From an uncultured Tateyamaria sp. (GTDB taxonomy: Bacteria > Pseudomonadota > Alphaproteobacteria > Rhodobacterales > Rhodobacteraceae): a stretch of DNA of 64,000 nt. Both the position numbers and the translations under genes were made by a program. The notes below the pieces were generated by a model. The model searched no databases and was not told the DNA's origin. It saw nothing but the letters and a program-made list of their open reading frames with translations. The stretch lies in contig NZ_CANNCF010000002.1 of assembly GCF_947503045.1 (NCBI RefSeq), forward strand, positions 310,001 to 374,000. The letters run 5' to 3'. Of the stretch, positions 1 to 64,000 are shown in pieces; the first letter of the stretch is position 1; the number at the start of each line of letters is the position of its first letter.

Positions 1-352
1 TGGGATCAAGGATGGGCCAGTATTCCACGTCGAGGTGGTAAAAGCGGGTCAGTTCCAGCGCGCGCCGCTGGCTGGCGGGCGACAGCGCCACCACCAGATC
101 AAAGGAGGACAGATCGTCCCCCCATTGCTCCATCTCGTCGAAACTGCGCGAGCGGTGCCGGCTGAGTTCGACATCCAGTTCCTGACAGACCGCGATGGAA
201 AAGCCGTCGATTTCCATGTCGTTCTTGACGCCGACGGACTGCACATAGGTGTCCTGACCATAGAACTTTTTCATGATCCCCTCGGCCATGGGCGAACGGA
301 CCGCATTGTGATCGCAGCAAAAGAGCACGGATTGCGGCAGGGGATGGGTCAT
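1..352 (-). CDS. Low-molecular-weight phosphatase family protein (3' end outside window)
   Basis: Reading the minus strand from the ATG at 352 gives MTHPLPQSVLFCCDHNAVRS and continues open to the window edge. The segment C-D-H-N-A-V-R-S is the C-X5-R-S phosphate-binding loop of the low-molecular-weight protein-tyrosine-phosphatase/arsenate-reductase fold, at residues 13-20. About 117 residues are visible; the family usually has about 150, so the C-terminal part with the catalytic Asp is missing. The start codon directly abuts the TAA stop of the UPF0262 gene upstream, which implies translational coupling. The order hisD - UPF0262 - this phosphatase is common in Rhodobacteraceae. The substrate is not known; it may not be a protein phosphatase in vivo. 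Confidence 0.85.
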   Translation of the reverse strand, partial: MTHPLPQSVLFCCDHNAVRSPMAEGIMKKFYGQDTYVQSVGVKNDMEIDGFSIAVCQELDVELSRHRSRSFDEMEQWGDDLSSFDLVVALSPASQRRALELTRFYHLDVEYWPILDP

Positions 353-832
353 TTAACCGCCAAAATGCAGAACACAGATCAGGGTGAACAGGCGGCGGGC
401 GGTGTCGGTGTCGACCTCGGCCTTGCCTGCAAGACGTTCCTGCAGGACGCGGCTGCCCTCGTTGTGAATGCCGCGCCGGGCCATGTCGATGGTCTCGATC
501 TGGGAGGGGGGCAGTTTCTTGACCGCCTCGAAATAGCTTTCGCAGATCTGGAAGTAATCCTTGACCACTTGTCGGAACGGACCGAGCGAGAGGTGAAATT
601 CCGCCGCCTTTTCCGCGCTTTCCGTCTCTACGTCAAAGACCAGCCGCTTGTCCCGGATCGACAGGCCCACCATGTAGGGCCCCTCCGGCACGACGCGCCC
701 GTCGCGCGCGGGCAGGACAAACGTGTTGTCTTCAAGCAGGTCAAACATCGCCACCTTGCGCTCTTGCTCGATCTCGGGCGTGGGCGGAGGCAGGTTGGCA
801 TCGTCAAGAGTGATCTGGGCAATTCGGGTCAT
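353..832 (-). CDS. UPF0262 family protein
   Basis: This 159-residue protein of unknown function starts MTRIAQITLDDANLPPPTPE. That opening and the length match the UPF0262 family, a small conserved family of alphaproteobacteria that I recognise from its usual place behind hisD. An in-frame TTG lies two codons upstream, but the ATG at 832 agrees better with the family N-terminus. It ends immediately before the phosphatase start codon. No catalytic motif, signal peptide or membrane segment is visible, and it is probably cytoplasmic. The 183 bases between its start and the end of hisD hold no gene. Confidence 0.85.
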   Translation of the reverse strand: MTRIAQITLDDANLPPPTPEIEQERKVAMFDLLEDNTFVLPARDGRVVPEGPYMVGLSIRDKRLVFDVETESAEKAAEFHLSLGPFRQVVKDYFQICESYFEAVKKLPPSQIETIDMARRGIHNEGSRVLQERLAGKAEVDTDTARRLFTLICVLHFGG

Positions 833-1015
833 GGGCAAAAGTCACGCGAACAAAAGGAACGGTCTGGGTTGCTTACGCAAGCGGCGATGGCAACACAATG
901 CCAGCGTGTAATTTTCGTGACTGCCCTTGCCCCGTTGGGCATGTCCGGGCTTTTCTGTCTCAAAAAACCGCTCGGACTGCGCCGTCAGGCGCTGGGTCGT
1001 CGGCCCTGGGCGGCC

Positions 1016-2317
1016 TCAATCATTCAGCTTGCGCAGCCGGGCAGAGACCGACAATCCGTGGGCTTTGAGGCTTTCGGAGGCGGCCAGCCGCTCGGCCCCG
1101 GGGCCGATGGCGCGCAAGGCTTCGGGCGTCATCTGCGCCAGCGTGGTGCGTTTGACAAAGTCCATCACCGACAGCCCCGAAGAGAACCGCGCCGAGCGGG
1201 CGGTGGGCAGCACGTGGTTGGGCCCGCCGATATAGTCGCCGATGGCCTCGGGTGTCCATTGACCAAGGAATATCGCGCCCGCATGGGTGATCTGCGCTGA
1301 CAGGGCCTGCGGGTCTGCCACGCAAAGTTCCAGATGTTCCGGTGCAATCCGGTCCGACAGGATCGCGGCCACCTCAAGCGAGGGCACGGTGATGATGGCC
1401 CCGAAATCGCGCCAGCTGGCCCCGGCAATCGCGCGCCTCTCAAGCGTTTCGAGCCGCGCCTCGACCGCAGCGGCCACGGCCTGACCAAATGCAGCATCCG
1501 TTGTGATCAGTAGCGATTGCGCGCTTTCGTCATGTTCCGCCTGGCTGAGCAGATCAAGCGCAATCCAATCGGGATCATTGTCGCCATCCGCGATCACGAG
1601 GATTTCGGACGGGCCCGCGATCATGTCGATGCCGACCTTGCCGAACACCCGCCGTTTGGCAGCCGCGACAAAGGCGTTGCCGGGGCCGGTGATCTTGTCC
1701 ACCGGCGCGATGGTGTCGGTGCCATAGGCAAGGGCCGCCACCGCCTGCGCGCCGCCGATGCGATAGATTTCATCCACGCCCGCGATCTGTGCGGCCAACA
1801 GCACCAGCGGGTTCAGCACCCCGTCCGGTGTGGGCACGGTGATGGCGAGCCGCCCGACCCCCGCCACCTTGGCCGGGATCGCGTTCATCAAAACGGAAGA
1901 GGGGTAGCTTGCCAGCCCGCCCGGCACATAGAGCCCCGCCGCCGAGACAGGCGTCCAGCGCCAGCCGAGCGTGGCACCGGCCTCGTCCGTCCAGCTTGCA
2001 TCTTCGGGCATCTGGCGCGCGTGATAGGCGCGGATGCGGGTTGCGGCCAGTTCAAGGGCCGCGCGATCTTCGGCGCTGACTTCGGCTGTCGCCGCCGCGA
2101 CTTCGGCTGCGGTGATCCGCAGCGTCTCGGGCGTCAGCGCTATGCGGTCAAACCGCTCGGTCAGCTCGATCACTGCCGCATCGCCGCGTGCCCGCACATC
2201 CGCGATGATGTCGGCCACGACCGCATCCACATCCGGGCTGTCCTCGCGCTTGGCGTTCAAAAGGGCGGTGAACCGCGCCTCAAAATCCGCATCTGCATGG
2301 TCAAGAAACTGGGGCAT
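1016..2317 (-). CDS. hisD: Histidinol dehydrogenase
   Basis: HisD catalyses the last two steps of histidine synthesis: NAD-dependent oxidation of L-histidinol through histidinal to L-histidine. It is a zinc-dependent cytoplasmic enzyme. The protein has 433 residues, the normal length, and shows the typical GLYVPGG, KITGPGN and GPSEILV segments, the substrate/zinc region SQAEHDESAQS, and APEHLEL and GPNHVLPT near the C-terminus. The ATG at 2317 is chosen over an in-frame TTG two codons upstream because GGAGAA sits at ribosome-binding distance. It lies in the murA-DUF2948-hisD-UPF0262 block, here with an extra GNAT gene before it. Confidence 0.97.
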   Translation of the reverse strand: MPQFLDHADADFEARFTALLNAKREDSPDVDAVVADIIADVRARGDAAVIELTERFDRIALTPETLRITAAEVAAATAEVSAEDRAALELAATRIRAYHARQMPEDASWTDEAGATLGWRWTPVSAAGLYVPGGLASYPSSVLMNAIPAKVAGVGRLAITVPTPDGVLNPLVLLAAQIAGVDEIYRIGGAQAVAALAYGTDTIAPVDKITGPGNAFVAAAKRRVFGKVGIDMIAGPSEILVIADGDNDPDWIALDLLSQAEHDESAQSLLITTDAAFGQAVAAAVEARLETLERRAIAGASWRDFGAIITVPSLEVAAILSDRIAPEHLELCVADPQALSAQITHAGAIFLGQWTPEAIGDYIGGPNHVLPTARSARFSSGLSVMDFVKRTTLAQMTPEALRAIGPGAERLAASESLKAHGLSVSARLRKLND

Positions 2318-2384
2318 GTGCAATTCTCCGTTCCTGCCGGGACATAGCGGGCCAGTGGCGCAGTCTCAAGGCTGGTGGGATCGG

Positions 2385-2891
2385 TCAGGTGCGATCCGAG
2401 ATTCGTATCATGAGCAGGTCGTCCTCGAACCCGTCTGCACCATGGATGGCATTGGGAATTTTGCCGGTCACCGAAAAACCGTGCCGTTCATAAAGCGCAA
2501 TCGCGGGGCGGTTTTCGACATAGACTGACAATTCGATTTGCCAGATGCCCTTGGCTTGTGCGGCATCCATGGCCGCCATCAAAAGCCCGTCGGCGACCCC
2601 TTGTCCCCGCGCATCTGAAACCACGTAAAGGGGACCGATCTCGCCACGATGGCCGGTGCGTGGCATGCCATGCGGGTTGAGCCCGATCAATCCGACCGGC
2701 GCATCATCTAAAAAAGCCAGAAACCGGTCGGCCGAACTGAGCCGCGCGGCGTCCTCTTCCACGGGTATGGCGGCGGCTTCTTCGGCTGAGACCATAAAGG
2801 CTTGGGGGTGGCGCTTGATCCCGTCCATGCGCAATGCGCGCCACGTGTGGACATCTTGGTCGGTGGCGGCACGAATGGTCGCGTCAGTCAT
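2385..2891 (-). CDS. GNAT family N-acetyltransferase
   Basis: A 168-residue acetyltransferase of the GNAT fold. The acetyl-CoA binding region is visible as VVSDARGQGVADGLLMAAMD (an R/Q-x-x-G-x-G/A type loop) near residues 90-110. It is followed by the family's C-terminal strand region with YVENRPAIALYERHGF. The substrate cannot be told. Its ATG overlaps the last 8 bases of the DUF2948 gene, so it belongs to the same transcript as murA and hisD. In relatives DUF2948 is usually followed directly by hisD, so this gene looks like an insertion into a conserved block. Confidence 0.9.
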   Translation of the reverse strand: MTDATIRAATDQDVHTWRALRMDGIKRHPQAFMVSAEEAAAIPVEEDAARLSSADRFLAFLDDAPVGLIGLNPHGMPRTGHRGEIGPLYVVSDARGQGVADGLLMAAMDAAQAKGIWQIELSVYVENRPAIALYERHGFSVTGKIPNAIHGADGFEDDLLMIRISDRT

Positions 2892-3351
2892 CGTGTTTCG
2901 GGATTGATTTGGACGGGGCTGTGTAGGGGCGTGTGACGTCCTTGAGCGTTGCCTCGATCGCCTCGACCGACAGGCGGACCGCGCCGTCCCCGGCCAGTGT
3001 CAGCAGGATGTCCCCGGCCCCATCTTCACCCGCCTCAAAGCTGATCGAGAGCAGCGACAGGATCATGTCTCCGTCCGAGCGGTCGATGCCGCTGCTCGCC
3101 ACCCGCAGCACGTTGTCAAAAGCCAGCACGGATTGCACCCGTTCGGGCGCGTGGCGCTCTTTGCCCGCATCCTCCCAGCGGAACCGGTTGAGCAGCAGCG
3201 CGAACCGCCGCTGCCGCGCCGCCCATTTCATTTCCGTGATCGGAAAAACCGCGTCCTGGACGAGCGACGAGACGACCTGCAGGTCATCATGGTCCAGCGC
3301 CCCAAGGTTCAGCGGGCTCTCGCGCCCGTCTTCAAACCGCGCGTCACTCAT
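2884..3351 (-). CDS. DUF2948 family protein
   Basis: A 155-residue protein of unknown function, recognised as DUF2948 by [20 protein letters not shown] and the following [14 protein letters not shown] segment, and by its position directly behind murA. There is no signal peptide or membrane segment. Its ATG overlaps the TGA of murA in an ATGA arrangement, so the two are translationally coupled. No biochemical role is established for the family as far as I know. Confidence 0.85.
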
Positions 3352-4619
3352 TCGCCCTGCACCCGTTCAATGTTGGCCCCCACACCTGACAGTTTGCGCA
3401 CCACATGTTCATAGCCGCGATCAAGGTGGTAGACCCGCGCAATCCGCGTCTCGCCCTCTGCCGCCAGCCCTGCAAGGATCAGGCTGACCGAGGCGCGCAG
3501 GTCTGTCGCCATCACGGGTGCCCCTTTCAGCTTGTCCACGCCCTTGACCGTCGCGGTGCCGCCATGCACCTCGATGCTGGCCCCCATCCGGGTGAGTTCC
3601 GGCGCGTGCATGAAGCGGTTTTCAAAGATCTTTTCCTCGAGCACCGATGTCCCTTCGGCGGTGCACAGCAGCGCCATCATCTGCGCCTGCAGATCGGTGG
3701 GAAAGCCCGGGAAAGGTTCGGTCGTCACATCGACCGCCCGGATGCGCCCGTTCTTGCGTTGCACCTTGAGGCCCTTTTCGGTCTCTTCGACGCTGATGCC
3801 TGCGGCGTCCAGTTTCTCGCAGAACGCGCCCACCAGATCGATCCGCCCGCCGAGCAATTCGACCTCGCCGCCGCAGATGGCCGGGGCGAGCATGTAGGTG
3901 CCAAGCTCGATCCGGTCCGTCACTACCCGGTGGGTGGCGCCGTGCAGACGGTCCACGCCCTGAATGGTGATGGTCGAAGTGCCATCGCCCTCGATCTGCG
4001 CCCCCATGGCGCGCAGGCAGGTGGCAAGGTCCACGATCTCGGGCTCACGCGCGGCGTTGTTGATGACCGTTGTGCCCCTGGCGAGCGTCGCGGCCATCAG
4101 GATGTTTTCGGTGGCGCCCACGGAGGCAAAGGGAAAGTCGATCACCGCCCCTTTGAGTTTGCCACCCACGGCCTTGGCATGGAGGTAGCCGTCGCGCAGG
4201 TCGATCTCGGCCCCCATCTTGGCCAGCCCGTCGGTGTGGATGTCCATGGGCCGCGCGCCGATGGCGCAGCCGCCGGGCAGGGACACTTCGGCATGGCCCT
4301 CGCGCGCCAGCAGCGGCCCGAGCACAAGGTTCGAGGCCCGCATCTTGCGCACGATGTCATATTCGGCGCGGGTGTTGATCGAGCCGTGGCAGGACATCGC
4401 CTGCACCTGCCCGTCCTGCATCGAGGTGACCTCGGCCCCCAGCGATTGCAGCAGTTGCGTCATGGTGCGGATGTCGGAAAGGCGCGGCGCGTTGGTCAGC
4501 GTCAGCGGCTCGTCACTCAGCAAGGTGGCGGGCATCAGCGCCAGACATGCGTTCTTGGCCCCCGCAATCGGGATCTGCCCGTTCAGCGGACCGTTCCCGC
4601 GCACCAGAATACTATCCAT
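3348..4619 (-). CDS. murA: UDP-N-acetylglucosamine 1-carboxyvinyltransferase
   Basis: MurA transfers enolpyruvate from PEP to UDP-GlcNAc, the first committed step of peptidoglycan precursor synthesis in the cytoplasm. The 423-residue length is standard. The N-terminal GAKNA motif (residues 20-24) and the catalytic loop [11 protein letters not shown] are present. The catalytic Cys is at about residue 118, so the enzyme should be of the fosfomycin-sensitive type. The start codon overlaps the stop of the small basic ORF upstream by 8 bases, and the stop overlaps the DUF2948 start. Confidence 0.98.
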
Positions 4620-4773
4620 TGTCCTGCTCCTTGCCCTCGTTCTCCGCTTGGCCCGAATCCTCGCGCGCCTTGGCCTGTGCCTTGCGCCGGCCCAGATTCG
4701 CCTTGAGGGCCGCCTTGAGGCGGGCCTCGCGGTCTTCTTTGGCCTTGGATTGGGGTGCGGTTTTGTCTGCCAT
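4612..4773 (-). CDS. Small basic protein, 53 residues, upstream of murA
   Basis: The minus strand encodes 53 residues beginning [20 protein letters not shown], followed by [16 protein letters not shown] and an acidic end. It is extremely rich in Lys, Arg, Ala and Glu, probably one continuous helix, with no cysteine or hydrophobic core. The ORF ends 8 bases inside murA, which argues for coupling and for the reading being real. Similar short [17 protein letters not shown]-type proteins are found in this position in Rhodobacteraceae. The function is unknown; nucleic-acid binding is only a guess from the charge. Confidence 0.7.
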
Positions 4774-4857
4774 GACGCCTCTCTAGCGCAGGGGTGAAGG
4801 GGCGTCCAGAATGGGGTTGCGCGAGGTGTCGATTGGCGCTAGTCACCCGCCCACGGC

Positions 4858-4932
4858 GCTGTGGTAGCTCAGTGGTAGAGCACACCCTTGGTAAGGGTGA
4901 GGTCGAGAGTTCAATCCTCTCTCACAGCACCA
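4858..4932 (+). tRNA. tRNA-Thr (anticodon GGT)
   Basis: A complete cloverleaf can be drawn. The acceptor GCTGTGG pairs with TCACAGC with one G-T pair; the D arm contains AGCTCAGTGGTAGAGC; the anticodon stem is CACCC/GGGTG around the loop TTGGTAA; and the T arm is GAGAG-TTCAATC-CTCTC. The 3' CCA is encoded at 4930-4932. It lies alone between the murA block and phnF. A partial copy of its 3' half occurs about 180 bases downstream. Confidence 0.97.
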
Positions 4933-5083
4933 GACCATTCAATTCCCGGTTAACCTCGACGCTGGTTGCAGCGTCCTGTCTCGACTTAGGGGCAACCTTG
5001 CAGGATACGCTGCGTGCGAAGCCCCTCTCGCGCATTCTTTCAGAATACGCTGCCGGGGCGACGCGCGCCGCTGCGCGGCGCGC

Positions 5084-5108
5084 TGGTTCAATCCCCTCTC
5101 ATAGCGCC
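5084..5108 (+). repeat. Degenerate copy of the tRNA-Thr 3' end
   Basis: The segment GGTTCAATCCCCTCTCATAG followed by CGCC matches the T arm and acceptor 3' strand of the tRNA-Thr gene at 4908-4932 in about 20 of 25 positions, including TTCAATCC and CTCTCA. No 5' half of a tRNA precedes it, so it is not a tRNA gene. The stretch 4933-5193 has no ORF. It also holds two short direct copies of CAG(G/A)ATACGCTGC at about 5000 and 5041. The likely explanations are a decayed tRNA duplication or the footprint of an element that once integrated at the tRNA 3' end. Confidence 0.55.
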
Positions 5109-5193
5109 GGACTTCACATTTCCCGAACCAACTGCGCGCCCAGTCGAAACTCTTTCTCTCAATGTGAGCACATCCATTCGCGTGCGCCTCCTC

Positions 5194-5904
5194 TCACCCC
5201 TCCCCCAAAGTCAGCGTCACCCGGTCACCGGCGAACCAGGAGCGGCCGTATTCCACGGGGGTCCCGTTCACGTCCACGTTGATCCCGACGCTGCGCAGGA
5301 TCGGGGCGCCTTCGGCGATGCGCAGGTGCAGGGCTTGGGTTGCGGTGGCGGTCTTGGCGGTCAGGCGGGTCGAGGCGCGGGTGTAGTCGGTGACCCCGGC
5401 CGCCTGCAGCGCCGCCGTGACAGAGCCGGAAACCTGCAGCGTGTCGCGCAAATCGGGGAAACGGGCCGCCGGGAAGACGGACTGGAACAGGGCGATGGGC
5501 TGGCCGTCGGCAAGGCTGAGTCCCTCATAGGCATGCACCTGATCGCCCTCTTCCAGCGCAAGTGCAACCCGTTCGGCGGGGCTGGCGAGCCGGGTCTCAA
5601 AGGACAGCACCTGCTTGGTCGGGGTGCGCCCGGCGGCGGCGACGTTCTGGTGAAAGCGCACGCGCTTGCCGATGGGATAATCCGTCGGGCGCTGCGCCAC
5701 AAAGGCCCCCGCCCCGCGCCGCGTGTGCACAATCCCCTGCTCGACCAGATCGCTCAGCGCGTGGCGCACCGTGTGGCGGTTGACGCCAAAGCGGCTGGCC
5801 AGTTGCGCCTCGGTCGGCAGCTTGTCCCCGGGCAGGTAAAGACCCTCGCCGATTTCGCCGGATAGGGTGGCGGCGATAGACTTCCAGATCGGGGTGCGGG
5901 CCAC
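5194..5904 (-). CDS. phnF: GntR/HutC-type repressor of phosphonate genes (PhnF)
   Basis: Probable transcriptional repressor of the C-P lyase operon. An N-terminal GntR winged helix (about residues 5-72, with KLPTEAQLASRFGVNRHTVR) is followed by a UTRA effector domain ending VEYGRSWFAGDRVTLTL. The reading frame is open far upstream. I place the start at the GTG at 5904 (protein MARTPIWKSI...), which gives 236 residues, the usual PhnF length; the ribosome site there is weak, so the start is uncertain. It is divergent from phnG with about 100 bases between them that contain a HutC-type operator. Confidence 0.88.
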   Translation of the reverse strand: MARTPIWKSIAATLSGEIGEGLYLPGDKLPTEAQLASRFGVNRHTVRHALSDLVEQGIVHTRRGAGAFVAQRPTDYPIGKRVRFHQNVAAAGRTPTKQVLSFETRLASPAERVALALEEGDQVHAYEGLSLADGQPIALFQSVFPAARFPDLRDTLQVSGSVTAALQAAGVTDYTRASTRLTAKTATATQALHLRIAEGAPILRSVGINVDVNGTPVEYGRSWFAGDRVTLTLGEG

Positions 5905-5961
5905 GGGTCGCAGATCTTTCGCAAGGGAGAGGTGGACGGGCGCATCGGATGCGCTTATGAT

Positions 5962-5977
5962 TTGTCTAGTTGTATAG
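5962..5977. promoter_or_regulatory. Candidate PhnF operator
   Basis: TTGTCTAGTTGTATAG consists of two adjacent TTGT(C/A)TAG half-sites. These resemble the TGTCTAGACA/TGTATAGACA cores bound by HutC-subfamily GntR regulators. It lies between divergent phnF and phnG, 30 bases before the phnG start, where a repressor would block both promoters. The assignment to PhnF is inferred from position. Confidence 0.55.
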
Positions 5978-6006
5978 GAATCTCGACAACTTCGCAAGGT
6001 GTATAG

Positions 6007-6462
6007 ATGGACGGCGCTTTTGACCCGAATGCAGACCGCAAGGCATGGCTGTCCGTGCTGGCCCGCGCTGACAGCGCGATGGTGCAGGCGTTGTGGGACG
6101 GCACTGGACTGGCCCCCACCCACGACATCCTGCGCGCGCCAGAAATAGGGGCCGTCATGGTGCGCGGGCGGGCGGGCGCTGTGGGCGCGCCGTTTAATTT
6201 GGGCGAAATGACCTTCACCCGCGCCTCGGTGCGGTTGGAATCGGGCCTGGTCGGGCATGGCTTTGTGCAGGGGCGCTGCAAGGATCACGCGCGCATTGCA
6301 GCCCTTGTGGATGCGCTGATGCAGACGGATCAGGCTGCACAGATCGAGGCGGCTGTGATCGCCCACCTGCGCAAGGCCGCCACAGCCCGAGCGGGCGCGC
6401 GCGCCGCACGGGCCGCCGCCACCAAGGTCGATTTCTTTACCGTTGCGCGGGGGGAAGATTGA
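6007..6462 (+). CDS. phnG: C-P lyase core subunit PhnG
   Basis: PhnG is part of the PhnGHIJ core complex. With PhnI it helps form the ribose triphosphate-phosphonate intermediate from ATP and alkylphosphonate. The protein has 151 residues and shows the family features ARADSAMVQALWD at the N-terminus, GAPFNLGEMTFTRASVRL in the middle and VGHGFVQGRCKDHARIAAL. It is the first gene of the plus-strand operon, downstream of the candidate PhnF operator. Its TGA overlaps the phnH start. Confidence 0.95.
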   Translation: MDGAFDPNADRKAWLSVLARADSAMVQALWDGTGLAPTHDILRAPEIGAVMVRGRAGAVGAPFNLGEMTFTRASVRLESGLVGHGFVQGRCKDHARIAALVDALMQTDQAAQIEAAVIAHLRKAATARAGARAARAAATKVDFFTVARGED

Positions 6463-7022
6463 TGGAGCAGACTAGCCTGTCCGGTGGTTTTGCCGACCCG
6501 TCCCTCGACGCCGCAGACGCCTTTCGCGCCGTGATGCAGGCGATGGCGCGGCCGGGCCGGATGTACGAGATCGGTGGCGCGGTGCCGCCTGCTCCGCTGT
6601 CCGTCGCCGCCGGGACCGTGATCATGACGCTGTGCGATCCGGACACAGGCGTGCATCTGGCAGGGGCCTGCGATGTGCCTGCGCTGCGCGACTGGATCAC
6701 CTTTCACACCGGCGCGCCGCTGGTTGACGCTGCGCGTGCGACATTTGTGGTTGGCGCATGGGGTGACGTGCCGCTGGATGCGCTGCCCATCGGGACGCCG
6801 GACTATCCGGACCGCTCTGCCACCGTGATTGTCGAGATGGAGACCCTTGTTTCTGTGGGTGCCACCCTGCGCGGGCCGGGCATCAGGGACAGCGCGCAGT
6901 TGAACCTGCCCGAGATCGCTGCCTTTCAGCGCAATGCGGCCCTGTTTCCGCTTGGCCTTGATTTCATCTTTACCAGCGGGGCGCAGATCGCTGCCCTGCC
7001 CCGAAGCACGAAGGTGACCTGA
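6462..7022 (+). CDS. phnH: C-P lyase core subunit PhnH
   Basis: PhnH is a structural subunit of the C-P lyase core complex (PhnGHIJ), whose fold is related to PLP enzymes but lacks their cofactor lysine. It is 186 residues long from the ATG at 6462, which overlaps the phnG stop as TGATG. A TTG three bases earlier is a poorer start. The opening GFADPSLDAADAFRAVMQAMARPG is characteristic of PhnH, as is the GPGI segment in the second half. The next gene starts 3 bases after its stop. Confidence 0.95.
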   Translation: MEQTSLSGGFADPSLDAADAFRAVMQAMARPGRMYEIGGAVPPAPLSVAAGTVIMTLCDPDTGVHLAGACDVPALRDWITFHTGAPLVDAARATFVVGAWGDVPLDALPIGTPDYPDRSATVIVEMETLVSVGATLRGPGIRDSAQLNLPEIAAFQRNAALFPLGLDFIFTSGAQIAALPRSTKVT

Positions 7023-7024
7023 GC

Positions 7025-8116
7025 ATGTATGTAGCGGTCAAGGGCGGGGAAAAGGCGATTGATGCCGCCCATGCGTGGCTCGCCGAGGAACGGCGCGGGC
7101 CTGTGGACGTGGCCGAACTGTCAGTGGCGCAGATCAAGGGACAGTTGAAGCTGGCGGTGAACCGGGTGATGGCCGAAGGGTCGCTCTATGATGCGGACCT
7201 TGCCGCGCTTGCCATCAAGCAGGCGCGTGGCGACATGATCGAGGCGATTTTCCTGATCCGCGCCTATCGCACCACCCTGCCCCGCTTTGGCGCATCGGCT
7301 CCGGTGGACACAGGCGCCATGGACTGCGACCGGCGCATTTCGGCGACGTTCAAGGACGCGCCGGGCGGGCAGGTGCTGGGCCCGACCTTTGACTACACGC
7401 ACCGATTGCTCGACTTCAAACTGGCCGCCGATGGCGAGGTGCCGGATGCGCCGCGACAAGACGTGGTTGCGGAAGACAAACCCCACATCATGTCCTTTCT
7501 GGATGACGAAGGGCTGATCCAACCCGAACCGGACGGCCCAGACACACCTCCCGACCTCACCCGCGCGCCGCTGGACCTGCCCGCCACGCGCGCCTTGCGG
7601 CTGCAATCGCTGGCCCGCGCGGATGAGGGGTTTTTGCTGGGCCTCGCCTATTCCACGCAGCGGGGATACGCGCGCAACCACGCCTTTGTGGCCGAGTTGC
7701 GCATCGGGATCTGCGCGGTCGAGATGGAGATCCCCGAGCTGGGTTTTGCAATCGAGATCGGCGAGGTCGAGCTGACCGAATGCGAGACGGTGAACCAGTT
7801 TCAGGGTTCAAAAACCGAGCCGCCCCAGTTCACGCGGGGCTATGGGCTGGTGTTCGGCGCCTCTGAGCGCAAGGCCATTTCGATGGCGCTGGTGGACCGA
7901 GCGCTGCGCTGGGAGGAGTTGGGCGAGGACAATCTGGGCGCACCGGCACAGGACGAGGAATTCGTGCTCTCCCATGCGGACAACGTTCAGGCGACAGGGT
8001 TTCTGGAGCACATCAAGCTGCCCCATTACGTCGATTTTCAATCCGAACTGGAGCTGATCCGCAAGCTGCGCCGAGAGGCGATGGCGCGTGGTGCGCAACA
8101 GGAGGTGGAGGCATGA
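7025..8116 (+). CDS. phnI: C-P lyase core subunit PhnI
   Basis: PhnI is the nucleosidase-like subunit of the C-P lyase core, required with PhnG, PhnH and PhnL for attaching the phosphonate to ribose C1. The 363-residue length is normal. The start MYVAVKGGEKAIDAAHAWLA and the LAYSTQRGYARNHAFVAELR segment are typical of PhnI. Its TGA overlaps the ATG of the DUF559 gene, not of phnJ as is usual. Confidence 0.97.
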   Translation: MYVAVKGGEKAIDAAHAWLAEERRGPVDVAELSVAQIKGQLKLAVNRVMAEGSLYDADLAALAIKQARGDMIEAIFLIRAYRTTLPRFGASAPVDTGAMDCDRRISATFKDAPGGQVLGPTFDYTHRLLDFKLAADGEVPDAPRQDVVAEDKPHIMSFLDDEGLIQPEPDGPDTPPDLTRAPLDLPATRALRLQSLARADEGFLLGLAYSTQRGYARNHAFVAELRIGICAVEMEIPELGFAIEIGEVELTECETVNQFQGSKTEPPQFTRGYGLVFGASERKAISMALVDRALRWEELGEDNLGAPAQDEEFVLSHADNVQATGFLEHIKLPHYVDFQSELELIRKLRREAMARGAQQEVEA

Positions 8117-8625
8117 GGTTGGAGCAGCCCCTCTCCCTAACCCTCTCCCCGCAAGGAAGAGGGGATTTTGGCGCGTTAACCCGCCGTTCTCCTTGTTGCA
8201 GGACGCTTTTGAGCAGGCGCAGCACGTCCCCTCTCCCCCCAGGGGAGAGGGTTAGGGAGAGGGGTCACCGCACCATCCGCCAAAACGCCATCCAGACCGC
8301 ACGCGCCCGCCGGTTGCGCCGCGACCAGACCGCGCCCGAACGCGCCTTGTGGTATATGCTACGCGCGCGCCGTCTTGCGGGCCTGAAATTTCGCCGGCAG
8401 GTCCCGCTTGGCCCCTACATCGTCGATTTCTATTGTGCCGAATTGCGTCTCGTCATCGAGGTGGATAGCGGACATCATGCAAGATCCACCACCGACGCGC
8501 AGCGCGATGCGTGGTTGAACGCGCAGGGTTTCAACGAGCTACGGATTTGGAACACCGACATCCTGAACAATCCCACAGGCGTGGCCGATGCCATCCTTGC
8601 ATATTCCGCTCGGGACCGCCCATGA
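8113..8625 (+). CDS. DUF559 domain protein (Vsr-like nuclease fold) inserted between phnI and phnJ
   Basis: The last 115 residues form a DUF559 domain: RRDQTAPERALWYMLRARRL, FRRQVPLGPYIVDFYC and VIEVDSGHHA. The Asp in IVDFYC and the Glu in IEVDSG are the residues expected of the Vsr/restriction-endonuclease-like active site. The first 50 residues are translated from a palindromic repeat (PLSLTLSPQGRG and SPLPPGERVRERG), so they are probably not a folded domain. No other in-frame ATG or GTG precedes the domain, and the ATG at 8113 overlaps the phnI stop. The gene ends in an ATGA overlap with phnJ. DUF559 genes joined to such repeats are widespread; their role is unknown. It has no known part in phosphonate use. 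Confidence 0.85.
   Translation: MRLEQPLSLTLSPQGRGDFGALTRRSPCCRTLLSRRSTSPLPPGERVRERGHRTIRQNAIQTARARRLRRDQTAPERALWYMLRARRLAGLKFRRQVPLGPYIVDFYCAELRLVIEVDSGHHARSTTDAQRDAWLNAQGFNELRIWNTDILNNPTGVADAILAYSARDRP
8128..8264. repeat. Long inverted repeat (REP-like) inside the DUF559 gene 5' end
   Basis: Two perfectly complementary 23-base arms, 8128-8150 (beginning CCCCTCTCCCTAACCC) and 8242-8264, enclose 91 bases, so the phn transcript can form a strong hairpin here. The arm sequence is the familiar CCCTCTCCCTAACCCTCTCC-type dispersed repeat found in many proteobacteria. It is translated as the first part of the DUF559 protein. The bases inside the loop show nothing recognisable. Confidence 0.85.
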
Positions 8626-9494
8626 GCGACTACAACTTCGCCTATCTCGACGAACAAACCAAGCGGATGATCCGCCGCGCGATCCTCAAGGGGCTGGCGA
8701 TCCCGGGCTATCAGGTGCCGTTCGCCAGCCGCGAGATGCCGATGCCTTATGGGTGGGGCACGGGCGGCGTGCAGCTGTCGGCCGCTGTGATGACGGGTGA
8801 TGACATCTTCAAGGTGATCGATCAGGGGGCGGATGACACGACCAACGCCGTCTCGATCCGCCGCTTTTTCGAACGCACGGCCGGGGTTGCGACGACCCAA
8901 GCCACGCGCGAGGCGACTGTCATCCAGACCCGCCACCGCATCCCCGAAGCGGCGTTGAGCGAGGACCAGATCCTTGTCTATCAGGTGCCGATCCCGGAAC
9001 CCTTGCGCTTTCTCGAGCCATCCGAGGTGGAAACCCGCAAGATGCACGCCCTTGAGGATTACGGCCTCATGCATGTCAAACTCTACGAAGACATCAGCGC
9101 CCACGGCGCCATTTCGACGGCCTACGCCTACCCCGTCCGGGTCGAGGGACGCTATGTGATGGACCCGTCCCCCATTCCGAAATTCGACAACCCGAAACTG
9201 AGCATGGCCGCAATCCAGCTGTTCGGGGCGGGGCGCGAGCAGCGGATTTATGCGCTGCCGCCCTATACGGACGTGGTCAGCCTCGATTTCGAGGACCATC
9301 CGTTCGAGGCCAGCAAGGCCGATCACCCCTGCGCCCTTTGTGGGGCGAGTGACAGCTATCTGGACGAGTTGATCGTGGATGACGCAGGCACGCGCATGTT
9401 CATGTGTTCGGACACGGATTACTGCGGCACACGCCGCGCGAAAGGACATGTGGGCACCGCACCAACCCCGCCCCGACAGGAGGAAACGACATGA
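8622..9494 (+). CDS. phnJ: Alpha-D-ribose 1-methylphosphonate 5-phosphate C-P lyase
   Basis: PhnJ is the radical-SAM enzyme that breaks the carbon-phosphorus bond, giving the hydrocarbon and ribose 1,2-cyclic phosphate 5-phosphate. It has 290 residues from the ATG at 8622. The C-terminal cysteine set CALCGAS...MCSDTDYC has the family spacing C-x2-C-x21-C-x5-C for the iron-sulfur cluster and radical chemistry. The N-terminus SDYNFAYLDEQTKRMIRRAILKGLAIPGYQVPFASREMPMPYGWGTGG is typical; only the start is placed here by the DUF559 overlap. It is followed by an ATGA overlap with the VOC gene. Confidence 0.97.
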   Translation: MSDYNFAYLDEQTKRMIRRAILKGLAIPGYQVPFASREMPMPYGWGTGGVQLSAAVMTGDDIFKVIDQGADDTTNAVSIRRFFERTAGVATTQATREATVIQTRHRIPEAALSEDQILVYQVPIPEPLRFLEPSEVETRKMHALEDYGLMHVKLYEDISAHGAISTAYAYPVRVEGRYVMDPSPIPKFDNPKLSMAAIQLFGAGREQRIYALPPYTDVVSLDFEDHPFEASKADHPCALCGASDSYLDELIVDDAGTRMFMCSDTDYCGTRRAKGHVGTAPTPPRQEETT

Positions 9495-9883
9495 GCGAAA
9501 CCCTTGGGATCGACCACCTTGGTCTGACCGTCAGCGATCTGGAGGCCAGCGTCGGCTTTTTCACCGGCGCGCTTGGCTGGAGTCAGTTTGGCGGCAACCC
9601 GGATTATCCGTCGGCCTACCTCACCGATGGGCAGGCGAAGCTGACGTTGTGGCAGCAGCGCGGGGACGTGCCTTTTGACCGTCATTCCAATGTCGGGTTG
9701 CATCACACAGCGCTCAAGGTTGCCTCGTCTGCGCAGCTTTTGGCCTTGTTCGACAAGGTGTCGGCCTGGCCCGGTGTCACGGTGGAATTCGGCCCCGAGC
9801 TCTCGGGCAAGGGTCCGAAAGAGCATTTCATGGTGCGCGAACCCGGTGGCACCCGGCTGGAGCTGTCTTATGACCCCAGATGA
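9491..9883 (+). CDS. VOC (glyoxalase/dioxygenase superfamily) protein within the phn operon
   Basis: A 130-residue single-domain VOC protein. GIDHLGLTVSDLEASVGFFTGALGW is the first beta-alpha-beta unit, with the first metal-ligand His in DHLGL. HHTALKV carries the second and [13 protein letters not shown] the C-terminal Glu. Its start overlaps phnJ and its end overlaps phnK, so it is co-translated with the C-P lyase genes. VOC members include glyoxalases, fosfomycin-modifying enzymes and dioxygenases. A role on a phosphonate or on a toxic aldehyde by-product is plausible but is only inferred from context. Confidence 0.85.
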   Translation: MSETLGIDHLGLTVSDLEASVGFFTGALGWSQFGGNPDYPSAYLTDGQAKLTLWQQRGDVPFDRHSNVGLHHTALKVASSAQLLALFDKVSAWPGVTVEFGPELSGKGPKEHFMVREPGGTRLELSYDPR

Positions 9884-10655
9884 GGTGCGGCCCCTGTTAA
9901 AGGTCGAGGGGCTGTCGAAATCCTATGGGGGGCGCGTGGGCTGCGCCGCCGTCTCATTTGACCTCTATCCCGGCGAAGTGATGGGAATCGTGGGCGAATC
10001 CGGGTCGGGCAAGTCCACGCTGCTCAACTGTCTGGCCGGGCACCTGCCGCCCGATGCTGGGGCGGTGATGTTCGATACCCGCGCAGACGGGATGCGCGAC
10101 ACGGTCACCATGTCCGAACCCGAGCGGCGCATGCTGGGGCGCACCGACTGGGCCTTTGTGCACCAACATGCGCGCGACGGGTTGCGCATGAACGTGAGTG
10201 CCGGGGGCAATGTGGGCGAACGGCTGATGGCCGTGGGCGCGCGCCATTACGGCGATATTCGCGGGCAGGCCATCGACTGGCTGGGCCGGGTCGAGATTGC
10301 CGCTGACCGCATCGACGACCGCCCGCACCAGTTTTCGGGCGGCATGCAACAGCGCCTGCAGATCGCGCGCAATCTGGTGACCGGCCCGCGCCTTGTGTTC
10401 ATGGATGAACCGACCGGGGGTCTGGATGTGTCGGTGCAGGCGCGCCTGCTTGATCTGATGCGCGGCCTTGTGCGCGAGATGGGCTTGAGCGCTGTGATCG
10501 TGACCCACGATCTGGCGGTTGTGCGCTTGCTGGCGCATCGTTTGATGGTGATGAAGGACGGGTATGTGGTGGAAACGGGCCTCACCGATCAGGTGCTGGA
10601 TGATCCGCAGCACGCCTATACCCAGTTGCTGGTGTCCAGTGTGTTGCAGGTGTGA
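9870..10655 (+). CDS. phnK: C-P lyase system ATP-binding protein PhnK
   Basis: ABC-type ATPase that binds the PhnGHIJ core rather than a membrane transporter. It has 261 residues from the ATG at 9870 ([20 protein letters not shown]), which overlaps the VOC gene by 14 bases. Walker A is GESGSGKST, the signature is [15 protein letters not shown], and Walker B is [12 protein letters not shown] with the switch His in VTHD. The C-terminus [18 protein letters not shown] is as in PhnK. It is followed by a 59-base gap holding a family-typical repeat before phnL. Confidence 0.96.
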
Positions 10656-10662
10656 GTGCTGC

Positions 10663-10712
10663 TGGGGCGCTGCCCCAGACCCCGTGGTATTTTTGGTCAG
10701 AAGAAGATGAAG
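10663..10712 (+). repeat. Rhodobacteraceae-type intergenic repeat, copy 1
   Basis: The segment runs TGGGGCGCTGCCCCAGACCC then GTGGTATTTTTGGTCAGAAG and ends ATGAAG. It has a short GGGGC/GCCCC stem followed by an AGACCCC-GG-ATTTTT-GG run. A second copy on the plus strand at 18949-18993 shares GGGG, GCCCC, AGACCCC, GG.AT, ATTT and AATGAAG/GATGAAG. Here it supplies the AAGAAG that precedes the phnL start, so it may provide part of the ribosome-binding region. Confidence 0.7.
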
Positions 10713-10714
10713 CT

Positions 10715-11398
10715 ATGATCGCAGTTGAAAACCTCGCCAAACGTTTCGTGCTGCGCAATCAGGGCGGCGCCGTGATCCCCGTCATGGAGGGCGCGTCACT
10801 GTCCGTCGCACCGGGCGAATGTGTTGCCCTTGTCGGCGCCTCCGGCGTGGGCAAGTCAACGCTGATGCGGATGATCTATGGCAATTACACCGCGCAGGCG
10901 GGTCGGATCATGGTGGGGGATGTGGATGTGGCCTGCGCACCGCCCCGCGCCATTCTGGAGTTGCGCCGTCACACTCTTGGCTATGTCAGCCAGTTCCTCC
11001 GTGTGGTGCCGCGCGTGCCGACCGTTGAGGTCGTTGCCGAACCGCTGCTGGCCCTGGGTGTCGATGATGGCACTGCCCGTGCGCGGGCGCGAGACCTGCT
11101 GGCACGCCTAAATATCCCCGAGCGGTTGTGGCCCCTCAGCCCCACCACCTTTTCGGGCGGCGAACAGCAGCGCGTGAACCTCGCCCGCGGCTTTGCCCAT
11201 GACTACCCCGCCCTGTTGCTGGACGAACCCACCGCCAGCCTTGATGCCACCAACCGCGCTGTGGTGCTGGACCTGATCCGCGACGCCAAGGGGCGGGGGG
11301 CGGCGATCCTTGGGATTTTCCATGACGCCGCGGCCCGCGCGCAGGTGTGCGATCGCGAAGTGGATGTCAGCGCCTTTGCCCCCGAGGTGGCGGCATGA
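10715..11398 (+). CDS. phnL: C-P lyase system ATP-binding protein PhnL
   Basis: Second ABC-type ATPase of the C-P lyase machinery; it stacks on PhnK and is needed for the ribosylation step. It has 227 residues from the ATG at 10715 ([18 protein letters not shown]), preceded by AAGAAGATGAAG. Longer GTG starts would translate the repeat and are rejected. Walker A is GASGVGKST, the signature is [15 protein letters not shown], and Walker B is [11 protein letters not shown]. It ends in an ATGA overlap with phnN. Confidence 0.95.
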
Positions 11399-11937
11399 GC
11401 GGACGTCTGATCGCGGTTGTCGGCCCCTCGGGTGTGGGCAAGGACACTGTGATGGAGGCGATGGTGCGCGCCGATCCGCGCCTTGGTCTTGTGCGCCGTG
11501 TGATCACCCGGCCCAGTGCGGCCGGGGGTGAGGCCTTTGACGGGGTCGAGCCGGCGCGGTTCGAGGCGATGCGCGCAGCAAGCGCCTTTGCGCTGCATTG
11601 GGAGGCCCATGGATTGCATTATGGCATTCCGGCCAGCGTCGATGCGGATCTGGCAGCGGGGCGCGATATGCTGGCCAACCTGTCGCGCGGGGTGCTGGTT
11701 GAGGCACAGGCGCGGTTTCCCGGCCTTGTGGTCATTGCGCTGACGGCGGACCCGGATGTGCTGGCGGACCGCCTTGCCCTGCGTGGTCGCGAGGATGCGG
11801 CAGATATCCGGCGCAGGCTGGCGCGGGCGGGATCGGGCCTGCCTAAGGGGATCAGCGCGCATGAGATCGACAATTCTGCTGATCTCACCGCAACCGTCAG
11901 CACGGCCTTGGCCGCGCTTTATCCGGCGAGGGTGTAG
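11395..11937 (+). CDS. phnN: Ribose 1,5-bisphosphate phosphokinase PhnN
   Basis: PhnN phosphorylates ribose 1,5-bisphosphate to PRPP, the last step in returning the ribose of the C-P lyase cycle to metabolism. It has 180 residues from the ATG at 11395. The P-loop [15 protein letters not shown] is at residues 8-22, followed by RRVITRP and [12 protein letters not shown] as in guanylate-kinase-like PhnN. The last 19 bases overlap, tail to tail, with the convergent DUF1045 gene. Confidence 0.94.
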
Positions 11938-12599
11938 CGATGGATCTGGTGAAACTTTCCACTCGCATCCTCTCCCAGCAGGGTCAGCCCATCAATCTGA
12001 TAGGGCGCGAGGTCCAGTGCGGCCAATGGCGCGGCAAGGGCGGCCTCGACTTCCGCTGCGCTCTGATCGTCGAGCGGGCCGGTGAGGGTCATGTGAAAGC
12101 GAAACTGATCGAGCACATACGGATAGCCCCAGCGCAGCAAATGCGCCTCTTGCGCGGGCGACAGACGCGCGGCGCGGCGTTTGTTCATCTCCGCCTCGCT
12201 GGGCGGAGCGCGGAACGGGTCCAGCTCTTGCACGGCCCGGGCGGCGAGAGTCGCAAGAGTGGATGCATCGCCTTTGGGCACAAGGGCCAGAAAGCGGCCC
12301 AGGCGGGCGCGTACCAGCCCTTCGAGCGTGACAGGCGCGGCTTCCGCACAAAGGGCGGCGAAGGCGTCAGACAGATCCTGGGCCGTGGTGCCCTCGGCCA
12401 GTCGAAATGGCGGTTTGATCGTGCCATGAAACCCGTATTTGCGCGGTCTGGCCGTGATCCCGGCCATATCGACCCCGCCCATATCGGGATGCGCGCGCGT
12501 TGCGCCCTGCACGCTGTCCCAGCCCAGCCAATGCGCCCCGAACGTGGCCAATGGCGTGCCCGGCGCGGGCGTGTGGTAGATGGCGTAACGGGTAAACAT
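11919..12599 (-). CDS. DUF1045 phosphonate-operon protein (2H phosphoesterase-like)
   Basis: A 226-residue member of the DUF1045 family, commonly found in C-P lyase clusters. Two H-x-T signatures of the 2H phosphoesterase superfamily are visible: KYGFHGTIKPPF near residues 55-66 and FRFHMTLTGPL near 165-175. Such enzymes hydrolyse cyclic phosphates. The C-P lyase pathway makes a ribose 1,2-cyclic phosphate that PhnP opens elsewhere, and no phnP is seen here, so a substitute role is plausible but unproven. The ATG at 12599 is preferred to a GTG two codons upstream. It is convergent with phnN and divergent from phnM with only 34 bases between start codons. Confidence 0.88.
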   Translation of the reverse strand: MFTRYAIYHTPAPGTPLATFGAHWLGWDSVQGATRAHPDMGGVDMAGITARPRKYGFHGTIKPPFRLAEGTTAQDLSDAFAALCAEAAPVTLEGLVRARLGRFLALVPKGDASTLATLAARAVQELDPFRAPPSEAEMNKRRAARLSPAQEAHLLRWGYPYVLDQFRFHMTLTGPLDDQSAAEVEAALAAPLAALDLAPYQIDGLTLLGEDASGKFHQIHRYTLAG

Positions 12600-12633
12600 G
12601 AACACTCACATTCCAGTTCGAGATGACAGTCAC

Positions 12634-13776
12634 ATGACACAAGAAATGATCCTCGCCAACGCCAAGCTGATCCTGCGCGATAAGGTTGTCACCGGCAGCC
12701 TTGTGCTGCGGGACGGCGTGATTGCAGCGCTCGACACCGGCGCCTCGGTACCGACGGGCGCGGTTGATTGCAACGGCGACTACCTCGCGCCGGGGATGAT
12801 CGAATTGCACACCGACAATCTTGAGCGCCACATCACGCCCCGCCCGCATGTCGCCTGGCCGCACGGGCCCGCCATTCTGGCGCATGACCGCGAAATGGCG
12901 GGCTGCGGCATCACCACCGTCTTTGATGCGATGCGGGTTGGATCGATTCCCGCGGGCAAGGGGCGCTATCTGAAATATGCGCGCGCGCTGTCTTCTGAAT
13001 TGCTGGACCTGCGGTCCCGCAATGCGCTGAAGGTCAGCCATTTCCTGCACCTGCGGGCCGAGATATGTTCCGAAACGCTGCCCGAGGAACTGGCCGAATT
13101 CACCGCCGAGGACCGCGTCGGCATAGTCAGCCTGATGGATCACACGCCGGGTCAGCGCCAGTTTCGCGATCTGGACAAGATGAAGGCCTATGTGATGGGC
13201 AAACGGCAGATGAGCGAGGCCGAGTTTGCCACACATCTCGCCAACCTGCTTGATCTGCAACAGCGCCTTGGGGCCGCGCATGAGGCCGCCGCCGTGCGCG
13301 AAGGCAAGCGCCTTGGCGCCGTTCTGGCGAGCCACGATGACACGACGCCGGATCAAGTCGCCACCTCGGCGCGGCACGGCGTGGCGATGGCCGAATTCCC
13401 CACCACGATTGAGGCCGCCGCAGCCTGTCGCACCCAGAACATCGCCATCATCATGGGCGCGCCCAACCTCGTGCGCGGGGGATCGCATTCGGGCAATGTG
13501 GCGGCCCATGATCTGGCTGCTCAGGATTTGCTGGATATCGTGTCGTCCGATTACGTGCCTTCGGCGCTGCTGTTGTCGGCGGTGCAACTGGGGAACGTCT
13601 GGGGGGACCTTGCGTGCGGGATCGCGACTGTCACGGCCAATCCGGCGCAGGCGGTGGGTCTGTCGGATCGCGGTATTCTTGAGGTCGGCAAGCGGGCGGA
13701 TGTCATGCGCTTTGCCATTGATGGCGACATCGCCCACGCCCGTCAGGTCTGGAGCCTCGGACAACAGGTCGCCTGA
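12634..13776 (+). CDS. phnM: Alpha-D-ribose 1-methylphosphonate 5-triphosphate diphosphatase
   Basis: PhnM removes pyrophosphate from the ribosylated phosphonate triphosphate to give the PhnJ substrate. This 380-residue amidohydrolase-superfamily protein shows GDYLAPGMIELHTDNLERH, VSLMDHTPGQRQF and FPTTIEAAAACR, all typical of PhnM, and GAPNLVRGGSHSGN. I use the ATG at 12634 (MTQEMILANAKLIL); an in-frame ATG at 12598 would overlap the divergent DUF1045 start. Placing phnM behind the convergent DUF1045 gene means it probably has its own promoter. Confidence 0.95.
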   Translation: MTQEMILANAKLILRDKVVTGSLVLRDGVIAALDTGASVPTGAVDCNGDYLAPGMIELHTDNLERHITPRPHVAWPHGPAILAHDREMAGCGITTVFDAMRVGSIPAGKGRYLKYARALSSELLDLRSRNALKVSHFLHLRAEICSETLPEELAEFTAEDRVGIVSLMDHTPGQRQFRDLDKMKAYVMGKRQMSEAEFATHLANLLDLQQRLGAAHEAAAVREGKRLGAVLASHDDTTPDQVATSARHGVAMAEFPTTIEAAAACRTQNIAIIMGAPNLVRGGSHSGNVAAHDLAAQDLLDIVSSDYVPSALLLSAVQLGNVWGDLACGIATVTANPAQAVGLSDRGILEVGKRADVMRFAIDGDIAHARQVWSLGQQVA

Positions 13777-13830
13777 CAGAACGGTGCACCCCGCAGACCC
13801 AAGTGGCCCACGGGATGCGTCCGGAGTGGT

Positions 13831-14319
13831 TTAGGGCAGCAGAACGCGGTCGATCACGTGGATCACACCGTTCGAGGTCAGAATGTCAGCCTGCGTGACA
13901 TTGGCCTTTTCGACCTTGACGCCATTGCGCCCGTCAATGTGCAGATTGGCACCGTTCACGGTGGCCACGCTCAGGCGCTGACCGGCGAGATCGGCGGCGA
14001 GGGTCTGACCGGGAACCACGTGATAGGTGAGGATGGCGACCAACTGGTCCTTGTTTTCGGGCAGCAGCAGGCTTTCCACTGTGCCGGCTGGCAGCTTGGC
14101 AAAGGCCGCGTCCGTGGGCGCAAAGACGGTGAAGGGGCCGGGGCTTTTCAGCGTGTCGACCAGATCGGCGGCCTGCACGGCGGCAACCAGCGTGTTGAAG
14201 GACCCGGCAGCAACGGCGGTGTCCACGATGTCGGGCGTCGTGTTCATCTCGGCGCAGGCCCCGAGGGCGGCAAGGCTGGCTCCGGCGAGGGTCATCTTCA
14301 CAAAGCTACGGCGTTTCAT
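13831..14319 (-). CDS. Fasciclin-domain lipoprotein
   Basis: A 162-residue exported protein. The N-terminus [21 protein letters not shown] combines a Tat-like RRSFVK patch with a lipobox (LGAC, Cys at about 21), so it may be an anchored lipoprotein. The rest is one fasciclin (FAS1) domain: [37 protein letters not shown] and the C-terminal [16 protein letters not shown]1 domains mediate adhesion or surface interactions. The start at 14319 has AGGAG at ideal distance. It is divergent from the DUF6502 gene; two identical-type palindromes lie in the 145-base gap. Confidence 0.9.
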
Positions 14320-14368
14320 TGGTCTGTCTCCTTTATTGATGTGGCGCGGGCGGCCACGGCATTTTCGA

Positions 14369-14385
14369 GTGGGAATTTTTCCCAC
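14369..14385. promoter_or_regulatory. Palindromic operator candidate A
   Basis: GTGGGAATTTTTCCCAC is a 7-base inverted repeat with a 3-base centre. It lies 50 bases before the fasciclin start and is matched by a second palindrome of the same design 60 bases away. Confidence 0.65.
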
Positions 14386-14428
14386 AAGAGGCGAAATGAC
14401 GCACGGCACCAAAAAATCAAGGATCGGC

Positions 14429-14445
14429 GTGGAAAAAAATTCCAC
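14429..14445. promoter_or_regulatory. Palindromic operator candidate B
   Basis: GTGGAAAAAAATTCCAC has the same length and frame as candidate A (GTGG-AA-core-TT-CCAC), centred exactly 60 bases away. It is 20 bases before the DUF6502 start, where bound protein would block that promoter. Two equal sites between divergent genes suggest co-regulation by one dimeric protein, possibly the DUF6502 protein itself. Confidence 0.65.
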
Positions 14446-14464
14446 ACGGCGCTAGTCTCTTTGC

Positions 14465-15316
14465 ATGGCAAGCAACGATCAGACCAGCGCATCAGACGCA
14501 TTCCTGCGTGTTCTCAGAGGGTTACTCCGCCCACTGGTGCGCACGATGATCGCACGCGGCCTGACGGCTCCGGTGATCTATGCGCTCTTGAAACGGGTCT
14601 ATGTCGAGGTCGCACAGGAAAGCTTCGGTCTGGACGGCACTCCACCCACCGACAGCCGCATCGCGTTGCTGACCGGTGTGCACCGCAAGGACATCCGCAC
14701 GATCCGCACTGAAACCGACGATGGCACAACCGAGGCGCGGCGCAAATCTGCGCTGTTGGCCACGGTGATCGGCCAGTGGATGTCGCACCCGGATTTTACG
14801 GACGCCAAGGGTGCCGCCCTGCCCCTGTCGCGCGCCGCTGACGCGGCCACCAGTTTCGAAACCCTCGTGCAATCCGTCAGCAAGGACGTGCGCCCGCGCA
14901 CCGTGCTCGACGAGCTTGAACGCGGCGGATTTGTCAGCGCGCAGGATGATCTGCTGCATCTCAATGCGGACACGATTGTGGGCACGGCCTCCTCTGCGGA
15001 AAAAGAGGCGTTCTTTGGTGCCAATGTCGGCGATCATCTGGCCGCGGCAACCGAAAACCTGCTGTCAGAGCAACCGCCGTTCTTCGAACGCTCGGTCTTT
15101 TACAACCAGATGACGCCCGAGGCGGTGGATCAGATCGAGGCCGAGGCGCGCACACAATCCCAGGTCCTTCTTGAGGACCTCAACCGTCAAAGCAGTGCCG
15201 CACATCGCCGCGACAAAGACGCAGACGGTCCGCGACAACGCTATCGCCTCGGCATTTACTTTTACCGCGAAGACGCTGACACAAGCGCCGAAGAACAAGG
15301 GCCAGAAAAGACGTGA
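14465..15316 (+). CDS. DUF6502 family protein, predicted DNA-binding
   Basis: A 283-residue cytoplasmic protein that I assign to DUF6502. The N-terminal half (LRPLVRTMIARGLTAPVIYALLKRVYVEVA, then DSRIALLTGVHRKDIRTIR) looks like a winged-helix DNA-binding region, with the recognition helix at LLTGVHRKDIR near residue 65-80. The rest is mostly helical with no known motif. The GTG start of the next gene overlaps its TGA. The function is unknown; a regulator of the fasciclin gene or of its own operon is inferred from the shared palindromes. Confidence 0.75.
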   Translation: MASNDQTSASDAFLRVLRGLLRPLVRTMIARGLTAPVIYALLKRVYVEVAQESFGLDGTPPTDSRIALLTGVHRKDIRTIRTETDDGTTEARRKSALLATVIGQWMSHPDFTDAKGAALPLSRAADAATSFETLVQSVSKDVRPRTVLDELERGGFVSAQDDLLHLNADTIVGTASSAEKEAFFGANVGDHLAAATENLLSEQPPFFERSVFYNQMTPEAVDQIEAEARTQSQVLLEDLNRQSSAAHRRDKDADGPRQRYRLGIYFYREDADTSAEEQGPEKT

Positions 15317-16284
15317 CCAGCCTGAACCGACGCCATCTTATCGGCCTGATGGGCGCAACTGCCCTCACCGGCTGTGCCCCGGCCCTGACCACTGCCCAGC
15401 TCGGCGACGACCCGTTCGAGGGTGGCATTGGCGGCACCGGCATTGTCGGTCTGATGACGGGTTCCGGCAGCGTTCTGGTCAACGGGTTGCGGGTCGAATT
15501 GCCCTCTGGCGCGCGCATCTTTGCGGGCGGTCAACCTGCCAGCGACAGCCTTTTGGTGCCCGGCACCGCGCTCAGCATGGTGGCGCGGGCCCGCCTTGGC
15601 CGGTTCGAGGCGTTGCAAATCGACGTCGATGCGCCGCTGATTGGCACGCTGACCCGCAACGGACGGGGCTATGCGATCAACGGGACCGCCTTGCGCCTTG
15701 ATACCAGCCAGCCTGTCGCGGGTGCAGTCGGCCAGCGCGTGATCGCCCATGGGCTGTGGCAGCCGGACGGGTCACTGCGCACAAGCCTGTTGCAGACCAG
15801 CCCAGCCGGGCTCGACAGTGTGGCAGGTGTGGCGGTCGGCAGCCCGGATGCGGGCTGGACCATCGGTCAGACACCCGTTGCCCAGCCCGAGGGCGAGATC
15901 CTGATTGCGGGGCAGTTTGCTGTTGTGTCTGGCGCCTTTGCCGCCGGGACGCTGGGTGCAACATCAGTGCAGCTGGGCCGCTTCCGGGGTGGTCAGGCGC
16001 TGCGGCAACTGTCGATCGAAGGGTATCTCGAACCCATCGCCGACGATCCGGGTTTCCGTATCTCGGGCCTCGGGCACAGCTTTGATCGTCGCCTTGCGCT
16101 TGATCCATTTGCCAGCATGCGCGCACTCTATTTCGGCCCCTATGACGGACGGTTCCGCGCGCGCCGCGCGGTGGTTCTGCCCGAACGGCAAGGATTGCGG
16201 CAGGCGCTGTTGCGCCCGGCGGAGGATGCGAATTTCTCTGCTGGTCTGACGGGCACGGCGGCGCGGGTTGTGCCCTCGAAATAG
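15313..16284 (+). CDS. DUF5666 domain exported lipoprotein
   Basis: A 323-residue protein with the N-terminus TSLNRRHLIGLMGATALTGC, a Tat-like RRHLIGL followed by a lipobox with Cys at about 21. The remainder consists of repeated beta-rich units (GSGSVLVNGLRVELP..., then VIAHGLWQPDG and EILIAGQFAVVSG) as in DUF5666 proteins. These appear to be small OB-like repeats, and the function is unknown. The GTG start at 15313 overlaps the DUF6502 stop, so the two form an operon. It is convergent with urtE, ending 7 bases from it. Confidence 0.8.
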   Translation: MTSLNRRHLIGLMGATALTGCAPALTTAQLGDDPFEGGIGGTGIVGLMTGSGSVLVNGLRVELPSGARIFAGGQPASDSLLVPGTALSMVARARLGRFEALQIDVDAPLIGTLTRNGRGYAINGTALRLDTSQPVAGAVGQRVIAHGLWQPDGSLRTSLLQTSPAGLDSVAGVAVGSPDAGWTIGQTPVAQPEGEILIAGQFAVVSGAFAAGTLGATSVQLGRFRGGQALRQLSIEGYLEPIADDPGFRISGLGHSFDRRLALDPFASMRALYFGPYDGRFRARRAVVLPERQGLRQALLRPAEDANFSAGLTGTAARVVPSK

Positions 16285-16291
16285 CGGGGGA

Positions 16292-16999
16292 TCAAACTGA
16301 GACAGCCGCCAGCAGCGTATCCCGCTCAATCTCATCGGCACGGCCACGCAGTTTTTCCGCGCCACGCTCCAGCACCAGAAACTGATCGCCAAGCTCGCGG
16401 GCAAAGTCGAAATACTGCTCGACCAGCACAATGGCCATGTCGCCGCGCGCGCGCAGTTGCGTGATAACGCGGCCAATCTGCTGGATGATGTTGGGCTGGA
16501 TGCCCTCGGTCGGCTCATCCAGCAGCAACAGCCTGGGGCGGGTCACAAGGGCGCGGGCAATGGCCAGTTGCTGCTGCTGCCCACCGGACAGATCACCGCC
16601 GCGACGGCCCAGAAATTCCTTGAGGATCGGGAAGAGGTCGAAAATCTCCTCCGGCACGGATCGTTCACTGCGCGGCAGGCAGGCAAAGCCGGTTTCGAGG
16701 TTTTCCTTCACCGTCAAAAACGGAAAAATCTCGCGCCCCTGTGGGACATAAGCCACCCCCGCCTGTGCCAGCGCATGGGCCGATGCGCGGCCAATCTCGA
16801 CCCCGTCGAGCGTGTATGTCCCGCCCGAGCGCGGATGCGTGCCCGAAATCGCCTTCAAGAGGCTGGTCTTGCCCACGCCATTGGTGCCCATCACGCAGGT
16901 GACCTCACCCCGGCGCGCGGTGACGCTGACACGGTTCAGGATCTGGCTGCCCCCGTAATGCAGAGTGAGATCGGTGATTTCGAGTACATTAGCGTCCAA
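16292..16999 (-). CDS. urtE: Urea ABC transporter ATP-binding subunit UrtE
   Basis: One of the two ATPases of the UrtABCDE urea importer (branched-chain amino acid transporter family). It has 235 residues. Walker A is GTNGVGKTS, the signature is LSGGQQQQLAIARAL, and Walker B is LLLLDEPTEGIQPNI, the LivF/UrtE form. The only possible start is TTG at 16999; GAGG nine bases before it supports this, and it overlaps the urtD TAA by 11 bases. It is the last gene of the minus-strand urt operon. Confidence 0.95.
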   Translation of the reverse strand: MDANVLEITDLTLHYGGSQILNRVSVTARRGEVTCVMGTNGVGKTSLLKAISGTHPRSGGTYTLDGVEIGRASAHALAQAGVAYVPQGREIFPFLTVKENLETGFACLPRSERSVPEEIFDLFPILKEFLGRRGGDLSGGQQQQLAIARALVTRPRLLLLDEPTEGIQPNIIQQIGRVITQLRARGDMAIVLVEQYFDFARELGDQFLVLERGAEKLRGRADEIERDTLLAAVSV

Positions 17000-17729
17000 G
17001 ATACACCTCGATCACACGTTCATTGGCCGTCACATGATCAAGGCTGCCCTCGGCCAGAACCGAGCCCTCGTGCAGCACCGTGACCTTGCAATTGAGACGG
17101 CGCACAAACTCCATGTCATGTTCCACAACCACCACCGCGCGGGTCTTGGCAGCCTCAACCAGAATGTCGGTGGTATGCTCGCGCTCCGCCGGGGTCATGC
17201 CAGCCGCAGGTTCATCGACCAGCAGCAGGCGGGGGTCCTGTGCCAGCAGCATCCCGATCTCCAGCCACTGTTTCTGACCATGGCTCAACTCGCCCGCCTT
17301 GCGGGTCAGCTGGTCGGTCAGCCCGATTTCATCCGCCAGCCGCGCCACGGCGGCGTGGTCTTCGCGGGCGGGGCGAAAGCGCAAGACGGCCCACGGACTG
17401 CGGTCCTTTTTCAGCGCCATCATCAGGTTGTCGCTGACACTCTGATCTTCGAACACGGTGGGACGCTGGAACTTGCGCCCGATGCCCACCTGCGCGATCT
17501 GGCTTTCGCTCAGCTTGAGCAGGGATTGCGATTTCTCGCCAAACAGCACGGTGCCCTCATCCGGTTTCGTCTTGCCGGTGACGATGTCCATGAAGGTGGT
17601 CTTGCCCGCCCCGTTGGGGCCGATCACCGCGCGCATTTCGGGCTCGCCGATCTGGAACGACAGGTTGTTGATCGCCTTGAATCCGTCAAAGCTTTTGGAG
17701 ACGCCGGAGACTTCGAGAAGGGTGCTCAT
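16989..17729 (-). CDS. urtD: Urea ABC transporter ATP-binding subunit UrtD
   Basis: LivG-like ATPase of the urea importer, 246 residues. Walker A is GPNGAGKTT, and the signature LSHGQKQWLEIGMLL has the H found in this subfamily. Walker B is LLLVDEPAAGMTPAE and the switch is VVVEHDMEFVRRL. Its ATG overlaps the urtC TGA (ATGA). The UrtE start lies inside its last codons. Confidence 0.96.
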   Translation of the reverse strand: MSTLLEVSGVSKSFDGFKAINNLSFQIGEPEMRAVIGPNGAGKTTFMDIVTGKTKPDEGTVLFGEKSQSLLKLSESQIAQVGIGRKFQRPTVFEDQSVSDNLMMALKKDRSPWAVLRFRPAREDHAAVARLADEIGLTDQLTRKAGELSHGQKQWLEIGMLLAQDPRLLLVDEPAAGMTPAEREHTTDILVEAAKTRAVVVVEHDMEFVRRLNCKVTVLHEGSVLAEGSLDHVTANERVIEVYLGR

Positions 17730-19006
17730 CTGTCTGCCTCGCTTTCGCGCAAGGACCCGGCATCGGGACCCAAATCCGCGCCATGGCGGTTCGGGCTGGG
17801 CACGAGATCAATCAACCCACCGATGCCCTTGGGGGCAAACAGCGTGACGACGACAAAGGAAAAGCCGAGCAGCACCGTCCACCAATCAACCCAAGAGATC
17901 GTGTAGAAGCCAAGGTTGATATCCGGCGCCTGCCCGCCCGTGAACCACGTGGACACGAGGCTGACAAACGCCGCCCCGATCACCGCTCCGTATAGCCGCC
18001 CGCGTCCACCGATGGCGACCCAGACCGCCAGATAGATCGACGCGATGGGCGCGATTTCCGCCGGGTTGATGATGCCCGCCTGCGGGTAATAAAGCGCCCC
18101 GGCGATCCCTGCGATCACCGCTGTTAGGGTGAAGATGGTGAGCTTGTAGGCCTCCACCGAATAGCCAAGGAAGCGAACGCGCGCCTCGTCATCCCGGATC
18201 GCACGGATAACCGAGCCGAACTTGCCCGACACGATCCACGCGCACAGCAGATAGGCAAGGCCGAGGGCCAACGCCGAGGCCCAGAGGAACCAGATCGACA
18301 CGGTGGATTGCGGCACATCCCCAAGGCCCGGCAGGTTTTGCAGGCCCGACAACCCGTTGTTGCCCCGCAACCCGCTGTCGTTCTGAAACAAGTAGAGCGA
18401 CAGCGCCAGCGTCATCGCCTGCGTCAGGATCGACAGGTACACCCCCGTCACCCGGCTGCGGAACGCCAGCCAGCCGAACACCAGCGCCAGCAGCCCCGGC
18501 ACAATCACGATGGCGGCCAGTTGCAGCGGCAGCGAATGGGCAAAGGCCCAGATCGGTGGAAACTCCGACGCCCCCACGACGCCGAAAATCTGGGTCGCGA
18601 TGCCCTGGGAAATCTCGCCAGCAGTGGGGGGTAAAGGCGCGGCGGCAAGGCTTTGCACCACGATGATTTCGGTGCGCGCATACATCAGCCACATGCCGAT
18701 GGCATAGCCGCCGATGCCGAAAAACGCCATATGCCCGAGGGATAGGATACCGCAATAGCCCCAGACCAGATCCATCGCCAGCGCCACCATGCACAGGCAT
18801 AATGTCTTGCCCAGCGTCTTGACGAAACTGGTGGAAACCACCCCGATCCCGAACCCTTCGGACAGTATCGTGACGCAGAGAGTAAAGAGCGCGAGGCACG
18901 CGATGAAGATCAGCACGGACGGGTGGCGCGCGATGAACGGACGGGACTGGGGGCCAGCCCCCAGACCCCCGGCATATTTCGGGAACAATGAAGGTGTATC
19001 GGTCAT
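17726..19006 (-). CDS. urtC: Urea ABC transporter permease UrtC
   Basis: LivM-type membrane subunit of the urea importer, 426 residues, with eight to ten hydrophobic segments and the motif GYCGILSLGHMAFFGIGGYAIGMW near residues 85-108. The loop EARVRFLGYSVEAYKL contacts the ATPases. The first 20 residues (FPKYAGGLGAGPQSRPF) are the antisense translation of the dispersed repeat at 18949-18993, so this extreme N-terminus is acquired sequence or the true start is further in. It starts 1 base after the urtB stop. Confidence 0.95.
   Translation of the reverse strand: MTDTPSLFPKYAGGLGAGPQSRPFIARHPSVLIFIACLALFTLCVTILSEGFGIGVVSTSFVKTLGKTLCLCMVALAMDLVWGYCGILSLGHMAFFGIGGYAIGMWLMYARTEIIVVQSLAAAPLPPTAGEISQGIATQIFGVVGASEFPPIWAFAHSLPLQLAAIVIVPGLLALVFGWLAFRSRVTGVYLSILTQAMTLALSLYLFQNDSGLRGNNGLSGLQNLPGLGDVPQSTVSIWFLWASALALGLAYLLCAWIVSGKFGSVIRAIRDDEARVRFLGYSVEAYKLTIFTLTAVIAGIAGALYYPQAGIINPAEIAPIASIYLAVWVAIGGRGRLYGAVIGAAFVSLVSTWFTGGQAPDINLGFYTISWVDWWTVLLGFSFVVVTLFAPKGIGGLIDLVPSPNRHGADLGPDAGSLRESEADR
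18949..18993 (+). repeat. Rhodobacteraceae-type intergenic repeat, copy 2 (inside urtC 5' end)
   Basis: GGGGGCCAGCCCCCAGACCC, then CCGGCATATTTCGGGAACAATGAAG, is the same element as at 10663-10712. It lies on the plus strand, antisense to urtC, and is read through in frame by the urtC N-terminus. The element's usual position is between genes, so this copy has been captured by a coding region or marks a misplaced start. Confidence 0.65.
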
Positions 19007-19007
19007 C

Positions 19008-20963
19008 TCAGGCCTCCGCCGCGCGGCCCTTGAGGGCGATGATGCCGCGGGGGCGGAACTGGATGAACAGGATGATGAACAGGATCATGTAGGTCTGTGC
19101 CGCCAGCGTGTTGGAGGGGTTGAGGAACTCGATCCCCTTCTGCATGGACCCCACCATGGCCGCGCCCAGAAGTGTGCCCCAGATGTTGCCGACGCCGCCC
19201 ACAACCACGGTCATGAAGCTCTGAACGATATAATCGCTGCCCATTTCCGAGGTCACCTTGGCATAAAGCCCGATGGCGACCCCTGCGATGCCTGCAATGC
19301 CCGACCCGAAACCGAAGGTGAGCATGTTGATCCGGTCCGGGTTGATGCCCATGGACGCCGCCATGCGCGGGTTTTGCGTCACGGCGCGCACCTCTAGGCC
19401 CAGCCGCGTGCGGTTCATCACGATGAGGAACAGCGCAAGGAAGATCAGCGCGAGGATGAAAATCGCAATGCGGATATAGCTGATCGAAACAACGTCGTTG
19501 ATCACCATCGACCCGTCCAGCCAGCCGGGCGCGGTCAGCGGGCGGGCCTGCGTGCCGAAAATGTTCTTGGCGAGCTGCTGCAGCGCGATGGACACCCCGA
19601 ACGTGGCCAGCAAGGTTTCCAAGGGCCGGTGATAAAGCCAGCGGATCACCAGCCGCTCCATCGCGACCCCGGCGGCGAAGGTCACCATGAAGGCAAGCGG
19701 GATCGCCAGCAGGATCGACAGAGTGTGATCGGGCACAAAGAGTTGCACGACATAGCCGGTATAGGCCCCCATCATGATGAACTCGCCATGGGCCATGTTG
19801 ATCACGCCCATGACGCCGAAGGTGATCGCGAGGCCAATGGCGGCAAGGAAATAGATCGACGCGAGCGAGATGGCATCCAGCGCCAGATCGGCGGTCTGGT
19901 TCAGCGCAAGCTTGGTTTCGATGCCGCTCAGCACGTCCTTAGCGGCCAGCGCCACGGTGGGCGGGGCACCGATGAACACCTCAAAGAACTGGTAGGCGGC
20001 GAGTGCTGTGTCGATCTCTTCTTCGGTGGCGGCGGGTTCGGCCAAACCTTCGGCCACCAGCGTGGCAAAGGCGGCATTGCGGGCGCGGTCGGTGTTAAGG
20101 CTCGCGACCTGCACACCCGCCACGGTACTACCGTCGATGTTGCGGATCAGCGCCTCGCGCACTTCGCTGGCCGGGATCAGCGGCGGCGCGAGGTCTGCAT
20201 CGACCAGCAGTTGATAGGCTTGGGTTTTCGGCAAGGCCTCGTCACCGGGGCGCAGAGTGCGCAGCACTTCGGGGCCTTCGGGAACAGCTTCGCCTACTTC
20301 GATCCGCGTGGTGACAAGGGGGTTGAGAGCGGCGCGTGCATCGACACCCAGATCACCGTCGAAATGTGCAATCGCCGCGATCTTTTCGGCCTCATCATCC
20401 CCGAATTCGATTGTCAGCAACCGTTCCAGCCGGGTCATGATGGCGGCCAGTGCGGGGCTGGGTTCATCGGCGATCACATCGCGCAGGGCGGCAAGGTGGC
20501 CCTGTTCCGGGTCGCGGGCGATGGCGTCGAGCGCAAGGCGACGGATGGCGGGGCTGTCATCGAACAACTGGAATTTCACAAGGCCCGCCGCGATCAGACC
20601 GCGCACGCCGCTATTGGGTTTGAGTTGTTTGTAGCTGTCGTCCGGAACTTCGCCCAGATCGGTGCCGTCACTGATGTCAAAGATGCGGATCGTGTCGCGG
20701 TCGATTTCCTCGACAAAGACGAACAGGCCGGTGGTTTCGTCCTGCCACATCTCTTTGTCCTGCCAGCGTTCCATCACCTCCTGGGCGGCGGGCAAGCCGC
20801 TGGCGGTGAGTGCGTCGATGGCGGTCTGGATGGTGCGGCGCGAGGCCTTGGCGATCAGATCGGCATGGGTCTGCATCACCTGTTGAATGGGCGCGTCCGC
20901 ATCTTGCGCCGCAGCAGGCAGCGCCAACATGAGGCACAGGAAAAAAGCCAGAAGTCGTTGCAT
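19008..20963 (-). CDS. urtB: Urea ABC transporter permease UrtB, long form
   Basis: LivH-type membrane subunit of the urea importer. It has 651 residues from the ATG at 20963 (MQRLLAFFLCLMLALPAAAQ, a cleavable signal peptide); an in-frame start 11 codons earlier would spoil the signal peptide. About 330 residues of periplasmic, HEAT-like helical repeats (RRLALDAIARD, LAALRDVIAD) precede the permease domain with GVMGVINMAHGEFIMMGAYTGY and the C-terminal QFRPRGIIALKGR. The long periplasmic N-domain is known in proteobacterial UrtB proteins. Confidence 0.95.
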   Translation of the reverse strand: MQRLLAFFLCLMLALPAAAQDADAPIQQVMQTHADLIAKASRRTIQTAIDALTASGLPAAQEVMERWQDKEMWQDETTGLFVFVEEIDRDTIRIFDISDGTDLGEVPDDSYKQLKPNSGVRGLIAAGLVKFQLFDDSPAIRRLALDAIARDPEQGHLAALRDVIADEPSPALAAIMTRLERLLTIEFGDDEAEKIAAIAHFDGDLGVDARAALNPLVTTRIEVGEAVPEGPEVLRTLRPGDEALPKTQAYQLLVDADLAPPLIPASEVREALIRNIDGSTVAGVQVASLNTDRARNAAFATLVAEGLAEPAATEEEIDTALAAYQFFEVFIGAPPTVALAAKDVLSGIETKLALNQTADLALDAISLASIYFLAAIGLAITFGVMGVINMAHGEFIMMGAYTGYVVQLFVPDHTLSILLAIPLAFMVTFAAGVAMERLVIRWLYHRPLETLLATFGVSIALQQLAKNIFGTQARPLTAPGWLDGSMVINDVVSISYIRIAIFILALIFLALFLIVMNRTRLGLEVRAVTQNPRMAASMGINPDRINMLTFGFGSGIAGIAGVAIGLYAKVTSEMGSDYIVQSFMTVVVGGVGNIWGTLLGAAMVGSMQKGIEFLNPSNTLAAQTYMILFIILFIQFRPRGIIALKGRAAEA

Positions 20964-20987
20964 GTGTACCCGCCCCAGGTGAGCAGA

Positions 20988-21003
20988 GGGCGACATGTCG
21001 CCC
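20988..21003. promoter_or_regulatory. Stem-loop between urtA and urtB
   Basis: GGGCGACATGTCGCCC is a perfect 16-base palindrome in the 68-base gap between the urtA stop and the urtB start. Such hairpins behind binding-protein genes protect the upstream message, so that the binding protein is made in excess over the membrane subunits. There is no U-run on the urt strand, so it is not a full terminator in that direction. Confidence 0.55.
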
Positions 21004-21031
21004 CCTGATTTTTCTTGTTATTTCAGTCAGA

Positions 21032-22309
21032 TCAGTAGTTGGATTTGATCTGCACGCAGGTGCTGGTGTCGGTGTTGTACATCCCGCAACCCAGCTCTTT
21101 CCAATCCGACACCAGCACAGCGGATTCAGGCAGGAAGTCGGTCCACGCATCGCCCGGCACTTCGGAGGTCTGGCTGATGATGTCGAACTGTCCGTCGGCC
21201 TGAATTTCACCGATCAGCACGGGCTTGGCGAGGTGATGGTTAGGCAGCATCACAGCGGTGCCACCCGTGAGGTTCGGGAACTCCTGCCCGTACATCGCGG
21301 TGCGCACGGCATCGACATCCGTGGTGCCCGCTGCGGTGGCCGCATTCACCCACATGTTAAAGCCAATGTAATGTGCTTCCATCGGGTCGTTGGTCACGCG
21401 GTCCTCACCCATGCGGGCTTTCCACGCTTCGACCCATGCTTCGTTCGCATCGGATTCAGCGGATTGAAAGTAGTTCCAGGCCGCGAGGTGACCGACGAGG
21501 TTGGAGGTGTCGAGACCCGCAAGTTCCTCTTCACCAACCGAGAATGCGACGACGGGGATGTCATCGGCAGAGATACCGGCAGCGGCCAGTTCCTTGTAAA
21601 AGCCCACGTTCGCATCGCCATTGATCGTGGAAATCACGCCAACTTTCTTGCCATCCGCGCCAAGGGCGACGACGTCTGCGACGATCTTGGACCAATCGGA
21701 ATGACCAAAGGGCGTGTAGTTCACAAAGATGTCTTCGGCCGCGATGCCCTTGTCCTTGAGGTAGGCCTCAAGAATGTTGTTGGTCGTGCGGGGATAGACA
21801 TAGTCGGTGCCAAGCAGCGCGAATTTCTCGACGCCCAGCTCTTCAAGGAAGTAATCCGTGGCCGGGATGGCCTGCTGGTTGGGGGCAGCGCCAGTGTAGA
21901 ATACGTTTTTCGAGGACTCTTCGCCCTCATATTGCACAGGGTAGAACAGCAGACCGTTCAACTCTTCGATCACGGGCAGCACGGATTTGCGGGACACGGA
22001 TGTCCAGTTGCCAAAGATCACGTCGACCTCGTGCACGGTCAGCAATTCGCGTGCTTTTTCAGCAAACAGCGGCCAGTCCGACGCGGGGTCGACCACAACG
22101 GCCTCCAACTCGCAGCCCAGCACACCGCCTGCGGCGTTCTGCTGTTCAACCAGCATTTCCATCGTGTCCTTGAGCGTGGTTTCCGAAATCGCCATCGTGC
22201 CGGACAGCGAGTGCAGCACACCCACCTTGATCGGGCAGTCCTGTGCAGCAGCGGGGAGCACAGTCGCCAGCAGCACGGCAGCGGTGGTTCCAAAAAGGGT
22301 CTTTGACAT
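21032..22309 (-). CDS. urtA: Urea ABC transporter substrate-binding protein UrtA
   Basis: Periplasmic urea-binding protein of 425 residues. The ATG at 22309 is preceded by GAGGA and gives MSKTLFGTTAAVLLATVLPAAAQ, a signal peptide. The mature part begins CPIKVGVLHSLSGTMAISE and contains GNWTSVSRKSVLPVIEELNGLLFYPVQYEGEE, typical of UrtA. It is the first gene of urtABCDE. There is no urease cluster in this window. The 293 bases upstream contain a long inverted repeat but no recognised promoter or NtrC site. Confidence 0.97.
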   Translation of the reverse strand: MSKTLFGTTAAVLLATVLPAAAQDCPIKVGVLHSLSGTMAISETTLKDTMEMLVEQQNAAGGVLGCELEAVVVDPASDWPLFAEKARELLTVHEVDVIFGNWTSVSRKSVLPVIEELNGLLFYPVQYEGEESSKNVFYTGAAPNQQAIPATDYFLEELGVEKFALLGTDYVYPRTTNNILEAYLKDKGIAAEDIFVNYTPFGHSDWSKIVADVVALGADGKKVGVISTINGDANVGFYKELAAAGISADDIPVVAFSVGEEELAGLDTSNLVGHLAAWNYFQSAESDANEAWVEAWKARMGEDRVTNDPMEAHYIGFNMWVNAATAAGTTDVDAVRTAMYGQEFPNLTGGTAVMLPNHHLAKPVLIGEIQADGQFDIISQTSEVPGDAWTDFLPESAVLVSDWKELGCGMYNTDTSTCVQIKSNY

Positions 22310-22393
22310 TGCGTATCCTCTAGCGCAGTGCGCGAGGGGATTGCGAAACAGGTCCTCAGACCACATATCACCCAAGCGCTTTAAGTTTGGCGC

Positions 22394-22434
22394 GTGCGGT
22401 GGTGTCCAGGGTTCCAAGACTGACGCCACCGCAC
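22394..22434. promoter_or_regulatory. Inverted repeat in the urtA leader
   Basis: GTGCGGTGG and CCACCGCAC form a perfect 9-base stem around 23 bases, centred about 105 bases before the urtA start. It could be a leader hairpin or a binding site for a dimer. It does not match a riboswitch class that I can recognise, nor a clear NtrC consensus. Confidence 0.4.
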
Positions 22435-22602
22435 AATTCATCGGCCCGAACAGGACCGCCGCCTGCTTAGCTGCGCGAGGATGTCGGGGCCGAGTCGAAC
22501 CTGCCAGTTTCATGGGCACATCGTCGAAACGGATCAATTATTAGGCGAATTTGACGCGCTGTGCGCGATTTCTGTGCGCCAAACGGGCACAGATGGGCGC
22601 AG

Positions 22603-22986
22603 TCAGCTTTCCAGCAGCAGCGTGCGACAGGTCTGCACGTTCAGTTGGGTCTGTTGCTTGGCCAGCCGGGACAGCCGCGCATCCGTGCCGAAATGGGCGG
22701 TGGTCAGCATCGCGGAATGCGCCAGTTTCGCCTCGACCCGGTGGTTCAGCGTTTCGCGCGCCCGCTCGGTTGGCATCACCGCATCAAGGATCGAGACAAA
22801 GCGTTGCCGCTGCGCCTGCAACGCATCCGCGCGCACATCGCCCATCAGCCATGCAAATTCCATTTCGGCCGAAATCCGGCCCGTGCATCCGGCAAAGATC
22901 AGCACAAGATCGTCCTGCGCGCGCGCGGGGACACTGAGGCCTGTCATGATCAGCGCGCCTGCAATCAGCGTTTTTATTCTGCTCAT
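22603..22986 (-). CDS. Small exported protein of unknown function, upstream of urtA
   Basis: A 127-residue protein. The ATG at 22986 gives a signal peptide (SRIKTLIAGALIMTGLSVPARAQ), then DDLVLIFAGCTGRISAEMEFAWLMGD. The mature part is helical with two cysteines (CTGRIS and QTCRTLL) that could form a disulfide. I do not recognise a family with certainty; similar short exported proteins next to urtA are seen in related genomes. It is on the same strand as urtA, 293 bases upstream, so it may or may not be co-transcribed. Confidence 0.7.
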   Translation of the reverse strand: MSRIKTLIAGALIMTGLSVPARAQDDLVLIFAGCTGRISAEMEFAWLMGDVRADALQAQRQRFVSILDAVMPTERARETLNHRVEAKLAHSAMLTTAHFGTDARLSRLAKQQTQLNVQTCRTLLLES

Positions 22987-23408
22987 AAATCGAGCTTTGC
23001 ACCTCAAATTGCGTCGCGCAAGCGTGCAGTTTGAAAACTTTTACAGGTGTGACGTCGCTAGGGTGCGGAAATACATCAATAAAGTGAGCCGTTGCGAATG
23101 CCCGCCCAAGCCCTCCCTACCAAAGATCGGAATCAAGCGAAGCGCCGATCGATCGATCGGGAAATGTCTCGCCTTTGGTCCGAGAGACAATGGACGATGC
23201 CGCCCCACCGGGCTGGCGATTTGGCTGATCTTGGTGCGACAGGCCAGCCGAGAGATATCCTCGATCCATAAACCGCCCGGGAAACAGCGTTTCTTCGCCA
23301 CCCCGCGGACTGGCTCGCCGCACACGAACACCCCCACTCAAAAACCTCCGACGGAATCCCGCACACCCTGCGTGTAACCAAGACAAACCGACCAAAAAAG
23401 GACCCACG
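22987..23408. other. Intergenic region without a supported gene
   Basis: 422 bases between two divergent genes. The only notable sequence is GATCGATCGATCGG (tandem GATC) near 23145-23160. No reading frame here has a ribosome site or family resemblance. AAAAAAGGACCCACG immediately before 23409 is the ribosome site of the YHYH gene. Confidence 0.6.
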
Positions 23409-24134
23409 ATGATCCGCTACCTTCTCGCTTTCGTGCTCACTCCCCTCGCTGCCCTCGCCGACAGCAGCATCACCGTGTCCAAGGACCTCAGATGCGTGTC
23501 CTCTGACGGCGTGCCGGATCACGCGACTGGGACCTTTCCCAACGCAGGCAACCCGCACAGGATCTCGAAACAGCGCATCCGGTTCTGCGTGGATGCCACA
23601 CCGGACTATTCCGGACAGGCACGCGAGGTTGAAACCATCGGCATCGCCATCAACGGGATCATCATCCGCCCGGGAACCGCCGACTGGTATGACGCCAGCA
23701 GCCGGCGCAAACATTCGCGCAATCCGGCCTCGGGCTGGCGCCTCGACGGGATGGGCGCAGGCGACGCGCTTGGCCTTGATCAGAACAACGCCCATGTCGA
23801 TCACCGCGGCCTCTACCATTATCACGGGATCGCCGACCCCCTCGCCAATGCACGCGGATCGCTGATTGGCTGGGCCGCGGACGGGTTCGAAATCCACTAT
23901 GTCGGGGACAGGGCGCAATCGTCCTATCAGCTTCAATCCGGCACCCGCGTGACCGCGCCGGGTGGCGCGCATGACGGCACTTATGTGCAGGACTGGACCT
24001 ATGTCGCAGGCAGCGGCAACCTTGATGAATGCAACGGCGCGATGCTGAACGGCACCTATACCTATTTCGCCACCGACAGCTTTCCTTTCTTTCCCCATTG
24101 CCTGAAGGGCGCCACGATCATGCAGTTCCGCTGA
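23409..24134 (+). CDS. YHYH domain exported protein
   Basis: A 241-residue protein with a signal peptide (IRYLLAFVLTPLAALADS). The signature LYHYHG is in HRGLYHYHGIADPLA, near residues 135-150, followed by GWAADGFEIHY and LDECNGAML, the other conserved blocks of YHYH proteins. These exported proteins are of unknown function; His-rich motifs suggest metal binding. It stands alone, convergent with the TetR gene 9 bases downstream. Confidence 0.88.
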   Translation: MIRYLLAFVLTPLAALADSSITVSKDLRCVSSDGVPDHATGTFPNAGNPHRISKQRIRFCVDATPDYSGQAREVETIGIAINGIIIRPGTADWYDASSRRKHSRNPASGWRLDGMGAGDALGLDQNNAHVDHRGLYHYHGIADPLANARGSLIGWAADGFEIHYVGDRAQSSYQLQSGTRVTAPGGAHDGTYVQDWTYVAGSGNLDECNGAMLNGTYTYFATDSFPFFPHCLKGATIMQFR

Positions 24135-24143
24135 TCCGGGATG

Positions 24144-24782
24144 TCAGCCGTCCAGCGCCCAGGGCTTGTCCATGCAAGGGGTAAACTGCGTCTCGGCCAC
24201 ATATGACGCGATCAGCCGATCCATCGCCTTGCGCGCCAGTCGCCCGTGATCGCGGCTGTAGCCAAGGCTCGCCACAAAGCTCCAATGGGCGTGCATCATC
24301 GACACAAACAAAAAGGACAGTTCTTCACAGGCCTCACCCGTGAGGGCAGGATGGGCGATGGCCAGCTCATGCACCATCACCTGCCCAAGGGTCTGGTATT
24401 GCCCACGCATCCGGCCCTTCACCTGCTCTGAGCCACCCGCATAGGCCATCATCGCGTCATAGACCTCCAGCTTGTCGGGCATCGGGTACCCTTCGGCGAG
24501 GTCAAAGAAGAAATCCATGAAGAACCCCAACCGCTCGACCTGGCCGATATCCACAACCCCCGCCACCAGCGTCTGGCGATAGGCATTGCCAAGGTGATCA
24601 CACAGATCGGCGATCAGGTCGTCCGGGTCATCGTAGTAATAGCGGATCAATTGCCGCGAGAGGCCCGCCTCGTGGGCCAGCGCTTCATAGGAAAAGGCCT
24701 GCAGACCCTGCCGGGCCAGCAATATGGTTGCAGCGCTCAGGATCTGGGTCTTCTTGTCCTGAGATGTGTCGGCTTTGGTCAA
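24144..24782 (-). CDS. TetR/AcrR family regulator
   Basis: A 212-residue repressor-type protein. The helix-turn-helix is ILSAATILLARQGLQAFSYEALAHEAGLSRQLIRYYY (residues 14-50). The C-terminal ligand domain has no recognised specificity. The only reasonable start is a TTG at 24782 with AGGA seven bases upstream. It occupies the place in front of pyrC where, in relatives, pyrB is usually found. The targets are unknown, and no palindrome is obvious in the 247 bases before pyrC. Confidence 0.88.
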   Translation of the reverse strand: MTKADTSQDKKTQILSAATILLARQGLQAFSYEALAHEAGLSRQLIRYYYDDPDDLIADLCDHLGNAYRQTLVAGVVDIGQVERLGFFMDFFFDLAEGYPMPDKLEVYDAMMAYAGGSEQVKGRMRGQYQTLGQVMVHELAIAHPALTGEACEELSFLFVSMMHAHWSFVASLGYSRDHGRLARKAMDRLIASYVAETQFTPCMDKPWALDG

Positions 24783-25029
24783 GGCGTCCTATCCCCTGTC
24801 CCTGTGCCCGGCGCGACGTGTCTCGTCCCGCTCCGGGCGGTCTGATCGCAGGATTATCCATCGCCTGCACAAAAGCAAACCCTGCGGCACCGTTGGGTGT
24901 GCTTTGAGGGGGGGCATGGGCCGTGTGACTGGACAATCCGCGCGCTTTGCCCGACAAGGCGGGCGGGTCCAGATTCAGGAGCGTCATGTCCCTCTTTCCC
25001 TCCTTCCCTGCCGCCAGAGCGGAGGCCGC

Positions 25030-26334
25030 ATGAGCGATCTGCTGTTCAAGAACGCCAAGCTGATCGACCCCGAGGCCGGGACCGTCACCACCGGCGGGCT
25101 GGTTGTCCGCGACGGAAAGATTACCGAAGTCTTAACGCAACGCACTGATTTCGAAGGAGAAAAGTTGACAGCTGTCAACTTTGATCAGGTCATCGACTGC
25201 GACCGCAAACACCTCGCGCCCGGCATTGTCGACATCGGGGTCAAGGTCTGCGAACCCGGCGAGCGACACAAGGAAAGCTTTGGCTCGGCCGGATTGGCCG
25301 CTGCGGCAGGCGGGGTCACCACCATGGTCACCCGCCCCGACACCGACCCCGCCATCGACAACCCCGAGACGCTGGAATTCGTGATCCGCCGCGCCCGCGA
25401 GGCCGCGCCCGTCAACGTGTTGCCCATGGCCGCGCTGACCAAAGGGCGGCAGGGGCGCGAAATGACCGAGATCGGCTTTCTGCTCGATGCCGGGGCCGTG
25501 GCCTTCACCGATTGCGATCACGTGGTCACCGACAGCAAAGTGCTGACCCGCGCGCTGGCTTACGTGCGCAGCCTCGGCGCGCTGGTCATCGGGCACCCGC
25601 AGGATCCCGGCCTCAGCGCCGGGGCGGCGGCCACCTCGGGCAAATTCGCCTCTCTGCGCGGGTTACCCGCCGTCTCACCCATGGCCGAACGGATGGGCCT
25701 CGACCGGGACATCGCGATGATCGAAATGACGGGCGTGAAATACCACGCCGATCAGATCACCACCCAGCGCGCCCTGCCCCCGCTGGAACGGGCGAAACAG
25801 AACGGGTTCGACATCACCGCTGGCACCTCAATCCACCACCTGACACTGAACGCGCTGGACGTCGCCGACTACCGCACCTTCTTCAAGATCAAGCCGCCCC
25901 TTCGCGATGAAGAAGACCGGATCGCCATGGCCGAAGCCGTGCAATCCGGGCTGATCGACACCATCTCGTCGATGCACACGCCCCAGGACGAGGAAAGCAA
26001 ACGCCTGCCCTTCGAGGCCGCCGCCAGCGGTGCCGTCGCGCTTGAAACCCTGCTGCCCGCAGCCATGCGCCTGTTTCACAGCGATCACGTCACCCTGCCC
26101 AACCTGTGGCGCGCGATGTCGCTGAACCCCGCCAAGCGGCTGGGCCTGCCCTGCGGACGGCTGGCCGTCGGGGCCCCGGCGGACCTTGTGCTTTTTGATC
26201 CGCACGCCCCCTTCGTGATGGATCGGGCCACACTCCAGTCCAAATCGCGCAACACCCCCTTTGACGGTGCACGGATGCAGGGTAAGGTTTTGGCGACTTA
26301 TGTGACGGGTGTCTCCGTCTACCAAAAACCCTGA
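25030..26334 (+). CDS. pyrC: Dihydroorotase (PyrC, type I/AllB-like)
   Basis: Dihydroorotase closes carbamoyl-aspartate to dihydroorotate in pyrimidine synthesis. The ATG at 25030 gives 434 residues beginning MSDLLFKNAKLIDPEAG. The first metal-binding motif of active enzymes, D-x-H-x-H, is replaced by LAPGIVDIGVKVCEPGE (no histidines). The later SIHHLTL keeps His, and MHTPQDEESKRLPFEAAASGAV follows. Loss of the first motif marks the PyrC-prime (inactive, scaffold-type) form that partners PyrB, so catalysis may be absent. plsY follows after 17 bases. pyrB is not in this window. Confidence 0.9.
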   Translation: MSDLLFKNAKLIDPEAGTVTTGGLVVRDGKITEVLTQRTDFEGEKLTAVNFDQVIDCDRKHLAPGIVDIGVKVCEPGERHKESFGSAGLAAAAGGVTTMVTRPDTDPAIDNPETLEFVIRRAREAAPVNVLPMAALTKGRQGREMTEIGFLLDAGAVAFTDCDHVVTDSKVLTRALAYVRSLGALVIGHPQDPGLSAGAAATSGKFASLRGLPAVSPMAERMGLDRDIAMIEMTGVKYHADQITTQRALPPLERAKQNGFDITAGTSIHHLTLNALDVADYRTFFKIKPPLRDEEDRIAMAEAVQSGLIDTISSMHTPQDEESKRLPFEAAASGAVALETLLPAAMRLFHSDHVTLPNLWRAMSLNPAKRLGLPCGRLAVGAPADLVLFDPHAPFVMDRATLQSKSRNTPFDGARMQGKVLATYVTGVSVYQKP

Positions 26335-26351
26335 TGTAACATAGGCTTGCC

Positions 26352-26966
26352 ATGCCGCTGATCGAAACCTCCTCTGCTGTTCTGCTGCTTTGGGCCGTGA
26401 TTGGCTATGGGCTGGGCTCGATCCCGTTTGGCATGGTGCTGGCGCGGGTGATGGGTCTGGGCAACCTGCGCGAGATCGGGTCGGGCAATATAGGTGCGAC
26501 CAACGTGCTGCGCACCGGCAACAAGGCCGCCGCCGCCCTGACGCTGCTTCTGGACGCAGGCAAAGGGGCCGCCGCACTGCTGCTGGCGCGGTTCGCCACG
26601 GGGTCCGAAGATGCCGCCCAACTCGCCGGGTTGGCTGCGATGCTGGGCCATTGCTATCCGGTCTGGCTGCGCTTCAAGGGGGGCAAGGGAGTGGCGACAT
26701 TCCTTGGCCTCTTGCTGGCCCTGCACTGGCCGGTGGGTGTGGGCGCCTGCATCGCGTGGCTGGTGGGTGCGGGCATCAGCCGGATTTCGTCGATGGGCGC
26801 ACTGGTGGCTGCGGCCGCCTCGACCTTTCTGATGCTGTTTCTTGGTGCGGCTCAGGCGATGGTGCTGGGCATGATCCTGACGCTGCTGATCTTTTGGCGG
26901 CACCGCGCCAACATCGCGCGCATCCGTGCGGGGACAGAGCCGAAGATCGGCAAGAAAGCGGGCTGA
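26352..26966 (+). CDS. plsY: Glycerol-3-phosphate acyltransferase PlsY
   Basis: Membrane enzyme that transfers the acyl group from acyl phosphate to glycerol 3-phosphate, the first step of phospholipid synthesis. It has 204 residues and about five membrane segments. The three family motifs are present: GSIPFGMVLARVMG...GSGNIGATNVLRTGNK, LGHCYPVWLRFKGGKGVATFLG and the C-terminal RHRANIARIRAGTEPKIG. It directly follows pyrC, the normal arrangement in this group. Confidence 0.97.
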   Translation: MPLIETSSAVLLLWAVIGYGLGSIPFGMVLARVMGLGNLREIGSGNIGATNVLRTGNKAAAALTLLLDAGKGAAALLLARFATGSEDAAQLAGLAAMLGHCYPVWLRFKGGKGVATFLGLLLALHWPVGVGACIAWLVGAGISRISSMGALVAAAASTFLMLFLGAAQAMVLGMILTLLIFWRHRANIARIRAGTEPKIGKKAG

Positions 26967-27266
26967 AAGGTGCGGGTTGACGACGCCCTCGGCGGCGTTC
27001 GCGTGCGTGTTCAGTGAGTTGGTGTCTGCAAAGTTTGGCTTTGTCGGACAAAGTTTGAGTTCGGCCCAGTCGCGCCCATGTCTGCATTTGCGGTTGTGCC
27101 TTTGCCGTAAAACGCGCCTCAACCGGGGGATCATTCGTGTTTTCGAACCCGGGGTTTTCTGCCGAAACACGCATGGCAGCAACGTTTGGCAAACAAACAA
27201 ACCCATCGATGATCGTGGTTTGGTTTTGTCCCGCAGTTTTGCATGTATTCAGTGAACGTAACGTCT
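26967..27266. other. Intergenic region without a supported gene
   Basis: 300 bases downstream of plsY. CAAAGTTTG occurs twice as a direct repeat, at about 27029 and 27050, on either side of GCTTTGTCGGA, so it can also pair partly with itself. No ORF with a ribosome site or family resemblance is seen. It ends at the left end of an IS remnant. Confidence 0.55.
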
Positions 27267-27380
27267 TGTGATCTTCCCCCACTGAATTGGTCCGCCCCTA
27301 TAGTTAGGAAACGGAGGATCAAATATGGGTATCAAGCGACACAAGCCGGACGAGATCGTCACGAAGTTACGGCAGGTCAA
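27267..27380 (+). mobile_element. Left-end remnant of an IS3-family element
   Basis: TGTGATCTTCCCCCACTGAA is an IS3-type terminal sequence. It is followed by GGAGG and an ATG at 27325 whose first residues, MGIKRHKPDEIVTKLRQV, are the N-terminus of an IS3-family OrfA transposase. The similarity stops after 18 codons; the frame runs on to 27558 in unrelated sequence (KTWFVTGGQGPATG...). No OrfB or right end follows. The element is therefore broken and not mobile. The remaining sequence to 27721 has no recognised gene. Confidence 0.65.
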
Positions 27381-27721
27381 AACCTGGTTCGTCACCGGTG
27401 GTCAGGGCCCGGCGACAGGCATTGCGAACATCGCGGAATACCGTGAGGCTTATCCTTGGATCGACATTGGAGTCGTTGCGGATGCCGGTCAAATGTTGAT
27501 CTATCAACGCTACGAGGCTCCGATCCTCCGGATTGCGGCTGCGCCCAAAACTGCCTGAATTCACAATGCGAAAATGCTGACCCAAGGGCTGATGTCGCTG
27601 GCCCGAGCGGGAGTCCAATCAGGGGCGCCCGCCAATGCCGTTTCAAACAGCGCCGAGGTCTGTTTTCAACGCGGAAACGATAATTCCCGCCGGACGATGG
27701 AATGTGAGTGCCATTGCACAC

Positions 27722-28882
27722 TTACCCTGCTGCTTCTGTTCGCCTTCCATTGAGATAGTTGCTTCCGGTATCCCAATAAGACCCGCCAAAGAACGACTGA
27801 AACAGAGGAATGCAGGCGGCACCGACGGCACCGGCTTTGGGCCCCAAGGTTGATGAACGCACGTGGGCTGCGGTTAGTCCACGTGACGGGCCCTCAAGCG
27901 GTGTGGCGTTTATTTCGGCCACCAATGCTGCGTTGATCGCCATTGGAAGGCGTCCGCCAATGATGATGATTGATGGGTCGAAAAAGCCGGTGGTCACGCG
28001 CACAACGTGGCGCAACTGCTCGGCGGCGCGGGTGACCCATGGCTGGATCACGTCCTGCAGATCGTCGAATTTGTGGCTGATTTCATTGATATCACTGATG
28101 TTGGCATCCGATGCCTCCAAGTGGGACATCAAGTCCTGTGCGGTGGGTCGAGGTGCGCCGTAAGGAAAGAGCACGCCGGGAAGACAGGCGTTCCCGGTCT
28201 CGCCCCTGAACAGTTTGCCGTCGACAACCGCGCCACCACCAAGCCCATAGCCGATATGGACAAGAAACAACGATGCGCCGTCATCCGGTTGTCGGCCAAA
28301 AACATGCTCGCCAAGGGCCGCCGCTGACCCGTCATTCTCCAAAAAGAACGCACCGTCGATGCGGGCACCGAAAGCCGCAACTTTCTTGGGATCATCGAAG
28401 TCCTGAAACAATTGATGCGCCCTGATGGTGGTGCCTGCGGGTCCAAAGTTGCCGGGGGCGGAGCAGCCCGTGCCCATGAAACAGTCGTCATCGATCTGGA
28501 TTGTCCGCCGCATGGCGGCGATTTCCTCTTGCGTTTTTTCTGCAATTTGTTCCGTGGACAGGCCAAGAATATTGACGGTCTTGCTGTCCCTGATCGCCCC
28601 CGAAAAGTCGATGATCGCCACGTCCATTTCACTGAGCGAAAAGGTGACGCCCGCGGCAAAGAAACGCTGTGCATTCACGCTGAGGATTTTTTTGGGTTGG
28701 CCGGATTCCCCTTTGTGATCAGTCTTTTCAGAGAAAACCCCCAGTTCCAGCAGCCCCGCAACCAGCCGCGTGATGCTGGCCCCGGTCATGCCGGATCGCT
28801 TGGCCAGATCAACGCGCGCCAGACCGGGATTTGCGACAACCAACTCAACAAGGCGACGTTCATTCAGGGATAGCGGCTTCAT
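27722..28882 (-). CDS. ROK family transcriptional regulator
   Basis: A 386-residue repressor-type ROK protein. The N-terminal winged helix is ERRLVELVVANPGLARVDLAKRSGMTGASITRLVAGLLELGV, followed by a sugar-kinase-like effector domain (GYGLGGGAVVDGKLFRGETGNA, then SIIIIGGRLP). The CxCGxxGCxE zinc motif of classical ROK proteins is missing, so ligand handling differs. It is divergent from the transporter operon, and the operator at 28931-28953 lies between. A near-identical operator precedes the Na/Pi cotransporter genes 7.3 kb away, so both are probable targets. The ligand is presumably a sugar or sugar phosphate. Confidence 0.9.
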   Translation of the reverse strand: MKPLSLNERRLVELVVANPGLARVDLAKRSGMTGASITRLVAGLLELGVFSEKTDHKGESGQPKKILSVNAQRFFAAGVTFSLSEMDVAIIDFSGAIRDSKTVNILGLSTEQIAEKTQEEIAAMRRTIQIDDDCFMGTGCSAPGNFGPAGTTIRAHQLFQDFDDPKKVAAFGARIDGAFFLENDGSAAALGEHVFGRQPDDGASLFLVHIGYGLGGGAVVDGKLFRGETGNACLPGVLFPYGAPRPTAQDLMSHLEASDANISDINEISHKFDDLQDVIQPWVTRAAEQLRHVVRVTTGFFDPSIIIIGGRLPMAINAALVAEINATPLEGPSRGLTAAHVRSSTLGPKAGAVGAACIPLFQSFFGGSYWDTGSNYLNGRRTEAAG

Positions 28883-28930
28883 GGTATTTCCAGACAGGGG
28901 TTTGACAGGGTGGACCTAATACGCAATATA

Positions 28931-28953
28931 TAAATTACGCAATGTAATTTAAT
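28931..28953. promoter_or_regulatory. Candidate ROK operator 1
   Basis: AAATTAC - 5 bases - GTAATTT is a perfect 7-base palindrome extended by TA and AA at the edges. It lies 49 bases from the ROK start and 73 bases before the binding-protein start. It matches operator 2 at 36241-36263 in 20 of 23 positions. A partial half-copy (ACGCAATATA) directly precedes it. Confidence 0.75.
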
Positions 28954-29025
28954 TGTCATGCTGGAGGTTTATGACGACAGGGCGTGTAACGTGGACTGAG
29001 ATCGTCCGCTCCAAGGGAGAGAGAT

Positions 29026-30021
29026 ATGACTAAGGTATTTTCACTGGCCGCTGCTTTGTTGGGCACGGTCAGTATGGCGCAGGCCGAGGCGCTCACCATT
29101 TATTCGCCACAGGGTGAGGACAATGTTGCATGGATCGAAGCGCAGGCTGAGGCCGCTGGGCATGATGTTGATTTCTTGCGCGCTGGGGGTGGCGAGCTGT
29201 TTTCACGTCTGGAAGCGGAGAAAAACAATCCTCAGGCGGATGTCGTTCTGGGGCTGAATGACATCGCGATGGCGCGGCTGAAGGCGCAGGGCATGTTCCA
29301 GGCGCATGTGCCGACCTGGGCCGATGGCCTGCCAGCGTCCTACAGTGATGCGGATGGCGTTGTGCACAAATTTTGGCAAACCCCGATTGTCATTGCCTAC
29401 AACCCTGACCGCATTGCAGCAGACGCGGCACCTTCAGGCTGGCTTGACCTGACAAAGGACGCCTATGCGCAAAACTACGTGCTGGGACCAACCAAGTGGG
29501 GCACAACGCAGGTCATTCTTGCGGGTATCCTTGTGCAATTCGCAGACGAAAACGGCACGGTCAGCGATGACGGCTGGGACTTTATGGCCGATCTATATGG
29601 CAACAGCGTCCTGGTCAGTTCGGGCGACGAAAAGATTGCGGCCCTGTCGAGCGGTGAGGCCGCGATTGACCTCAACTGGTTTGGCGGTGCGTTCCGGGAA
29701 GCGGGCAAATCAGGCTATGATCCTGTTCTGGTGAACCCCGAAAATGGGACGCCGATTGTCGCCGAAGGGATCGCGGTGATGGCAGGCACGGATCAGGCCG
29801 ACGCCGCCAAAGCCTTTGTCGACTGGTTTGGGTCGGTCGAGGTGATGGCTGCCTATGCGACCGAGTTTGGCCAAATGCCATCCCATCCCGATGCGATTGC
29901 CGCAGCCCCGGCTGAAGTGCAGGCGAAGGCACAGCTTGTTTCGGCGCAGGCGATTGACTGGGATCTTGTCGCCGCCAACCTTGATGGATGGCTCCAAAAG
30001 ATTGAACTTGAAATCAAGTAG
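29026..30021 (+). CDS. ABC transporter periplasmic binding protein (FbpA/AfuA-like), possible organophosphate binder
   Basis: A 331-residue exported binding protein. The signal peptide is TKVFSLAAALLGTVSMAQAEA, and GGGELFSRLEAEKNNPQADVVLG is typical of the iron/AEP/hexose-phosphate binding-protein class. The paired tyrosines that ligate iron in FbpA are absent: the corresponding stretch reads AIDLNWFGGAFREAG. An iron function is therefore unlikely. Relatives bind phosphorylated sugars (AfuA) or 2-aminoethylphosphonate. It is the first gene of the operon and has a strong GGGAGAGAG site before the ATG. Co-location with a monophosphatase and a phosphate transporter supports an organophosphate ligand (inference). 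Confidence 0.85.
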   Translation: MTKVFSLAAALLGTVSMAQAEALTIYSPQGEDNVAWIEAQAEAAGHDVDFLRAGGGELFSRLEAEKNNPQADVVLGLNDIAMARLKAQGMFQAHVPTWADGLPASYSDADGVVHKFWQTPIVIAYNPDRIAADAAPSGWLDLTKDAYAQNYVLGPTKWGTTQVILAGILVQFADENGTVSDDGWDFMADLYGNSVLVSSGDEKIAALSSGEAAIDLNWFGGAFREAGKSGYDPVLVNPENGTPIVAEGIAVMAGTDQADAAKAFVDWFGSVEVMAAYATEFGQMPSHPDAIAAAPAEVQAKAQLVSAQAIDWDLVAANLDGWLQKIELEIK

Positions 30022-30101
30022 GCGCTCCTCCGGCTTGCTTGGGGCGGCCGGTGCATGCTGGCCGTCCTGCCCTGTTATTCCAAGAACTGAACGCCATATT
30101 T

Positions 30102-31112
30102 ATGCAAGATCCCGTTCTTTCCATCAAAAACCTGGACATTGCATATGGCGCGGTGACAGTCGTTCATGACTTTTCTCTGGATGTGGCGGCGGGTGAGTTC
30201 GTCTCGCTTTTGGGCCCGTCGGGGTGTGGGAAGACGACCATTCTGCGCACGATTGCCGGGTTCATTGGTGCCGCATCCGGCAGCATCACGCTGGAAGGGC
30301 AGGACATCACCCGCAAACCTGCAGAGCAACGGGATGTGGGGATCGTCTTTCAGAACTACGCCTTGTTTCCGACGATGAGTGCGTTTGAAAACATCGCCTT
30401 TGGTCTGCGCGTGGCCAAACGCCCCATGGCTGAAATCACGCAGCGTGTGACGGATATTGCCCGTGCCAGTGGCATAGAGGAACAGTTGCACAAACGCCCG
30501 TCGGATATGTCAGGCGGCCAACAGCAGCGCGTCGCGATTGCGCGGGCCCTGATCACGGGGGCCAAGGTTTTGCTGTTTGATGAGCCTCTGTCCAATCTGG
30601 ATTCCAAAGTCCGCGTTGCCATGCGCCGCGAAATCAAACGCCTGCAGGCAGAGTTTGGATTTACCGCGTTTTTTGTCACCCATGACCAGGATGAGGCCCT
30701 GTCGATGTCAGACCGGGTGATCGTGCTGAAGGATGGCCACACCCAGCAAATAGGCACCGGGCGGGTGTTGTATGAGCAGCCGCAAAACGCCTTTGTGTGC
30801 AAATTCATCGGCGATGCAAATGCGTTGACTGCCGGCTTGGCCAAAGCGCTGACGGGACAGGTGCGCGACGGGACCGTTTTTGTGCGCCCCGAAAACACTC
30901 TGATGAACGCGGGCCATGCTGGTGTGCCAGCCTGCGTCACGCATATCGAATACCTGGGGGCGCAGGTGCGTGTTGAATGCCAAGTGGGTGCAGAGACAGT
31001 GTTGGCCACGATGTATGGGTTTGAGTGCCCGCCAGACCTGTCGGTGGGCCAGGATGTGTCGCTGAGCGTGCGGCCCGGTGCATGGCACATCTTCCCGGAC
31101 ACTCCGTCGTGA
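30102..31112 (+). CDS. ABC transporter ATP-binding protein of the same importer
   Basis: A 336-residue ATPase from the ATG at 30102 (MQDPVLSIKNLDIAYG). Walker A is GPSGCGKTT, the Q-loop is VFQNYALFPTMS, the signature is MSGGQQQRVAIARAL, Walker B is LLFDEPLSNLD and the H-loop is VTHDQDEAL. The C-terminal 100 residues form a TOBE-type domain (VFVRPENTLM, VTHIEYLGAQVRVECQ). This architecture is shared by FbpC/AfuC and PotA/MalK. The permease GTG overlaps its TGA. Confidence 0.93.
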   Translation: MQDPVLSIKNLDIAYGAVTVVHDFSLDVAAGEFVSLLGPSGCGKTTILRTIAGFIGAASGSITLEGQDITRKPAEQRDVGIVFQNYALFPTMSAFENIAFGLRVAKRPMAEITQRVTDIARASGIEEQLHKRPSDMSGGQQQRVAIARALITGAKVLLFDEPLSNLDSKVRVAMRREIKRLQAEFGFTAFFVTHDQDEALSMSDRVIVLKDGHTQQIGTGRVLYEQPQNAFVCKFIGDANALTAGLAKALTGQVRDGTVFVRPENTLMNAGHAGVPACVTHIEYLGAQVRVECQVGAETVLATMYGFECPPDLSVGQDVSLSVRPGAWHIFPDTPS

Positions 31113-32818
31113 GGGGCACCTTTCGCCTTGAACAGATGGCGTTTCTGACCGCGCTTGGACTGCTTGCGTGGTTCCTGGTCACGTTTCTGATCATGCCGTT
31201 GATCACGACGTTCTACACGGCATTCTTTGACAGTGGCAGCCTGCGGATCGGTGAAATCACCGAGGATCTATCGCGGTCGCGCCGGGTCAAGCAGGCCTTG
31301 CTCAACACGGCCTGGATGACGATTGCGACCACCTTTACCGTGGGGCTTGTTGGCATTTTCCAGGTCGCGGCGCTTGAGTATTTTCACGTCCGCGGCCGCA
31401 GTTTTCTGAAAGTTGCCTTTGCGGTGCCGCTGGTCTTTGGCAGTGTTGTGGCTGCGACAGGGTACAAATTCACCTATGGTCCGTCGGGCATTGTGACCCA
31501 GATTTTACAGGGGATCGTACCTGATCTGCCATCCGATTGGTTTATCGGCGGGCATGGGGTGCTTTATTCGCAGACGTTCTTGCTGACGAGTTTTTACTAC
31601 CTGTTTCTGCGCGCCGCGATGCGCCGGGTGGATTATTCGACGGTGGAGGCCGCGCGCAGCATGGGGGCCTCTGAAATCCATATTCTGCGCCGCGTGGTCC
31701 TGCCCGTCATCATGCCAACGCTCTTTGCGGTGATGCTTTTGACGATCTACACCTCAACCGTGTCCTTTGCGGTGCCCGAGATTATCGGCGGGCGCGATTT
31801 TACGATGATCAGCCAAATCATTCTGGTGCTGAACGCGCTGAACCGGCCTGATATGGCGGCGTTTCTGGCGCTGTTCCTTGGGTTTTTCATCCTGTCGATC
31901 ATCGTCCTGATGCAGTGGATCGAGGCGCGCGGGTCCTATATTGGCGGTGCCAAAACGCCGGTGCCGATTGAGCTGAAGCGGATCAAAAACCCAGCCGCCA
32001 ATGTCGCATTCCACGGGGTGACCTATCTGCTGGCGTTCATCTATGTCCTGCCTGTTGCCTTGGTTGTCGCGTTTTCCTTTGCACCTGCGGCCAGCATCGG
32101 GACAGAGGTGTTTCCGTCCTCCTTTACCCTGTCCAACTACATCCGCGTTCTGTCTGGTGGGGCCGCGTTCGAACCGTTCTTTAACTCGATGCGCATGGGG
32201 CTTTTGGCGGTTCTGTTGGGTCTGTCGGCCACATTGTTTGCCGTACCGATCATGGTGAAACACAAGAATTGGATGACGCGGGCATTGGACATCGGGTTTT
32301 TCCTGCCATGGGTTGTGCCGTCCGTGCTGTTGGCAATCGGTCTGATCCTGACCTTTGACACGCCCAACCTGATGGTGGGTCGCGCGGTGTTGCTGGGGTC
32401 GTTCATCATTCTGCCAATCGGCTATGCGATCAACGCGCTGCCCTTGATGGTGCGTTTCTTGCGCGCGGCCTTCATGGGGATCGATCCAAGTTATGACGAG
32501 GCCGCGCGGTCGATGGGCGCCGGGGGGCTTTACCGGTTTCGCCGCGTGACGATGCCACTGGTGGCACCCACTGCGCTGTTGGCCGGGGGCTATACATTCA
32601 ACGAAATGCTGACCGAATATCCGCTGTCCGCTTTCCTTTACAACGTGAACAACCGTCCTTTGTCGATTGCAATCCTTGACAGCGACAAATCCACTGACCC
32701 CGAACAAGCCGCGATCACGCTGGTCTACGCCGTCCTTGTCATGGCGTTTTCGCTGGTTGTGGTCCTGTCCGCCGAACGTTTGAGCCTTGGAAAAGGCCCC
32801 AAAACCAACAACGTATAA
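31109..32818 (+). CDS. ABC transporter permease, two fused membrane domains (FbpB/AfuB-like)
   Basis: A 569-residue inner-membrane protein containing two permease units. Each has an EAA loop: EAARSMGASEIHILRRVVLP near residue 180 and EAARSMGAGGLYRFRRVTMP near residue 465. The fused form is characteristic of the iron/hexose-phosphate/AEP transporter branch. I take the GTG at 31109, which overlaps the ATPase stop as GTGA; an ATG at 31136 is the alternative. About twelve hydrophobic segments are visible. The isomerase gene follows after 10 bases. Confidence 0.92.
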   Translation: MRGTFRLEQMAFLTALGLLAWFLVTFLIMPLITTFYTAFFDSGSLRIGEITEDLSRSRRVKQALLNTAWMTIATTFTVGLVGIFQVAALEYFHVRGRSFLKVAFAVPLVFGSVVAATGYKFTYGPSGIVTQILQGIVPDLPSDWFIGGHGVLYSQTFLLTSFYYLFLRAAMRRVDYSTVEAARSMGASEIHILRRVVLPVIMPTLFAVMLLTIYTSTVSFAVPEIIGGRDFTMISQIILVLNALNRPDMAAFLALFLGFFILSIIVLMQWIEARGSYIGGAKTPVPIELKRIKNPAANVAFHGVTYLLAFIYVLPVALVVAFSFAPAASIGTEVFPSSFTLSNYIRVLSGGAAFEPFFNSMRMGLLAVLLGLSATLFAVPIMVKHKNWMTRALDIGFFLPWVVPSVLLAIGLILTFDTPNLMVGRAVLLGSFIILPIGYAINALPLMVRFLRAAFMGIDPSYDEAARSMGAGGLYRFRRVTMPLVAPTALLAGGYTFNEMLTEYPLSAFLYNVNNRPLSIAILDSDKSTDPEQAAITLVYAVLVMAFSLVVVLSAERLSLGKGPKTNNV

Positions 32819-32828
32819 GGAATATCCC

Positions 32829-33737
32829 ATGGAGACCTGCATCACCGTCTGGCACTGGCCAAACCACGACCGCTGGTATGACGAGGGTCTCAAGGAAACG
32901 CTGCGCCTGATCAAAAAGGCAGGGTTCACGCATATCAACTGGAACCCGGATTCAGGGAGCTCCTATTGGTACGCGGCGTCCGAGATCGGGTTCATCCGGG
33001 ACACGATCAACAGCTTTGATCTCAAGGTGAAGACGATCCATGCCTCAAACGGATTGAACCCGGTGACCGAAAAGACGTTCCTGGCCCGGGAAACGCGCAA
33101 AGACATCCATTCTCCCAACGCCTGGCAACGTGAGGCCGGGGCCGAGCTGCTCAGGAACCGGGTGGATCTGGCGGCGGCACTCGGGTCTCCGGACATGGTG
33201 CTGCACATTGAGGTCCGCGATGAGTATCACGAGAGTGCAGCGGCCGCCGAGGCATTCTATACCCCACTGTTTCAGACACTGGATTCCGTGCGGCCTTATT
33301 GTCTGGAACATGGGATCAAGATCGCGGTTGAGAACCTGTTCAGTGCCTCGGCCAAAACGTATCTGCAGATGTTCGACCGTGTCTTCAGCCGTTACGACGC
33401 CGATTTCATCGGGTTGTGCTATGACACCGGCCATTGGGAAATCACGCAACCCGGCGGCATCAGCGTGCTGGATCAGTTTGGCGACCGGCTGATCTGTACC
33501 CACATCCATGACAATTTCAGCGCCTGTGACGATCATTTGCTGCCCTTTGACGGGCGGATCAACTGGGATCTGGTGACCAAAGGGATTGCGGCCACGGCCT
33601 ATGAAACCCCCGTGAATTTTGAAACGGAATACGACCGCTACGGTCTGCGCCCTTCCAGCTTTTACGAACGCGCCCATGCGACGGCTGTGCGGATCGAGAC
33701 GATGATCCAGGCGGCACGCAGCGGGAACGCTTTATGA
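32829..33737 (+). CDS. Sugar phosphate isomerase/epimerase family protein (TIM barrel)
   Basis: A 302-residue xylose-isomerase-like TIM-barrel protein. The metal-binding ladder is visible: Glu in KIAVENLFS, Asp/His in LCYDTGHWE, His in THIHDNFS and Glu in VNFETEYD. The ATG at 32829 has AAGGA upstream. The substrate cannot be read from the sequence; members isomerise or epimerise keto-sugars, inosose or sugar phosphates. It overlaps the monophosphatase gene by ATGA and so probably acts on the imported substrate before or after dephosphorylation. Confidence 0.88.
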   Translation: METCITVWHWPNHDRWYDEGLKETLRLIKKAGFTHINWNPDSGSSYWYAASEIGFIRDTINSFDLKVKTIHASNGLNPVTEKTFLARETRKDIHSPNAWQREAGAELLRNRVDLAAALGSPDMVLHIEVRDEYHESAAAAEAFYTPLFQTLDSVRPYCLEHGIKIAVENLFSASAKTYLQMFDRVFSRYDADFIGLCYDTGHWEITQPGGISVLDQFGDRLICTHIHDNFSACDDHLLPFDGRINWDLVTKGIAATAYETPVNFETEYDRYGLRPSSFYERAHATAVRIETMIQAARSGNAL

Positions 33738-34477
33738 CAGACCTGCAAGGTCGATTTGACCTGATGGAGCGTATCTCTGCCGCCCTGAGCGCGTTCACTT
33801 TGGATTGGTTTCACCGTCTGGGCGAGGTGCAGGTCGAGGAAAAGGGCCACGCGGACTATGTCAGCCGTATTGATCGCGAGGCCGAAGCGCTCGCGCGGGA
33901 TATCATCGCCAATGCCTTTCCCGGTGATCAGATCGTGGGCGAAGAACAGGGCGGGTCGGCAGCCAATGATTGCTGGGTGATCGACCCCATTGATGGCACC
34001 GCCAACTACCTGAGCGGCCTGCCGATCTGGGCGGTGTCGATTGCCTATCTTCAAGGTGGAAAGCCCGTGATCGGCATCATCGCCATGCCTGCGATTGGCT
34101 TTGTCGTGAGCGGCGGGACAGAGTTTGACCTGCGCGTCGACGGGACGCTGCCACCGATCACCAATACCGCGCCAGTGGTCTTTGGCGTGGGGCGGAACCC
34201 GGTCTGGAGTGCGGCGGACCGTATGGCCTGTGAAAGCGGGCTAGAGGCCAAAGGGTACAACATCGTCTCCGTGGGCAGCTGCGCGTCTGCCCTGGCCATG
34301 GTCGCCGCGGGCCGGCTGGTCGGATATGTCGAACACAATATCAAGCTGTGGGATTGTGCGGCAGGCGCGGTTCTGTGCCGTGTGGCTGGATTGGCATCCC
34401 AGATCCACCCTTGCGGCGCTGACTTTGACGTCCATATCAAGGCAGGCCCGGCGGCCATTCTGTCACAACTGGATTAG
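33734..34477 (+). CDS. Inositol monophosphatase family protein
   Basis: A 247-residue member of the Mg-dependent, lithium-sensitive phosphatase family. GEE is at residues 69-71, DPIDGTANY at 84-92 and WDCAAG at 206-211, so all metal and phosphate ligands of the family are present. It would release phosphate from an inositol, histidinol, fructose bisphosphate or other sugar phosphate. As the last gene of an importer operon it suggests that the substrate enters still phosphorylated. The last 41 bases overlap the convergent Na/Pi cotransporter gene. Confidence 0.92.
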   Translation: MTDLQGRFDLMERISAALSAFTLDWFHRLGEVQVEEKGHADYVSRIDREAEALARDIIANAFPGDQIVGEEQGGSAANDCWVIDPIDGTANYLSGLPIWAVSIAYLQGGKPVIGIIAMPAIGFVVSGGTEFDLRVDGTLPPITNTAPVVFGVGRNPVWSAADRMACESGLEAKGYNIVSVGSCASALAMVAAGRLVGYVEHNIKLWDCAAGAVLCRVAGLASQIHPCGADFDVHIKAGPAAILSQLD

Positions 34478-36119
34478 GCCTTTTCGCAGGCCGCCACTTT
34501 GTTCTGGGCTGTTCGCCAGCTGCCCTCAGCACCAGATAGGCTGTCGTCGTCAAATGCCCGTTGATCCGACGCAGGGCGTGTACCACGTCAAGGTGGATAT
34601 CGCTGCTTTCGAGACTGTCGCCGACGCCCGCGCCAAGCCTGTCGATATGGGCTGTGATAGAGCTTTGCTCGCTCTCGCGCACCCGCGCCTTGGAATCGTA
34701 AAGCTGGCGGGCAAGGTCCGGGTCGTAGGTCAAAAACGCAGTCACGCACAGATCGAAATTGATGCACGTCAGCGCATGGAGAGCTTCGATTTCAGCCAGA
34801 CCTTGGGTGGAAAAGGCGATGTGCCGCGCGGTTTTTTGCCGCGCGAGGTCCATGAGATCACCGGCCACGATGTCGCCGATATGCTCCATGCTGGCAGTGA
34901 AGCTGAGGATATCCTGCGCTTTTTGGCTTTGCGCATTTGTCAGCGGGCACTGGATCGTTTGCGCAAGGTACATCTTGATCGCTTCAAACAGCGTATCAAG
35001 CCCGTCTTCTTTTTGGGCGGTCGTGCTGGCGACCTCGGGATCAGTGTCACGCAGCATCGGCAGGGCGTCCGTGACCATACGTTGCGCGATATTGGCCATG
35101 CTTATGGCTTCGCGTTTGGCCTGGGCCAGGGCTTGGATCGGGGTGTCCTGCAATTGCGGGTCGAGAAATTGCGGCCGTAAATCTGTGTCGATTGAGGTGT
35201 CGCGGGGCACAATGCGTCCGGCGAGACCAAGCCACAGGCCCGGCGCGGCAACCCCGACACTGGCAATGCCGAGATTGAGGGCAAAGTGCGCGGCGACAGG
35301 CACATAGGCATCGGTCATCCAATGACCCAACTGCAGAGCCATAATTGGCGCGCAGGCAAAGACCACGGCGATCCCGGCAAGCCGCAGGATCAGGTTCGCA
35401 ACCACCGGCAATTTCGCATCCCGCACTGCGCGGAAATTGGCGATGACGGGCAAGGCGGCGCCCCCGGCATTTGCGCCCAGCATCAGGTAGATCCCGTGTT
35501 CTGCCGTGATCAGACCTGCGGCGATGAACCCGGCCGTCAGCAAAACAACGGCAAGGCTGGAATGTGCGGCCATCGCCGTCGTGGCGCCAAGGACCGCGAT
35601 CAACAGCGGGTATTGGGTAGAAACATTCAGCACGACAACAAAATCAGGCTGCGCACCCATCCGTGCCGAGACCGCGCCAATCAGCCCAAGCCCGAGCAGG
35701 ACCAGACCGAGCCCCACAATGGCCTTGGTCACGCCGACGGCGCGCGGTTGCTGCGCCAATTGCCCGCCAAAGTACCCGCAGGCCAGCAGGAACGGCGCCA
35801 TAAACGTCAATTTTTGCGAGGCGAGCGCTGCGGCGATTGCGGTGCCGACATCCGCGCCAAGGATTGTGACAAAGGCGGTTGCGGTGCTCATCACGCCCTG
35901 GGACGCAAAGCCTGCCGTGATCATCGCGGTTGCGGTGCTGCTTTGCAAAAGCACTGCCGCGATCAGGCCAGCGACAAAGGCAGGCCCGACGCGTCCCTCG
36001 GTCCGCCGAGACATGATTTTCAACTCAGTCCCATATGCGCGCATCATGCCGTTTCGGACCTGACGCAACCCGAACAGCAAAAGCGCGATGGCACCCAAAA
36101 GCTCTGTCAGCGCGATCAT
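34437..36119 (-). CDS. Na/Pi cotransporter family protein with PhoU-like domain
   Basis: A 560-residue protein. The first 310 residues are hydrophobic and hold the two inverted motif repeats of type II Na/Pi cotransporters, LLQSSTATAMI near residue 60 and AAHSSLAVVLL near 190. Residues about 330-540 form a PhoU-like helical domain (MEHIGDIVAGDLMDLARQK). Bacterial members move phosphate with sodium and some work in export. It is convergent with the transporter/phosphatase operon and carries its own copy of the ROK-type operator upstream, so it seems to be controlled together with it. Phosphate release after intracellular dephosphorylation is the inferred role. Confidence 0.9.
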   Translation of the reverse strand: MIALTELLGAIALLLFGLRQVRNGMMRAYGTELKIMSRRTEGRVGPAFVAGLIAAVLLQSSTATAMITAGFASQGVMSTATAFVTILGADVGTAIAAALASQKLTFMAPFLLACGYFGGQLAQQPRAVGVTKAIVGLGLVLLGLGLIGAVSARMGAQPDFVVVLNVSTQYPLLIAVLGATTAMAAHSSLAVVLLTAGFIAAGLITAEHGIYLMLGANAGGAALPVIANFRAVRDAKLPVVANLILRLAGIAVVFACAPIMALQLGHWMTDAYVPVAAHFALNLGIASVGVAAPGLWLGLAGRIVPRDTSIDTDLRPQFLDPQLQDTPIQALAQAKREAISMANIAQRMVTDALPMLRDTDPEVASTTAQKEDGLDTLFEAIKMYLAQTIQCPLTNAQSQKAQDILSFTASMEHIGDIVAGDLMDLARQKTARHIAFSTQGLAEIEALHALTCINFDLCVTAFLTYDPDLARQLYDSKARVRESEQSSITAHIDRLGAGVGDSLESSDIHLDVVHALRRINGHLTTTAYLVLRAAGEQPRTKWRPAKRPNPVVTEWPPGLP

Positions 36120-36238
36120 TGCGCAAGTGCTTCACGGATCATGCTGGCGGCGCGGGCATTGCGATCCATCGGGTCAAGGATTGTCTCAATGCCCAACGCT
36201 CTGAGCGTCGGAAACTTTGCCTCGCTCACCTCAATCAC
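36116..36238 (-). CDS. Small ORF coupled to the Na/Pi cotransporter
   Basis: A 40-residue reading frame starting GTG at 36238, 3 bases after operator 2: VIEVSEAKFPTLRALGIETI, then LDPMDRNARAASMIREALAQ. Its TGA overlaps the cotransporter ATG (ATGA), so the two are translationally coupled. The second in-frame GTG, at the fourth codon, has GAG upstream and could be used instead. It has no hydrophobic segment. I do not recognise it; it may be a real small protein or the C-terminal stump of a lost gene. Confidence 0.5.
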   Translation of the reverse strand: MIEVSEAKFPTLRALGIETILDPMDRNARAASMIREALAQ

Positions 36239-36240
36239 CC

Positions 36241-36263
36241 TAAATTACACAGTGTAACTTAAT
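36241..36263. promoter_or_regulatory. Candidate ROK operator 2
   Basis: AAATTAC - 5 bases - GTAACTT with the same flanks as operator 1; 20 of 23 positions are identical. It lies just before the small ORF and the Na/Pi cotransporter gene on the minus strand. This ties that transcription unit to the ROK-controlled importer operon at the other end of the locus. Confidence 0.72.
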
Positions 36264-36319
36264 ATGGCGTGCTGCCTGCGCGCTGTCAATCGCAGCAATG
36301 GGTGCACCCTCATCACAGG

Positions 36320-37120
36320 CTAAAGTTCAAGCACCAGAGGACAGTGGTCAGAGACTTCGGGGTCATGGATCACATCAAAGCCGCGAACGGCCGCCTCGCT
36401 GTCGATCAGCATGTAATCCGCAAATTTACCGGGCTTTTTGTATTGCGCGTTGCGCGTGCTGTCGAAACCTCTTCCCGTCACAAGTTCCGTGAACCCCGCG
36501 TCGGCCAGTATCGCAAGCGTTTCGCTGGCGGGCTCCACGTTGAAATCCCCGCAAATCACACTCAGATCACCGGGCGCGGATACCTGTCGGGACAACTCAA
36601 GCAGCCTCTGGGCCTGATCGGCGCGCTCGGGTGTGTCCATTTTTCCGTCAAGGTCGCGCAGGCCGTGCACATGGGTGACGCTGACGGACCGATCCGCCGC
36701 ATAGTCATAGACGCGAACGCCGTGCGCACTGCGGGATCGTGGATGATCACCATAGCCGACGGGCGAGTAGTCTTTATGAACGAAACCCTGCACCTGCCCA
36801 ATGATCGGAAGCGCGCGATGCACGAATGTGGCAAGGCCCCATTGCGACGGGATTGACTGATCCCCGTCCCAAAGCACGCCCTGCGCCGCCGGACAGAACA
36901 CAGCCTGATGATCCGGCAAGGCATGGGACACATCCCGAAACAGGTTCGCTCTTTGGGCCAGAACATGATCCCCGTCCCGGTATGTCAGCCAGTCCTTTTC
37001 CGACGCGGGACTGTGAATGACTTCCTGAAGGCAGAGGATATCCGGGGCCGCGTTCGACAGGTACGGCAGCAGGTGTTGGTGGAGTTTTCCACCCCATCCA
37101 TTCAGGCACATGACTTTCAA
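36320..37120 (-). CDS. Endonuclease/exonuclease/phosphatase (EEP) family protein
   Basis: A 266-residue hydrolase of the EEP fold. CLNGWGGKLH carries the first Asn, DILCLQEVIHS the metal-binding Glu near residue 32, SVICGDFNVEP the Asp-Asn pair and VSDHCPLVLEL the C-terminal Asp-His. The family includes DNases, sphingomyelinases and inositol phosphatases. The start is a TTG at 37120 because relatives begin with M-x-x-M-CLNGWGG; an internal ATG three codons later is the alternative. It is on the same strand as the Na/Pi unit but ends 56 bases before operator 2, so membership in that locus is uncertain. Confidence 0.85.
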   Translation of the reverse strand: MKVMCLNGWGGKLHQHLLPYLSNAAPDILCLQEVIHSPASEKDWLTYRDGDHVLAQRANLFRDVSHALPDHQAVFCPAAQGVLWDGDQSIPSQWGLATFVHRALPIIGQVQGFVHKDYSPVGYGDHPRSRSAHGVRVYDYAADRSVSVTHVHGLRDLDGKMDTPERADQAQRLLELSRQVSAPGDLSVICGDFNVEPASETLAILADAGFTELVTGRGFDSTRNAQYKKPGKFADYMLIDSEAAVRGFDVIHDPEVSDHCPLVLEL

Positions 37121-37208
37121 AACATACCCCCCATCTTGCTGCTCACGCTTGCGTCGACAGTTGGAAAATGGACAGGATTCAACCGCACGGCCAGATCCAT
37201 TGGGTTGT

Positions 37209-38549
37209 TTATCGAGCGATCTGCGCCGGAATTGTGATCCTTACGGCAAGACCGCCGAGAACCGACGACTTTCCCAACATAAGGTTGGCGCCGTATGCCT
37301 TGAGCAAGTCAACGGAAATCGCGAGCCCCAGACCCGTACCCGGCGTCGACGTGTCCAGCCGCCCGCCCGAGCGAAGTGCCTCTCGCTTGGAGTTCTCGGG
37401 AATGCCGGGGCCGTCATCCTCGATCAGAAGCTCGATGCCGTCCTTGACCTTTCTGGCCGTCAAGTGGATCGTTTTCTTGCTCCATTTCAATGCATTATCC
37501 AGCAGGTTGCCAATGGCCTCCTCGATGTCCTGCGCATCCATACGCACCGACAGATCGTCCTCGTTCCTGATTTCGATCGCCTTGCCGTCGCGCTCGGCCA
37601 TCGACACGAACAGGCGCGACAACCGGTTGACGGAGTTGGAAAGGTCTGTGCGTGAATGCGTGAGTTCTGCAGAATTCGCGGCCCGCATGCGCGCCAGGGA
37701 ACGGCCAAGCTGTGCATCGATACGGTCCAGAGCCTCCTGCGCCTTTTCAATTGCCACGTCATCCTCGGACAACGCGGTCAGTTCGTTGCGCAGGATGGCC
37801 GTTGGTGTCTTGAGCGCATGGGCCAGATCTGCAGCCTGCCGACGGGCGCCCGACACGATGTCCCGATTGCGATGCAGCAAGACGTTGATGTCACCAACCA
37901 ATGGCGAGACCTCATCAGGGTATTCCTCCGGTTTCAGCTCGTCATCCTCATCCCAGCGCTGTGCCACGTCGGCGCGCAATTTACGCAAAGGCCCAAGAAC
38001 CGCGGACATGCTGAGGATGGACCCCGCCATGCCGATCACGCCCACCAGCGCAAAGGCCAAGAGCAGGCTGCGTCGGGTCTCGTTGCGGTCCTTGTTCAAC
38101 TCTGCGCGGCTTTCGGCGACGCTGATCCCCCATTCGGTCCCGTCCTCGTAGGTGATCTGCTGGTAGACGCTGCGGATGGCTTCGTTTTCGGGGCCAGTGG
38201 TGTTCCAAACGGTCATTCCGGAGTGTGAATCCGCGGGTTCGGTGAAGGTTTCGTCAAACAGGGACGCCGATGTGTAAATATCGCCATTGCTGTTTGTGAC
38301 CTGCCAGTATCGACCGGAATACGGGGTGCCATAGGCGGGGTCGAACATCAAATCCCGCAGCTTGTCAGGAGTCTGGGTCGCAACGCTCAGACCGACCACG
38401 AGCTGCGTGTGCCGATCCTGAAGCGTACTGTCGAACCGCTCAAGCGCCTTGGCATCGATGTAGGAATAGAGCGCCAGTGTGCCAACCGCGACAGACATGG
38501 CCCCCGAGGCGATCCCGCCCAGCAACGCACGATGCCGCAAAGACAGCAT
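37209..38549 (-). CDS. Sensor histidine kinase (PhoQ-like layout)
   Basis: A 446-residue membrane sensor. It has a first membrane segment near residues 10-30, a periplasmic domain to about 160, a second segment (SLLLAFALVGVIGMAGSILSM), then HAMP. The H-box DLAHALKTPTAILRNE holds the phospho-accepting His, and the ATPase domain has NLLDNALKWS, DDGPGIPE and GTGLGLAIS. Its ATG overlaps the response-regulator TGA. With the PepSY protein and regulator it forms a three-gene operon. The stimulus is unknown. Confidence 0.94.
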   Translation of the reverse strand: MLSLRHRALLGGIASGAMSVAVGTLALYSYIDAKALERFDSTLQDRHTQLVVGLSVATQTPDKLRDLMFDPAYGTPYSGRYWQVTNSNGDIYTSASLFDETFTEPADSHSGMTVWNTTGPENEAIRSVYQQITYEDGTEWGISVAESRAELNKDRNETRRSLLLAFALVGVIGMAGSILSMSAVLGPLRKLRADVAQRWDEDDELKPEEYPDEVSPLVGDINVLLHRNRDIVSGARRQAADLAHALKTPTAILRNELTALSEDDVAIEKAQEALDRIDAQLGRSLARMRAANSAELTHSRTDLSNSVNRLSRLFVSMAERDGKAIEIRNEDDLSVRMDAQDIEEAIGNLLDNALKWSKKTIHLTARKVKDGIELLIEDDGPGIPENSKREALRSGGRLDTSTPGTGLGLAISVDLLKAYGANLMLGKSSVLGGLAVRITIPAQIAR

Positions 38550-39211
38550 CAGGCCGCAGCGTCGATCATGTACCCGCGCCCACGCACCGTGGTGATCAGG
38601 TCAGGCCCAAGTTTTTTCCGCAACCGCGTGATGAACACGGCGATCGTGTTCGAATCCCGGTCACCATCGTATTCATAGATGTGTTCCGACAGTTCGGTGC
38701 GCGATATCATGCGCCCCGTATTGTGGAACAGATAAGTCAAAACTGCGATTTCCTGGGCCGTCAGATCGACAGGAATTCCGTCCGTCGTTACCCGCCCGTT
38801 GCGCGTGTCGAAGTGGACATTTCCCAGTTCAAACACGGGTTTCACATGGCCACTTTGACGCCGCAGCATCGCGCGCACGCGCGCGGCCAGTTCCGGCATG
38901 TGGAAGGGCTTTGTCATATAGTCGTCGGCACCGGCGTCCAGACCATCGACGCGTTCGCTCCAGCCATCGCGCGCTGTCAGGATCAGAACCGGGGTCGCAA
39001 TGCCCTCTTTGCGCCAATCGCGCAGGACAGAGATACCATCGCGTTCAGGCAGACCAATATCCAGTATGATCATGTCGTAGGGTTCGGTTGACCCCATGAA
39101 ATGCGCTTCGACGCCGTCATTGACAACGTCAACGACACGCCCCTCGGCGACCAGCAACCGCTTGATCTGCGCGCACAACTGCGGCTCATCTTCTGCCAAC
39201 AAAACTCTCAT
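38549..39211 (-). CDS. OmpR/PhoP-family response regulator
   Basis: A 220-residue regulator from the ATG at 39211. The receiver domain contains LLAEDEPQL (acidic pocket), IILDIGLPERDG (phospho-Asp near residue 51) and the conserved Lys in MTKPFHMPEL. The C-terminal winged helix ends with ISRTELSEHIYEYDGDRDSNTIAVFITRLRKKLG and VRGRGYMID. Longer upstream reading would translate the Gly-rich repeat antisense and is rejected. A probable target is the divergent Gly-Asn-rich gene pair around it. Confidence 0.95.
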   Translation of the reverse strand: MRVLLAEDEPQLCAQIKRLLVAEGRVVDVVNDGVEAHFMGSTEPYDMIILDIGLPERDGISVLRDWRKEGIATPVLILTARDGWSERVDGLDAGADDYMTKPFHMPELAARVRAMLRRQSGHVKPVFELGNVHFDTRNGRVTTDGIPVDLTAQEIAVLTYLFHNTGRMISRTELSEHIYEYDGDRDSNTIAVFITRLRKKLGPDLITTVRGRGYMIDAAA

Positions 39212-39254
39212 GGAATTTTGGTTAACCGAAAAATTTGGAGTTTTTGTGGCAAGA

Positions 39255-39785
<531 letters not shown>

Positions 39786-39985
39786 GTGAAAAAACCACGC
39801 ATTTGCAACTTCATCCTGAGTATCTAGCAAATCCAACATGAACCGGCGATGAACGACCAGTTCCAGCTGCATTCAACAGCAATGATGTCAAATGCCCGTG
39901 TTGGGTTGCGATTCTTGTGCAGTCTTAACGGCGCGCTTTCGTCAGCGTCATCAGAACATTCAGAATACGGCGCACGGAGGCCATT

Positions 39986-41017
39986 ATGAAAGTCACATCG
40001 AAACAGTTCATCAAAGCATGTTCACTGTCCCTTGCCCTTATCGGGTCAACGGCGGTGGTCGCTACATTTGCAGCACCAGACTACGCCTATGCCAAGAACG
40101 GCGGCGGCAATGGAAATGGCGGCGGCGGCGGAAACGGTGGCGGCAACGGTGGGGGCAACGGCGGTGGAAACGGCAACGGTGGGGGCAATGGCAACGGCGG
40201 GGGCAATGGCAACAGCGGGGGCGGTGCCGACAAGGCGGGCGGCGGCAAGGCTGACGGCAAATCCAACCGTGGCGCCAAATCGCAAAGGTCGGGGGGCAAC
40301 GGCTTTTCTTTGAAAGGCCTGTTCGGCGGCAAAAAGGAAAAAGCAAGAACCGAGCCGGTCAAGCAAGCCCCGGCCAAGGCAGTGCGCAAAGTGTCAAAAC
40401 CTGCGAAACCGCAGGCGTCCGCACGGCCACCCAGCAAGCCCAAAGGTAACAAGATGGCACTCGCTCTGGGCGTTCACCCGTCCGAACTGGGTGCGTTGAA
40501 TGCCGCAAACGCGAATGAAAACGCATTTGCAAATGCAGCTCCCAATTCTCGGGTTGGGCGTATCGGCGCGTATCGGGACACAGTGCTTGAGGGAAAGGCG
40601 CTTAACGAAGACCTGGCCGCGAAGGAGGCTCTGCTGGAAGGCTTCACGCCGCCCGAACGCCCGCTCGACGAGATCAACGCCGATCTTGATGCGGCTGTCA
40701 CGGATGCTGAGGCGCAGGCCGAACGCGTCCGAGATCTGGAAAACGCCCTTGAGAATGCGGGCGGGACAGATCCTGACATCGAAGCAGAACTGGCAGACGC
40801 CCAGCAGGATCTGGATGCGCTCAATGAGACCGCAGATGAGCTGAGTGCAGAGCAGCAGGCCGCCGTCGAATATGAAGAGACGGCTGAGGACGTCGAAGCG
40901 TTGGCTGAAGCTGTGGCGGAGCAACCGGCAGTGGAACGCGCCGCGCTCGAAGAGGCGGCCAACAAGCCGGTGACAGATGAGGTCGAGGCAGCTGTGAAAT
41001 CGATCCTCGGCCTTTGA
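39986..41017 (+). CDS. Exported Gly/Asn-rich protein with coiled-coil C-terminus
   Basis: A 343-residue protein with GGAGG nine bases before the ATG. Signal peptide residues are about 1-35 (...ATFAAPDYAYA). Then come about 50 residues of GGGNGNGGG repeats, a basic Lys/Ala/Pro linker, a distinct segment MALALGVHPSELGALNAANANENAFANAAPNSRVGRIGAYRD cut here into its parts LGVHPSELGALNAANANENA and SRVGRIGAYRD, and an acidic, helical coiled-coil end (residues about 230-340). It is divergent from the PepSY/two-component operon. I do not recognise a family. It resembles secreted matrix-type proteins in composition only. Confidence 0.75.
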   Translation: MKVTSKQFIKACSLSLALIGSTAVVATFAAPDYAYAKNGGGNGNGGGGGNGGGNGGGNGGGNGNGGGNGNGGGNGNSGGGADKAGGGKADGKSNRGAKSQRSGGNGFSLKGLFGGKKEKARTEPVKQAPAKAVRKVSKPAKPQASARPPSKPKGNKMALALGVHPSELGALNAANANENAFANAAPNSRVGRIGAYRDTVLEGKALNEDLAAKEALLEGFTPPERPLDEINADLDAAVTDAEAQAERVRDLENALENAGGTDPDIEAELADAQQDLDALNETADELSAEQQAAVEYEETAEDVEALAEAVAEQPAVERAALEEAANKPVTDEVEAAVKSILGL

Positions 41018-41110
41018 CGCCGAGGACGCAAAGCGGCGGGGTGAGTGTTGTGTGATCTGCGAGGATCATAGGTGGGATTGCAGCACTGATTGCAATTGGG
41101 ATGCATCTCA

Positions 41111-41149
41111 TTGCCCGGGCGTGTCGGTTCAAACCTTCCGCCCGGGCAA
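41111..41149. repeat. Hairpin with T-arm-like loop
   Basis: TTGCCCGGGCG and CGCCCGGGCAA form a perfect 11-base stem. The loop contains CGGTTCAAACC, which looks like a tRNA T-loop, but no D or anticodon arm can be drawn. It lies in the gene-free stretch 41018-41241 upstream of a terminator, so it may be part of a small RNA. Confidence 0.5.
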
Positions 41150-41241
41150 AGCAGGTAAAACGGCAGATCGACGCAACAGTCGGCGACGGGCCAATGCATA
41201 ACGTCGCCACGAGACCTACCCCGCCACAAGTGATCGATGGG

Positions 41242-41271
41242 ACGCCCGCTCAGTTTTTGAGCGGGCGTTTT
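41242..41271 (+). terminator. Rho-independent terminator
   Basis: ACGCCCGCTCA - GTTTT - TGAGCGGGCGT followed by TTTTCC is an 11-base perfect stem with a U-run in the plus direction. It is 225 bases after the stop of the Gly/Asn-rich gene and may end that transcript or an independent small RNA. Confidence 0.85.
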
Positions 41272-41476
41272 CCATTGCTGTCCGTATCATCAGTCTGGGT
41301 AGTAGGACGCACCGCGGCACCCCAGGTTGCCTGTCCATCCCCAGACCAATCCAGTGGCGAACGTCGTACCTGTACATCCTGTCGTCATGAAAGCATCCGC
41401 ACCACACCTGACCGACGGCAATCCTGCTCTGATTTGCGCAGGTTTCTTCAAGGTTGGGTGCCCCCAGAATGCACGA

Positions 41477-41504
41477 AAGCCGCTCTTTGAAGAGCGGCTT
41501 TTGG
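41477..41504 (+). terminator. Second rho-independent terminator
   Basis: AAGCCGCTCT - TTGA - AGAGCGGCTTTT is a 10-base stem with a U-run in the plus direction, 206 bases beyond the first terminator. No convincing ORF lies between the two, so a separate non-coding transcript probably ends here. Confidence 0.82.
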
Positions 41505-41888
41505 GCGGTCCACGGACACGTAGGTCAAGCGTCTGAATGTGCGTCGCGTAAGGTGATCCCGAAGAGAGCAAGATCACGTGGAGGAAGTAACCGGGTCCAT
41601 TTATCTTGGCAGCCAACTGTCGTCGCGTTGAGCAGATCTACTGTCGTAATGGGATGGAGGGACGCGTGTGTTGTCCAAGTCAGGCAACAGCGTCTGCTAT
41701 TGGAGGGTCGCCAAACGGACTCTACGTCCGGGCAAAATGCAGCTTGGGCCAGTGCCCCGAAAATAAGTCCGTCAGATCAGGCAGGTCTTGGTTCGACGGC
41801 GCGTCCGTAAACCCAGACGGTCTGTATGCCTTGCAATTGTCGGCCCGCATCCACACGCGGCGCTCCTGAAAGAGCACAGAGGCGAGGA
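41505..41888. other. Intergenic region without a supported gene
   Basis: 384 bases between the second terminator and the end of the small minus-strand gene. Several short frames exist but none has a ribosome site or recognisable product. Base composition is slightly lower in GC than its neighbours. Confidence 0.5.
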
Positions 41889-42077
41889 TCAAGCGGCAAA
41901 GATGTTCTCCATCTGGTCGTAGCGTTCCATCAGGTGATCGACATTCTCGAACCGGCTTGCCGATCTCGCAGCTTCCAGCGAAACCGTTTTGGGTTCGTGT
42001 CCCGATTTGCGGGCCACAAGGGCTTCCAGGGCGATCAATCGACCAAACCGAGCTTTCTCTACCAAAGCGACTGTCAT
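41889..42077 (-). CDS. Small protein of unknown function, 62 residues
   Basis: The minus strand encodes MTVALVEKARFGRLIALEAL, then VARKSGHEPKTVSLEAARSA and a C-terminus ending MENIFAA. A strong GGAAGGAG site sits just before the ATG at 42077, which is the reason for calling it. The composition is that of a normal soluble helical protein. No family is recognised, and it stands alone in an otherwise gene-poor stretch. Confidence 0.6.
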   Translation of the reverse strand: MTVALVEKARFGRLIALEALVARKSGHEPKTVSLEAARSASRFENVDHLMERYDQMENIFAA

Positions 42078-42423
42078 GTTTTCTCCTTCCATCCTTTTTT
42101 TGTTCGATCTGCTGCCAAACTATTCGAGGTGTATTTGTTGCTGCCGACCCCAGTCGGCGCTCCATGGAAGGACAATCGCATGATTCTGATGAACCGGTAG
42201 CAAACTGCTCGTTCATCTTCGGTTAACCATTACGTAAGGTAAGTTCTTGCGCGTTTCTCAGCGTTTCGGCTCCGAACCCGATGCAAACACAATCCGCAAA
42301 TTTCTTGGCAAAGCGCCACGCCCGAAATTGTTCGCGGCACATAGGTCAGCCCAGCGGGTATACGGATAGACGCAGAACGCAGACCGAAGACAAACGCGCT
42401 GCGCGCCGTCCCGACCCGCCCTG
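42078..42423. other. Intergenic region without a supported gene
   Basis: 346 bases upstream of the 62-residue gene. CCTTTTTTTGTTCG near 42096 and TTAACCATTACG near 42223 are AT-rich and may hold promoters. Nothing else is recognised. Confidence 0.5.
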
Positions 42424-42840
42424 TCACACTGCCCGCAGTCTATTATTGCGCGCATTGTGTTCCAGTTCGACCAGGCCCAGCAGTTCCAGCGTGGGAGCGA
42501 CATAGTTGGCAAAGCGCCCGCGATAGCCTTTGCGCAGGCCGTAATATCCGCCCACCGGATTGTTGTCGCTGCGCGCCCAGTGTTCCAGCGTGCCCTCTTT
42601 CACCGGCTTGCCCTCATCCGCGTTGCCCAAGAGCATCCAGTCGCCATGAGCCTTCAACATCTCATGCGCATCGGCGAGACAGCGCAACTGGTAGGACAAC
42701 TGGGTCTTGCCGACCTGAACCACCAGCGCCTGCGGGTCTTTGGTCTCATCCTTCCAGGCCAGAAATTCGGAAGACAGCGGCGGGGTCTTGAGGATCCACG
42801 GGTCATCCTGCGTGCCCGATCCATAGGTTACATCAGTCAT
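42424..42840 (-). CDS. Conserved hypothetical protein (possibly DUF6855)
   Basis: A 138-residue soluble protein beginning MTDVTYGSGTQDDPWILKTP, with ALVVQVGKTQLSYQLRCLADAHEMLKAHGDWMLLGNAD in the middle and a basic GYYGLRKGYRGRFANYVAPTLELLGLVELEHN end. I think it belongs to a DUF6855-type family but am not certain. Its start overlaps the end of the SRPBCC gene by 8 bases, so the two are co-translated. The function is unknown. Confidence 0.75.
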   Translation of the reverse strand: MTDVTYGSGTQDDPWILKTPPLSSEFLAWKDETKDPQALVVQVGKTQLSYQLRCLADAHEMLKAHGDWMLLGNADEGKPVKEGTLEHWARSDNNPVGGYYGLRKGYRGRFANYVAPTLELLGLVELEHNARNNRLRAV

Positions 42841-43255
42841 TTTGTTCGGCCCTTTGTTTCAGTGTCTGTGCGAATTTTTTGAAGCTTGGCGTGAGGTCGG
42901 GGATGGATTTGGTGATCAGCCCGGCCATGGGACCGGAGAAAACCTCGATCATGTGAAAGGTGCTGCCTGACCCGGCCCCGGTGATCGTAAAGGTGCGTGT
43001 GCCGACGAACAGCCCGAAGGGCATGCCGCCGGTCCAGACCATCGAATGTGGCGCGTCAAAGCCCGTGACCTTCAAGGCAAAGGCGCGCTTGGGCGAGACT
43101 TCGGACCACAGTTTCAGCTTTGCGCCTTTGGCCAGTGTGCCGTCCAGACGCAGAATGCCATAGGCCTCGGGCGCGCGTGGCATGTCGTCGGTCAGCATGT
43201 GCCAGACACGGGCGGGTGCGGCGTCGATTTGTATTTCTGTTTCAAACGTCTTCAC
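42833..43255 (-). CDS. SRPBCC family protein
   Basis: A 140-residue START/SRPBCC-fold protein: FETEIQIDAAPARVWHMLTDD at the N-terminus, the SMVWTGGMPFGLF strand pair, and the long C-terminal helix PDLTPSFKKFAQTLKQRAE. The fold binds a hydrophobic ligand. The start is a GTG at 43255 with AAGGA upstream. It is divergent from a YafY-type regulator, with a palindrome between them that suggests control by that regulator. Confidence 0.85.
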   Translation of the reverse strand: MKTFETEIQIDAAPARVWHMLTDDMPRAPEAYGILRLDGTLAKGAKLKLWSEVSPKRAFALKVTGFDAPHSMVWTGGMPFGLFVGTRTFTITGAGSGSTFHMIEVFSGPMAGLITKSIPDLTPSFKKFAQTLKQRAEQND

Positions 43256-43298
43256 GGTCTTTCCTTATCTTGACGGGATGACGTCTAGCACCCTTAAT

Positions 43299-43315
43299 AT
43301 GACATCTTCTGTCAT
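43299..43315. promoter_or_regulatory. Candidate YafY-type operator
   Basis: ATGACATCTTCTGTCAT is a 6-base inverted repeat with a 5-base centre, 7 bases before the regulator start and 44 bases before the divergent SRPBCC start. The position fits autoregulation and control of the SRPBCC pair. Confidence 0.6.
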
Positions 43316-43321
43316 GTTTGG

Positions 43322-43948
43322 ATGACCCGTTTGCGCGCCTCCCGACTCCTTCGCATCCTCTTGCTGCTGCAGAACCGCGGGCGGCAAAGCTCGGCCCAAT
43401 TGGCCGCTGAGCTCGAGGTCGCGCCGCGCACCATTCTGCGCGATGTGGACGCGATGACCGAGGCCGGATTGCCGATCATCGTGCATCAGGGCAATCAGGG
43501 CGGGATCGAGCTGGGGTTCAATTATCGCACCCGGTTCACCGGCCTTGCGCGGGACGAGGCGCGCGCGCTTGGGCTGATCCTGTCGACGTCCAATCCGATG
43601 ATCGCCGCCCTCGGGCTTGAGCACGCCGCCGAGCAGGCCCGCGCCAAGCTGGTCGAAAGCCTGCCCGATACATCCCGCCATCTGTGCATTGATATGATGG
43701 CCCGTTTCAACATGGAGGCCAGCGCGCCACAGGATGACCCCCGCATCCGCGCCCTTGCGAGGGCGGTGCAGGCGCGCTCGATCGTGCGGTTGCGCTTTGC
43801 CACGCCGTCCGAGCAGATCATCCATCCGACGGGCATGAAGATCGAGGATGGCGCGTGGCATGTGCAGGATGGGCTGACGGACACGTGGAACGATGAAGCG
43901 TCCTGGGGCCGTTTGAACATCTCGGGGCATCGGTTCAAACCGGGATAG
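43322..43948 (+). CDS. YafY-type HTH regulator with shortened WYL-like domain
   Basis: A 208-residue regulator. The N-terminal HTH is SRLLRILLLLQNRGRQSSAQLAAELEVAPRTILRDVDAM, followed by a WYL-family middle region (LGLILSTSNPMIAALGLEHAAEQARAKL). It ends at ISGHRFKPG without the usual C-terminal extension and without a clear W-Y-L triad, so it is shorter than typical members (about 230-320). It is divergent from the SRPBCC/hypothetical pair that it probably controls. Confidence 0.85.
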   Translation: MTRLRASRLLRILLLLQNRGRQSSAQLAAELEVAPRTILRDVDAMTEAGLPIIVHQGNQGGIELGFNYRTRFTGLARDEARALGLILSTSNPMIAALGLEHAAEQARAKLVESLPDTSRHLCIDMMARFNMEASAPQDDPRIRALARAVQARSIVRLRFATPSEQIIHPTGMKIEDGAWHVQDGLTDTWNDEASWGRLNISGHRFKPG

Positions 43949-44043
43949 GCTTTCGCATCGGTGCATCGCATCGTCCGGTGGTTCACTCCATGTCCGCTAT
44001 TTAACCACTTGCTTAATTAACGAGTTGGTATAATACTACAGAC

Positions 44044-44379
44044 ATGACCGAAAGCGATCAACTGGACGCGGCCTTTGCCGCATTGGCCCACCCCGCGCGG
44101 CGGGCGATCCTGGCGCATCTCGCCAAGGGCACGGCCAGCGTGAATGCGCTGGCGGAACCGTTTGATATGTCACTGCCGGCTGTGTCCAAGCACATCCGGG
44201 TACTCGAAAACGCGGGCCTGATTTCGCGGGAACGGGATGCGCAGTTCCGGCTGTGCAAGCTCGAAACACAGCCGATCCGCGAGATTTCAGGCTGGACAGA
44301 GCAGTACCGTCCTATCTGGGACGCCCGCTTTGACGTGATGGACACTCTTTTGAACGAAATAAAGGAAAACGACCAATGA
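44044..44379 (+). CDS. ArsR family regulator
   Basis: A 111-residue winged-helix repressor: ALAHPARRAILAHLAKGTASVNALAEPFDMSLPAVSKHIRVLENAGLISRERD covers the DNA-binding domain. There is no cysteine pair for metal sensing in the recognition helix, so it is of the non-metal type that accompanies AHSA1 genes. Its TGA overlaps the next ATG. Confidence 0.93.
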   Translation: MTESDQLDAAFAALAHPARRAILAHLAKGTASVNALAEPFDMSLPAVSKHIRVLENAGLISRERDAQFRLCKLETQPIREISGWTEQYRPIWDARFDVMDTLLNEIKENDQ

Positions 44380-44873
44380 GCGACGCACAGGACTGGGTTC
44401 GGATCGAGCGGGAATTTGATGCGCCCATCGATCTCGTATGGAAAATGTGGACCGATCCGGCGTTGTTCAAACGGTGGTACGGCCCCAACGGCATGTCCGT
44501 CCCGACCGCCGAGATGGATGTGAAAATCGGCGGCACCCGCAAGGTCTGCATGGCGCTGCAATCCCCCGAACGGTCGATGGAGATGTGGTTCACCGGGGTC
44601 TACAAGGAAGTCAGCGCGCCCGATCGCCTCGTCTATACCGAGAGCATGTGCGACGCGGATGGCACCATCATTCCGCCACAGGCCATGGGCATGCCCGAGG
44701 GCTTTCCCGACATCACCGAAGTGATCATTGACCTGCAGGATGTCGGCGGCAAGACCCGGATCGTCATGGTCCATGTCGGCGTGCCCGAAGGCACCGCAGG
44801 TGCGGGCGGCTGGGCGCAGGCCTTCGACAAGATGGCGGCGCTGGCGCAGTCCCTGTTCGACGCGGCACAGTGA
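44376..44873 (+). CDS. SRPBCC/AHSA1 family protein
   Basis: A 165-residue protein of the AHSA1-type START fold (WVRIEREFDAPIDLVWKMWTDPALFKRWYGPNG at the N-terminus, GGWAQAFDKMAALAQSLF at the C-terminus). ArsR-AHSA1 pairs are frequent; the ligand is unknown. It is translationally coupled to the ArsR gene and followed one base later by a DHFR-like gene. Confidence 0.9.
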   Translation: MSDAQDWVRIEREFDAPIDLVWKMWTDPALFKRWYGPNGMSVPTAEMDVKIGGTRKVCMALQSPERSMEMWFTGVYKEVSAPDRLVYTESMCDADGTIIPPQAMGMPEGFPDITEVIIDLQDVGGKTRIVMVHVGVPEGTAGAGGWAQAFDKMAALAQSLFDAAQ

Positions 44874-44874
44874 G

Positions 44875-45453
44875 ATGAGGCAGCTTGCGGTTCTGTCCTT
44901 TGTGACCCTCGATGGGGTCATGCAATCGCCCAGCATGCCCGAGGAAGACCCCTCGGGCGGCTTTGCGATGGGCGGCTGGGCCGCGCCCTATTGGGCTGGT
45001 GTGATGCCGCATGTGGAGCGTGTCGCGATGGCGCATCCCTATGACATCCTGTTTGGCCGCAAAACCTATGACATCTTTGCGGGCCACTGGCCGAACGCGC
45101 CGAAATCCGAAACGGGCGAGCGGATGAATGCGGCGCGCAAATACGTCGCCACCTCTCGGACTGATCCGCTGAATTGGGCCAACGCGCACGCGCTGAACGG
45201 CGATATCGCGGGTGCCGTGGCCCAGTTGAAAGCCGAAAACGGACCGCTGTTGCAGGTCCATGGCAGTGCCGCGCTGATCCAGACCCTGCAGGCCCATGAT
45301 CTGGTGGACGAGTTCCGGGTCTGGACCTTTCCGGTGGTGGTCGGTGCGGGCAAGCGGTTGTTCGAGGACAGCGTCACGCCCCGGTCCTATACCGTGCAGA
45401 CCGCCGAGGCGCTGGAGAATGGCGTGATGCATCACATCCTCGGGAGGGCCTGA
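44875..45453 (+). CDS. Dihydrofolate reductase family protein (RibD C-terminal type)
   Basis: A 192-residue NADPH-dependent reductase-like protein: RQLAVLSFVTLDGVMQSP at the N-terminus, DILFGRKTYDIFAGHWP in the middle, LLQVHGSAALIQTLQAHDLVDEFRVWTFPVVVGAGKRLFED at the C-terminal cofactor part. These stand-alone proteins are not the cell's folate enzyme; their substrate is unknown. It is the third gene of the ArsR-AHSA1 operon. Confidence 0.9.
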   Translation: MRQLAVLSFVTLDGVMQSPSMPEEDPSGGFAMGGWAAPYWAGVMPHVERVAMAHPYDILFGRKTYDIFAGHWPNAPKSETGERMNAARKYVATSRTDPLNWANAHALNGDIAGAVAQLKAENGPLLQVHGSAALIQTLQAHDLVDEFRVWTFPVVVGAGKRLFEDSVTPRSYTVQTAEALENGVMHHILGRA

Positions 45454-45813
45454 TCCGCCCATCCGAATGAACGCGCCCACCAGGCCTGCGAACAGAAGGG
45501 CCCGTGCGCCGTATGGTGAACATCGGACGGATAAATGGCGCGCGCGATGCGCTGAACAACCATCGGGCCTGACCGACTGCGATCTTTGGCTTTGCCCAAG
45601 GTCATGTATCTGGCCTTGAACAGCACGAGGCGACCGAGGATGGCCAGCGGGACCACGATCAGCGGACAGGCGGCGGGCACGGTACGAGGCAAAGATTGAC
45701 CGCACGGATCAGACCATGAAGGCGGGTTGAGGCGGCGCGGAACGATGCTATTCATGGCCCCTCTCATCGCGTCCTGACATGGGCGCTATCTGCATTTGAA
45801 AACAGGGCGACAC
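45454..45813. other. Intergenic region without a supported gene
   Basis: 360 bases. Minus-strand frames around 45480-45767 read like a decayed coding sequence (LIVVPLAILGRLVLFKARYM is hydrophobic then basic) but lack a ribosome site and a family match. I leave it as a possible gene remnant. Confidence 0.45.
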
Positions 45814-46974
45814 ATGCTGACCAACAGTGATCTCATCGAACTGACCGCGTTTCGCCGTGACCTGCACCGAAAACCGGAAATCTCTGGCGAAGAGGCGGAG
45901 ACCGCGCGCACCATTCAGGCAGCACTGGAACCGATGTCGCCGACCCGTATCCTGACGGGCTTGGGCGGGCACGGGGTCGCGGCGGTCTTTGACAGTGGTC
46001 AGAACGGGCCGACGGTGCTGTTTCGTGCCGAGTTGGACGCGCTGCCGATTGCAGAGCGCAATGATGCCATTGCATGGCTGTCGGACGTACCGGGCAAAAG
46101 CCATGTCTGCGGCCATGATGGTCATATGACGATGCTGCTTGCCCTTGGCCGCATGATCGCGCGCAAACCTGTTGCGCGGGGGCGCGTTGTGCTGATGTTC
46201 CAGCCCGCCGAAGAGGACGGCAGCGGGGCCAAGGCAGTGGTGGCTGATCCGGCTTTCGCGGAGATCAAGCCCGACTGGGCCTTTGCCATTCACAATGAAC
46301 CCGGCAGCCCGTTTGGGCATGTCGCGACCCGCGTCGGGCTGATGAACTGCGCCTCTCTCGGGCTCAAGATCAGGCTGAGCGGCAAGACCGCCCATGCCGC
46401 CGATCCGCAGGATGGCGTGTCGCCTGCCCTCGCGGTTGCCCGGCTGATCCCGGCGCTTGACGCGCTTGGGCAGGGTGAAGGCGGACCGCGCAATGCGGAT
46501 TTCCGTCTGGTGACGGTGACCCACGCCAAGCTCGGCGAGCCGACCTTTGGCATCGCGCCGGGTGAGGCGGAGATCTTTGCCACCCTGCGCACGGGCCATG
46601 ATGCCGGTCTGGAGCAACTAGAAACTGCGGCGCGCCAGCTTGCCACCGCGGTGGCAGAGGAATTCCGGTTGCAGGTGGCCTTCGAGGTTCACGACCACTT
46701 TGCGGCATCAATCAACGACGCAGAGGCCTACGCGGTGGCGACCAAGGCGATGGACGCCATCGGGGTCCCGCACGGGGAGGAGAGCGTGCCCATGCGTGCC
46801 TCAGAGGATTTTGGGGTGTTCGGGTGGGACGCAAAGGCCGCGATGCTGTGTCTGGGACCGGGCGAAGACCATGCGGCCCTACACAACCCGGACTATGACT
46901 TTCCCGATGATCTGATCCCGATTGGTGCCGCGATCTTTGAACGCATTGCGCGGGATCTGTTGGGAAGCGCGTAG
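45814..46974 (+). CDS. M20 family amidohydrolase (hippurate hydrolase/IAA-amino acid hydrolase type)
   Basis: A 386-residue metallo-amidohydrolase. LHRKPEISGEE is at residues 20-30; the metal-binding CGHDGHMTMLLALG near 100 and FQPAEEDGSGAK near 130 follow. The dimerisation domain carries GKTAHAADPQDGVSPA, and MRASEDFGVF lies near the end. The family cleaves N-acyl amino acids and similar amides. The ATG at 45814 has AGGG upstream; a TTG six codons earlier is less likely. It stands alone between two regulator operons. Confidence 0.92.
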   Translation: MLTNSDLIELTAFRRDLHRKPEISGEEAETARTIQAALEPMSPTRILTGLGGHGVAAVFDSGQNGPTVLFRAELDALPIAERNDAIAWLSDVPGKSHVCGHDGHMTMLLALGRMIARKPVARGRVVLMFQPAEEDGSGAKAVVADPAFAEIKPDWAFAIHNEPGSPFGHVATRVGLMNCASLGLKIRLSGKTAHAADPQDGVSPALAVARLIPALDALGQGEGGPRNADFRLVTVTHAKLGEPTFGIAPGEAEIFATLRTGHDAGLEQLETAARQLATAVAEEFRLQVAFEVHDHFAASINDAEAYAVATKAMDAIGVPHGEESVPMRASEDFGVFGWDAKAAMLCLGPGEDHAALHNPDYDFPDDLIPIGAAIFERIARDLLGSA

Positions 46975-47022
46975 CTTCCTTTTTGACTGCGCCACCTCAA
47001 AAGCACCCGGCAGTCTCGTATA

Positions 47023-47051
47023 TTGACTCCCTAGGACACTTGTCCTAAATT
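47023..47051 (+). promoter_or_regulatory. Promoter with embedded TetR operator
   Basis: TTGACT at 47023-47028 and TAAATT at 47046-47051 are spaced by 17 bases. The palindrome TAGGACACTTGTCCTA at 47032-47047 fills the spacer. A repressor bound there would shut the promoter. The TetR gene starts 32 bases downstream, so autoregulation is likely. Confidence 0.75.
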
Positions 47052-47082
47052 CAGCGCCAAGCGACATGGACCAAGGCCGCCA

Positions 47083-47664
47083 ATGCCCAAACCAACCACC
47101 CGCGACATGATCGAGGAAAAGGCCGACGACCTGTTCTACGAGACGGGGTTCGAGGCGACGTCCTTTGCTGATATCGCCAAGGCGGTCGGCATCTCGCGGG
47201 GCAATTTCTATCACCATTTCAAATCCAAGGACGACATCCTCGATGCCGTGATTGACCGGCGGATGGCCAAGACAAAGGCCATGCTGACCACATGGGAAGA
47301 GGACGCAGCACCGCGCGACCGGATCGTGTCCTTTATCCGGCTGATGATCGCCAACAAGGCCAAGATCATGGCCTATGGCTGCCCTGTCGGCACGCTGACC
47401 ACCGAGTTGACCAAGCTGGATCACGATGCCCACAGCCGCGCGGCCGACATCTTTGGGCTGTTTCAAGACTGGCTGGCGCAGCAATTCGCGGCCCTCGGGC
47501 ATGGCGCGCGCGCGCAAAAGCTGGCGCTGCACCTTTTGGGTCGCTCACAGGGGGTCGCGGTGATGGCCTCGGCCTTCAAGGACGAAGAGATGCTGACATC
47601 CGAAGTCGCGGCCCTGGAGACGTGGCTGGACCAATTGGAACCTCTATCACCCGTGAAAGGTTAG
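47083..47664 (+). CDS. TetR/AcrR family regulator
   Basis: A 193-residue repressor: ADDLFYETGFEATSFADIAKAVGISRGNFYHHFKSKDDIL is the complete TetR helix-turn-helix. The C-terminal part contains AYGCPVGTLTTEL, seen in a subgroup with a ligand-pocket Cys. It is the first gene of an operon with a YciI-like gene and tag, under a promoter with its own operator. Confidence 0.93.
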   Translation: MPKPTTRDMIEEKADDLFYETGFEATSFADIAKAVGISRGNFYHHFKSKDDILDAVIDRRMAKTKAMLTTWEEDAAPRDRIVSFIRLMIANKAKIMAYGCPVGTLTTELTKLDHDAHSRAADIFGLFQDWLAQQFAALGHGARAQKLALHLLGRSQGVAVMASAFKDEEMLTSEVAALETWLDQLEPLSPVKG

Positions 47665-47671
47665 ACGCGAC

Positions 47672-47959
47672 ATGTTCATCATCACTCTTCGGTTTTCCGC
47701 CAATGCCTCGGCCGCGCCCGAGTTCATGGCAGCCCACAATGAATGGATTGCGCAAGGGTTTGCCGATGGCGTGTTTCACTGTGTCGGGTCGCTGAAACCC
47801 GCAGGCGGCGGTGCCATCATTGCCACCGACACCAGCCGCGACAAGATCGAGGCCCGGATCAATGCCGACCCCTTTGTCGCTGAGGATGTGGTCAACGCAG
47901 AGATCATCGAGGTCGATGTCAAAAAGGCGACGCCCGCCATGGACGCACTGAAGGGCTAG
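47672..47959 (+). CDS. YciI family protein
   Basis: A 95-residue protein of the YciI/YCII fold (ferredoxin-like dimer): FIITLRFSANASAAPEFMAAHNEWIAQGFADGVFHCVGSL and the DPFVAEDVVNAEIIEVDV end are typical. It has a His in the AAHNEW segment, the usual position of the conserved catalytic-like residue. The function is unknown. It lies 7 bases after the TetR gene. Confidence 0.88.
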   Translation: MFIITLRFSANASAAPEFMAAHNEWIAQGFADGVFHCVGSLKPAGGGAIIATDTSRDKIEARINADPFVAEDVVNAEIIEVDVKKATPAMDALKG

Positions 47960-47962
47960 CGC

Positions 47963-48577
47963 GTGGACAAGCTGGTCAAAGGCCCTGACAACCAGCATCG
48001 CTGCCGGTGGAGCGATGCGGCGCCTGAGTTTCTGCACTATCACGACACCGAATGGGGCTTTCCGGTTTCGGACGACATTCGCCTGTTCGAAAAGCTGTGT
48101 CTTGAGAGTTTCCAGTCCGGGCTGAGCTGGCGCACGATTCTGGCCAAGCGCGAGAATTTCAGGGCCGCCTTTGCCGGGTTCGACTATACCAAGATCGCCA
48201 ATTTCGACGACGCGGATCATGCGCGTTTGATGGCGGATGCCGGCATCGTGCGCAACAAGGCCAAGATCGAGGCGACGATCCACAATGCCCGCCGCTTGTG
48301 CGCCCTGGTCGAAGAAGAAGGGTCGCTCGCCGCCTTTGTCTGGCGCTTTGAACCGGACGCCGCGACATTGGCGGAACCGCAGACCGCCTCGACCTCTGAC
48401 GCCTCGCGCGCCCTTGCCGCCGCCTTGAAGAAACGCGGGTGGAAGTTTCTGGGGCCAACAACGGTGTTCGCGTTCATGCAAGCCATGGGCCTGATCAACG
48501 ACCACGCGCGGGGATGCGTCATCCGCGACAAGGCGGCGGCGGCACGGCAGGCCTTCACGCCACCCGAAAAGCAGTAA
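47963..48577 (+). CDS. tag: DNA-3-methyladenine glycosylase I
   Basis: Tag removes 3-methyladenine from alkylated DNA. It has 204 residues from a GTG at 47963. CRWSDAAPEFLHYHDTEWGFPVSDDIRLFEKLCLESFQSGLSWRTIL covers the N-terminal helix and base-binding Trp/Glu. KKRGWKFLGPTTVFAFMQAMGLINDHARGC carries the C-terminal helices with the zinc-ligand His and Cys. Co-transcription with a TetR regulator suggests inducibility by some ligand rather than by Ada. Confidence 0.93.
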   Translation: MDKLVKGPDNQHRCRWSDAAPEFLHYHDTEWGFPVSDDIRLFEKLCLESFQSGLSWRTILAKRENFRAAFAGFDYTKIANFDDADHARLMADAGIVRNKAKIEATIHNARRLCALVEEEGSLAAFVWRFEPDAATLAEPQTASTSDASRALAAALKKRGWKFLGPTTVFAFMQAMGLINDHARGCVIRDKAAAARQAFTPPEKQ

Positions 48578-48580
48578 TTT

Positions 48581-50743
48581 TCACGCCATCTGCGGCTTGG
48601 GGTCTCGGGCGTGCAGGCTGCTGATGATCCAGACCAGACCTAGGGAAAAAAGATCGAGGGTCACCTGAAGGGCGATGTAGATAATGCCGATATCCCACGA
48701 AGTCAGCAGCGTCTTGAGCGGCGGTTTTTGTACGAATTCGCCGGGCTCAGGATAGTTGGACGGCTGCGCAAGGCGCTGTTCCAGATTTTCCTTGGCCAGT
48801 TCCAATGCACCGACGCGTTCCTCGATCGGTGCGCGGTCAAAGCCCTCAAAGGCCTTTAAATCCCGCCGCGCCGTCTTGATGTCCTGCGCGATGCCAGCGC
48901 TGTCCGCCAAGAGCGCAAGGGAGTCCAAGAGCGCATCGATACCCTTGTCGATCGTGGCCAGTTGCGCCTCGACGCCGGCCAAGCCGGCAAGGCGACGATC
49001 TTCAATCTGCAGGATGACGACGCGTAAGGCATCGAGGTTCTCAATCTCCTTGCGCAAATCCAGTCGCATGTCGCCGGGCAAGACCCGATCAGGGGCCGCG
49101 CGCGCACCAAATTCGGACAGGCCCTTGTTCCAGGCCTGCATGCGCTCGTCGACCGCAACCTTGGCAAGGCTCAACTCGGTTTCGAAACCGGCAAGTGCCT
49201 CGGCCTGTTTGGTCGCCAGACCTGCATTCGCACTGCTTTCCCCTTCGACCAGCGGCGTGGACACAACAGCCAGCAATTCGCCCATGCTGCCGGTTGGTGA
49301 CAGCGCATAGATCTGCTGGGACTGCCGGTTGATCCGGTCCAGAATGGTGCGGGCCCCTTCGAAATCCAGACTGACCAGCGCCTCGCTATATTCAAGTTTC
49401 AGCACGTCCAGCCGGGCAATCATCCCGGTCCGCACATTGGAAAACCCGGCCAGAGAACCCTGCGCCTTGCCATAGGCATCGGCAATGTCGCGCAGGTTTT
49501 GAGCGACCTGGCCAAAACCGGCCTGACCACCTGTGTACTTGCCACAGCACACCTCGTCATTTTCCCGCTCGCGCCAGATCTTTTCGTTCGCAGACAGTTG
49601 CGACACCAGCGCGTCGAGATCGGCATAAACGGCAAGCCCGTTCTCAAACGTATCCGTCAGGGCGACAAATTCGCCGTTCAGGGCCTCGCTGATTTCGAGA
49701 TGCAACTCGGTGGTATAGTTCTGCACAAGGCTCGCCGCGTCGCTTTCCAACCCGGACAGATTGCGGGCATCCTCGGCGCGGTAGGTTTCGATCACCTCGT
49801 CCGTCTCGGCCACGCCAGTGCGCAAATCCGCCTGCGTGGCGGGCGCGCCGTAGTGAAAATAACAGGCGGTCGCGATAGACACCGAGGCGACGATGACCAC
49901 AACCAACACGCTGGCCACGCTTGGCTTTTGCCCGTTCATGACCAGATGCGTGGCAAAGTTCGCGCTGAGCCAGATCCCTAAACTGAGCGCGATGGCAAAG
50001 ATCGCAGCCCAGAATTCCGCGCCCGTCACCACCCAGTTCACGGCGTTTTGTTCGGCCCCGTCCGTGGCGCCCAGAATGTCAGCCCATGCCAGCGAAATGT
50101 CGAAATAGACCCTGTCGCCCAGACGCGGCTGCCAGAGCATGGCGAGCCCTTCGAACGACACGGCCGCCGAAATCAGCTGGCCAAGTGCGGTGGCCGTGGG
50201 GACGAGGCAGATTGCGCGCGCAATGCTCTTTGGATAGTGCTGTTCGATCGCTTCGAGGTTGGCATAGGTCACGCGATACCAGCCGCGCATCAGCCAATAG
50301 ATCAGCAGCGCCACGAGGGCGAAGCCGATCAGCATCCCGGTATATCGCGCAAAGAAGCTGAGCGTTTCGCCCTCAAACCCGCCCCATTGCGAATAGTGCG
50401 GGGCCACGCCAATCTCGGCCAGCGCAACCGCCCCGGCAAAGTAAAGCGCAAGGCACAGCGGCAGGATCCAGTTTGTCTCGCGGATCTTGTGCGAGAAGTA
50501 GTTGAGGGCCGCGACAAAGCCGTCGACGATGGCCTTGACAACCGTGGTGACCATCCCGGACCAGAACGCCGCCAGAATAAGAAAGATCAGGTTTGTCGCG
50601 GTCGCCGCCACGATGACAAGGCTGGTGACATCTGGGATGAAATCGGGGCGCAGCGCCGGGAGTGTCCAGATGGTGGCTGCAATTGCGGCCCCGCACAGGT
50701 TGACGACCAGCAGCGGCCACCCAAAAGCTTTGAAATGTTCCAT
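48581..50743 (-). CDS. Large membrane protein of unknown function
   Basis: A 720-residue protein that I cannot assign to a family. The first 300 residues hold about seven hydrophobic segments (two near 10-65, then near 95, 135, 175, 245 and 280). About residues 310-680 are a long, acidic, helical and coiled-coil region (EIENLDALRVVILQIEDRRLAGLAGVEAQLATIDKGIDALLDSL broken at several turns), with a cysteine pair in DEVCCGKYTGG. One last membrane segment (IGIIYIALQVTLDLFSLGLVWII) is near the C-terminus. The helical region is probably periplasmic. The start has GGGGGGAAA upstream. It stands as a single gene. Confidence 0.8.
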   Translation of the reverse strand: MEHFKAFGWPLLVVNLCGAAIAATIWTLPALRPDFIPDVTSLVIVAATATNLIFLILAAFWSGMVTTVVKAIVDGFVAALNYFSHKIRETNWILPLCLALYFAGAVALAEIGVAPHYSQWGGFEGETLSFFARYTGMLIGFALVALLIYWLMRGWYRVTYANLEAIEQHYPKSIARAICLVPTATALGQLISAAVSFEGLAMLWQPRLGDRVYFDISLAWADILGATDGAEQNAVNWVVTGAEFWAAIFAIALSLGIWLSANFATHLVMNGQKPSVASVLVVVIVASVSIATACYFHYGAPATQADLRTGVAETDEVIETYRAEDARNLSGLESDAASLVQNYTTELHLEISEALNGEFVALTDTFENGLAVYADLDALVSQLSANEKIWRERENDEVCCGKYTGGQAGFGQVAQNLRDIADAYGKAQGSLAGFSNVRTGMIARLDVLKLEYSEALVSLDFEGARTILDRINRQSQQIYALSPTGSMGELLAVVSTPLVEGESSANAGLATKQAEALAGFETELSLAKVAVDERMQAWNKGLSEFGARAAPDRVLPGDMRLDLRKEIENLDALRVVILQIEDRRLAGLAGVEAQLATIDKGIDALLDSLALLADSAGIAQDIKTARRDLKAFEGFDRAPIEERVGALELAKENLEQRLAQPSNYPEPGEFVQKPPLKTLLTSWDIGIIYIALQVTLDLFSLGLVWIISSLHARDPKPQMA

Positions 50744-50781
50744 TGATTTCCCCCCATCAAATTCCGACGTCCGAAACGCGC

Positions 50782-51342
50782 CTACCCGTCCGGGACAAAT
50801 GATAATTCGTGCAAAACAAGCGTGCCGCTGGTCTCAGAACCCTGACCAACGATGTTAATTTCAAATCCCGCCACGCTGCCCGGGCTCCAGACCCCGTCAT
50901 TGTGCCGCGCGCCCACGCCTTCGCTCAACCGAAGGTCAGACAGTGGCACCGTGTGGCTGACCATTCGGGGCTGCACGAGCGCGCCGTTGATATCCAGCCA
51001 GTGCATTTCATCCGGGCTGGTGATGCCTGCGCCGGGAACAAGGTCATTCAGGGTCACCCGCAGCAGCGCCGTCGAGGGCTGCTTGACCGACAGCGTTATG
51101 CGCACCGCTGAATAGGTCGTAAAATCACGCGCGCTATCAAATCTATGCGCCAGCGACGCCCACCCATCCGCGGCCACGGCAAAGCCGATCTCGGGCGTCT
51201 CATGCGCGGAATAGCTGACCGTCGCGGCCTGCGTGTAGGCGTTGAAACGCGCCTCGGTGATGCCGTTCAGCGCGGGATCGGCATGGCCCATCACAGGGTC
51301 AATCCCGAGCGCGAAGATCATGAGCAGTGGATGTGGTCGCAT
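50782..51342 (-). CDS. Exported protein with carbohydrate-binding-like fold, unknown function
   Basis: A 186-residue protein from the ATG at 51342 with GGGGAGGG just before it. The signal peptide is RPHPLLMIFALGIDPVMGHA. The mature part is beta-rich (TYSAVRITLSVKQPSTALLRVTLNDL, GVWSPGSVAGFEINIVGQG, SGTLVLHELSFVPDG) and resembles jelly-roll carbohydrate-binding modules of the CBM11/galactose-binding type by pattern only. It is divergent from the SorC-like regulator, which fits a sugar-related theme. Confidence 0.65.
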   Translation of the reverse strand: MRPHPLLMIFALGIDPVMGHADPALNGITEARFNAYTQAATVSYSAHETPEIGFAVAADGWASLAHRFDSARDFTTYSAVRITLSVKQPSTALLRVTLNDLVPGAGITSPDEMHWLDINGALVQPRMVSHTVPLSDLRLSEGVGARHNDGVWSPGSVAGFEINIVGQGSETSGTLVLHELSFVPDG

Positions 51343-51493
51343 ACCCTCCCCCAAAGGCTGTTGCTCTGACATCCTATGCCCGTCAGGCGCGAATTGTCAA
51401 TCCATGTTGGGATCATTCTTATTCACAGCTGAATATGATGTTTACAGGCATTCCGAATTGCCGTATTCTCAAACGAGAAAAACAGGGGGAAAA

Positions 51494-52693
51494 ATGCTCG
51501 ATAAACTGACGCAGCAGGACTTGGCGTTGATCGTCGCCAAGCTGAGCGCAAAATATGGCAGCCAGCTCAATCAAGTGGAACTTGCCAAACGTCTGGAGAC
51601 ATCTCAGCCCAGCATCAGCCGCGCGCTGACCACGGCAAAGACCCAGAACATCCTTGTGGAGACCTTTCGCTTTAACGGCGTGATGTCCGCGGCCGCCGAT
51701 GCGGTGGTGGCGCGGTTTGAACGGGATGTTCCCGCCCTTCTGACGCGCCTGCAGGCGTTGGAAATGGACCAGACGGATGTCGCCCTGCACGAAATTGAGG
51801 TCATCGACCCCGAGATTCTGGCCCCCGATGCGGGCCGGAAAATGCAGCTTGATCACTTTGCCACCGGCGTCGGGTCGATCCTGACCCAATGGCTGAGCGG
51901 CGCGGACCGTGTGGGCGTGACCTGGGGCGGCGGTGTCTATCATGGACTGGCCAAGGTCGACTATTCCGCACTTGCAGGGGCGCCGCCCGTCTTTGCGCCC
52001 AGTTGCGGCAACATCCGCACGGGGCGCGGGCAATTCACATCCACGGCCATCGCCGGAAACGCCAATGAATGGGCCGGCAACGACCACGCCGAACTGGGCG
52101 CAAACGCGCTGGGGGTAAACGCATTTGTTCCCATCGAATACAGTTTCGACCCGGCAGAGCGCACGAAATTCGCCGAGATCATGCTGGAAAGCTCGACCGC
52201 CTATCAGCGTCTGCTCGGGGGCTATCTTGACCGACCCGAAAGCCATGCCGCCGGACAATACGGCACTCTGATCACCGGCTGCGGCATGGACGGGCAGTGT
52301 TACGGCTCCAACAGCCACGACTTTCAAAAGATCATCACGCCGCGCGGCCCCGATATGGAACAGCAGCAGGCCGAAAGCCTTCGGAAAATCGAGACGTGGT
52401 TTGTCGGGGAATTTGCCGGGAACCTGCTCCTGGCTGACGTCGAACTGACGGATGCGGAGCGTGAAGAGGCCGCACAGATCCAGAGCCTGTGGACCGGATT
52501 GCGGGTGAACGACATCCGCGAAATCGCCAAGCGGGCGAACGGGCGCAACCGCAAGGGCGTCATTGCCATCGGGACTGGCGATGATCGCGCCCGGACGCTC
52601 TTGCAGGCCATCAGGCTTGGCCTTGTGTCGAAAATTGTGCTGGACCGCGCCCTGTTTGATGCGCTGGAACGGCTGGCCCACGCGGCGGACTGA
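51494..52693 (+). CDS. SorC/DeoR-type sugar-binding transcriptional regulator
   Basis: A 399-residue regulator from the ATG at 51494 (AGGGGGAAAA upstream). The N-terminal helix-turn-helix QLNQVELAKRLETSQPSISRALTTAK is followed by a SorC-like sugar-binding domain (VGVTWGGGVYHGLAKV, then GVIAIGTGDDRARTLLQAIRLGLVSKIVLD). It is longer than usual SorC members (about 320), with an insert around residues 190-330. The neighbouring exported proteins are possible targets. Confidence 0.8.
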   Translation: MLDKLTQQDLALIVAKLSAKYGSQLNQVELAKRLETSQPSISRALTTAKTQNILVETFRFNGVMSAAADAVVARFERDVPALLTRLQALEMDQTDVALHEIEVIDPEILAPDAGRKMQLDHFATGVGSILTQWLSGADRVGVTWGGGVYHGLAKVDYSALAGAPPVFAPSCGNIRTGRGQFTSTAIAGNANEWAGNDHAELGANALGVNAFVPIEYSFDPAERTKFAEIMLESSTAYQRLLGGYLDRPESHAAGQYGTLITGCGMDGQCYGSNSHDFQKIITPRGPDMEQQQAESLRKIETWFVGEFAGNLLLADVELTDAEREEAAQIQSLWTGLRVNDIREIAKRANGRNRKGVIAIGTGDDRARTLLQAIRLGLVSKIVLDRALFDALERLAHAAD

Positions 52694-52742
52694 CCCGGAC
52701 CGGCGCAAAATGTGGTAGGATGATCCGGGAGGGGAGGACCCG

Positions 52743-54332
52743 ATGTTCAGATTGCGAGCGCTTGGGATGGCTGGACTGGCCTGCGCGGCTGTGGCGCTCT
52801 GGGCCTTGGGCGATGCGGCGCGGGCCCAGCCCCAAGACAGCGTCCCACAACCCGCCTATTGGCACCTGCCCAACGCCCCGCTCAGTCTGGTCAAACTGCC
52901 CAACGGGGATCGTCTGATCTATGATCGCGAGCGCCGCAAGGCGGTGGAAATGCGGCTCGCCGCGCCGGGCTCGGCCATCACGCTTTTGAACCCGAAACAG
53001 CTGGGCGATGCCTATGCGGCCGACTTTGCCGTCTATGACGAAACCGGGCGGCTGTTCCGGCTGGGCCCCGACGCGGAGGCCGCAAGGCGACGCCCGGTTA
53101 CCCGCCCGGCCGCCACCTCCCGCATCGTGCTGATACCGACGGAACAGGGCGGGATGTCCGCGCTGCATTTCGCAGGCGACGGTACGCTGAAATCCATCAC
53201 CACCGACAGCGCCTATTTCGACGCCACAGGTTCGCTGATGCGCCCGACCATCTGGACCCATGGCGGCGCAGCCTTCCGGGTTGACCTGCGCGGCAATGGT
53301 GCTTTGTGGCAGCACAAATACGGGCCGCACAGACTTATCTCCATGTCCAATTCGGACCGTTTCGTGCGCAAGGCCTGGCGCCTGATCGACAGCAATCTGC
53401 GGGCTGCACGCACAGCAGGCCCGGCATCCAGACAGGACAGCTATTGGACATCGGGCCAATTCCGCACCAACGACCCCTATTACAGCGACTTCATCGAAAC
53501 CCTGCCGGGGCCGCGCAGTCTGGAGGATCTGGCAACCTTCAAGGACGCCGAGGCGTTCATGGGACAATGGGTGCTGGTCAACACCTTGCTTGCCACGGAA
53601 TTGGGCAGTTACCCGATCAAATATCTACTGCGCAACAAGCCGTTTGTCGGGGCCGCGTTCGACGCCTCTGTCGATTGGGTGCAGGCCCCGATCTGGCGCG
53701 CCATGGATCACAGCATCATCACCGACTTGCGCCCGCCGCTCGAGGCGATCTCGGACACCCAAGAAACCGTCAGTTTCTTCCCCGGCGTGACCAAGGATGT
53801 GGTGGGCATCCTGCACGACAACTACAAACGATCCCTGACGCCGGTGATGCTGCGGACGCCGATCCGCCGGATTCGCATCATCGTTCCGCCCCGGATCACG
53901 GCGCAGGGGATCGAATTTGCGCAAGTCGGCCTGACGATCCCGGGGCGCAGAATCCCTGCGCTGCTCATCGGGCCCAAACGGCTGGACCTTGCCGGGGTTG
54001 GCACGGATGTCGTCAAAAAGGCCGTTGAGCATTACGCGGTCAATCGGTTCAGCACCTATCTGTCCGAACCGTCCAAAACCGTCGCCTTTGGCGAGGCGCC
54101 AGATTACAAATTCTACTACCCGCCCAAACCCGTCACGAACACGCTGCGCCGGGCGCAGGGGCTGATGAACCGGAACCAGCCCTGCACAGGGCAGGCCTGC
54201 GGCGGTGCGGAAGTCGGCGGCGTCGAAGTGCGCCATGATCACACCCCGCGCAATGCGAGCCTGAGTAGCCTGCGCCAGCGCGCCCTTGCCTGCGCCGCTG
54301 CGGGTCAGACAGATTGCGGGGAGTCGCAATGA
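52743..54332 (+). CDS. Exported protein of unknown function, 529 residues
   Basis: The ATG at 52743 is preceded by GGGAGGGGAGGA. A signal peptide (FRLRALGMAGLACAAVALWALGDAARAQ) is followed by beta-rich sequence with NAPLSLVKLPNGDRLIYDRERRKAVEM. The segment around residues 270-300 is moderately hydrophobic (FMGQWVLVNTLLATELGSYPIKYLL). Two cysteines near the C-terminus (PCTGQACGG) and two in the last residues may form disulfides. I do not recognise a family. The next gene starts inside its last codon (ATGA), so the two form one unit. Confidence 0.75.
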   Translation: MFRLRALGMAGLACAAVALWALGDAARAQPQDSVPQPAYWHLPNAPLSLVKLPNGDRLIYDRERRKAVEMRLAAPGSAITLLNPKQLGDAYAADFAVYDETGRLFRLGPDAEAARRRPVTRPAATSRIVLIPTEQGGMSALHFAGDGTLKSITTDSAYFDATGSLMRPTIWTHGGAAFRVDLRGNGALWQHKYGPHRLISMSNSDRFVRKAWRLIDSNLRAARTAGPASRQDSYWTSGQFRTNDPYYSDFIETLPGPRSLEDLATFKDAEAFMGQWVLVNTLLATELGSYPIKYLLRNKPFVGAAFDASVDWVQAPIWRAMDHSIITDLRPPLEAISDTQETVSFFPGVTKDVVGILHDNYKRSLTPVMLRTPIRRIRIIVPPRITAQGIEFAQVGLTIPGRRIPALLIGPKRLDLAGVGTDVVKKAVEHYAVNRFSTYLSEPSKTVAFGEAPDYKFYYPPKPVTNTLRRAQGLMNRNQPCTGQACGGAEVGGVEVRHDHTPRNASLSSLRQRALACAAAGQTDCGESQ

Positions 54333-55639
54333 TGCCATTCATGCGCCTCATATGGTCCGCCTTGCTGGTTCTCGCGATCCCGGCCTCTGCCGGATATGCC
54401 CAAACCACGGCGACCGACTGCGCCCCGGACCGGGTTGTGCTGCCGCACGAGGTCGACTTTGTGGTGTCGCTGGCGGCGGTACAGAGCAATCTGGAACGCT
54501 GCCAGGGCCTTGCGGATTGCGGCGAGGACGCGCGGCGCTTGTTCGGACTCAAGCGGGTGGACGGCTTTGTCCTCGACCCGGCGGGCGACATCCTGTTCGT
54601 GGGGCGCAAAGGGGCCGGTCTGGGCCCGCTCGATTTTGATGATTTCGTCGTGATGCTGCGCCACGCGATGCACGAATACGCACCCGTCACGCATCATATC
54701 GACGCGCAAGGGCGGCGCGTTGCAACCCGGACACTGACAGCTCCGGGCGTGACGATTGACCCAAGACCGGAAAGCATCGCGGCCCTGAACCGCTTGGTCG
54801 AAAACACGACGCTGGCGCAATATGCACAGGACTGGCCGCTGATCTGCCAGACACCGATGGATGCCAAGACCCTCGGCATTCCGCACGGCACCGGCCCGTC
54901 GGCCAAGATGATGTTTGCCGATGCCATGTTGAAAACGATCTCGAACGGCTTGTCGCCGGTGCCCGACCTGCCGTCAGTGCATGACCGCAACCTGACCCGG
55001 TTCCTGCAGGACGGCACCCCGTCTTCGGGGTCGATGACCCGCTACTGGTTTTCAGCCGGGCTGCACGACATTCTCGAAGACAATGGCGATTATCTGTTCC
55101 GCCGCGCCAACGTGGCCCTGCTGGACGAGGCAGAGCATCTGACAAGTGCGGGCGAATTTGCCGCCACCGGCCAGACCAACCCCGTCGCACGTGCGTTTTC
55201 CTGCGATATGACGCGCCAGTTTCCCGATCTGATGGATCAGCCCGACCTTGGCTATCTGAAGGACCTTGATGACGTCTTTCGCTGGGGTCTTGTCGCGCAA
55301 TTGCTGGTCAGTTCGGACGCGTTTGCGCGCACCGGCTTTGACACCACATGGCTGCTGAAACAGGCGCCTGTGCGGCTTTATGATGTGCCGCATGAATTCA
55401 CCGGCGTGTCGCGCATCTATCGCTGGCCGCAGGACGCGCCCGCTGACCTTGCCCGCAAGGGACGCGAAGGGTTGCATGTGGTGTTTGCCAGTTGCGGCGG
55501 TGTCTCTGTCGATCTGCGGGAGACTGTCAAAACGGTGCGCCGCGATGCCAACGGGCGGGTCGCGCACCTGAGCCGCACGGTGTTGCTGCAAAGGCCTGCG
55601 CCAACCGCGCGCAGTTGGCGGGTGAAGGTCGGGCCATAG
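54329..55639 (+). CDS. Exported protein of unknown function, 436 residues
   Basis: From the ATG at 54329, overlapping the previous stop, with GGGGAG upstream. The signal peptide is MPFMRLIWSALLVLAIPASAGYAQ. The N-terminal third has GLKRVDGFVLDPAGDILFVGRKGAGLGPLDFDDFVVMLRHAMHEYAPV, a pattern also seen in exported DUF1598-type proteins, but I cannot confirm membership. Six cysteines suggest disulfides. The tight coupling suggests that both products act together in the periplasm or outside the cell. Confidence 0.72.
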   Translation: MMPFMRLIWSALLVLAIPASAGYAQTTATDCAPDRVVLPHEVDFVVSLAAVQSNLERCQGLADCGEDARRLFGLKRVDGFVLDPAGDILFVGRKGAGLGPLDFDDFVVMLRHAMHEYAPVTHHIDAQGRRVATRTLTAPGVTIDPRPESIAALNRLVENTTLAQYAQDWPLICQTPMDAKTLGIPHGTGPSAKMMFADAMLKTISNGLSPVPDLPSVHDRNLTRFLQDGTPSSGSMTRYWFSAGLHDILEDNGDYLFRRANVALLDEAEHLTSAGEFAATGQTNPVARAFSCDMTRQFPDLMDQPDLGYLKDLDDVFRWGLVAQLLVSSDAFARTGFDTTWLLKQAPVRLYDVPHEFTGVSRIYRWPQDAPADLARKGREGLHVVFASCGGVSVDLRETVKTVRRDANGRVAHLSRTVLLQRPAPTARSWRVKVGP

Positions 55640-55669
55640 CCTGACCAGTCCGTAAGGCGCAAACCGCCG

Positions 55670-56239
55670 TCAGACCAAGGCCGTCAGCGACTTGATGTGA
55701 TCCTCTACCGTCTGCTTTGAGGCGCGCGATCTGATGAGCAGCCCAAGCGTATACAGCCCGGTTGCCAACAGGCTTGCATTGGTCCGCACTTCATCCGCAT
55801 CTTGCGCCCGGCTCTGGCGGCGCAAAAAGCCCTGAAACGCATCCATCAGCATCTTGCGGTTTGCATCGACAAGTTTCGCGATATCCGGGTCCGCGCCCGA
55901 ATGCTCGACCATCGAATTGCACACAAAGCAGCCAAGCTTTTCGCCCGACGGGGACAGTATTCTGGACGCTTTGCCCAGGAATTTTGCCAGCCCCTCCGGC
56001 GTCGCCTCTGCCCGGCCGATCCGTTTGACAAGGTCGTCGGTCACACTGGCGCTGTAGCGTTTGAACGCCTCGATGAAGAGCCCGCGTTTCGAGCCGAACA
56101 CCGAATAAAGGCCATAGCTGTTCACCCCCGTCCCTTCGATCAGGTCCTTCATCGACGCATCGAAATACCCCTTGCGCCAAAACACCAGAAGCGCGTCGTC
56201 GATGACCGCGTCGGGGTCGAATTCCTTGTGTCTGCCCAT
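55670..56239 (-). CDS. TetR/AcrR family regulator
   Basis: A 189-residue repressor from the ATG at 56239 (MGRHKEFDPDAVIDDALLVFWRKGYFDASMKDLIEGTGVNSYGLYSVFGSKRGLF shows the full helix-turn-helix). The C-terminal domain contains KLGCFVCNSMVEHS, characteristic of the AcrR/NemR-like group with reactive cysteines, so an electrophile-sensing role is possible. It is downstream of, and probably co-transcribed with, the SDR and hypothetical genes, whose promoter holds a palindrome. Confidence 0.9.
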   Translation of the reverse strand: MGRHKEFDPDAVIDDALLVFWRKGYFDASMKDLIEGTGVNSYGLYSVFGSKRGLFIEAFKRYSASVTDDLVKRIGRAEATPEGLAKFLGKASRILSPSGEKLGCFVCNSMVEHSGADPDIAKLVDANRKMLMDAFQGFLRRQSRAQDADEVRTNASLLATGLYTLGLLIRSRASKQTVEDHIKSLTALV

Positions 56240-56302
56240 CGCCTTTTCACAGTCTCCGATTGGACGTTGCCAGCCGACCGGCCCCGGCACGTGCCGCGCA
56301 GG

Positions 56303-57046
56303 CTACCATTTCTCGGCGAACGGGCGAATGGTATATTCAAAGGCCCAGGTGGTCTTGTGCTGGTGGGTCAGGTGATAGATTTCGGCGGCAATCCCGTCGG
56401 GATGGGCAAAGTAATCCTCGCGCGCATGCGGCCAGTCGTCCGGGGGTGTCAGCCATGCCGGGCGATCTTCATCACTTGTCCCCAGCCATGTGGCGTCGAT
56501 GGCCGCATCAATGCTGAGATAACAGACGTGGATGCCCTCGGGCCCCAGATCACGGGCGAGCGCCTCGCACAGGCTGCGCTGCGCCGCCTTGGTCGGGGCA
56601 AACAGGGCATAGTTCGGCACCCCGCGATGAGAGGCGGTGTTGCCGGTCGCAAGGATCGCGCCACCGCCATTGGCCAACATCGTGTCGGCAAAGAAACGGG
56701 CAAAGATCAGCAAGGCCGTCGTGTTGACCCTGAAATTGGCCTCGATCTGCATCGGGTCAAGACCGCGGAACCGGCCAAAGGCGTGCGACACCGCGTTGTG
56801 CACCAGAACGGCCGGGCACCCCATCTCGGCCTCGATCCGCTCCAGACACCGCTTGAAACGGCCCAGATCAGAGATGTCGCAGACATAGGTCTGCGCGCCG
56901 GGATGCACCTTTTCCAGCGCCTGCAACCGCTTGGCGTTGCGGGCGATCATGGCCACGCGGTAGCCCTCGGCGATAAACTTGCGCACTGTGGCGCTGCCCG
57001 TCGCGTCGCCCACGCCCGTGATGATGCAAAGCGGTGATGTCGTCAT
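56303..57046 (-). CDS. SDR family protein with atypical active site
   Basis: A 247-residue short-chain dehydrogenase/reductase. The nucleotide-binding loop is TGVGDATG at residues 10-17 and DISDLGRF follows. The usual catalytic Y-x-x-x-K is replaced by F-A-P-T-K in NYALFAPTKAAQ near residue 160, and the usual Ser position reads NTAS. The Tyr could be supplied from the neighbouring NY, or the protein may not be an oxidoreductase. It is coupled to the upstream hypothetical gene by ATGA. Confidence 0.85.
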   Translation of the reverse strand: MTTSPLCIITGVGDATGSATVRKFIAEGYRVAMIARNAKRLQALEKVHPGAQTYVCDISDLGRFKRCLERIEAEMGCPAVLVHNAVSHAFGRFRGLDPMQIEANFRVNTTALLIFARFFADTMLANGGGAILATGNTASHRGVPNYALFAPTKAAQRSLCEALARDLGPEGIHVCYLSIDAAIDATWLGTSDEDRPAWLTPPDDWPHAREDYFAHPDGIAAEIYHLTHQHKTTWAFEYTIRPFAEKW

Positions 57047-57468
57047 GAGGCGCGCCGCCTGTCGCGGGATGCCGCATAGGGGGCGCCGTATTTCTCGTTT
57101 TCCTCGCCGGTGGTGATCACCGCCATGATCTCGGGGTCGTATTCATAGGTCCGAATCCACTGCCGCGTGCCCTGATCCATCGGCATATGCGAATGGGGCG
57201 AGCGGGCCTTGCGGGTGTATTCCACCTCGACCATGCGGCACGCCTGCCCGCCAAAGGCATAGGCAAAATCTGTGGTGTCGGGTGCCACGAAACGGACCTG
57301 ATACAGCTTCCAGTACTGGCCATCGTGCTTGTAGATGCCAAAGGTCATCTCGTGCGTGTCATATTGCCAGTGCCATGTGGCGTCCTGATAGACCTTTTCC
57401 CAATCCGCGTAGTGACTGCCATCGCGAAACGTCTGACCCTCGATCATCCAGCCCAGTGTGTCGGCCAT
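57043..57468 (-). CDS. Conserved hypothetical protein, 141 residues
   Basis: From the ATG at 57468 with AAGGAG upstream. It begins MADTLGWMIEGQTFRDGSHY and contains WHWQYDTHEMTFGIYKHDGQYWKLYQVRFV, an aromatic-rich beta pattern. There is no signal peptide and no family that I recognise. It is the first gene of a unit with an SDR protein and, 63 bases later, a TetR regulator. The operator overlaps its ribosome-binding region. Confidence 0.75.
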   Translation of the reverse strand: MADTLGWMIEGQTFRDGSHYADWEKVYQDATWHWQYDTHEMTFGIYKHDGQYWKLYQVRFVAPDTTDFAYAFGGQACRMVEVEYTRKARSPHSHMPMDQGTRQWIRTYEYDPEIMAVITTGEENEKYGAPYAASRDRRRAS

Positions 57469-57479
57469 TTCGATCTCCT

Positions 57480-57503
57480 TTTCCAAAACGATCATTTTGG
57501 AAA
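57480..57503. promoter_or_regulatory. TetR-type operator
   Basis: TTTCCAAAA - CGATCA - TTTTGGAAA is a perfect 9-base inverted repeat with a 6-base centre, 12 bases before the start of the hypothetical-SDR unit and next to its AAGGAG. Length and symmetry fit a TetR dimer site, most simply that of the regulator encoded downstream in the same unit. Confidence 0.78.
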
Positions 57504-57704
57504 TAGGATGACGCAGCTTGTACCGCAAGGGACAAGCGATCAATTCATCCGAGCGGTGGTCAGTTGGCAGCGGCAAAGACACGATGCCTGCCACGGGACT
57601 GTGTTGCTTTGTTGCAATGGCTCACGCGAAGTTGCGTATTTTCATATTTATTCGGAACTGACAGGTTCCTATTTTGACTGACGAACACCAGACTGGAGCG
57701 GAAA

Positions 57705-58187
57705 ATGATTTACCTGCGTTTGTCCCTTGTTTTGATCACGTACCTTGTGTCCAGCGCGGCCCTGGCCGCCGATTTAGTCGTTGGGGTTGGGCGCACGGAT
57801 TTCAATAACGTAGATGTGTCTGTTTTAGAGCTTGAGTATCATTCCGACCCCGTCTGGCATGTGGCTGGGGCCGATATCTCGGTCGCAGGCGCGCTAACCG
57901 GCCATGACAACGGCGATTTCTTCATTGGTGTCGGCTTGTCTGCACTGCGGCCCCTGCAAAACAACTGGTTCATCGAGGCAAGCTTTATCCCCGGTTTTTT
58001 TGAAAACACCGAACCGGCAACGGACCTTGGCAGCAGTCTGGAGTTTCGATCCCTGATCGGTGTGGGGCGCACCTTGAAAAACGGCATGAAGGTATCGCTG
58101 GGCCTGTCGCATAAATCGAACGCGGATTTCGGTAGCACCAACCCGGGTGTCAACGCGCTGACATTGCGCTTTCGCTTTGATCGATGA
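57705..58187 (+). CDS. Acyloxyacyl hydrolase / lipid A deacylase PagL-like outer-membrane protein
   Basis: A 160-residue protein with a signal peptide (IYLRLSLVLITYLVSSAALA), then about eight amphipathic strands ending in Phe-Arg-Phe-Asp-Arg. The near-C-terminal block LGLSHKSNADFGSTNPGVN carries the H-x-S-N signature of PagL, which removes the 3-O-acyl chain of lipid A in the outer membrane. His and Ser of the triad can be seen; the Glu is not certain. It is a single gene next to tRNA-Arg. Confidence 0.8.
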   Translation: MIYLRLSLVLITYLVSSAALAADLVVGVGRTDFNNVDVSVLELEYHSDPVWHVAGADISVAGALTGHDNGDFFIGVGLSALRPLQNNWFIEASFIPGFFENTEPATDLGSSLEFRSLIGVGRTLKNGMKVSLGLSHKSNADFGSTNPGVNALTLRFRFDR

Positions 58188-58195
58188 ACGTGAAC

Positions 58196-58272
58196 TGGCG
58201 ATCCCGGAAGGACTCGAACCCTCAACATCCTGATTAGAAGTCAGGTGCTCTATCCAGTTGAGCTACGGGACC
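58196..58272 (-). tRNA. tRNA-Arg (anticodon TCT)
   Basis: On the minus strand the acceptor GGTCCCG pairs with CGGGATC (one G-T), and the D arm is AGCTCAACTGGATAGAGC. The anticodon stem CCTGA/TCAGG holds the loop CTTCTAA, and the T arm reads GAGGG-TTCGAGT-CCTTC. The 3' CCA is encoded. The gene is 9 bases after the PagL-like gene's stop, on the other strand. Confidence 0.97.
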
Positions 58273-58317
58273 GCGCTGCCCTGTTCATGCCGCAGGTGTC
58301 GCCACGGGGCAAGTACC

Positions 58318-58782
58318 TCAAAGCGTCCGCGTCATGAAAACGCTCAGGGGATCATGGATGTAGCTGCCAAAGGGCGGGCAGTTGGTGAACCCGTACGCGG
58401 CATATAGCGCGCGGGCCGGGGCAAACATCTCGGCACTGCCGGTCTCAAGGCTGACGCGGGTCATGCCCTGGGCCCGGGCCGCATCCAGAAGGGCGGCAAG
58501 GATCGCGCGGGCCACGCCGCGCCCTCGCGCCTCGGCACTGGTGTGCATCGATTTCAACTCACCATGATCGGGGTCAAGCTGCGCCAACGCGCCAACGCCC
58601 AGAATGGTGTCCCCGTCGCGCGCGGCATACAGCGCGACACCTCGCTCCAGAAGGGCGTCGGGTTCCAGCACATGACAGCTTTCTTCGGGTGAACCGGCGC
58701 GCATCAACGCGAAATGGCGCATCAGCAACGCCTTCACATCCGCAGTGTCAGGCGAGTCCCGGCTGACGTTCAGTGCGTCCAT
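58318..58782 (-). CDS. GNAT family N-acetyltransferase
   Basis: A 154-residue acetyltransferase. The acetyl-CoA loop is [18 protein letters not shown] (R-x-x-G-x-G/A) near residues 82-99, followed by [21 protein letters not shown] and [12 protein letters not shown], typical of the ElaA/YhfO-like GNAT group. Its ATG overlaps the end of the complex I subunit gene by 13 bases, so it is co-translated with it. Confidence 0.92.
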
Positions 58783-59081
58783 GCCCCGCGCCTGCCGGTT
58801 GCGAAATTCTCGCCATAGCCGCCGGGGCGGATGTTGGCGCGGCGTTTGTTGGGGTCCTGCACCACGGCGTCGATGCCGTGTTGTTCGGCATATTCCTGCG
58901 CGGCCTTTTTGGTGTCAAAGGTCATGCGCACCTGCGCCTGCGTGTCGTCAGACGAGGTCCAGCCCATCAGCGGATCGACCGACCGGGCAGAGGATGGCGC
59001 GAATTCCAGCACCCAATGCTTGGTCTTGGCCGTGCCCGAGGACATGGCAGTCTTGGCGGGCTGAAAGATGCGTGCGCGCAT
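58770..59081 (-). CDS. ETC complex I subunit, NDUFS4-like accessory subunit
   Basis: A 103-residue protein. [27 protein letters not shown] and [35 protein letters not shown] are the alphaproteobacterial counterpart of the mitochondrial 18-kDa (AQDQ/NDUFS4) subunit of NADH:ubiquinone oxidoreductase. [17 protein letters not shown] is the conserved end. It acts at the peripheral arm of complex I on the cytoplasmic side. It is encoded away from the nuo operon, as is normal in this group. Confidence 0.93.
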
Positions 59082-59181
59082 GGGAACACTCCTGAAACGA
59101 CTGCCAAACTATATCGACAATTCGAGGCCCCCTCGCAAGATGCGAATTGCCTCATCGCCGACTTCGTCCATAATGGTGATC

Positions 59182-60330
59182 ATGTTTGACCCCTCGCCTC
59201 ATGTGGACTGGTTGCTTTCCCACGGCCGCATGCTGGATCTGCAGGGTCTGGTGGACGGTTTGGGTGCGCGGTTGCGCGCGGATGGCACCGCGATGATGCG
59301 TGTGCGGATCAGCTTTCGCACCACACATCCCCTCACCGCCGCACTCAGCGTGATTTGGGAGGCCAACACCGCGCCGATCAAGCCCATCACAACCGCGCAC
59401 GGGCTTGAGGCGCGATCCGATTATGCAGGTAGCCCGCTGGCTGAAATCGCGCGCACGGGCCACCCCTATCGCCGCCGCCTGACAGGCGTGCTGGGCGCGG
59501 ATGACCACGTGTCGCTGCACGAAATCCAACAGCGCGGCGGCACCGACTATTACGGGCTGCCGCTGCACTTTGCCGGGGGCAGTCTGGGCATGATCGTCTT
59601 TGTCTGTAACAGTACGGGCGGGTTTTCAGATGACCAGATATCCGGCCTCGACCACCTTGCCGCCGTGCTGACTCCGGTGGTCGAGGCCCATGCAAACCAC
59701 CAACTGGCCGCCGCCATCGCCAAAAGCTATCTCGGCGCCCGCACGGGTCAGCGGGTGCTGGACGGCCAGATCACCCGCGGCGACATCGAAACCATCGAGG
59801 CCGCGATCCTGTTTTCCGACATCCGCGGCTGGACCGCCCTCAACGCCGCGCGGCCCCCCGCCGAAACGCTCGACATCGCCAACCGCTATTTCGAAGTCAT
59901 CTCGGACGCCGTCGACAACAACGAGGGCGAGATCCTCAAGTTCATGGGGGATGGCGTTCTGGCCCTGTTTCCCGGCGACGGAACGGACGAGGGCCGCCAG
60001 CGCGCCTGCCGTCAGGCCATGGCCGCCGCCCATGCCGCCCACGGGATTGCCGCACTGGCCGCCCTGCCCGTCTCCTTTGGCATCGGCATCCACTACGGCG
60101 AGGTGCTGTATGGCAATGTCGGCGCCCGCGCCCGCATCGACTTCACCGTCCTCGGCAAATCCGTCAACATCGCCGCCCGGGTCGAGGCCTGCTGCGACAG
60201 GCTGGACCAGTCCGTGCTGATCTCGCAAACCGTGGCCGACATGGCAGGCACCCCAACCCGCCACATCGCAACCGAACGGCTCAAAGGCATGGACACGCCC
60301 ATGGCGCTCTTCACTCCTGCCACTTCCTGA
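59182..60330 (+). CDS. Class III adenylate/guanylate cyclase
   Basis: A 382-residue soluble cyclase. The N-terminal 190 residues are a GAF-like or unassigned sensory region (TTHPLTAALSVIWEANTAPIKPI...). The catalytic domain has ILFSDIRGWTALN (first metal Asp), LKFMGDGVLALFP (second metal Asp), GIGIHYGEVLYGNVG and GKSVNIAARVE. Both metal-binding aspartates are present, so it should be active. I use the ATG at 59182; one at 59173 is equally readable. No membrane segment is present. Confidence 0.9.
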   Translation: MFDPSPHVDWLLSHGRMLDLQGLVDGLGARLRADGTAMMRVRISFRTTHPLTAALSVIWEANTAPIKPITTAHGLEARSDYAGSPLAEIARTGHPYRRRLTGVLGADDHVSLHEIQQRGGTDYYGLPLHFAGGSLGMIVFVCNSTGGFSDDQISGLDHLAAVLTPVVEAHANHQLAAAIAKSYLGARTGQRVLDGQITRGDIETIEAAILFSDIRGWTALNAARPPAETLDIANRYFEVISDAVDNNEGEILKFMGDGVLALFPGDGTDEGRQRACRQAMAAAHAAHGIAALAALPVSFGIGIHYGEVLYGNVGARARIDFTVLGKSVNIAARVEACCDRLDQSVLISQTVADMAGTPTRHIATERLKGMDTPMALFTPATS

Positions 60331-60384
60331 CAGCAGCCTGCCGCAAACCCTTGCATGCGCCTCCATTAAAGCCAAGTTAGCACC

Positions 60385-62583
60385 ATGCCCCATGTCCACA
60401 CCGATTCCACCGACACCTTCCTTGCCAACCCGGCCGAAGATGTCCGCACCCGCCTCAAGCTCGAAGGCGGGCAGCCGCTGCGCATGAACACCGAATTCCA
60501 GCCCGCAGGCGACCAGCCCACCGCCATCAAGGAACTGAGCGCAGGTGTAATGGCCGGCGACCGCGATCAGGTGCTTCTGGGGGCCACCGGAACCGGCAAG
60601 ACCTACACCATGGCCAAGGTGATCGAGGAAACTCAACGCCCCGCCATCATCCTTGCCCCCAACAAGACGCTGGCCGCCCAGCTCTACGGCGAATTCAAAG
60701 GGTTCTTCCCCGACAACGCCGTCGAATACTTCGTCAGCTTCTACGACTACTACCAGCCCGAAGCTTATGTCGCGCGCTCGGACACATACATAGAAAAAGA
60801 AAGCCAGATCAACGAACAGATCGACCGCATGCGCCACTCCGCCACGCGGGCGCTCTTGGAACGGGACGACGTGATCATTGTGGCCTCCGTCTCCTGCATC
60901 TACGGCATCGGGTCGGTCGAAACCTACGGCGCGATGACGCAAGACCTCAAGGTTGGCAAATCCTACGACCAGCGCCAGGTCATCGCCGACCTCGTCGCCC
61001 AGCAATACAAACGCAACGATCAGGCGTTTTTCCGGGGCACCTTCCGGGTCCGGGGCGACGCGCTCGAAATCTTCCCCGCCCACCTCGATGACCGGGCCTG
61101 GCGGCTGTCTTTCTTCGGCGAAGAACTGGAAAGCATCACGGAATTCGACCCCCTGACGGGGGAAAAGACGGCCGTGATGGAACACATCCGCGTCTACGCC
61201 AACTCCCACTATGTGACGCCAAAACCGACGATGTCCCAGGCCATCATCAAGATCAAGGAAGAGCTCAAAATCCGCCTCGATCAGCTCGTGAACGAGGGCA
61301 AACTGCTCGAAGCACAACGGCTCGAACAGCGCACCAACTTTGACCTCGAAATGCTTGAAGCCACAGGCGTCTGCAACGGGATCGAGAACTACTCGCGCTA
61401 CCTCACGGGCCGCGCCCCGGGCGAACCACCCCCGACCCTGTTCGAATTCATCCCCGACAATGCCATCGTCTTTGCCGACGAATCCCACGTCTCCGTCCCC
61501 CAGATCGGGGGCATGTACAAAGGCGACTACCGGCGCAAATTCACATTGGCCGAACACGGCTTCCGCCTGCCGTCGTGCATGGACAACCGCCCCCTCAAAT
61601 TCGAGGAATGGGATGCGATGCGCCCGCAATCCGTCTTCGTCTCGGCCACCCCGTCCTCATGGGAACTCGAACAGGCGGGCGGCGTCTTCACCGAACAGGT
61701 GATCCGCCCCACGGGCCTCTTGGACCCCATGGTCGAAATCCGCCCCGTCGGCACGCAGGTCGACGATCTGCTGGACGAAGTGCGCCGCGTCACCGCCAAC
61801 GGCATGCGCACGCTCTGCACCACGCTGACCAAACGCATGGCCGAGGATCTGACCGAATACATGCACGAACAGGGCATAAAAGTCCGCTACATGCACTCCG
61901 ACATCGACACGCTGGAACGGATCGAAATCCTGCGCGACCTGCGCCTCGGGGCCTTCGACGTGCTGATCGGGATCAACCTGCTGCGCGAGGGGCTCGACAT
62001 CCCCGAATGCGGTCTGGTCGCGATCCTGGATGCGGACAAGGAAGGGTTCCTGCGCTCCGAAACCTCGCTGGTGCAGACCATCGGGCGCGCCGCACGCAAC
62101 GCCGATGGGCGGGTGATCATGTATGCCGACAAGGTGACGGGGTCGATGGAGCGCGCACTGGCCGAAACCGACCGCCGCCGCGCCAAGCAGATGGCCTATA
62201 ACGAAGAACACGGCATCACCCCGTCCACGGTCAAAAAGAACGTCGAGGATGTGCTGAAAGGCCTCTACAAAGGCGACACCGACCAGTCCCGCGTCACCGC
62301 CAAGATCGACCCCGGGATGGCGGGCGGCAACCTGCAAACGGTGCTGGACGGGTTGCGCAGCGACATGCGCAAAGCAGCCGAGAACCTCGAATTCGAAGAG
62401 GCCGCACGGCTACGGGACGAGGTGAAACGGCTGGAAGCGGTGGATCTGGTCGTGGCGGATGACCCTCTGGCGCGGCAATACGCGGTGGAAAAGGCCGTGG
62501 GCGATGCGCAGAAGGCGAGCGGTCGGAGTACGGCGGGCCGGGCTGGGCAACGCGGCGGGAATGTGAAGCGGCGGGGGCGGTAG
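60385..62583 (+). CDS. uvrB: Excinuclease ABC subunit B
   Basis: The UvrB helicase-like subunit verifies damage and loads UvrC in nucleotide excision repair. It has 732 residues, slightly longer than typical (about 670) owing to N- and C-terminal extensions. Walker A is [10 protein letters not shown], the damage-probing beta-hairpin is [20 protein letters not shown], and motif VI is [10 protein letters not shown]. The UVR domain that binds UvrC is [19 protein letters not shown] near residue 665. The last 40 residues are Gly/Arg-rich. Confidence 0.98.
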
Positions 62584-62651
62584 TTAACACTTCGATAACT
62601 GTTTCGTGCCATCAATTTAACAATCAGTTGATCCGTGTTAAGGATGAGACC

Positions 62652-62792
62652 ATGTCAGACGCAAAAGCCGATATTCTCGAAACGCTTGATCGAATAGAAC
62701 GTTCGCGTAGGATACAACCTAGTCGCACTGTTTTTTGGAGTCTTTGCACGATAGTGTTGATATGTTTGATGGTCGCCGCCATACTCTCCTAG
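62652..62792 (+). CDS. Small single-pass membrane protein, 46 residues
   Basis: ATG at 62652, reading MSDAKADILETLDRIERSRR, then IQPSRTVFWSLCTIVLICLM and VAAILS to a TAG at 62790-62792. It has an amphipathic helix followed by one membrane segment. AAGGATGAGACC precedes the start. GC content is lower than in uvrB. The next gene (62838) has the same general design of short leader plus one membrane segment, and both may be one unit. No family is recognised. Confidence 0.6.
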   Translation: MSDAKADILETLDRIERSRRIQPSRTVFWSLCTIVLICLMVAAILS

Positions 62793-62837
62793 GTTGGTTG
62801 TGGGAGCAATAGATCGGCAACAGATTTTGAAAAGGAC

Positions 62838-63356
62838 GTGCTGCAACGCCTGTCCTCTATTGAAGCAAACGATAAGCATAAAATCACTTATGGAACTCTT
62901 TTTTTGGGCATTGGGTTTTTGATTGCTGCGATTTTAGCAGGAAACTTTGCAATTCAAAAACATAGCGCGTCAGAAATCCGTTTTCAATTAAACACTGCGA
63001 TTGATAGTGCGATGCAGGAGTCAAACAGAAAAGTTGCTGCGGCTATCGAGAATCAGTTCGATCTTCAACGCGATACGATTTTTGATCAATTGGCTTCTTT
63101 TCAGTTTGCACCGCTGGGTTACCCGTCAGCGGAAGGCGGAATGCAGGTTTGGACCGGAATAGACACCAAAGGTGTTGCTTCAACGCCTAAAATCTACGTA
63201 GCAGACCAAGAGTCGAAGGCTCTTCTTTTGTCAGAATGGGGTCAAATCGTTTCTGAGTGGCAATTAACACAAGATACAGCATCCTATGACTTAAAAGAGT
63301 TATTCATTCAAAACGAAACAGGAGAGTTTGTGCCTGCTTTTCCGGACTTAGAGTAA
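62838..63356 (+). CDS. Membrane-anchored hypothetical protein, 172 residues
   Basis: The start is a GTG at 62838 with AAAGGA upstream. One membrane segment (YGTLFLGIGFLIAAILAGNFAI) is near residues 18-40, then a helical stalk (NRKVAAAIENQFDLQRDTIFDQLASFQ) and a beta-rich end (QVWTGIDTKGVASTPKIYVADQE). The topology suggests that the C-terminal part is outside the cytoplasm. Codon use is visibly richer in A and T than in neighbouring genes, a sign of recent acquisition. No family is recognised. Confidence 0.65.
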   Translation: MLQRLSSIEANDKHKITYGTLFLGIGFLIAAILAGNFAIQKHSASEIRFQLNTAIDSAMQESNRKVAAAIENQFDLQRDTIFDQLASFQFAPLGYPSAEGGMQVWTGIDTKGVASTPKIYVADQESKALLLSEWGQIVSEWQLTQDTASYDLKELFIQNETGEFVPAFPDLE

Positions 63357-63414
63357 ACGGGTAAATCTGCTCGTGCGGGTTTAGGTACTAGGTCTCGGCT
63401 TGGTGGCGCATATC

Positions 63415-63460
63415 GCCCGGCGGCACCGCCGGGCAGCGCCCGACCTCCCCCCGGGAGGGC
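63415..63460. repeat. GC-rich double hairpin repeat
   Basis: GCCCGGCGGCACCGCCGGGC (63415-63434) is a 9-base perfect stem with a 2-base loop, followed by CCTCCCCCCGGGAGG. The pair looks like the dispersed hairpin elements common between genes in Rhodobacteraceae. It lies in the 259-base gap before the last gene, which otherwise contains nothing recognised. Confidence 0.6.
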
Positions 63461-63615
63461 ACTATTGTCGATGTCACCAGCCACCCATCCCACATCCAGG
63501 CTTCAAAGCCATCCAGCAAACCAACTGAACCAAAGCGCCCACCCAGGTCGGGCGCCGCCCTACGCTCCAACAGTCACCGTTGGCCTGACGCATCAACCGG
63601 ACTACCTTTGACCGC

Positions 63616-64000
63616 ATGCGCCACATCCTCCCCCTCTTCCTCCTCACCACCCCGGCCCACGCGTGGGAGTTCACCCCAACCCCCATCTGCACCCTCACAC
63701 ACACCGAGGCGAGCGCCGCGGTCACCGTCACCTATGACCACACCACCAGCCTCTATGCGATCAAGGTCACAACGCCGCAGAACTGGCCCACAGCCCCCGC
63801 CTTTTCCATCCGATTTGACGGGCCGCGCGCGGGCATCATCTCGACCCAGCGGCATCAGACGGACGGCCCGACCCTCACCGTAACGGACTCCGGCTTTGGC
63901 AACGTGCTGGACGGGCTCGAGTTCAACATCTCCGCCACCGCCTTCACCGCGACCAATGCGGCGACGGTCTCGCTCGACGGCGCGGCGGGCCCCGTCCAGC
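63616..64000 (+). CDS. Exported protein downstream of uvrB (3' end outside window)
   Basis: The ATG at 63616 begins MRHILPLFLLTTPAHAWEFT, a short signal peptide followed by an exported domain with PTPICTLTHTEASAAVTVTYD and FSIRFDGPRAGIIST. About 128 residues are visible. Relatives behind uvrB in this family are often mislabelled as excinuclease subunit B because of their position, but the sequence has no UvrB feature. The function is unknown. Confidence 0.78.
   Translation, partial: MRHILPLFLLTTPAHAWEFTPTPICTLTHTEASAAVTVTYDHTTSLYAIKVTTPQNWPTAPAFSIRFDGPRAGIISTQRHQTDGPTLTVTDSGFGNVLDGLEFNISATAFTATNAATVSLDGAAGPVQ

Follow-up and report, generated by a model that had tools for sequence, protein, structure and literature searches.

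The locus described here occupies positions 27,722 to 36,263 of a 64,000-nucleotide stretch of DNA from an uncultured Tateyamaria sp. (the window, meaning the whole stretch that was analysed). It raises the question whether a ROK-type repressor, an ABC importer, a TIM-barrel protein, a phosphatase and a Na/Pi cotransporter form one system that imports a phosphorylated sugar or polyol, dephosphorylates it and lets the phosphate out again, as a first-pass annotation had proposed.

Gene content and organization of the locus

The gene content given in that annotation (ROK, importer genes, TIM barrel, intact IMPase-like gene, Na/Pi-PhoU) holds: all seven genes have frames open throughout, and each matches the expected family. 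The features are as follows.

27722..28882, minus strand: ROK-family repressor (Pfam ROK 59.3 bits, cutoff 22.9), divergent from the importer operon
28930..28952: predicted operator O1, ATAAATTACGCAATGTAATTTAA, a 23-bp palindrome in the ROK-SBP gap
29026..30021, plus strand: periplasmic binding protein (SBP), FbpA/AfuA/PhnS2 superfamily
30102..31112, plus strand: ABC ATPase with TOBE_2 domain (ATG at 30102; start in the open reading frame list 30039)
31109..32818, plus strand: fused two-domain ABC permease (two BPD_transp_1 stretches; PhnU2-like, below cutoff)
32829..33737, plus strand: AP_endonuc_2 TIM barrel (nine endonuclease IV metal-ligand positions present)
33734..34477, plus strand: Inositol_P, inositol-monophosphatase (IMPase)-family phosphatase (GEE, DPIDGT and WDCAAG motifs)
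34437..36119, minus strand: Na_Pi_cotrans with PhoU-like C-terminal domain (Na/Pi), convergent with the operon
36119..36238, minus strand: Zn-alcohol dehydrogenase remnant, interior part, about 40 codons, between O2 and Na/Pi
36240..36262: predicted operator O2, CTAAATTACACAGTGTAACTTAA, a 23-bp palindrome upstream of Na/Pi

The three motifs of the phosphatase are presumably those characteristic of the IMPase family. As for the claim that the genes lie together, the importer, TIM-barrel and IMPase genes do lie in one operon, but the Na/Pi gene stands outside it: it is on the opposite strand and converges on the operon, the two 3' ends overlapping by 41 bp, and is therefore not an operon member. 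The stretch delimited in the first-pass annotation ends at 36263, coinciding with the second palindrome copy (36240-36262), which was not named there.

A palindrome common to both promoters

A tie between the Na/Pi gene and the importer operon is supported by a ROK-type palindrome that their promoter sequences share. With up to two mismatches, its 13-base core TTACRCARTGTAA is matched five times in the window against 1.24 expected, and none of 100 shuffles reaches five; in the whole assembly the exact core occurs at O1 and O2 only, and allowing one mismatch removes its specificity (4 rows versus 12 for the reversed control pattern). When the long arms pattern TTAAATTRCNNNNTGTAATTTAA is searched at up to three mismatches, O1 and O2 are the sole sites in the 4.74-Mb window genome, and control hits number 0 across all 15 genomes examined. 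An asymmetric long pattern adds a third site with 3 mismatches on contig 9 of the window genome, and gives one control hit there and 0-3 across 16 genomes. Because similarity between O2 and the O1 region is confined to 34 bp, O2 is not a duplicated promoter block. The palindrome is found upstream of the SBP gene in all 13 complete loci among those fetched, and the ROK protein would be expected to bind at both O1 and O2.

The Na/Pi gene and its orthologue in a second genome

The window Na/Pi protein contains two Na_Pi_cotrans stretches and a PhoU domain, and passes the curated cutoff of NF037997 (Na/Pi symporter; 92.1 vs 50 bits). It is 50% identical over 526 residues to a palindrome-linked copy (L086) in G186, the closest carrier of the cassette that was found. 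Among 394 genomes of the family (E<=1e-60) only G186 has such a relative, the next best match being 37%; among 385 genomes of the class (E<=1e-95) no match other than the protein itself exceeds 39%. The matches in 15 congeners are never above 33%, which rules out a housekeeping gene, and an accessory gene is supported.

In G186 the orthologue lies with sugar dehydrogenase genes behind a palindrome of this kind, on a contig other than that of the cassette, and as G186 is a metagenome bin the pairing of the two contigs rests on binning. The arms pattern has two sites in G186, one at the cassette and one, with a differing centre, between divergent operons, where it separates a split dehydratase-AKR-lactonase operon from an ADH-SDR-Na/Pi operon; the asymmetric pattern adds a third site (2 mismatches, contig 4). 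Dehydrogenase genes are part of the Na/Pi operon of G186, and in the window a fragment of a dehydrogenase gene remains between O2 and Na/Pi. Aligned with the L086 dehydrogenase, the remnant has a raw BLOSUM62 score of 56, a value reached in 0 of 2000 shuffles (maximum 38), with an E of just 0.05 by tblastn; against the window genome's own dehydrogenase the score is 55. The proposal that the Na/Pi gene belongs with the importer locus thus receives independent support from the shared palindrome and the palindrome-linked orthologue.

An L-fucose-type pathway, considered as proof of the sugar, was demoted to a hint: because AKR homologues turn up commonly, in 15 of 20 genomes from the genus and in 20 of 41 overall, its presence says little, and the L-fucose-type genes of the window genome lie elsewhere (contig 5), away from the palindrome, the 19 kb retrieved there containing no lactonase match.

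Distribution of the cassette

Without Na/Pi, the cassette recurs in 13 of the 15 fetched related loci. In all 13 complete fetched loci the ROK homologue and the SBP gene are divergently oriented; the two adjoin in 12 and lie ~3.6 kb apart in L058. Of 14 complete cassettes (a count that leaves out L049, with the TIM barrel only, and L061, a partial cassette), 12 have a phosphatase gene after the importer genes, the version in L057 being a distant family member (28%), and two (L056, L059) have no neighbouring IMPase. TIM barrels at 54% or above are present in 4 of 394 family genomes, including both genomes with Na/Pi (window, G186). The gene set is accessory; no published account of the cassette was found in the open-licence literature.

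Regular co-occurrence of the Na/Pi gene with the operon, a check that the first-pass annotation had set for itself, was not found: none of the 15 fetched related loci has the gene in its flanks, and it accompanies the cassette in the window genome and G186 only, the rhizobial carriers having been examined at the fetched loci. By that test the gene is therefore not part of the general system, and the phosphate exit looks like a lineage-specific addition.

Comparison with plasmid-borne systems

According to the first-pass annotation, no described system was known to have this composition; however, in the agrocinopine acc/arc regulon of pTiC58 (Agrobacterium fabrum C58) a single repressor governs an importer, a phosphodiesterase, an IMPase and a Na/Pi protein. 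It consists of two divergent transcripts with an ABC importer for a sugar phosphodiester, the phosphodiesterase AccF, the IMPase-family AccG and a Na/Pi gene located where the arc operon lies. The protein families are different: the repressor AccR is of the DeoR/FucR type whereas that of the window is ROK, the importer (AccA-E) is oligopeptide-type whereas that of the window is SBP_bac/PhnS2-type, and AccF is a GDPD, of which there is none among the window genes, the AP-endonuclease TIM barrel being found instead; acc/arc also carries traR and sucrose phosphorylase. AccG and the pTi Na/Pi protein are 31% and 33% identical to the respective window proteins, AccA and AccR have no match among the window proteins by BLAST (E 1e-3), and the pTi Na/Pi is nearer to at least 12 other Na/Pi loci compared than to the window Na/Pi. 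The shared O1/O2 palindrome would fit a single-repressor layout like that of acc/arc, and the window set may represent a convergent, agrocinopine-like working assembled from different families. Beside the accNaPi-like gene of the one family genome looked at (G217, L161), no phosphatase was seen by eye.

The symbiotic plasmid pNGR234a carries a cluster, to which we take the y4f gene names to apply, with ROK, SBP, ATPase, permease, TIM-barrel and IMPase genes in the same order and with the same palindrome, followed, unlike in the window, by a helix-turn-helix regulator and a porin. The 28.7 kb fetched have no gene annotated as Na/Pi, the 6 records that the window Na/Pi matches at 1e-60 do not include pNGR234a, and a literature search by gene name found no paper on the cluster. 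A GDPD gene was also tried as a regulon member in Ensifer/Sinorhizobium; this candidate was strong at first and was then weakened, as the palindrome near the GDPD of L087 lies within 204 bp that share 69% identity with the cassette SBP promoter and gene start, probably a decayed cassette copy. No palindrome lies within reach of the L052 GDPD.

Proposed mechanism

With the gene content, the shared near-exclusive palindrome, the co-occurrence in G186 and the dehydrogenase remnant established by sequence, we favor, with some reserve, an accessory regulon that serves the catabolism of a sugar or polyol bearing phosphate and includes a phosphate exit. Both the divergent importer operon, through O1, and the Na/Pi transcript, through O2, would be under the control of the ROK repressor, whose release is presumably triggered by a sugar or a sugar phosphate. 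The ABC transporter with its binding protein would bring in an organophosphate, the substrate presumably entering in phosphorylated form. The TIM barrel, as a metal phosphoesterase, would open a phosphodiester, or alternatively would isomerise or epimerise a sugar, and with the subsequent action of the IMPase-family phosphatase free sugar and phosphate would result; we infer this order of steps, as well as the nature of the substrate. The sugar would be oxidised, in G186 by L-fucose-type genes that likewise stand behind such a palindrome, and surplus phosphate would leave through the Na/Pi-PhoU protein. This outward direction is suggested by analogy with YjbB, which PMC11389368 reports to promote phosphate export. 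YjbB-type Na/Pi-PhoU transporters likewise have two Na_Pi_cotrans stretches and a PhoU domain; unlike them, the window protein is encoded behind a putative ROK-type operator and falls in its own sub-branch, common only to G186 in the genomes searched.

Alternative interpretations

A phosphomonoester (hexose or polyol phosphate) might be imported instead, with the TIM barrel a true isomerase or epimerase acting before the phosphatase and no diester step. The protein is a TIM barrel, as first annotated, and its nearest solved folds by Foldseek are sugar epimerases (L-ribulose/D-tagatose 3-epimerases) and UlaE, endonuclease IV not being among the 50 matches listed; Pfam gives AP_endonuc_2, with weak IolE/FrlC/IolO matches. 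However, the isomerase assignment is called into question by H71, H126, E168, D199, H202, H225, D234, H236 and E265, which stand at what we take to be the metal-ligand positions of endonuclease IV and which are invariant in 15 of 15 aligned TIM barrels (alignments omit L051, whose barrel is identical to that of L050), whereas the aligned epimerase YcjR lacks counterparts of H71, H126, D234 and H236. The best NCBIfam match is the phosphodiesterase CbiR, below cutoff, and a 56% homologue occurs in Ti-plasmid PEP-mutase/CDP-alcohol-transferase clusters in which no phosphatase is annotated. The window barrel has its fold in common with endonuclease IV, CbiR, MJ1311 and the sugar 3-epimerases; its distance from CbiR (41 vs 105 bits) and from Nfo (hhalign probability 1.3%; 7 of 9 ligands aligned, H71 and H126 placed by eye) is too great for assignment. 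Since the nine positions are kept, a phosphoesterase appears as likely as an isomerase, and import of a monoester with no diester step is possible but not probable.

Somewhat unlikely as well is import of a phosphonate or a phosphate-free solute, in which case the phosphatase would act on a side product and Na/Pi would be co-regulated for another role, e.g. phosphate import or sensing. This would fit the TIM homologue in the pTi PEP-mutase clusters and the 2-aminoethylphosphonate models PhnS2/U2/T2, which are best for SBP and permease and second best for the ATPase. All three score far below the curated NCBIfam cutoffs (TIGR03261/03265/03262: 96 vs 393, 331 vs 458 and 127 vs 593 bits), however, and, unlike in AepXVW/PhnS2T2U2 systems, no phosphonatase gene was seen in the window set, and the genes identified in the cassette and in the G186 regulon include none for phosphonate cleavage, while an IMPase-family gene is present in most complete cassettes. 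Phosphate release during growth has been reported for AEP users.

Hexose-phosphate import by analogy with AfuABC is not supported either. The window SBP belongs to the same superfamily as AfuA and retains, as T160, the position of the phosphate residue T150, but the positions of S37, H205, D206 and E229 are not conserved, the last three aligning with G220, G221 and V245 (ligand residues as named in PMC4546632; the AfuA chain numbering was taken as the numbering there plus 2, which gives the right letter at all five residues). Because the sugar-ring residues H205, D206 and E229 are missing, hexose phosphate cannot be inferred from AfuABC. The word 'phosphatase' is absent from the main text of the AfuABC paper.

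That the Na/Pi gene is a chance neighbor of unrelated function is very improbable: its convergent orientation, its absence from the fetched flanks and the shortness of the signals (a gap fragment of 39 codons and a palindrome) would agree with this, but the near-exclusive palindrome at both promoters, the G186 orthologue, the unduplicated O2 and the dehydrogenase remnant behind it argue against it. Ferric iron import, prompted by the FbpABC-type annotation, by HitA/FutA/FbpA iron-binding proteins among the top folds for the SBP and by the public label 'iron ABC transporter permease' on the pNGR234a permease, can be dismissed, since the adjacent tyrosines that bind iron in FbpA-type proteins (FbpA/FutA) align with W218-F219 of the window SBP and the pair occurs in 0 of 13 aligned SBPs (L062 has a single tyrosine); iron binding, named at the outset as a finding that would speak against the proposal, is thus not predicted from the sequence.

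Implications

The favored accessory regulon for a phosphate-bearing sugar or polyol can be set, more tentatively, in a wider frame. A mobile system under ROK control might be common to Rhodobacteraceae and rhizobial plasmids; its substrate would be an opine-like phosphodiester or a sugar phosphate not described before, and a new sugar phosphodiesterase of the AP-endonuclease type would open it. One lineage might independently have recruited a dedicated phosphate exit and so converged on the agrocinopine design, in which phosphate is given away and the compound is a carbon source. If true, this would be a second, independently assembled case in which organophosphate import and a Na/Pi gene come under one repressor, and Na/Pi-PhoU proteins in catabolic regulons may mark carbon-driven organophosphate use that returns phosphate to the environment. 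The reading also offers a testable function, both for a cassette of symbiotic plasmids (pNGR234a and many Rhizobium plasmids) that is uncharacterised and for a TIM-barrel family whose only annotation is 'sugar phosphate isomerase/epimerase'. A cross-genome palindrome search, as used here, can connect distant genes to one pathway.

Organization of the locus

The window genome (4.74 Mb in 28 contigs, 98% complete; the window is G000:C2:310001-374000) carries the ROK gene, the importer, the TIM barrel, the phosphatase and the Na/Pi cotransporter gene together at one locus, as the first-pass annotation had observed.

Features of the locus (window coordinates, strand, description)
28882-27722, minus: ROK repressor gene, divergent from the five-gene operon
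28930-28952: palindrome O1, ATAAATTACGCAATGTAATTTAA, in the gap between the ROK and binding-protein (SBP) genes
29026-34477, plus: tight five-gene operon (binding protein, ATPase, fused permease, AP_endonuc_2 TIM barrel, Inositol_P phosphatase)
36119-34437, minus: Na/Pi-PhoU gene, facing the operon
36119-36238, minus: open stretch of ~40 codons, interior fragment of a Zn-alcohol dehydrogenase, between O2 and Na/Pi
36240-36262: palindrome O2, CTAAATTACACAGTGTAACTTAA, upstream of the Na/Pi gene

The 3' end of the Na/Pi-PhoU gene overlaps the phosphatase gene by 41 bp. G+C is 57-58% at 28-34 kb versus 62-66% in the first 18 kb of the window, and is likewise low (58-59%) at 36-44 kb; the low value at 28-34 kb fits acquisition and is no proof of it. 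Reading towards O2 and Na/Pi on the minus strand (36320-39523) are an endonuclease/exonuclease/phosphatase-family gene, a histidine kinase gene and a response regulator gene.

The palindrome

The 13-base core TTACRCARTGTAA has two exact matches in the whole G000 assembly, namely O1 and O2. Allowing 1 mismatch brings the rows from the assembly to 4, through one extra place on contig 9 and through O2 being read a second time in reverse, versus 12 for the reversed control pattern, and so the core by itself lacks specificity. In G000 the arms pattern TTAAATTRCNNNNTGTAATTTAA, allowed up to 3 mismatches, picks out O1 and O2 and no other place, and its reversed control has no match in any of 15 genomes; an asymmetric 23-base pattern, with 0-3 control matches per genome, finds a third place in G000, on contig 9 at 3 mismatches. 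Outside the palindrome, similarity between the O1 and O2 regions is confined to 34 bp (82%); O2 is therefore no copy of a promoter block.

Distribution of the cassette

Within the window's genus (20 genomes including itself) the TIM-barrel orthologue occurs in the window genome only, two other congeners giving matches at E 1e-6 to 1e-8; among 394 family genomes a TIM barrel of at least 54% identity is found in four, the window genome, G186 (69%), G055 (56%) and G115 (54%). Scanning of genome contigs with four TIM sequences as queries yielded 15 loci, 13 of which hold the ROK, SBP, ATPase, permease and TIM-barrel genes; of the other two, L049 has only the TIM barrel, and the set in L061 is broken. 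Loci L048, L056 and L057 correspond to G186, G055 and G115. The ROK gene adjoins the SBP gene in 12 of these 13 and lies ~3.6 kb away in L058, and a recognisable palindrome stands upstream of the SBP gene in all 13, the weakest being that of L057, which departs from the core at 1 base and from the long form at 4. With the window there are 14 complete cassettes; an IMPase-family gene comes next in 12 of them (the L057 copy being only 28% identical) and is absent after the cassette in L056 and L059. In the plasmid collection the TIM barrel is present at E 1e-20 in 84 records, all from Rhizobium, Sinorhizobium, Agrobacterium or Neorhizobium and 68 of them predicted conjugative. Plasmid pNGR234a bears the entire cassette adjoining an annotated E3 ubiquitin-protein ligase gene, which we take to be NopM.

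Several neighbourhoods have features of their own. In R. beringeri (L131) the neighbours of the cassette are a second ROK gene, a sugar ABC importer and an N-acetylglucosamine kinase-type gene, and those in N. galegae (L164) look the same by eye. On one contig of Ensifer sp. BR816 (G434; L058, L088) the palindrome occurs four times, and a second ROK gene is present; two of the four copies lie within blocks that match the cassette promoter region at 72-77% identity, evidently the result of repeated duplication. A GDPD-like gene with a signal-like N-terminus (L050:16144-17274, L058:13041-14171, L087:1191-2321) has a palindrome 260-760 bp away, which may be a mere cassette remnant; near the fourth copy of the gene, in L052, there is no palindrome.

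The Na/Pi gene and the regulon

The expectation that Na/Pi regularly accompanies the importer cassette failed in the neighbourhood search: a tblastn search with the window Na/Pi gave no match in the flanks of the 15 loci (up to 10 kb, less at contig ends). In the 394-genome family search 74 genomes match at E 1e-60, and neither G055 nor G115 is one of them; only 6 plasmid records match at 1e-60, the best at 37%. Neorhizobium galegae has a 35.5% Na/Pi ~56 kb from its cassette, and the 19.6 kb fetched around that gene contains no palindrome. Judged by these searches, Na/Pi is outside the general cassette and looks like a lineage-specific addition. A further Na/Pi gene, in Rhizobium sp. 32-5/1, stands after genes for glycine C-acetyltransferase and threonine dehydrogenase, and N. 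galegae has the same arrangement by eye; these stretches (L162:6668-10605 and L163:6665-10605) may represent a second kind of catabolic unit through which phosphate leaves.

The only near relative of the window Na/Pi among the 394 family genomes is that of G186 (50% identity over 526 residues; next best 37%); across 385 class genomes no copy other than that of the window is above 39%, and 15 congeners have only paralogues of 24-33%, in 4 genomes. Both genomes with this Na/Pi branch carry the cassette, for which the chance is ~0.8% (3 other cassette genomes among 393, genomes being treated as unrelated). The arms pattern finds two places in G186, one in the cassette gap and one at G186:C73:4165 (TTAAATTACCCATTGTAATTTAA), the latter differing from the cassette palindrome in its five central bases; the asymmetric pattern finds an additional site, with 2 mismatches, on contig 4. 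Because G186 is a metagenome bin, it is binning that unites its cassette contig with C73. The C73 palindrome stands between divergent operons, one with a split galactarate/altronate-type dehydratase, an aldo-keto reductase (AKR) and a fuconolactonase-like amidohydrolase (181 bits versus a cutoff of 400), the other with a Zn-alcohol dehydrogenase, an SDR dehydrogenase and the Na/Pi gene. The palindrome shared in G000 and the palindrome-linked copy in G186 support the place of Na/Pi better than the first-pass annotation knew, and the gene looks like a member of the ROK-cassette regulon.

The first 24 residues of the dehydrogenase remnant behind O2 resemble residues 189-212 of the 340-residue G186 dehydrogenase (raw score 56, reached by 0 of 2000 shuffles, maximum 38; tblastn E 0.05), and none of the other six proteins of the G186 stretch stands out against it; the remnant is about equally like the dehydrogenase on contig 5 of the window genome (score 55). 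The simplest reading would be that palindrome, dehydrogenase and Na/Pi formerly stood at the window site and that Na/Pi was retained. Contig 5 holds close homologues of the G186 dehydrogenase (56%), SDR (64%), AKR (55%) and both dehydratase parts (68% and 45%), adjoining genes that resemble a sugar ABC importer by eye, with no palindrome and, in the 19 kb fetched, no lactonase match. In G008, a congener of the window organism, a 2.2-kb piece (L159:9449-11642) is 98.5% identical to the G186 sugar-oxidation cluster and adjoins ORFs resembling, by eye, transposase and plasmid genes; the cluster thus seems to move between genera.

Binding protein and TIM barrel

The binding-protein model (pLDDT 90) has P5PA, HitA/FutA and AfuA as its closest folds. 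The FbpA/FutA tyrosine pair corresponds to W218-F219 and is absent from all 13 aligned binding proteins (L062 having a single tyrosine), so that iron is unlikely as the ligand. Of the AfuA residues named in PMC4546632 (S37, T150, H205, D206, E229), T150 alone is kept, as T160, invariant in the 13 binding proteins; S37, H205, D206 and E229 align with G55, G220, G221 and V245, and AfuA therefore gives no ground for taking a hexose phosphate as the ligand.

The TIM-barrel model (pLDDT 89) most resembles sugar 3-epimerases, which speaks for an epimerase, the main rival reading. Against it, H71, H126, E168, D199, H202, H225, D234, H236 and E265, which we take to be the positions of the nine endonuclease IV ligands, are invariant in 15 of 15 aligned TIM barrels, and the epimerase YcjR has no counterparts of H71, H126, D234 and H236. 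The residue letters were checked in Nfo; hhalign pairs the last seven positions with Nfo ligands at poor probability, and H71 and H126 were matched by eye. The best curated family, below cutoff, is the phosphodiesterase CbiR, and the nearest solved sequence is MJ1311, named uncharacterised, with later motifs alike. A phosphoesterase is favoured because of the invariant ligand positions, the four missing from YcjR and the CbiR match; the isomerase label given earlier is uncertain. A 56% homologue of the TIM barrel sits in a Ti-plasmid cluster (L049, A. vitis pTi; L130:2826-13949, A. tumefaciens Tul003 pTi) that also has PEP mutase, phosphocholine cytidylyltransferase-family, CDP-alcohol transferase, ornithine cyclodeaminase and cysteine synthase-family genes and may serve to make a phosphonate.

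Relation to the agrocinopine system

The agrocinopine locus of pTiC58 has on one strand accR, accA-E, accF (GDPD) and accG (IMPase family), names assigned here from gene order and product names, and on the divergent strand, in order, a small gene, a Na/Pi cotransporter gene, a sucrose phosphorylase gene, traR, a small gene and a chemoreceptor gene. According to passages of PMC5924552 and PMC3907764, AccR represses both acc and arc, and arc comprises five proteins with TraR fourth, which with this gene order places Na/Pi second in arc. AccF splits agrocinopine A into sucrose and arabinose-2-phosphate, with AccG as the putative phosphatase (PMC4526662); the literature passages on acc/arc give no account of the role of the Na/Pi gene. 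Control of an importer, a diesterase, an IMPase and Na/Pi by one repressor is thus already on record, and the composition, contrary to what had been supposed, is not undescribed. The parts differ: AccG and the pTiC58 Na/Pi are 31% and 33% identical to their window counterparts, and AccR and AccA have no match among window proteins at E 1e-3. By this comparison the predicted window regulon is convergent with acc/arc and built of different parts.

Phosphate release during life on organophosphorus compounds is already known: users of 2-aminoethylphosphonate export phosphate (PMC8316502, the main text of which lacks the words exporter and cotransporter), and Flavobacterium with PafA uses sugar phosphates as carbon source while phosphate builds up outside (PMC8812569). 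What is new is a putative ROK-controlled variant, convergent with acc/arc, of a kind of system already known from pTiC58.
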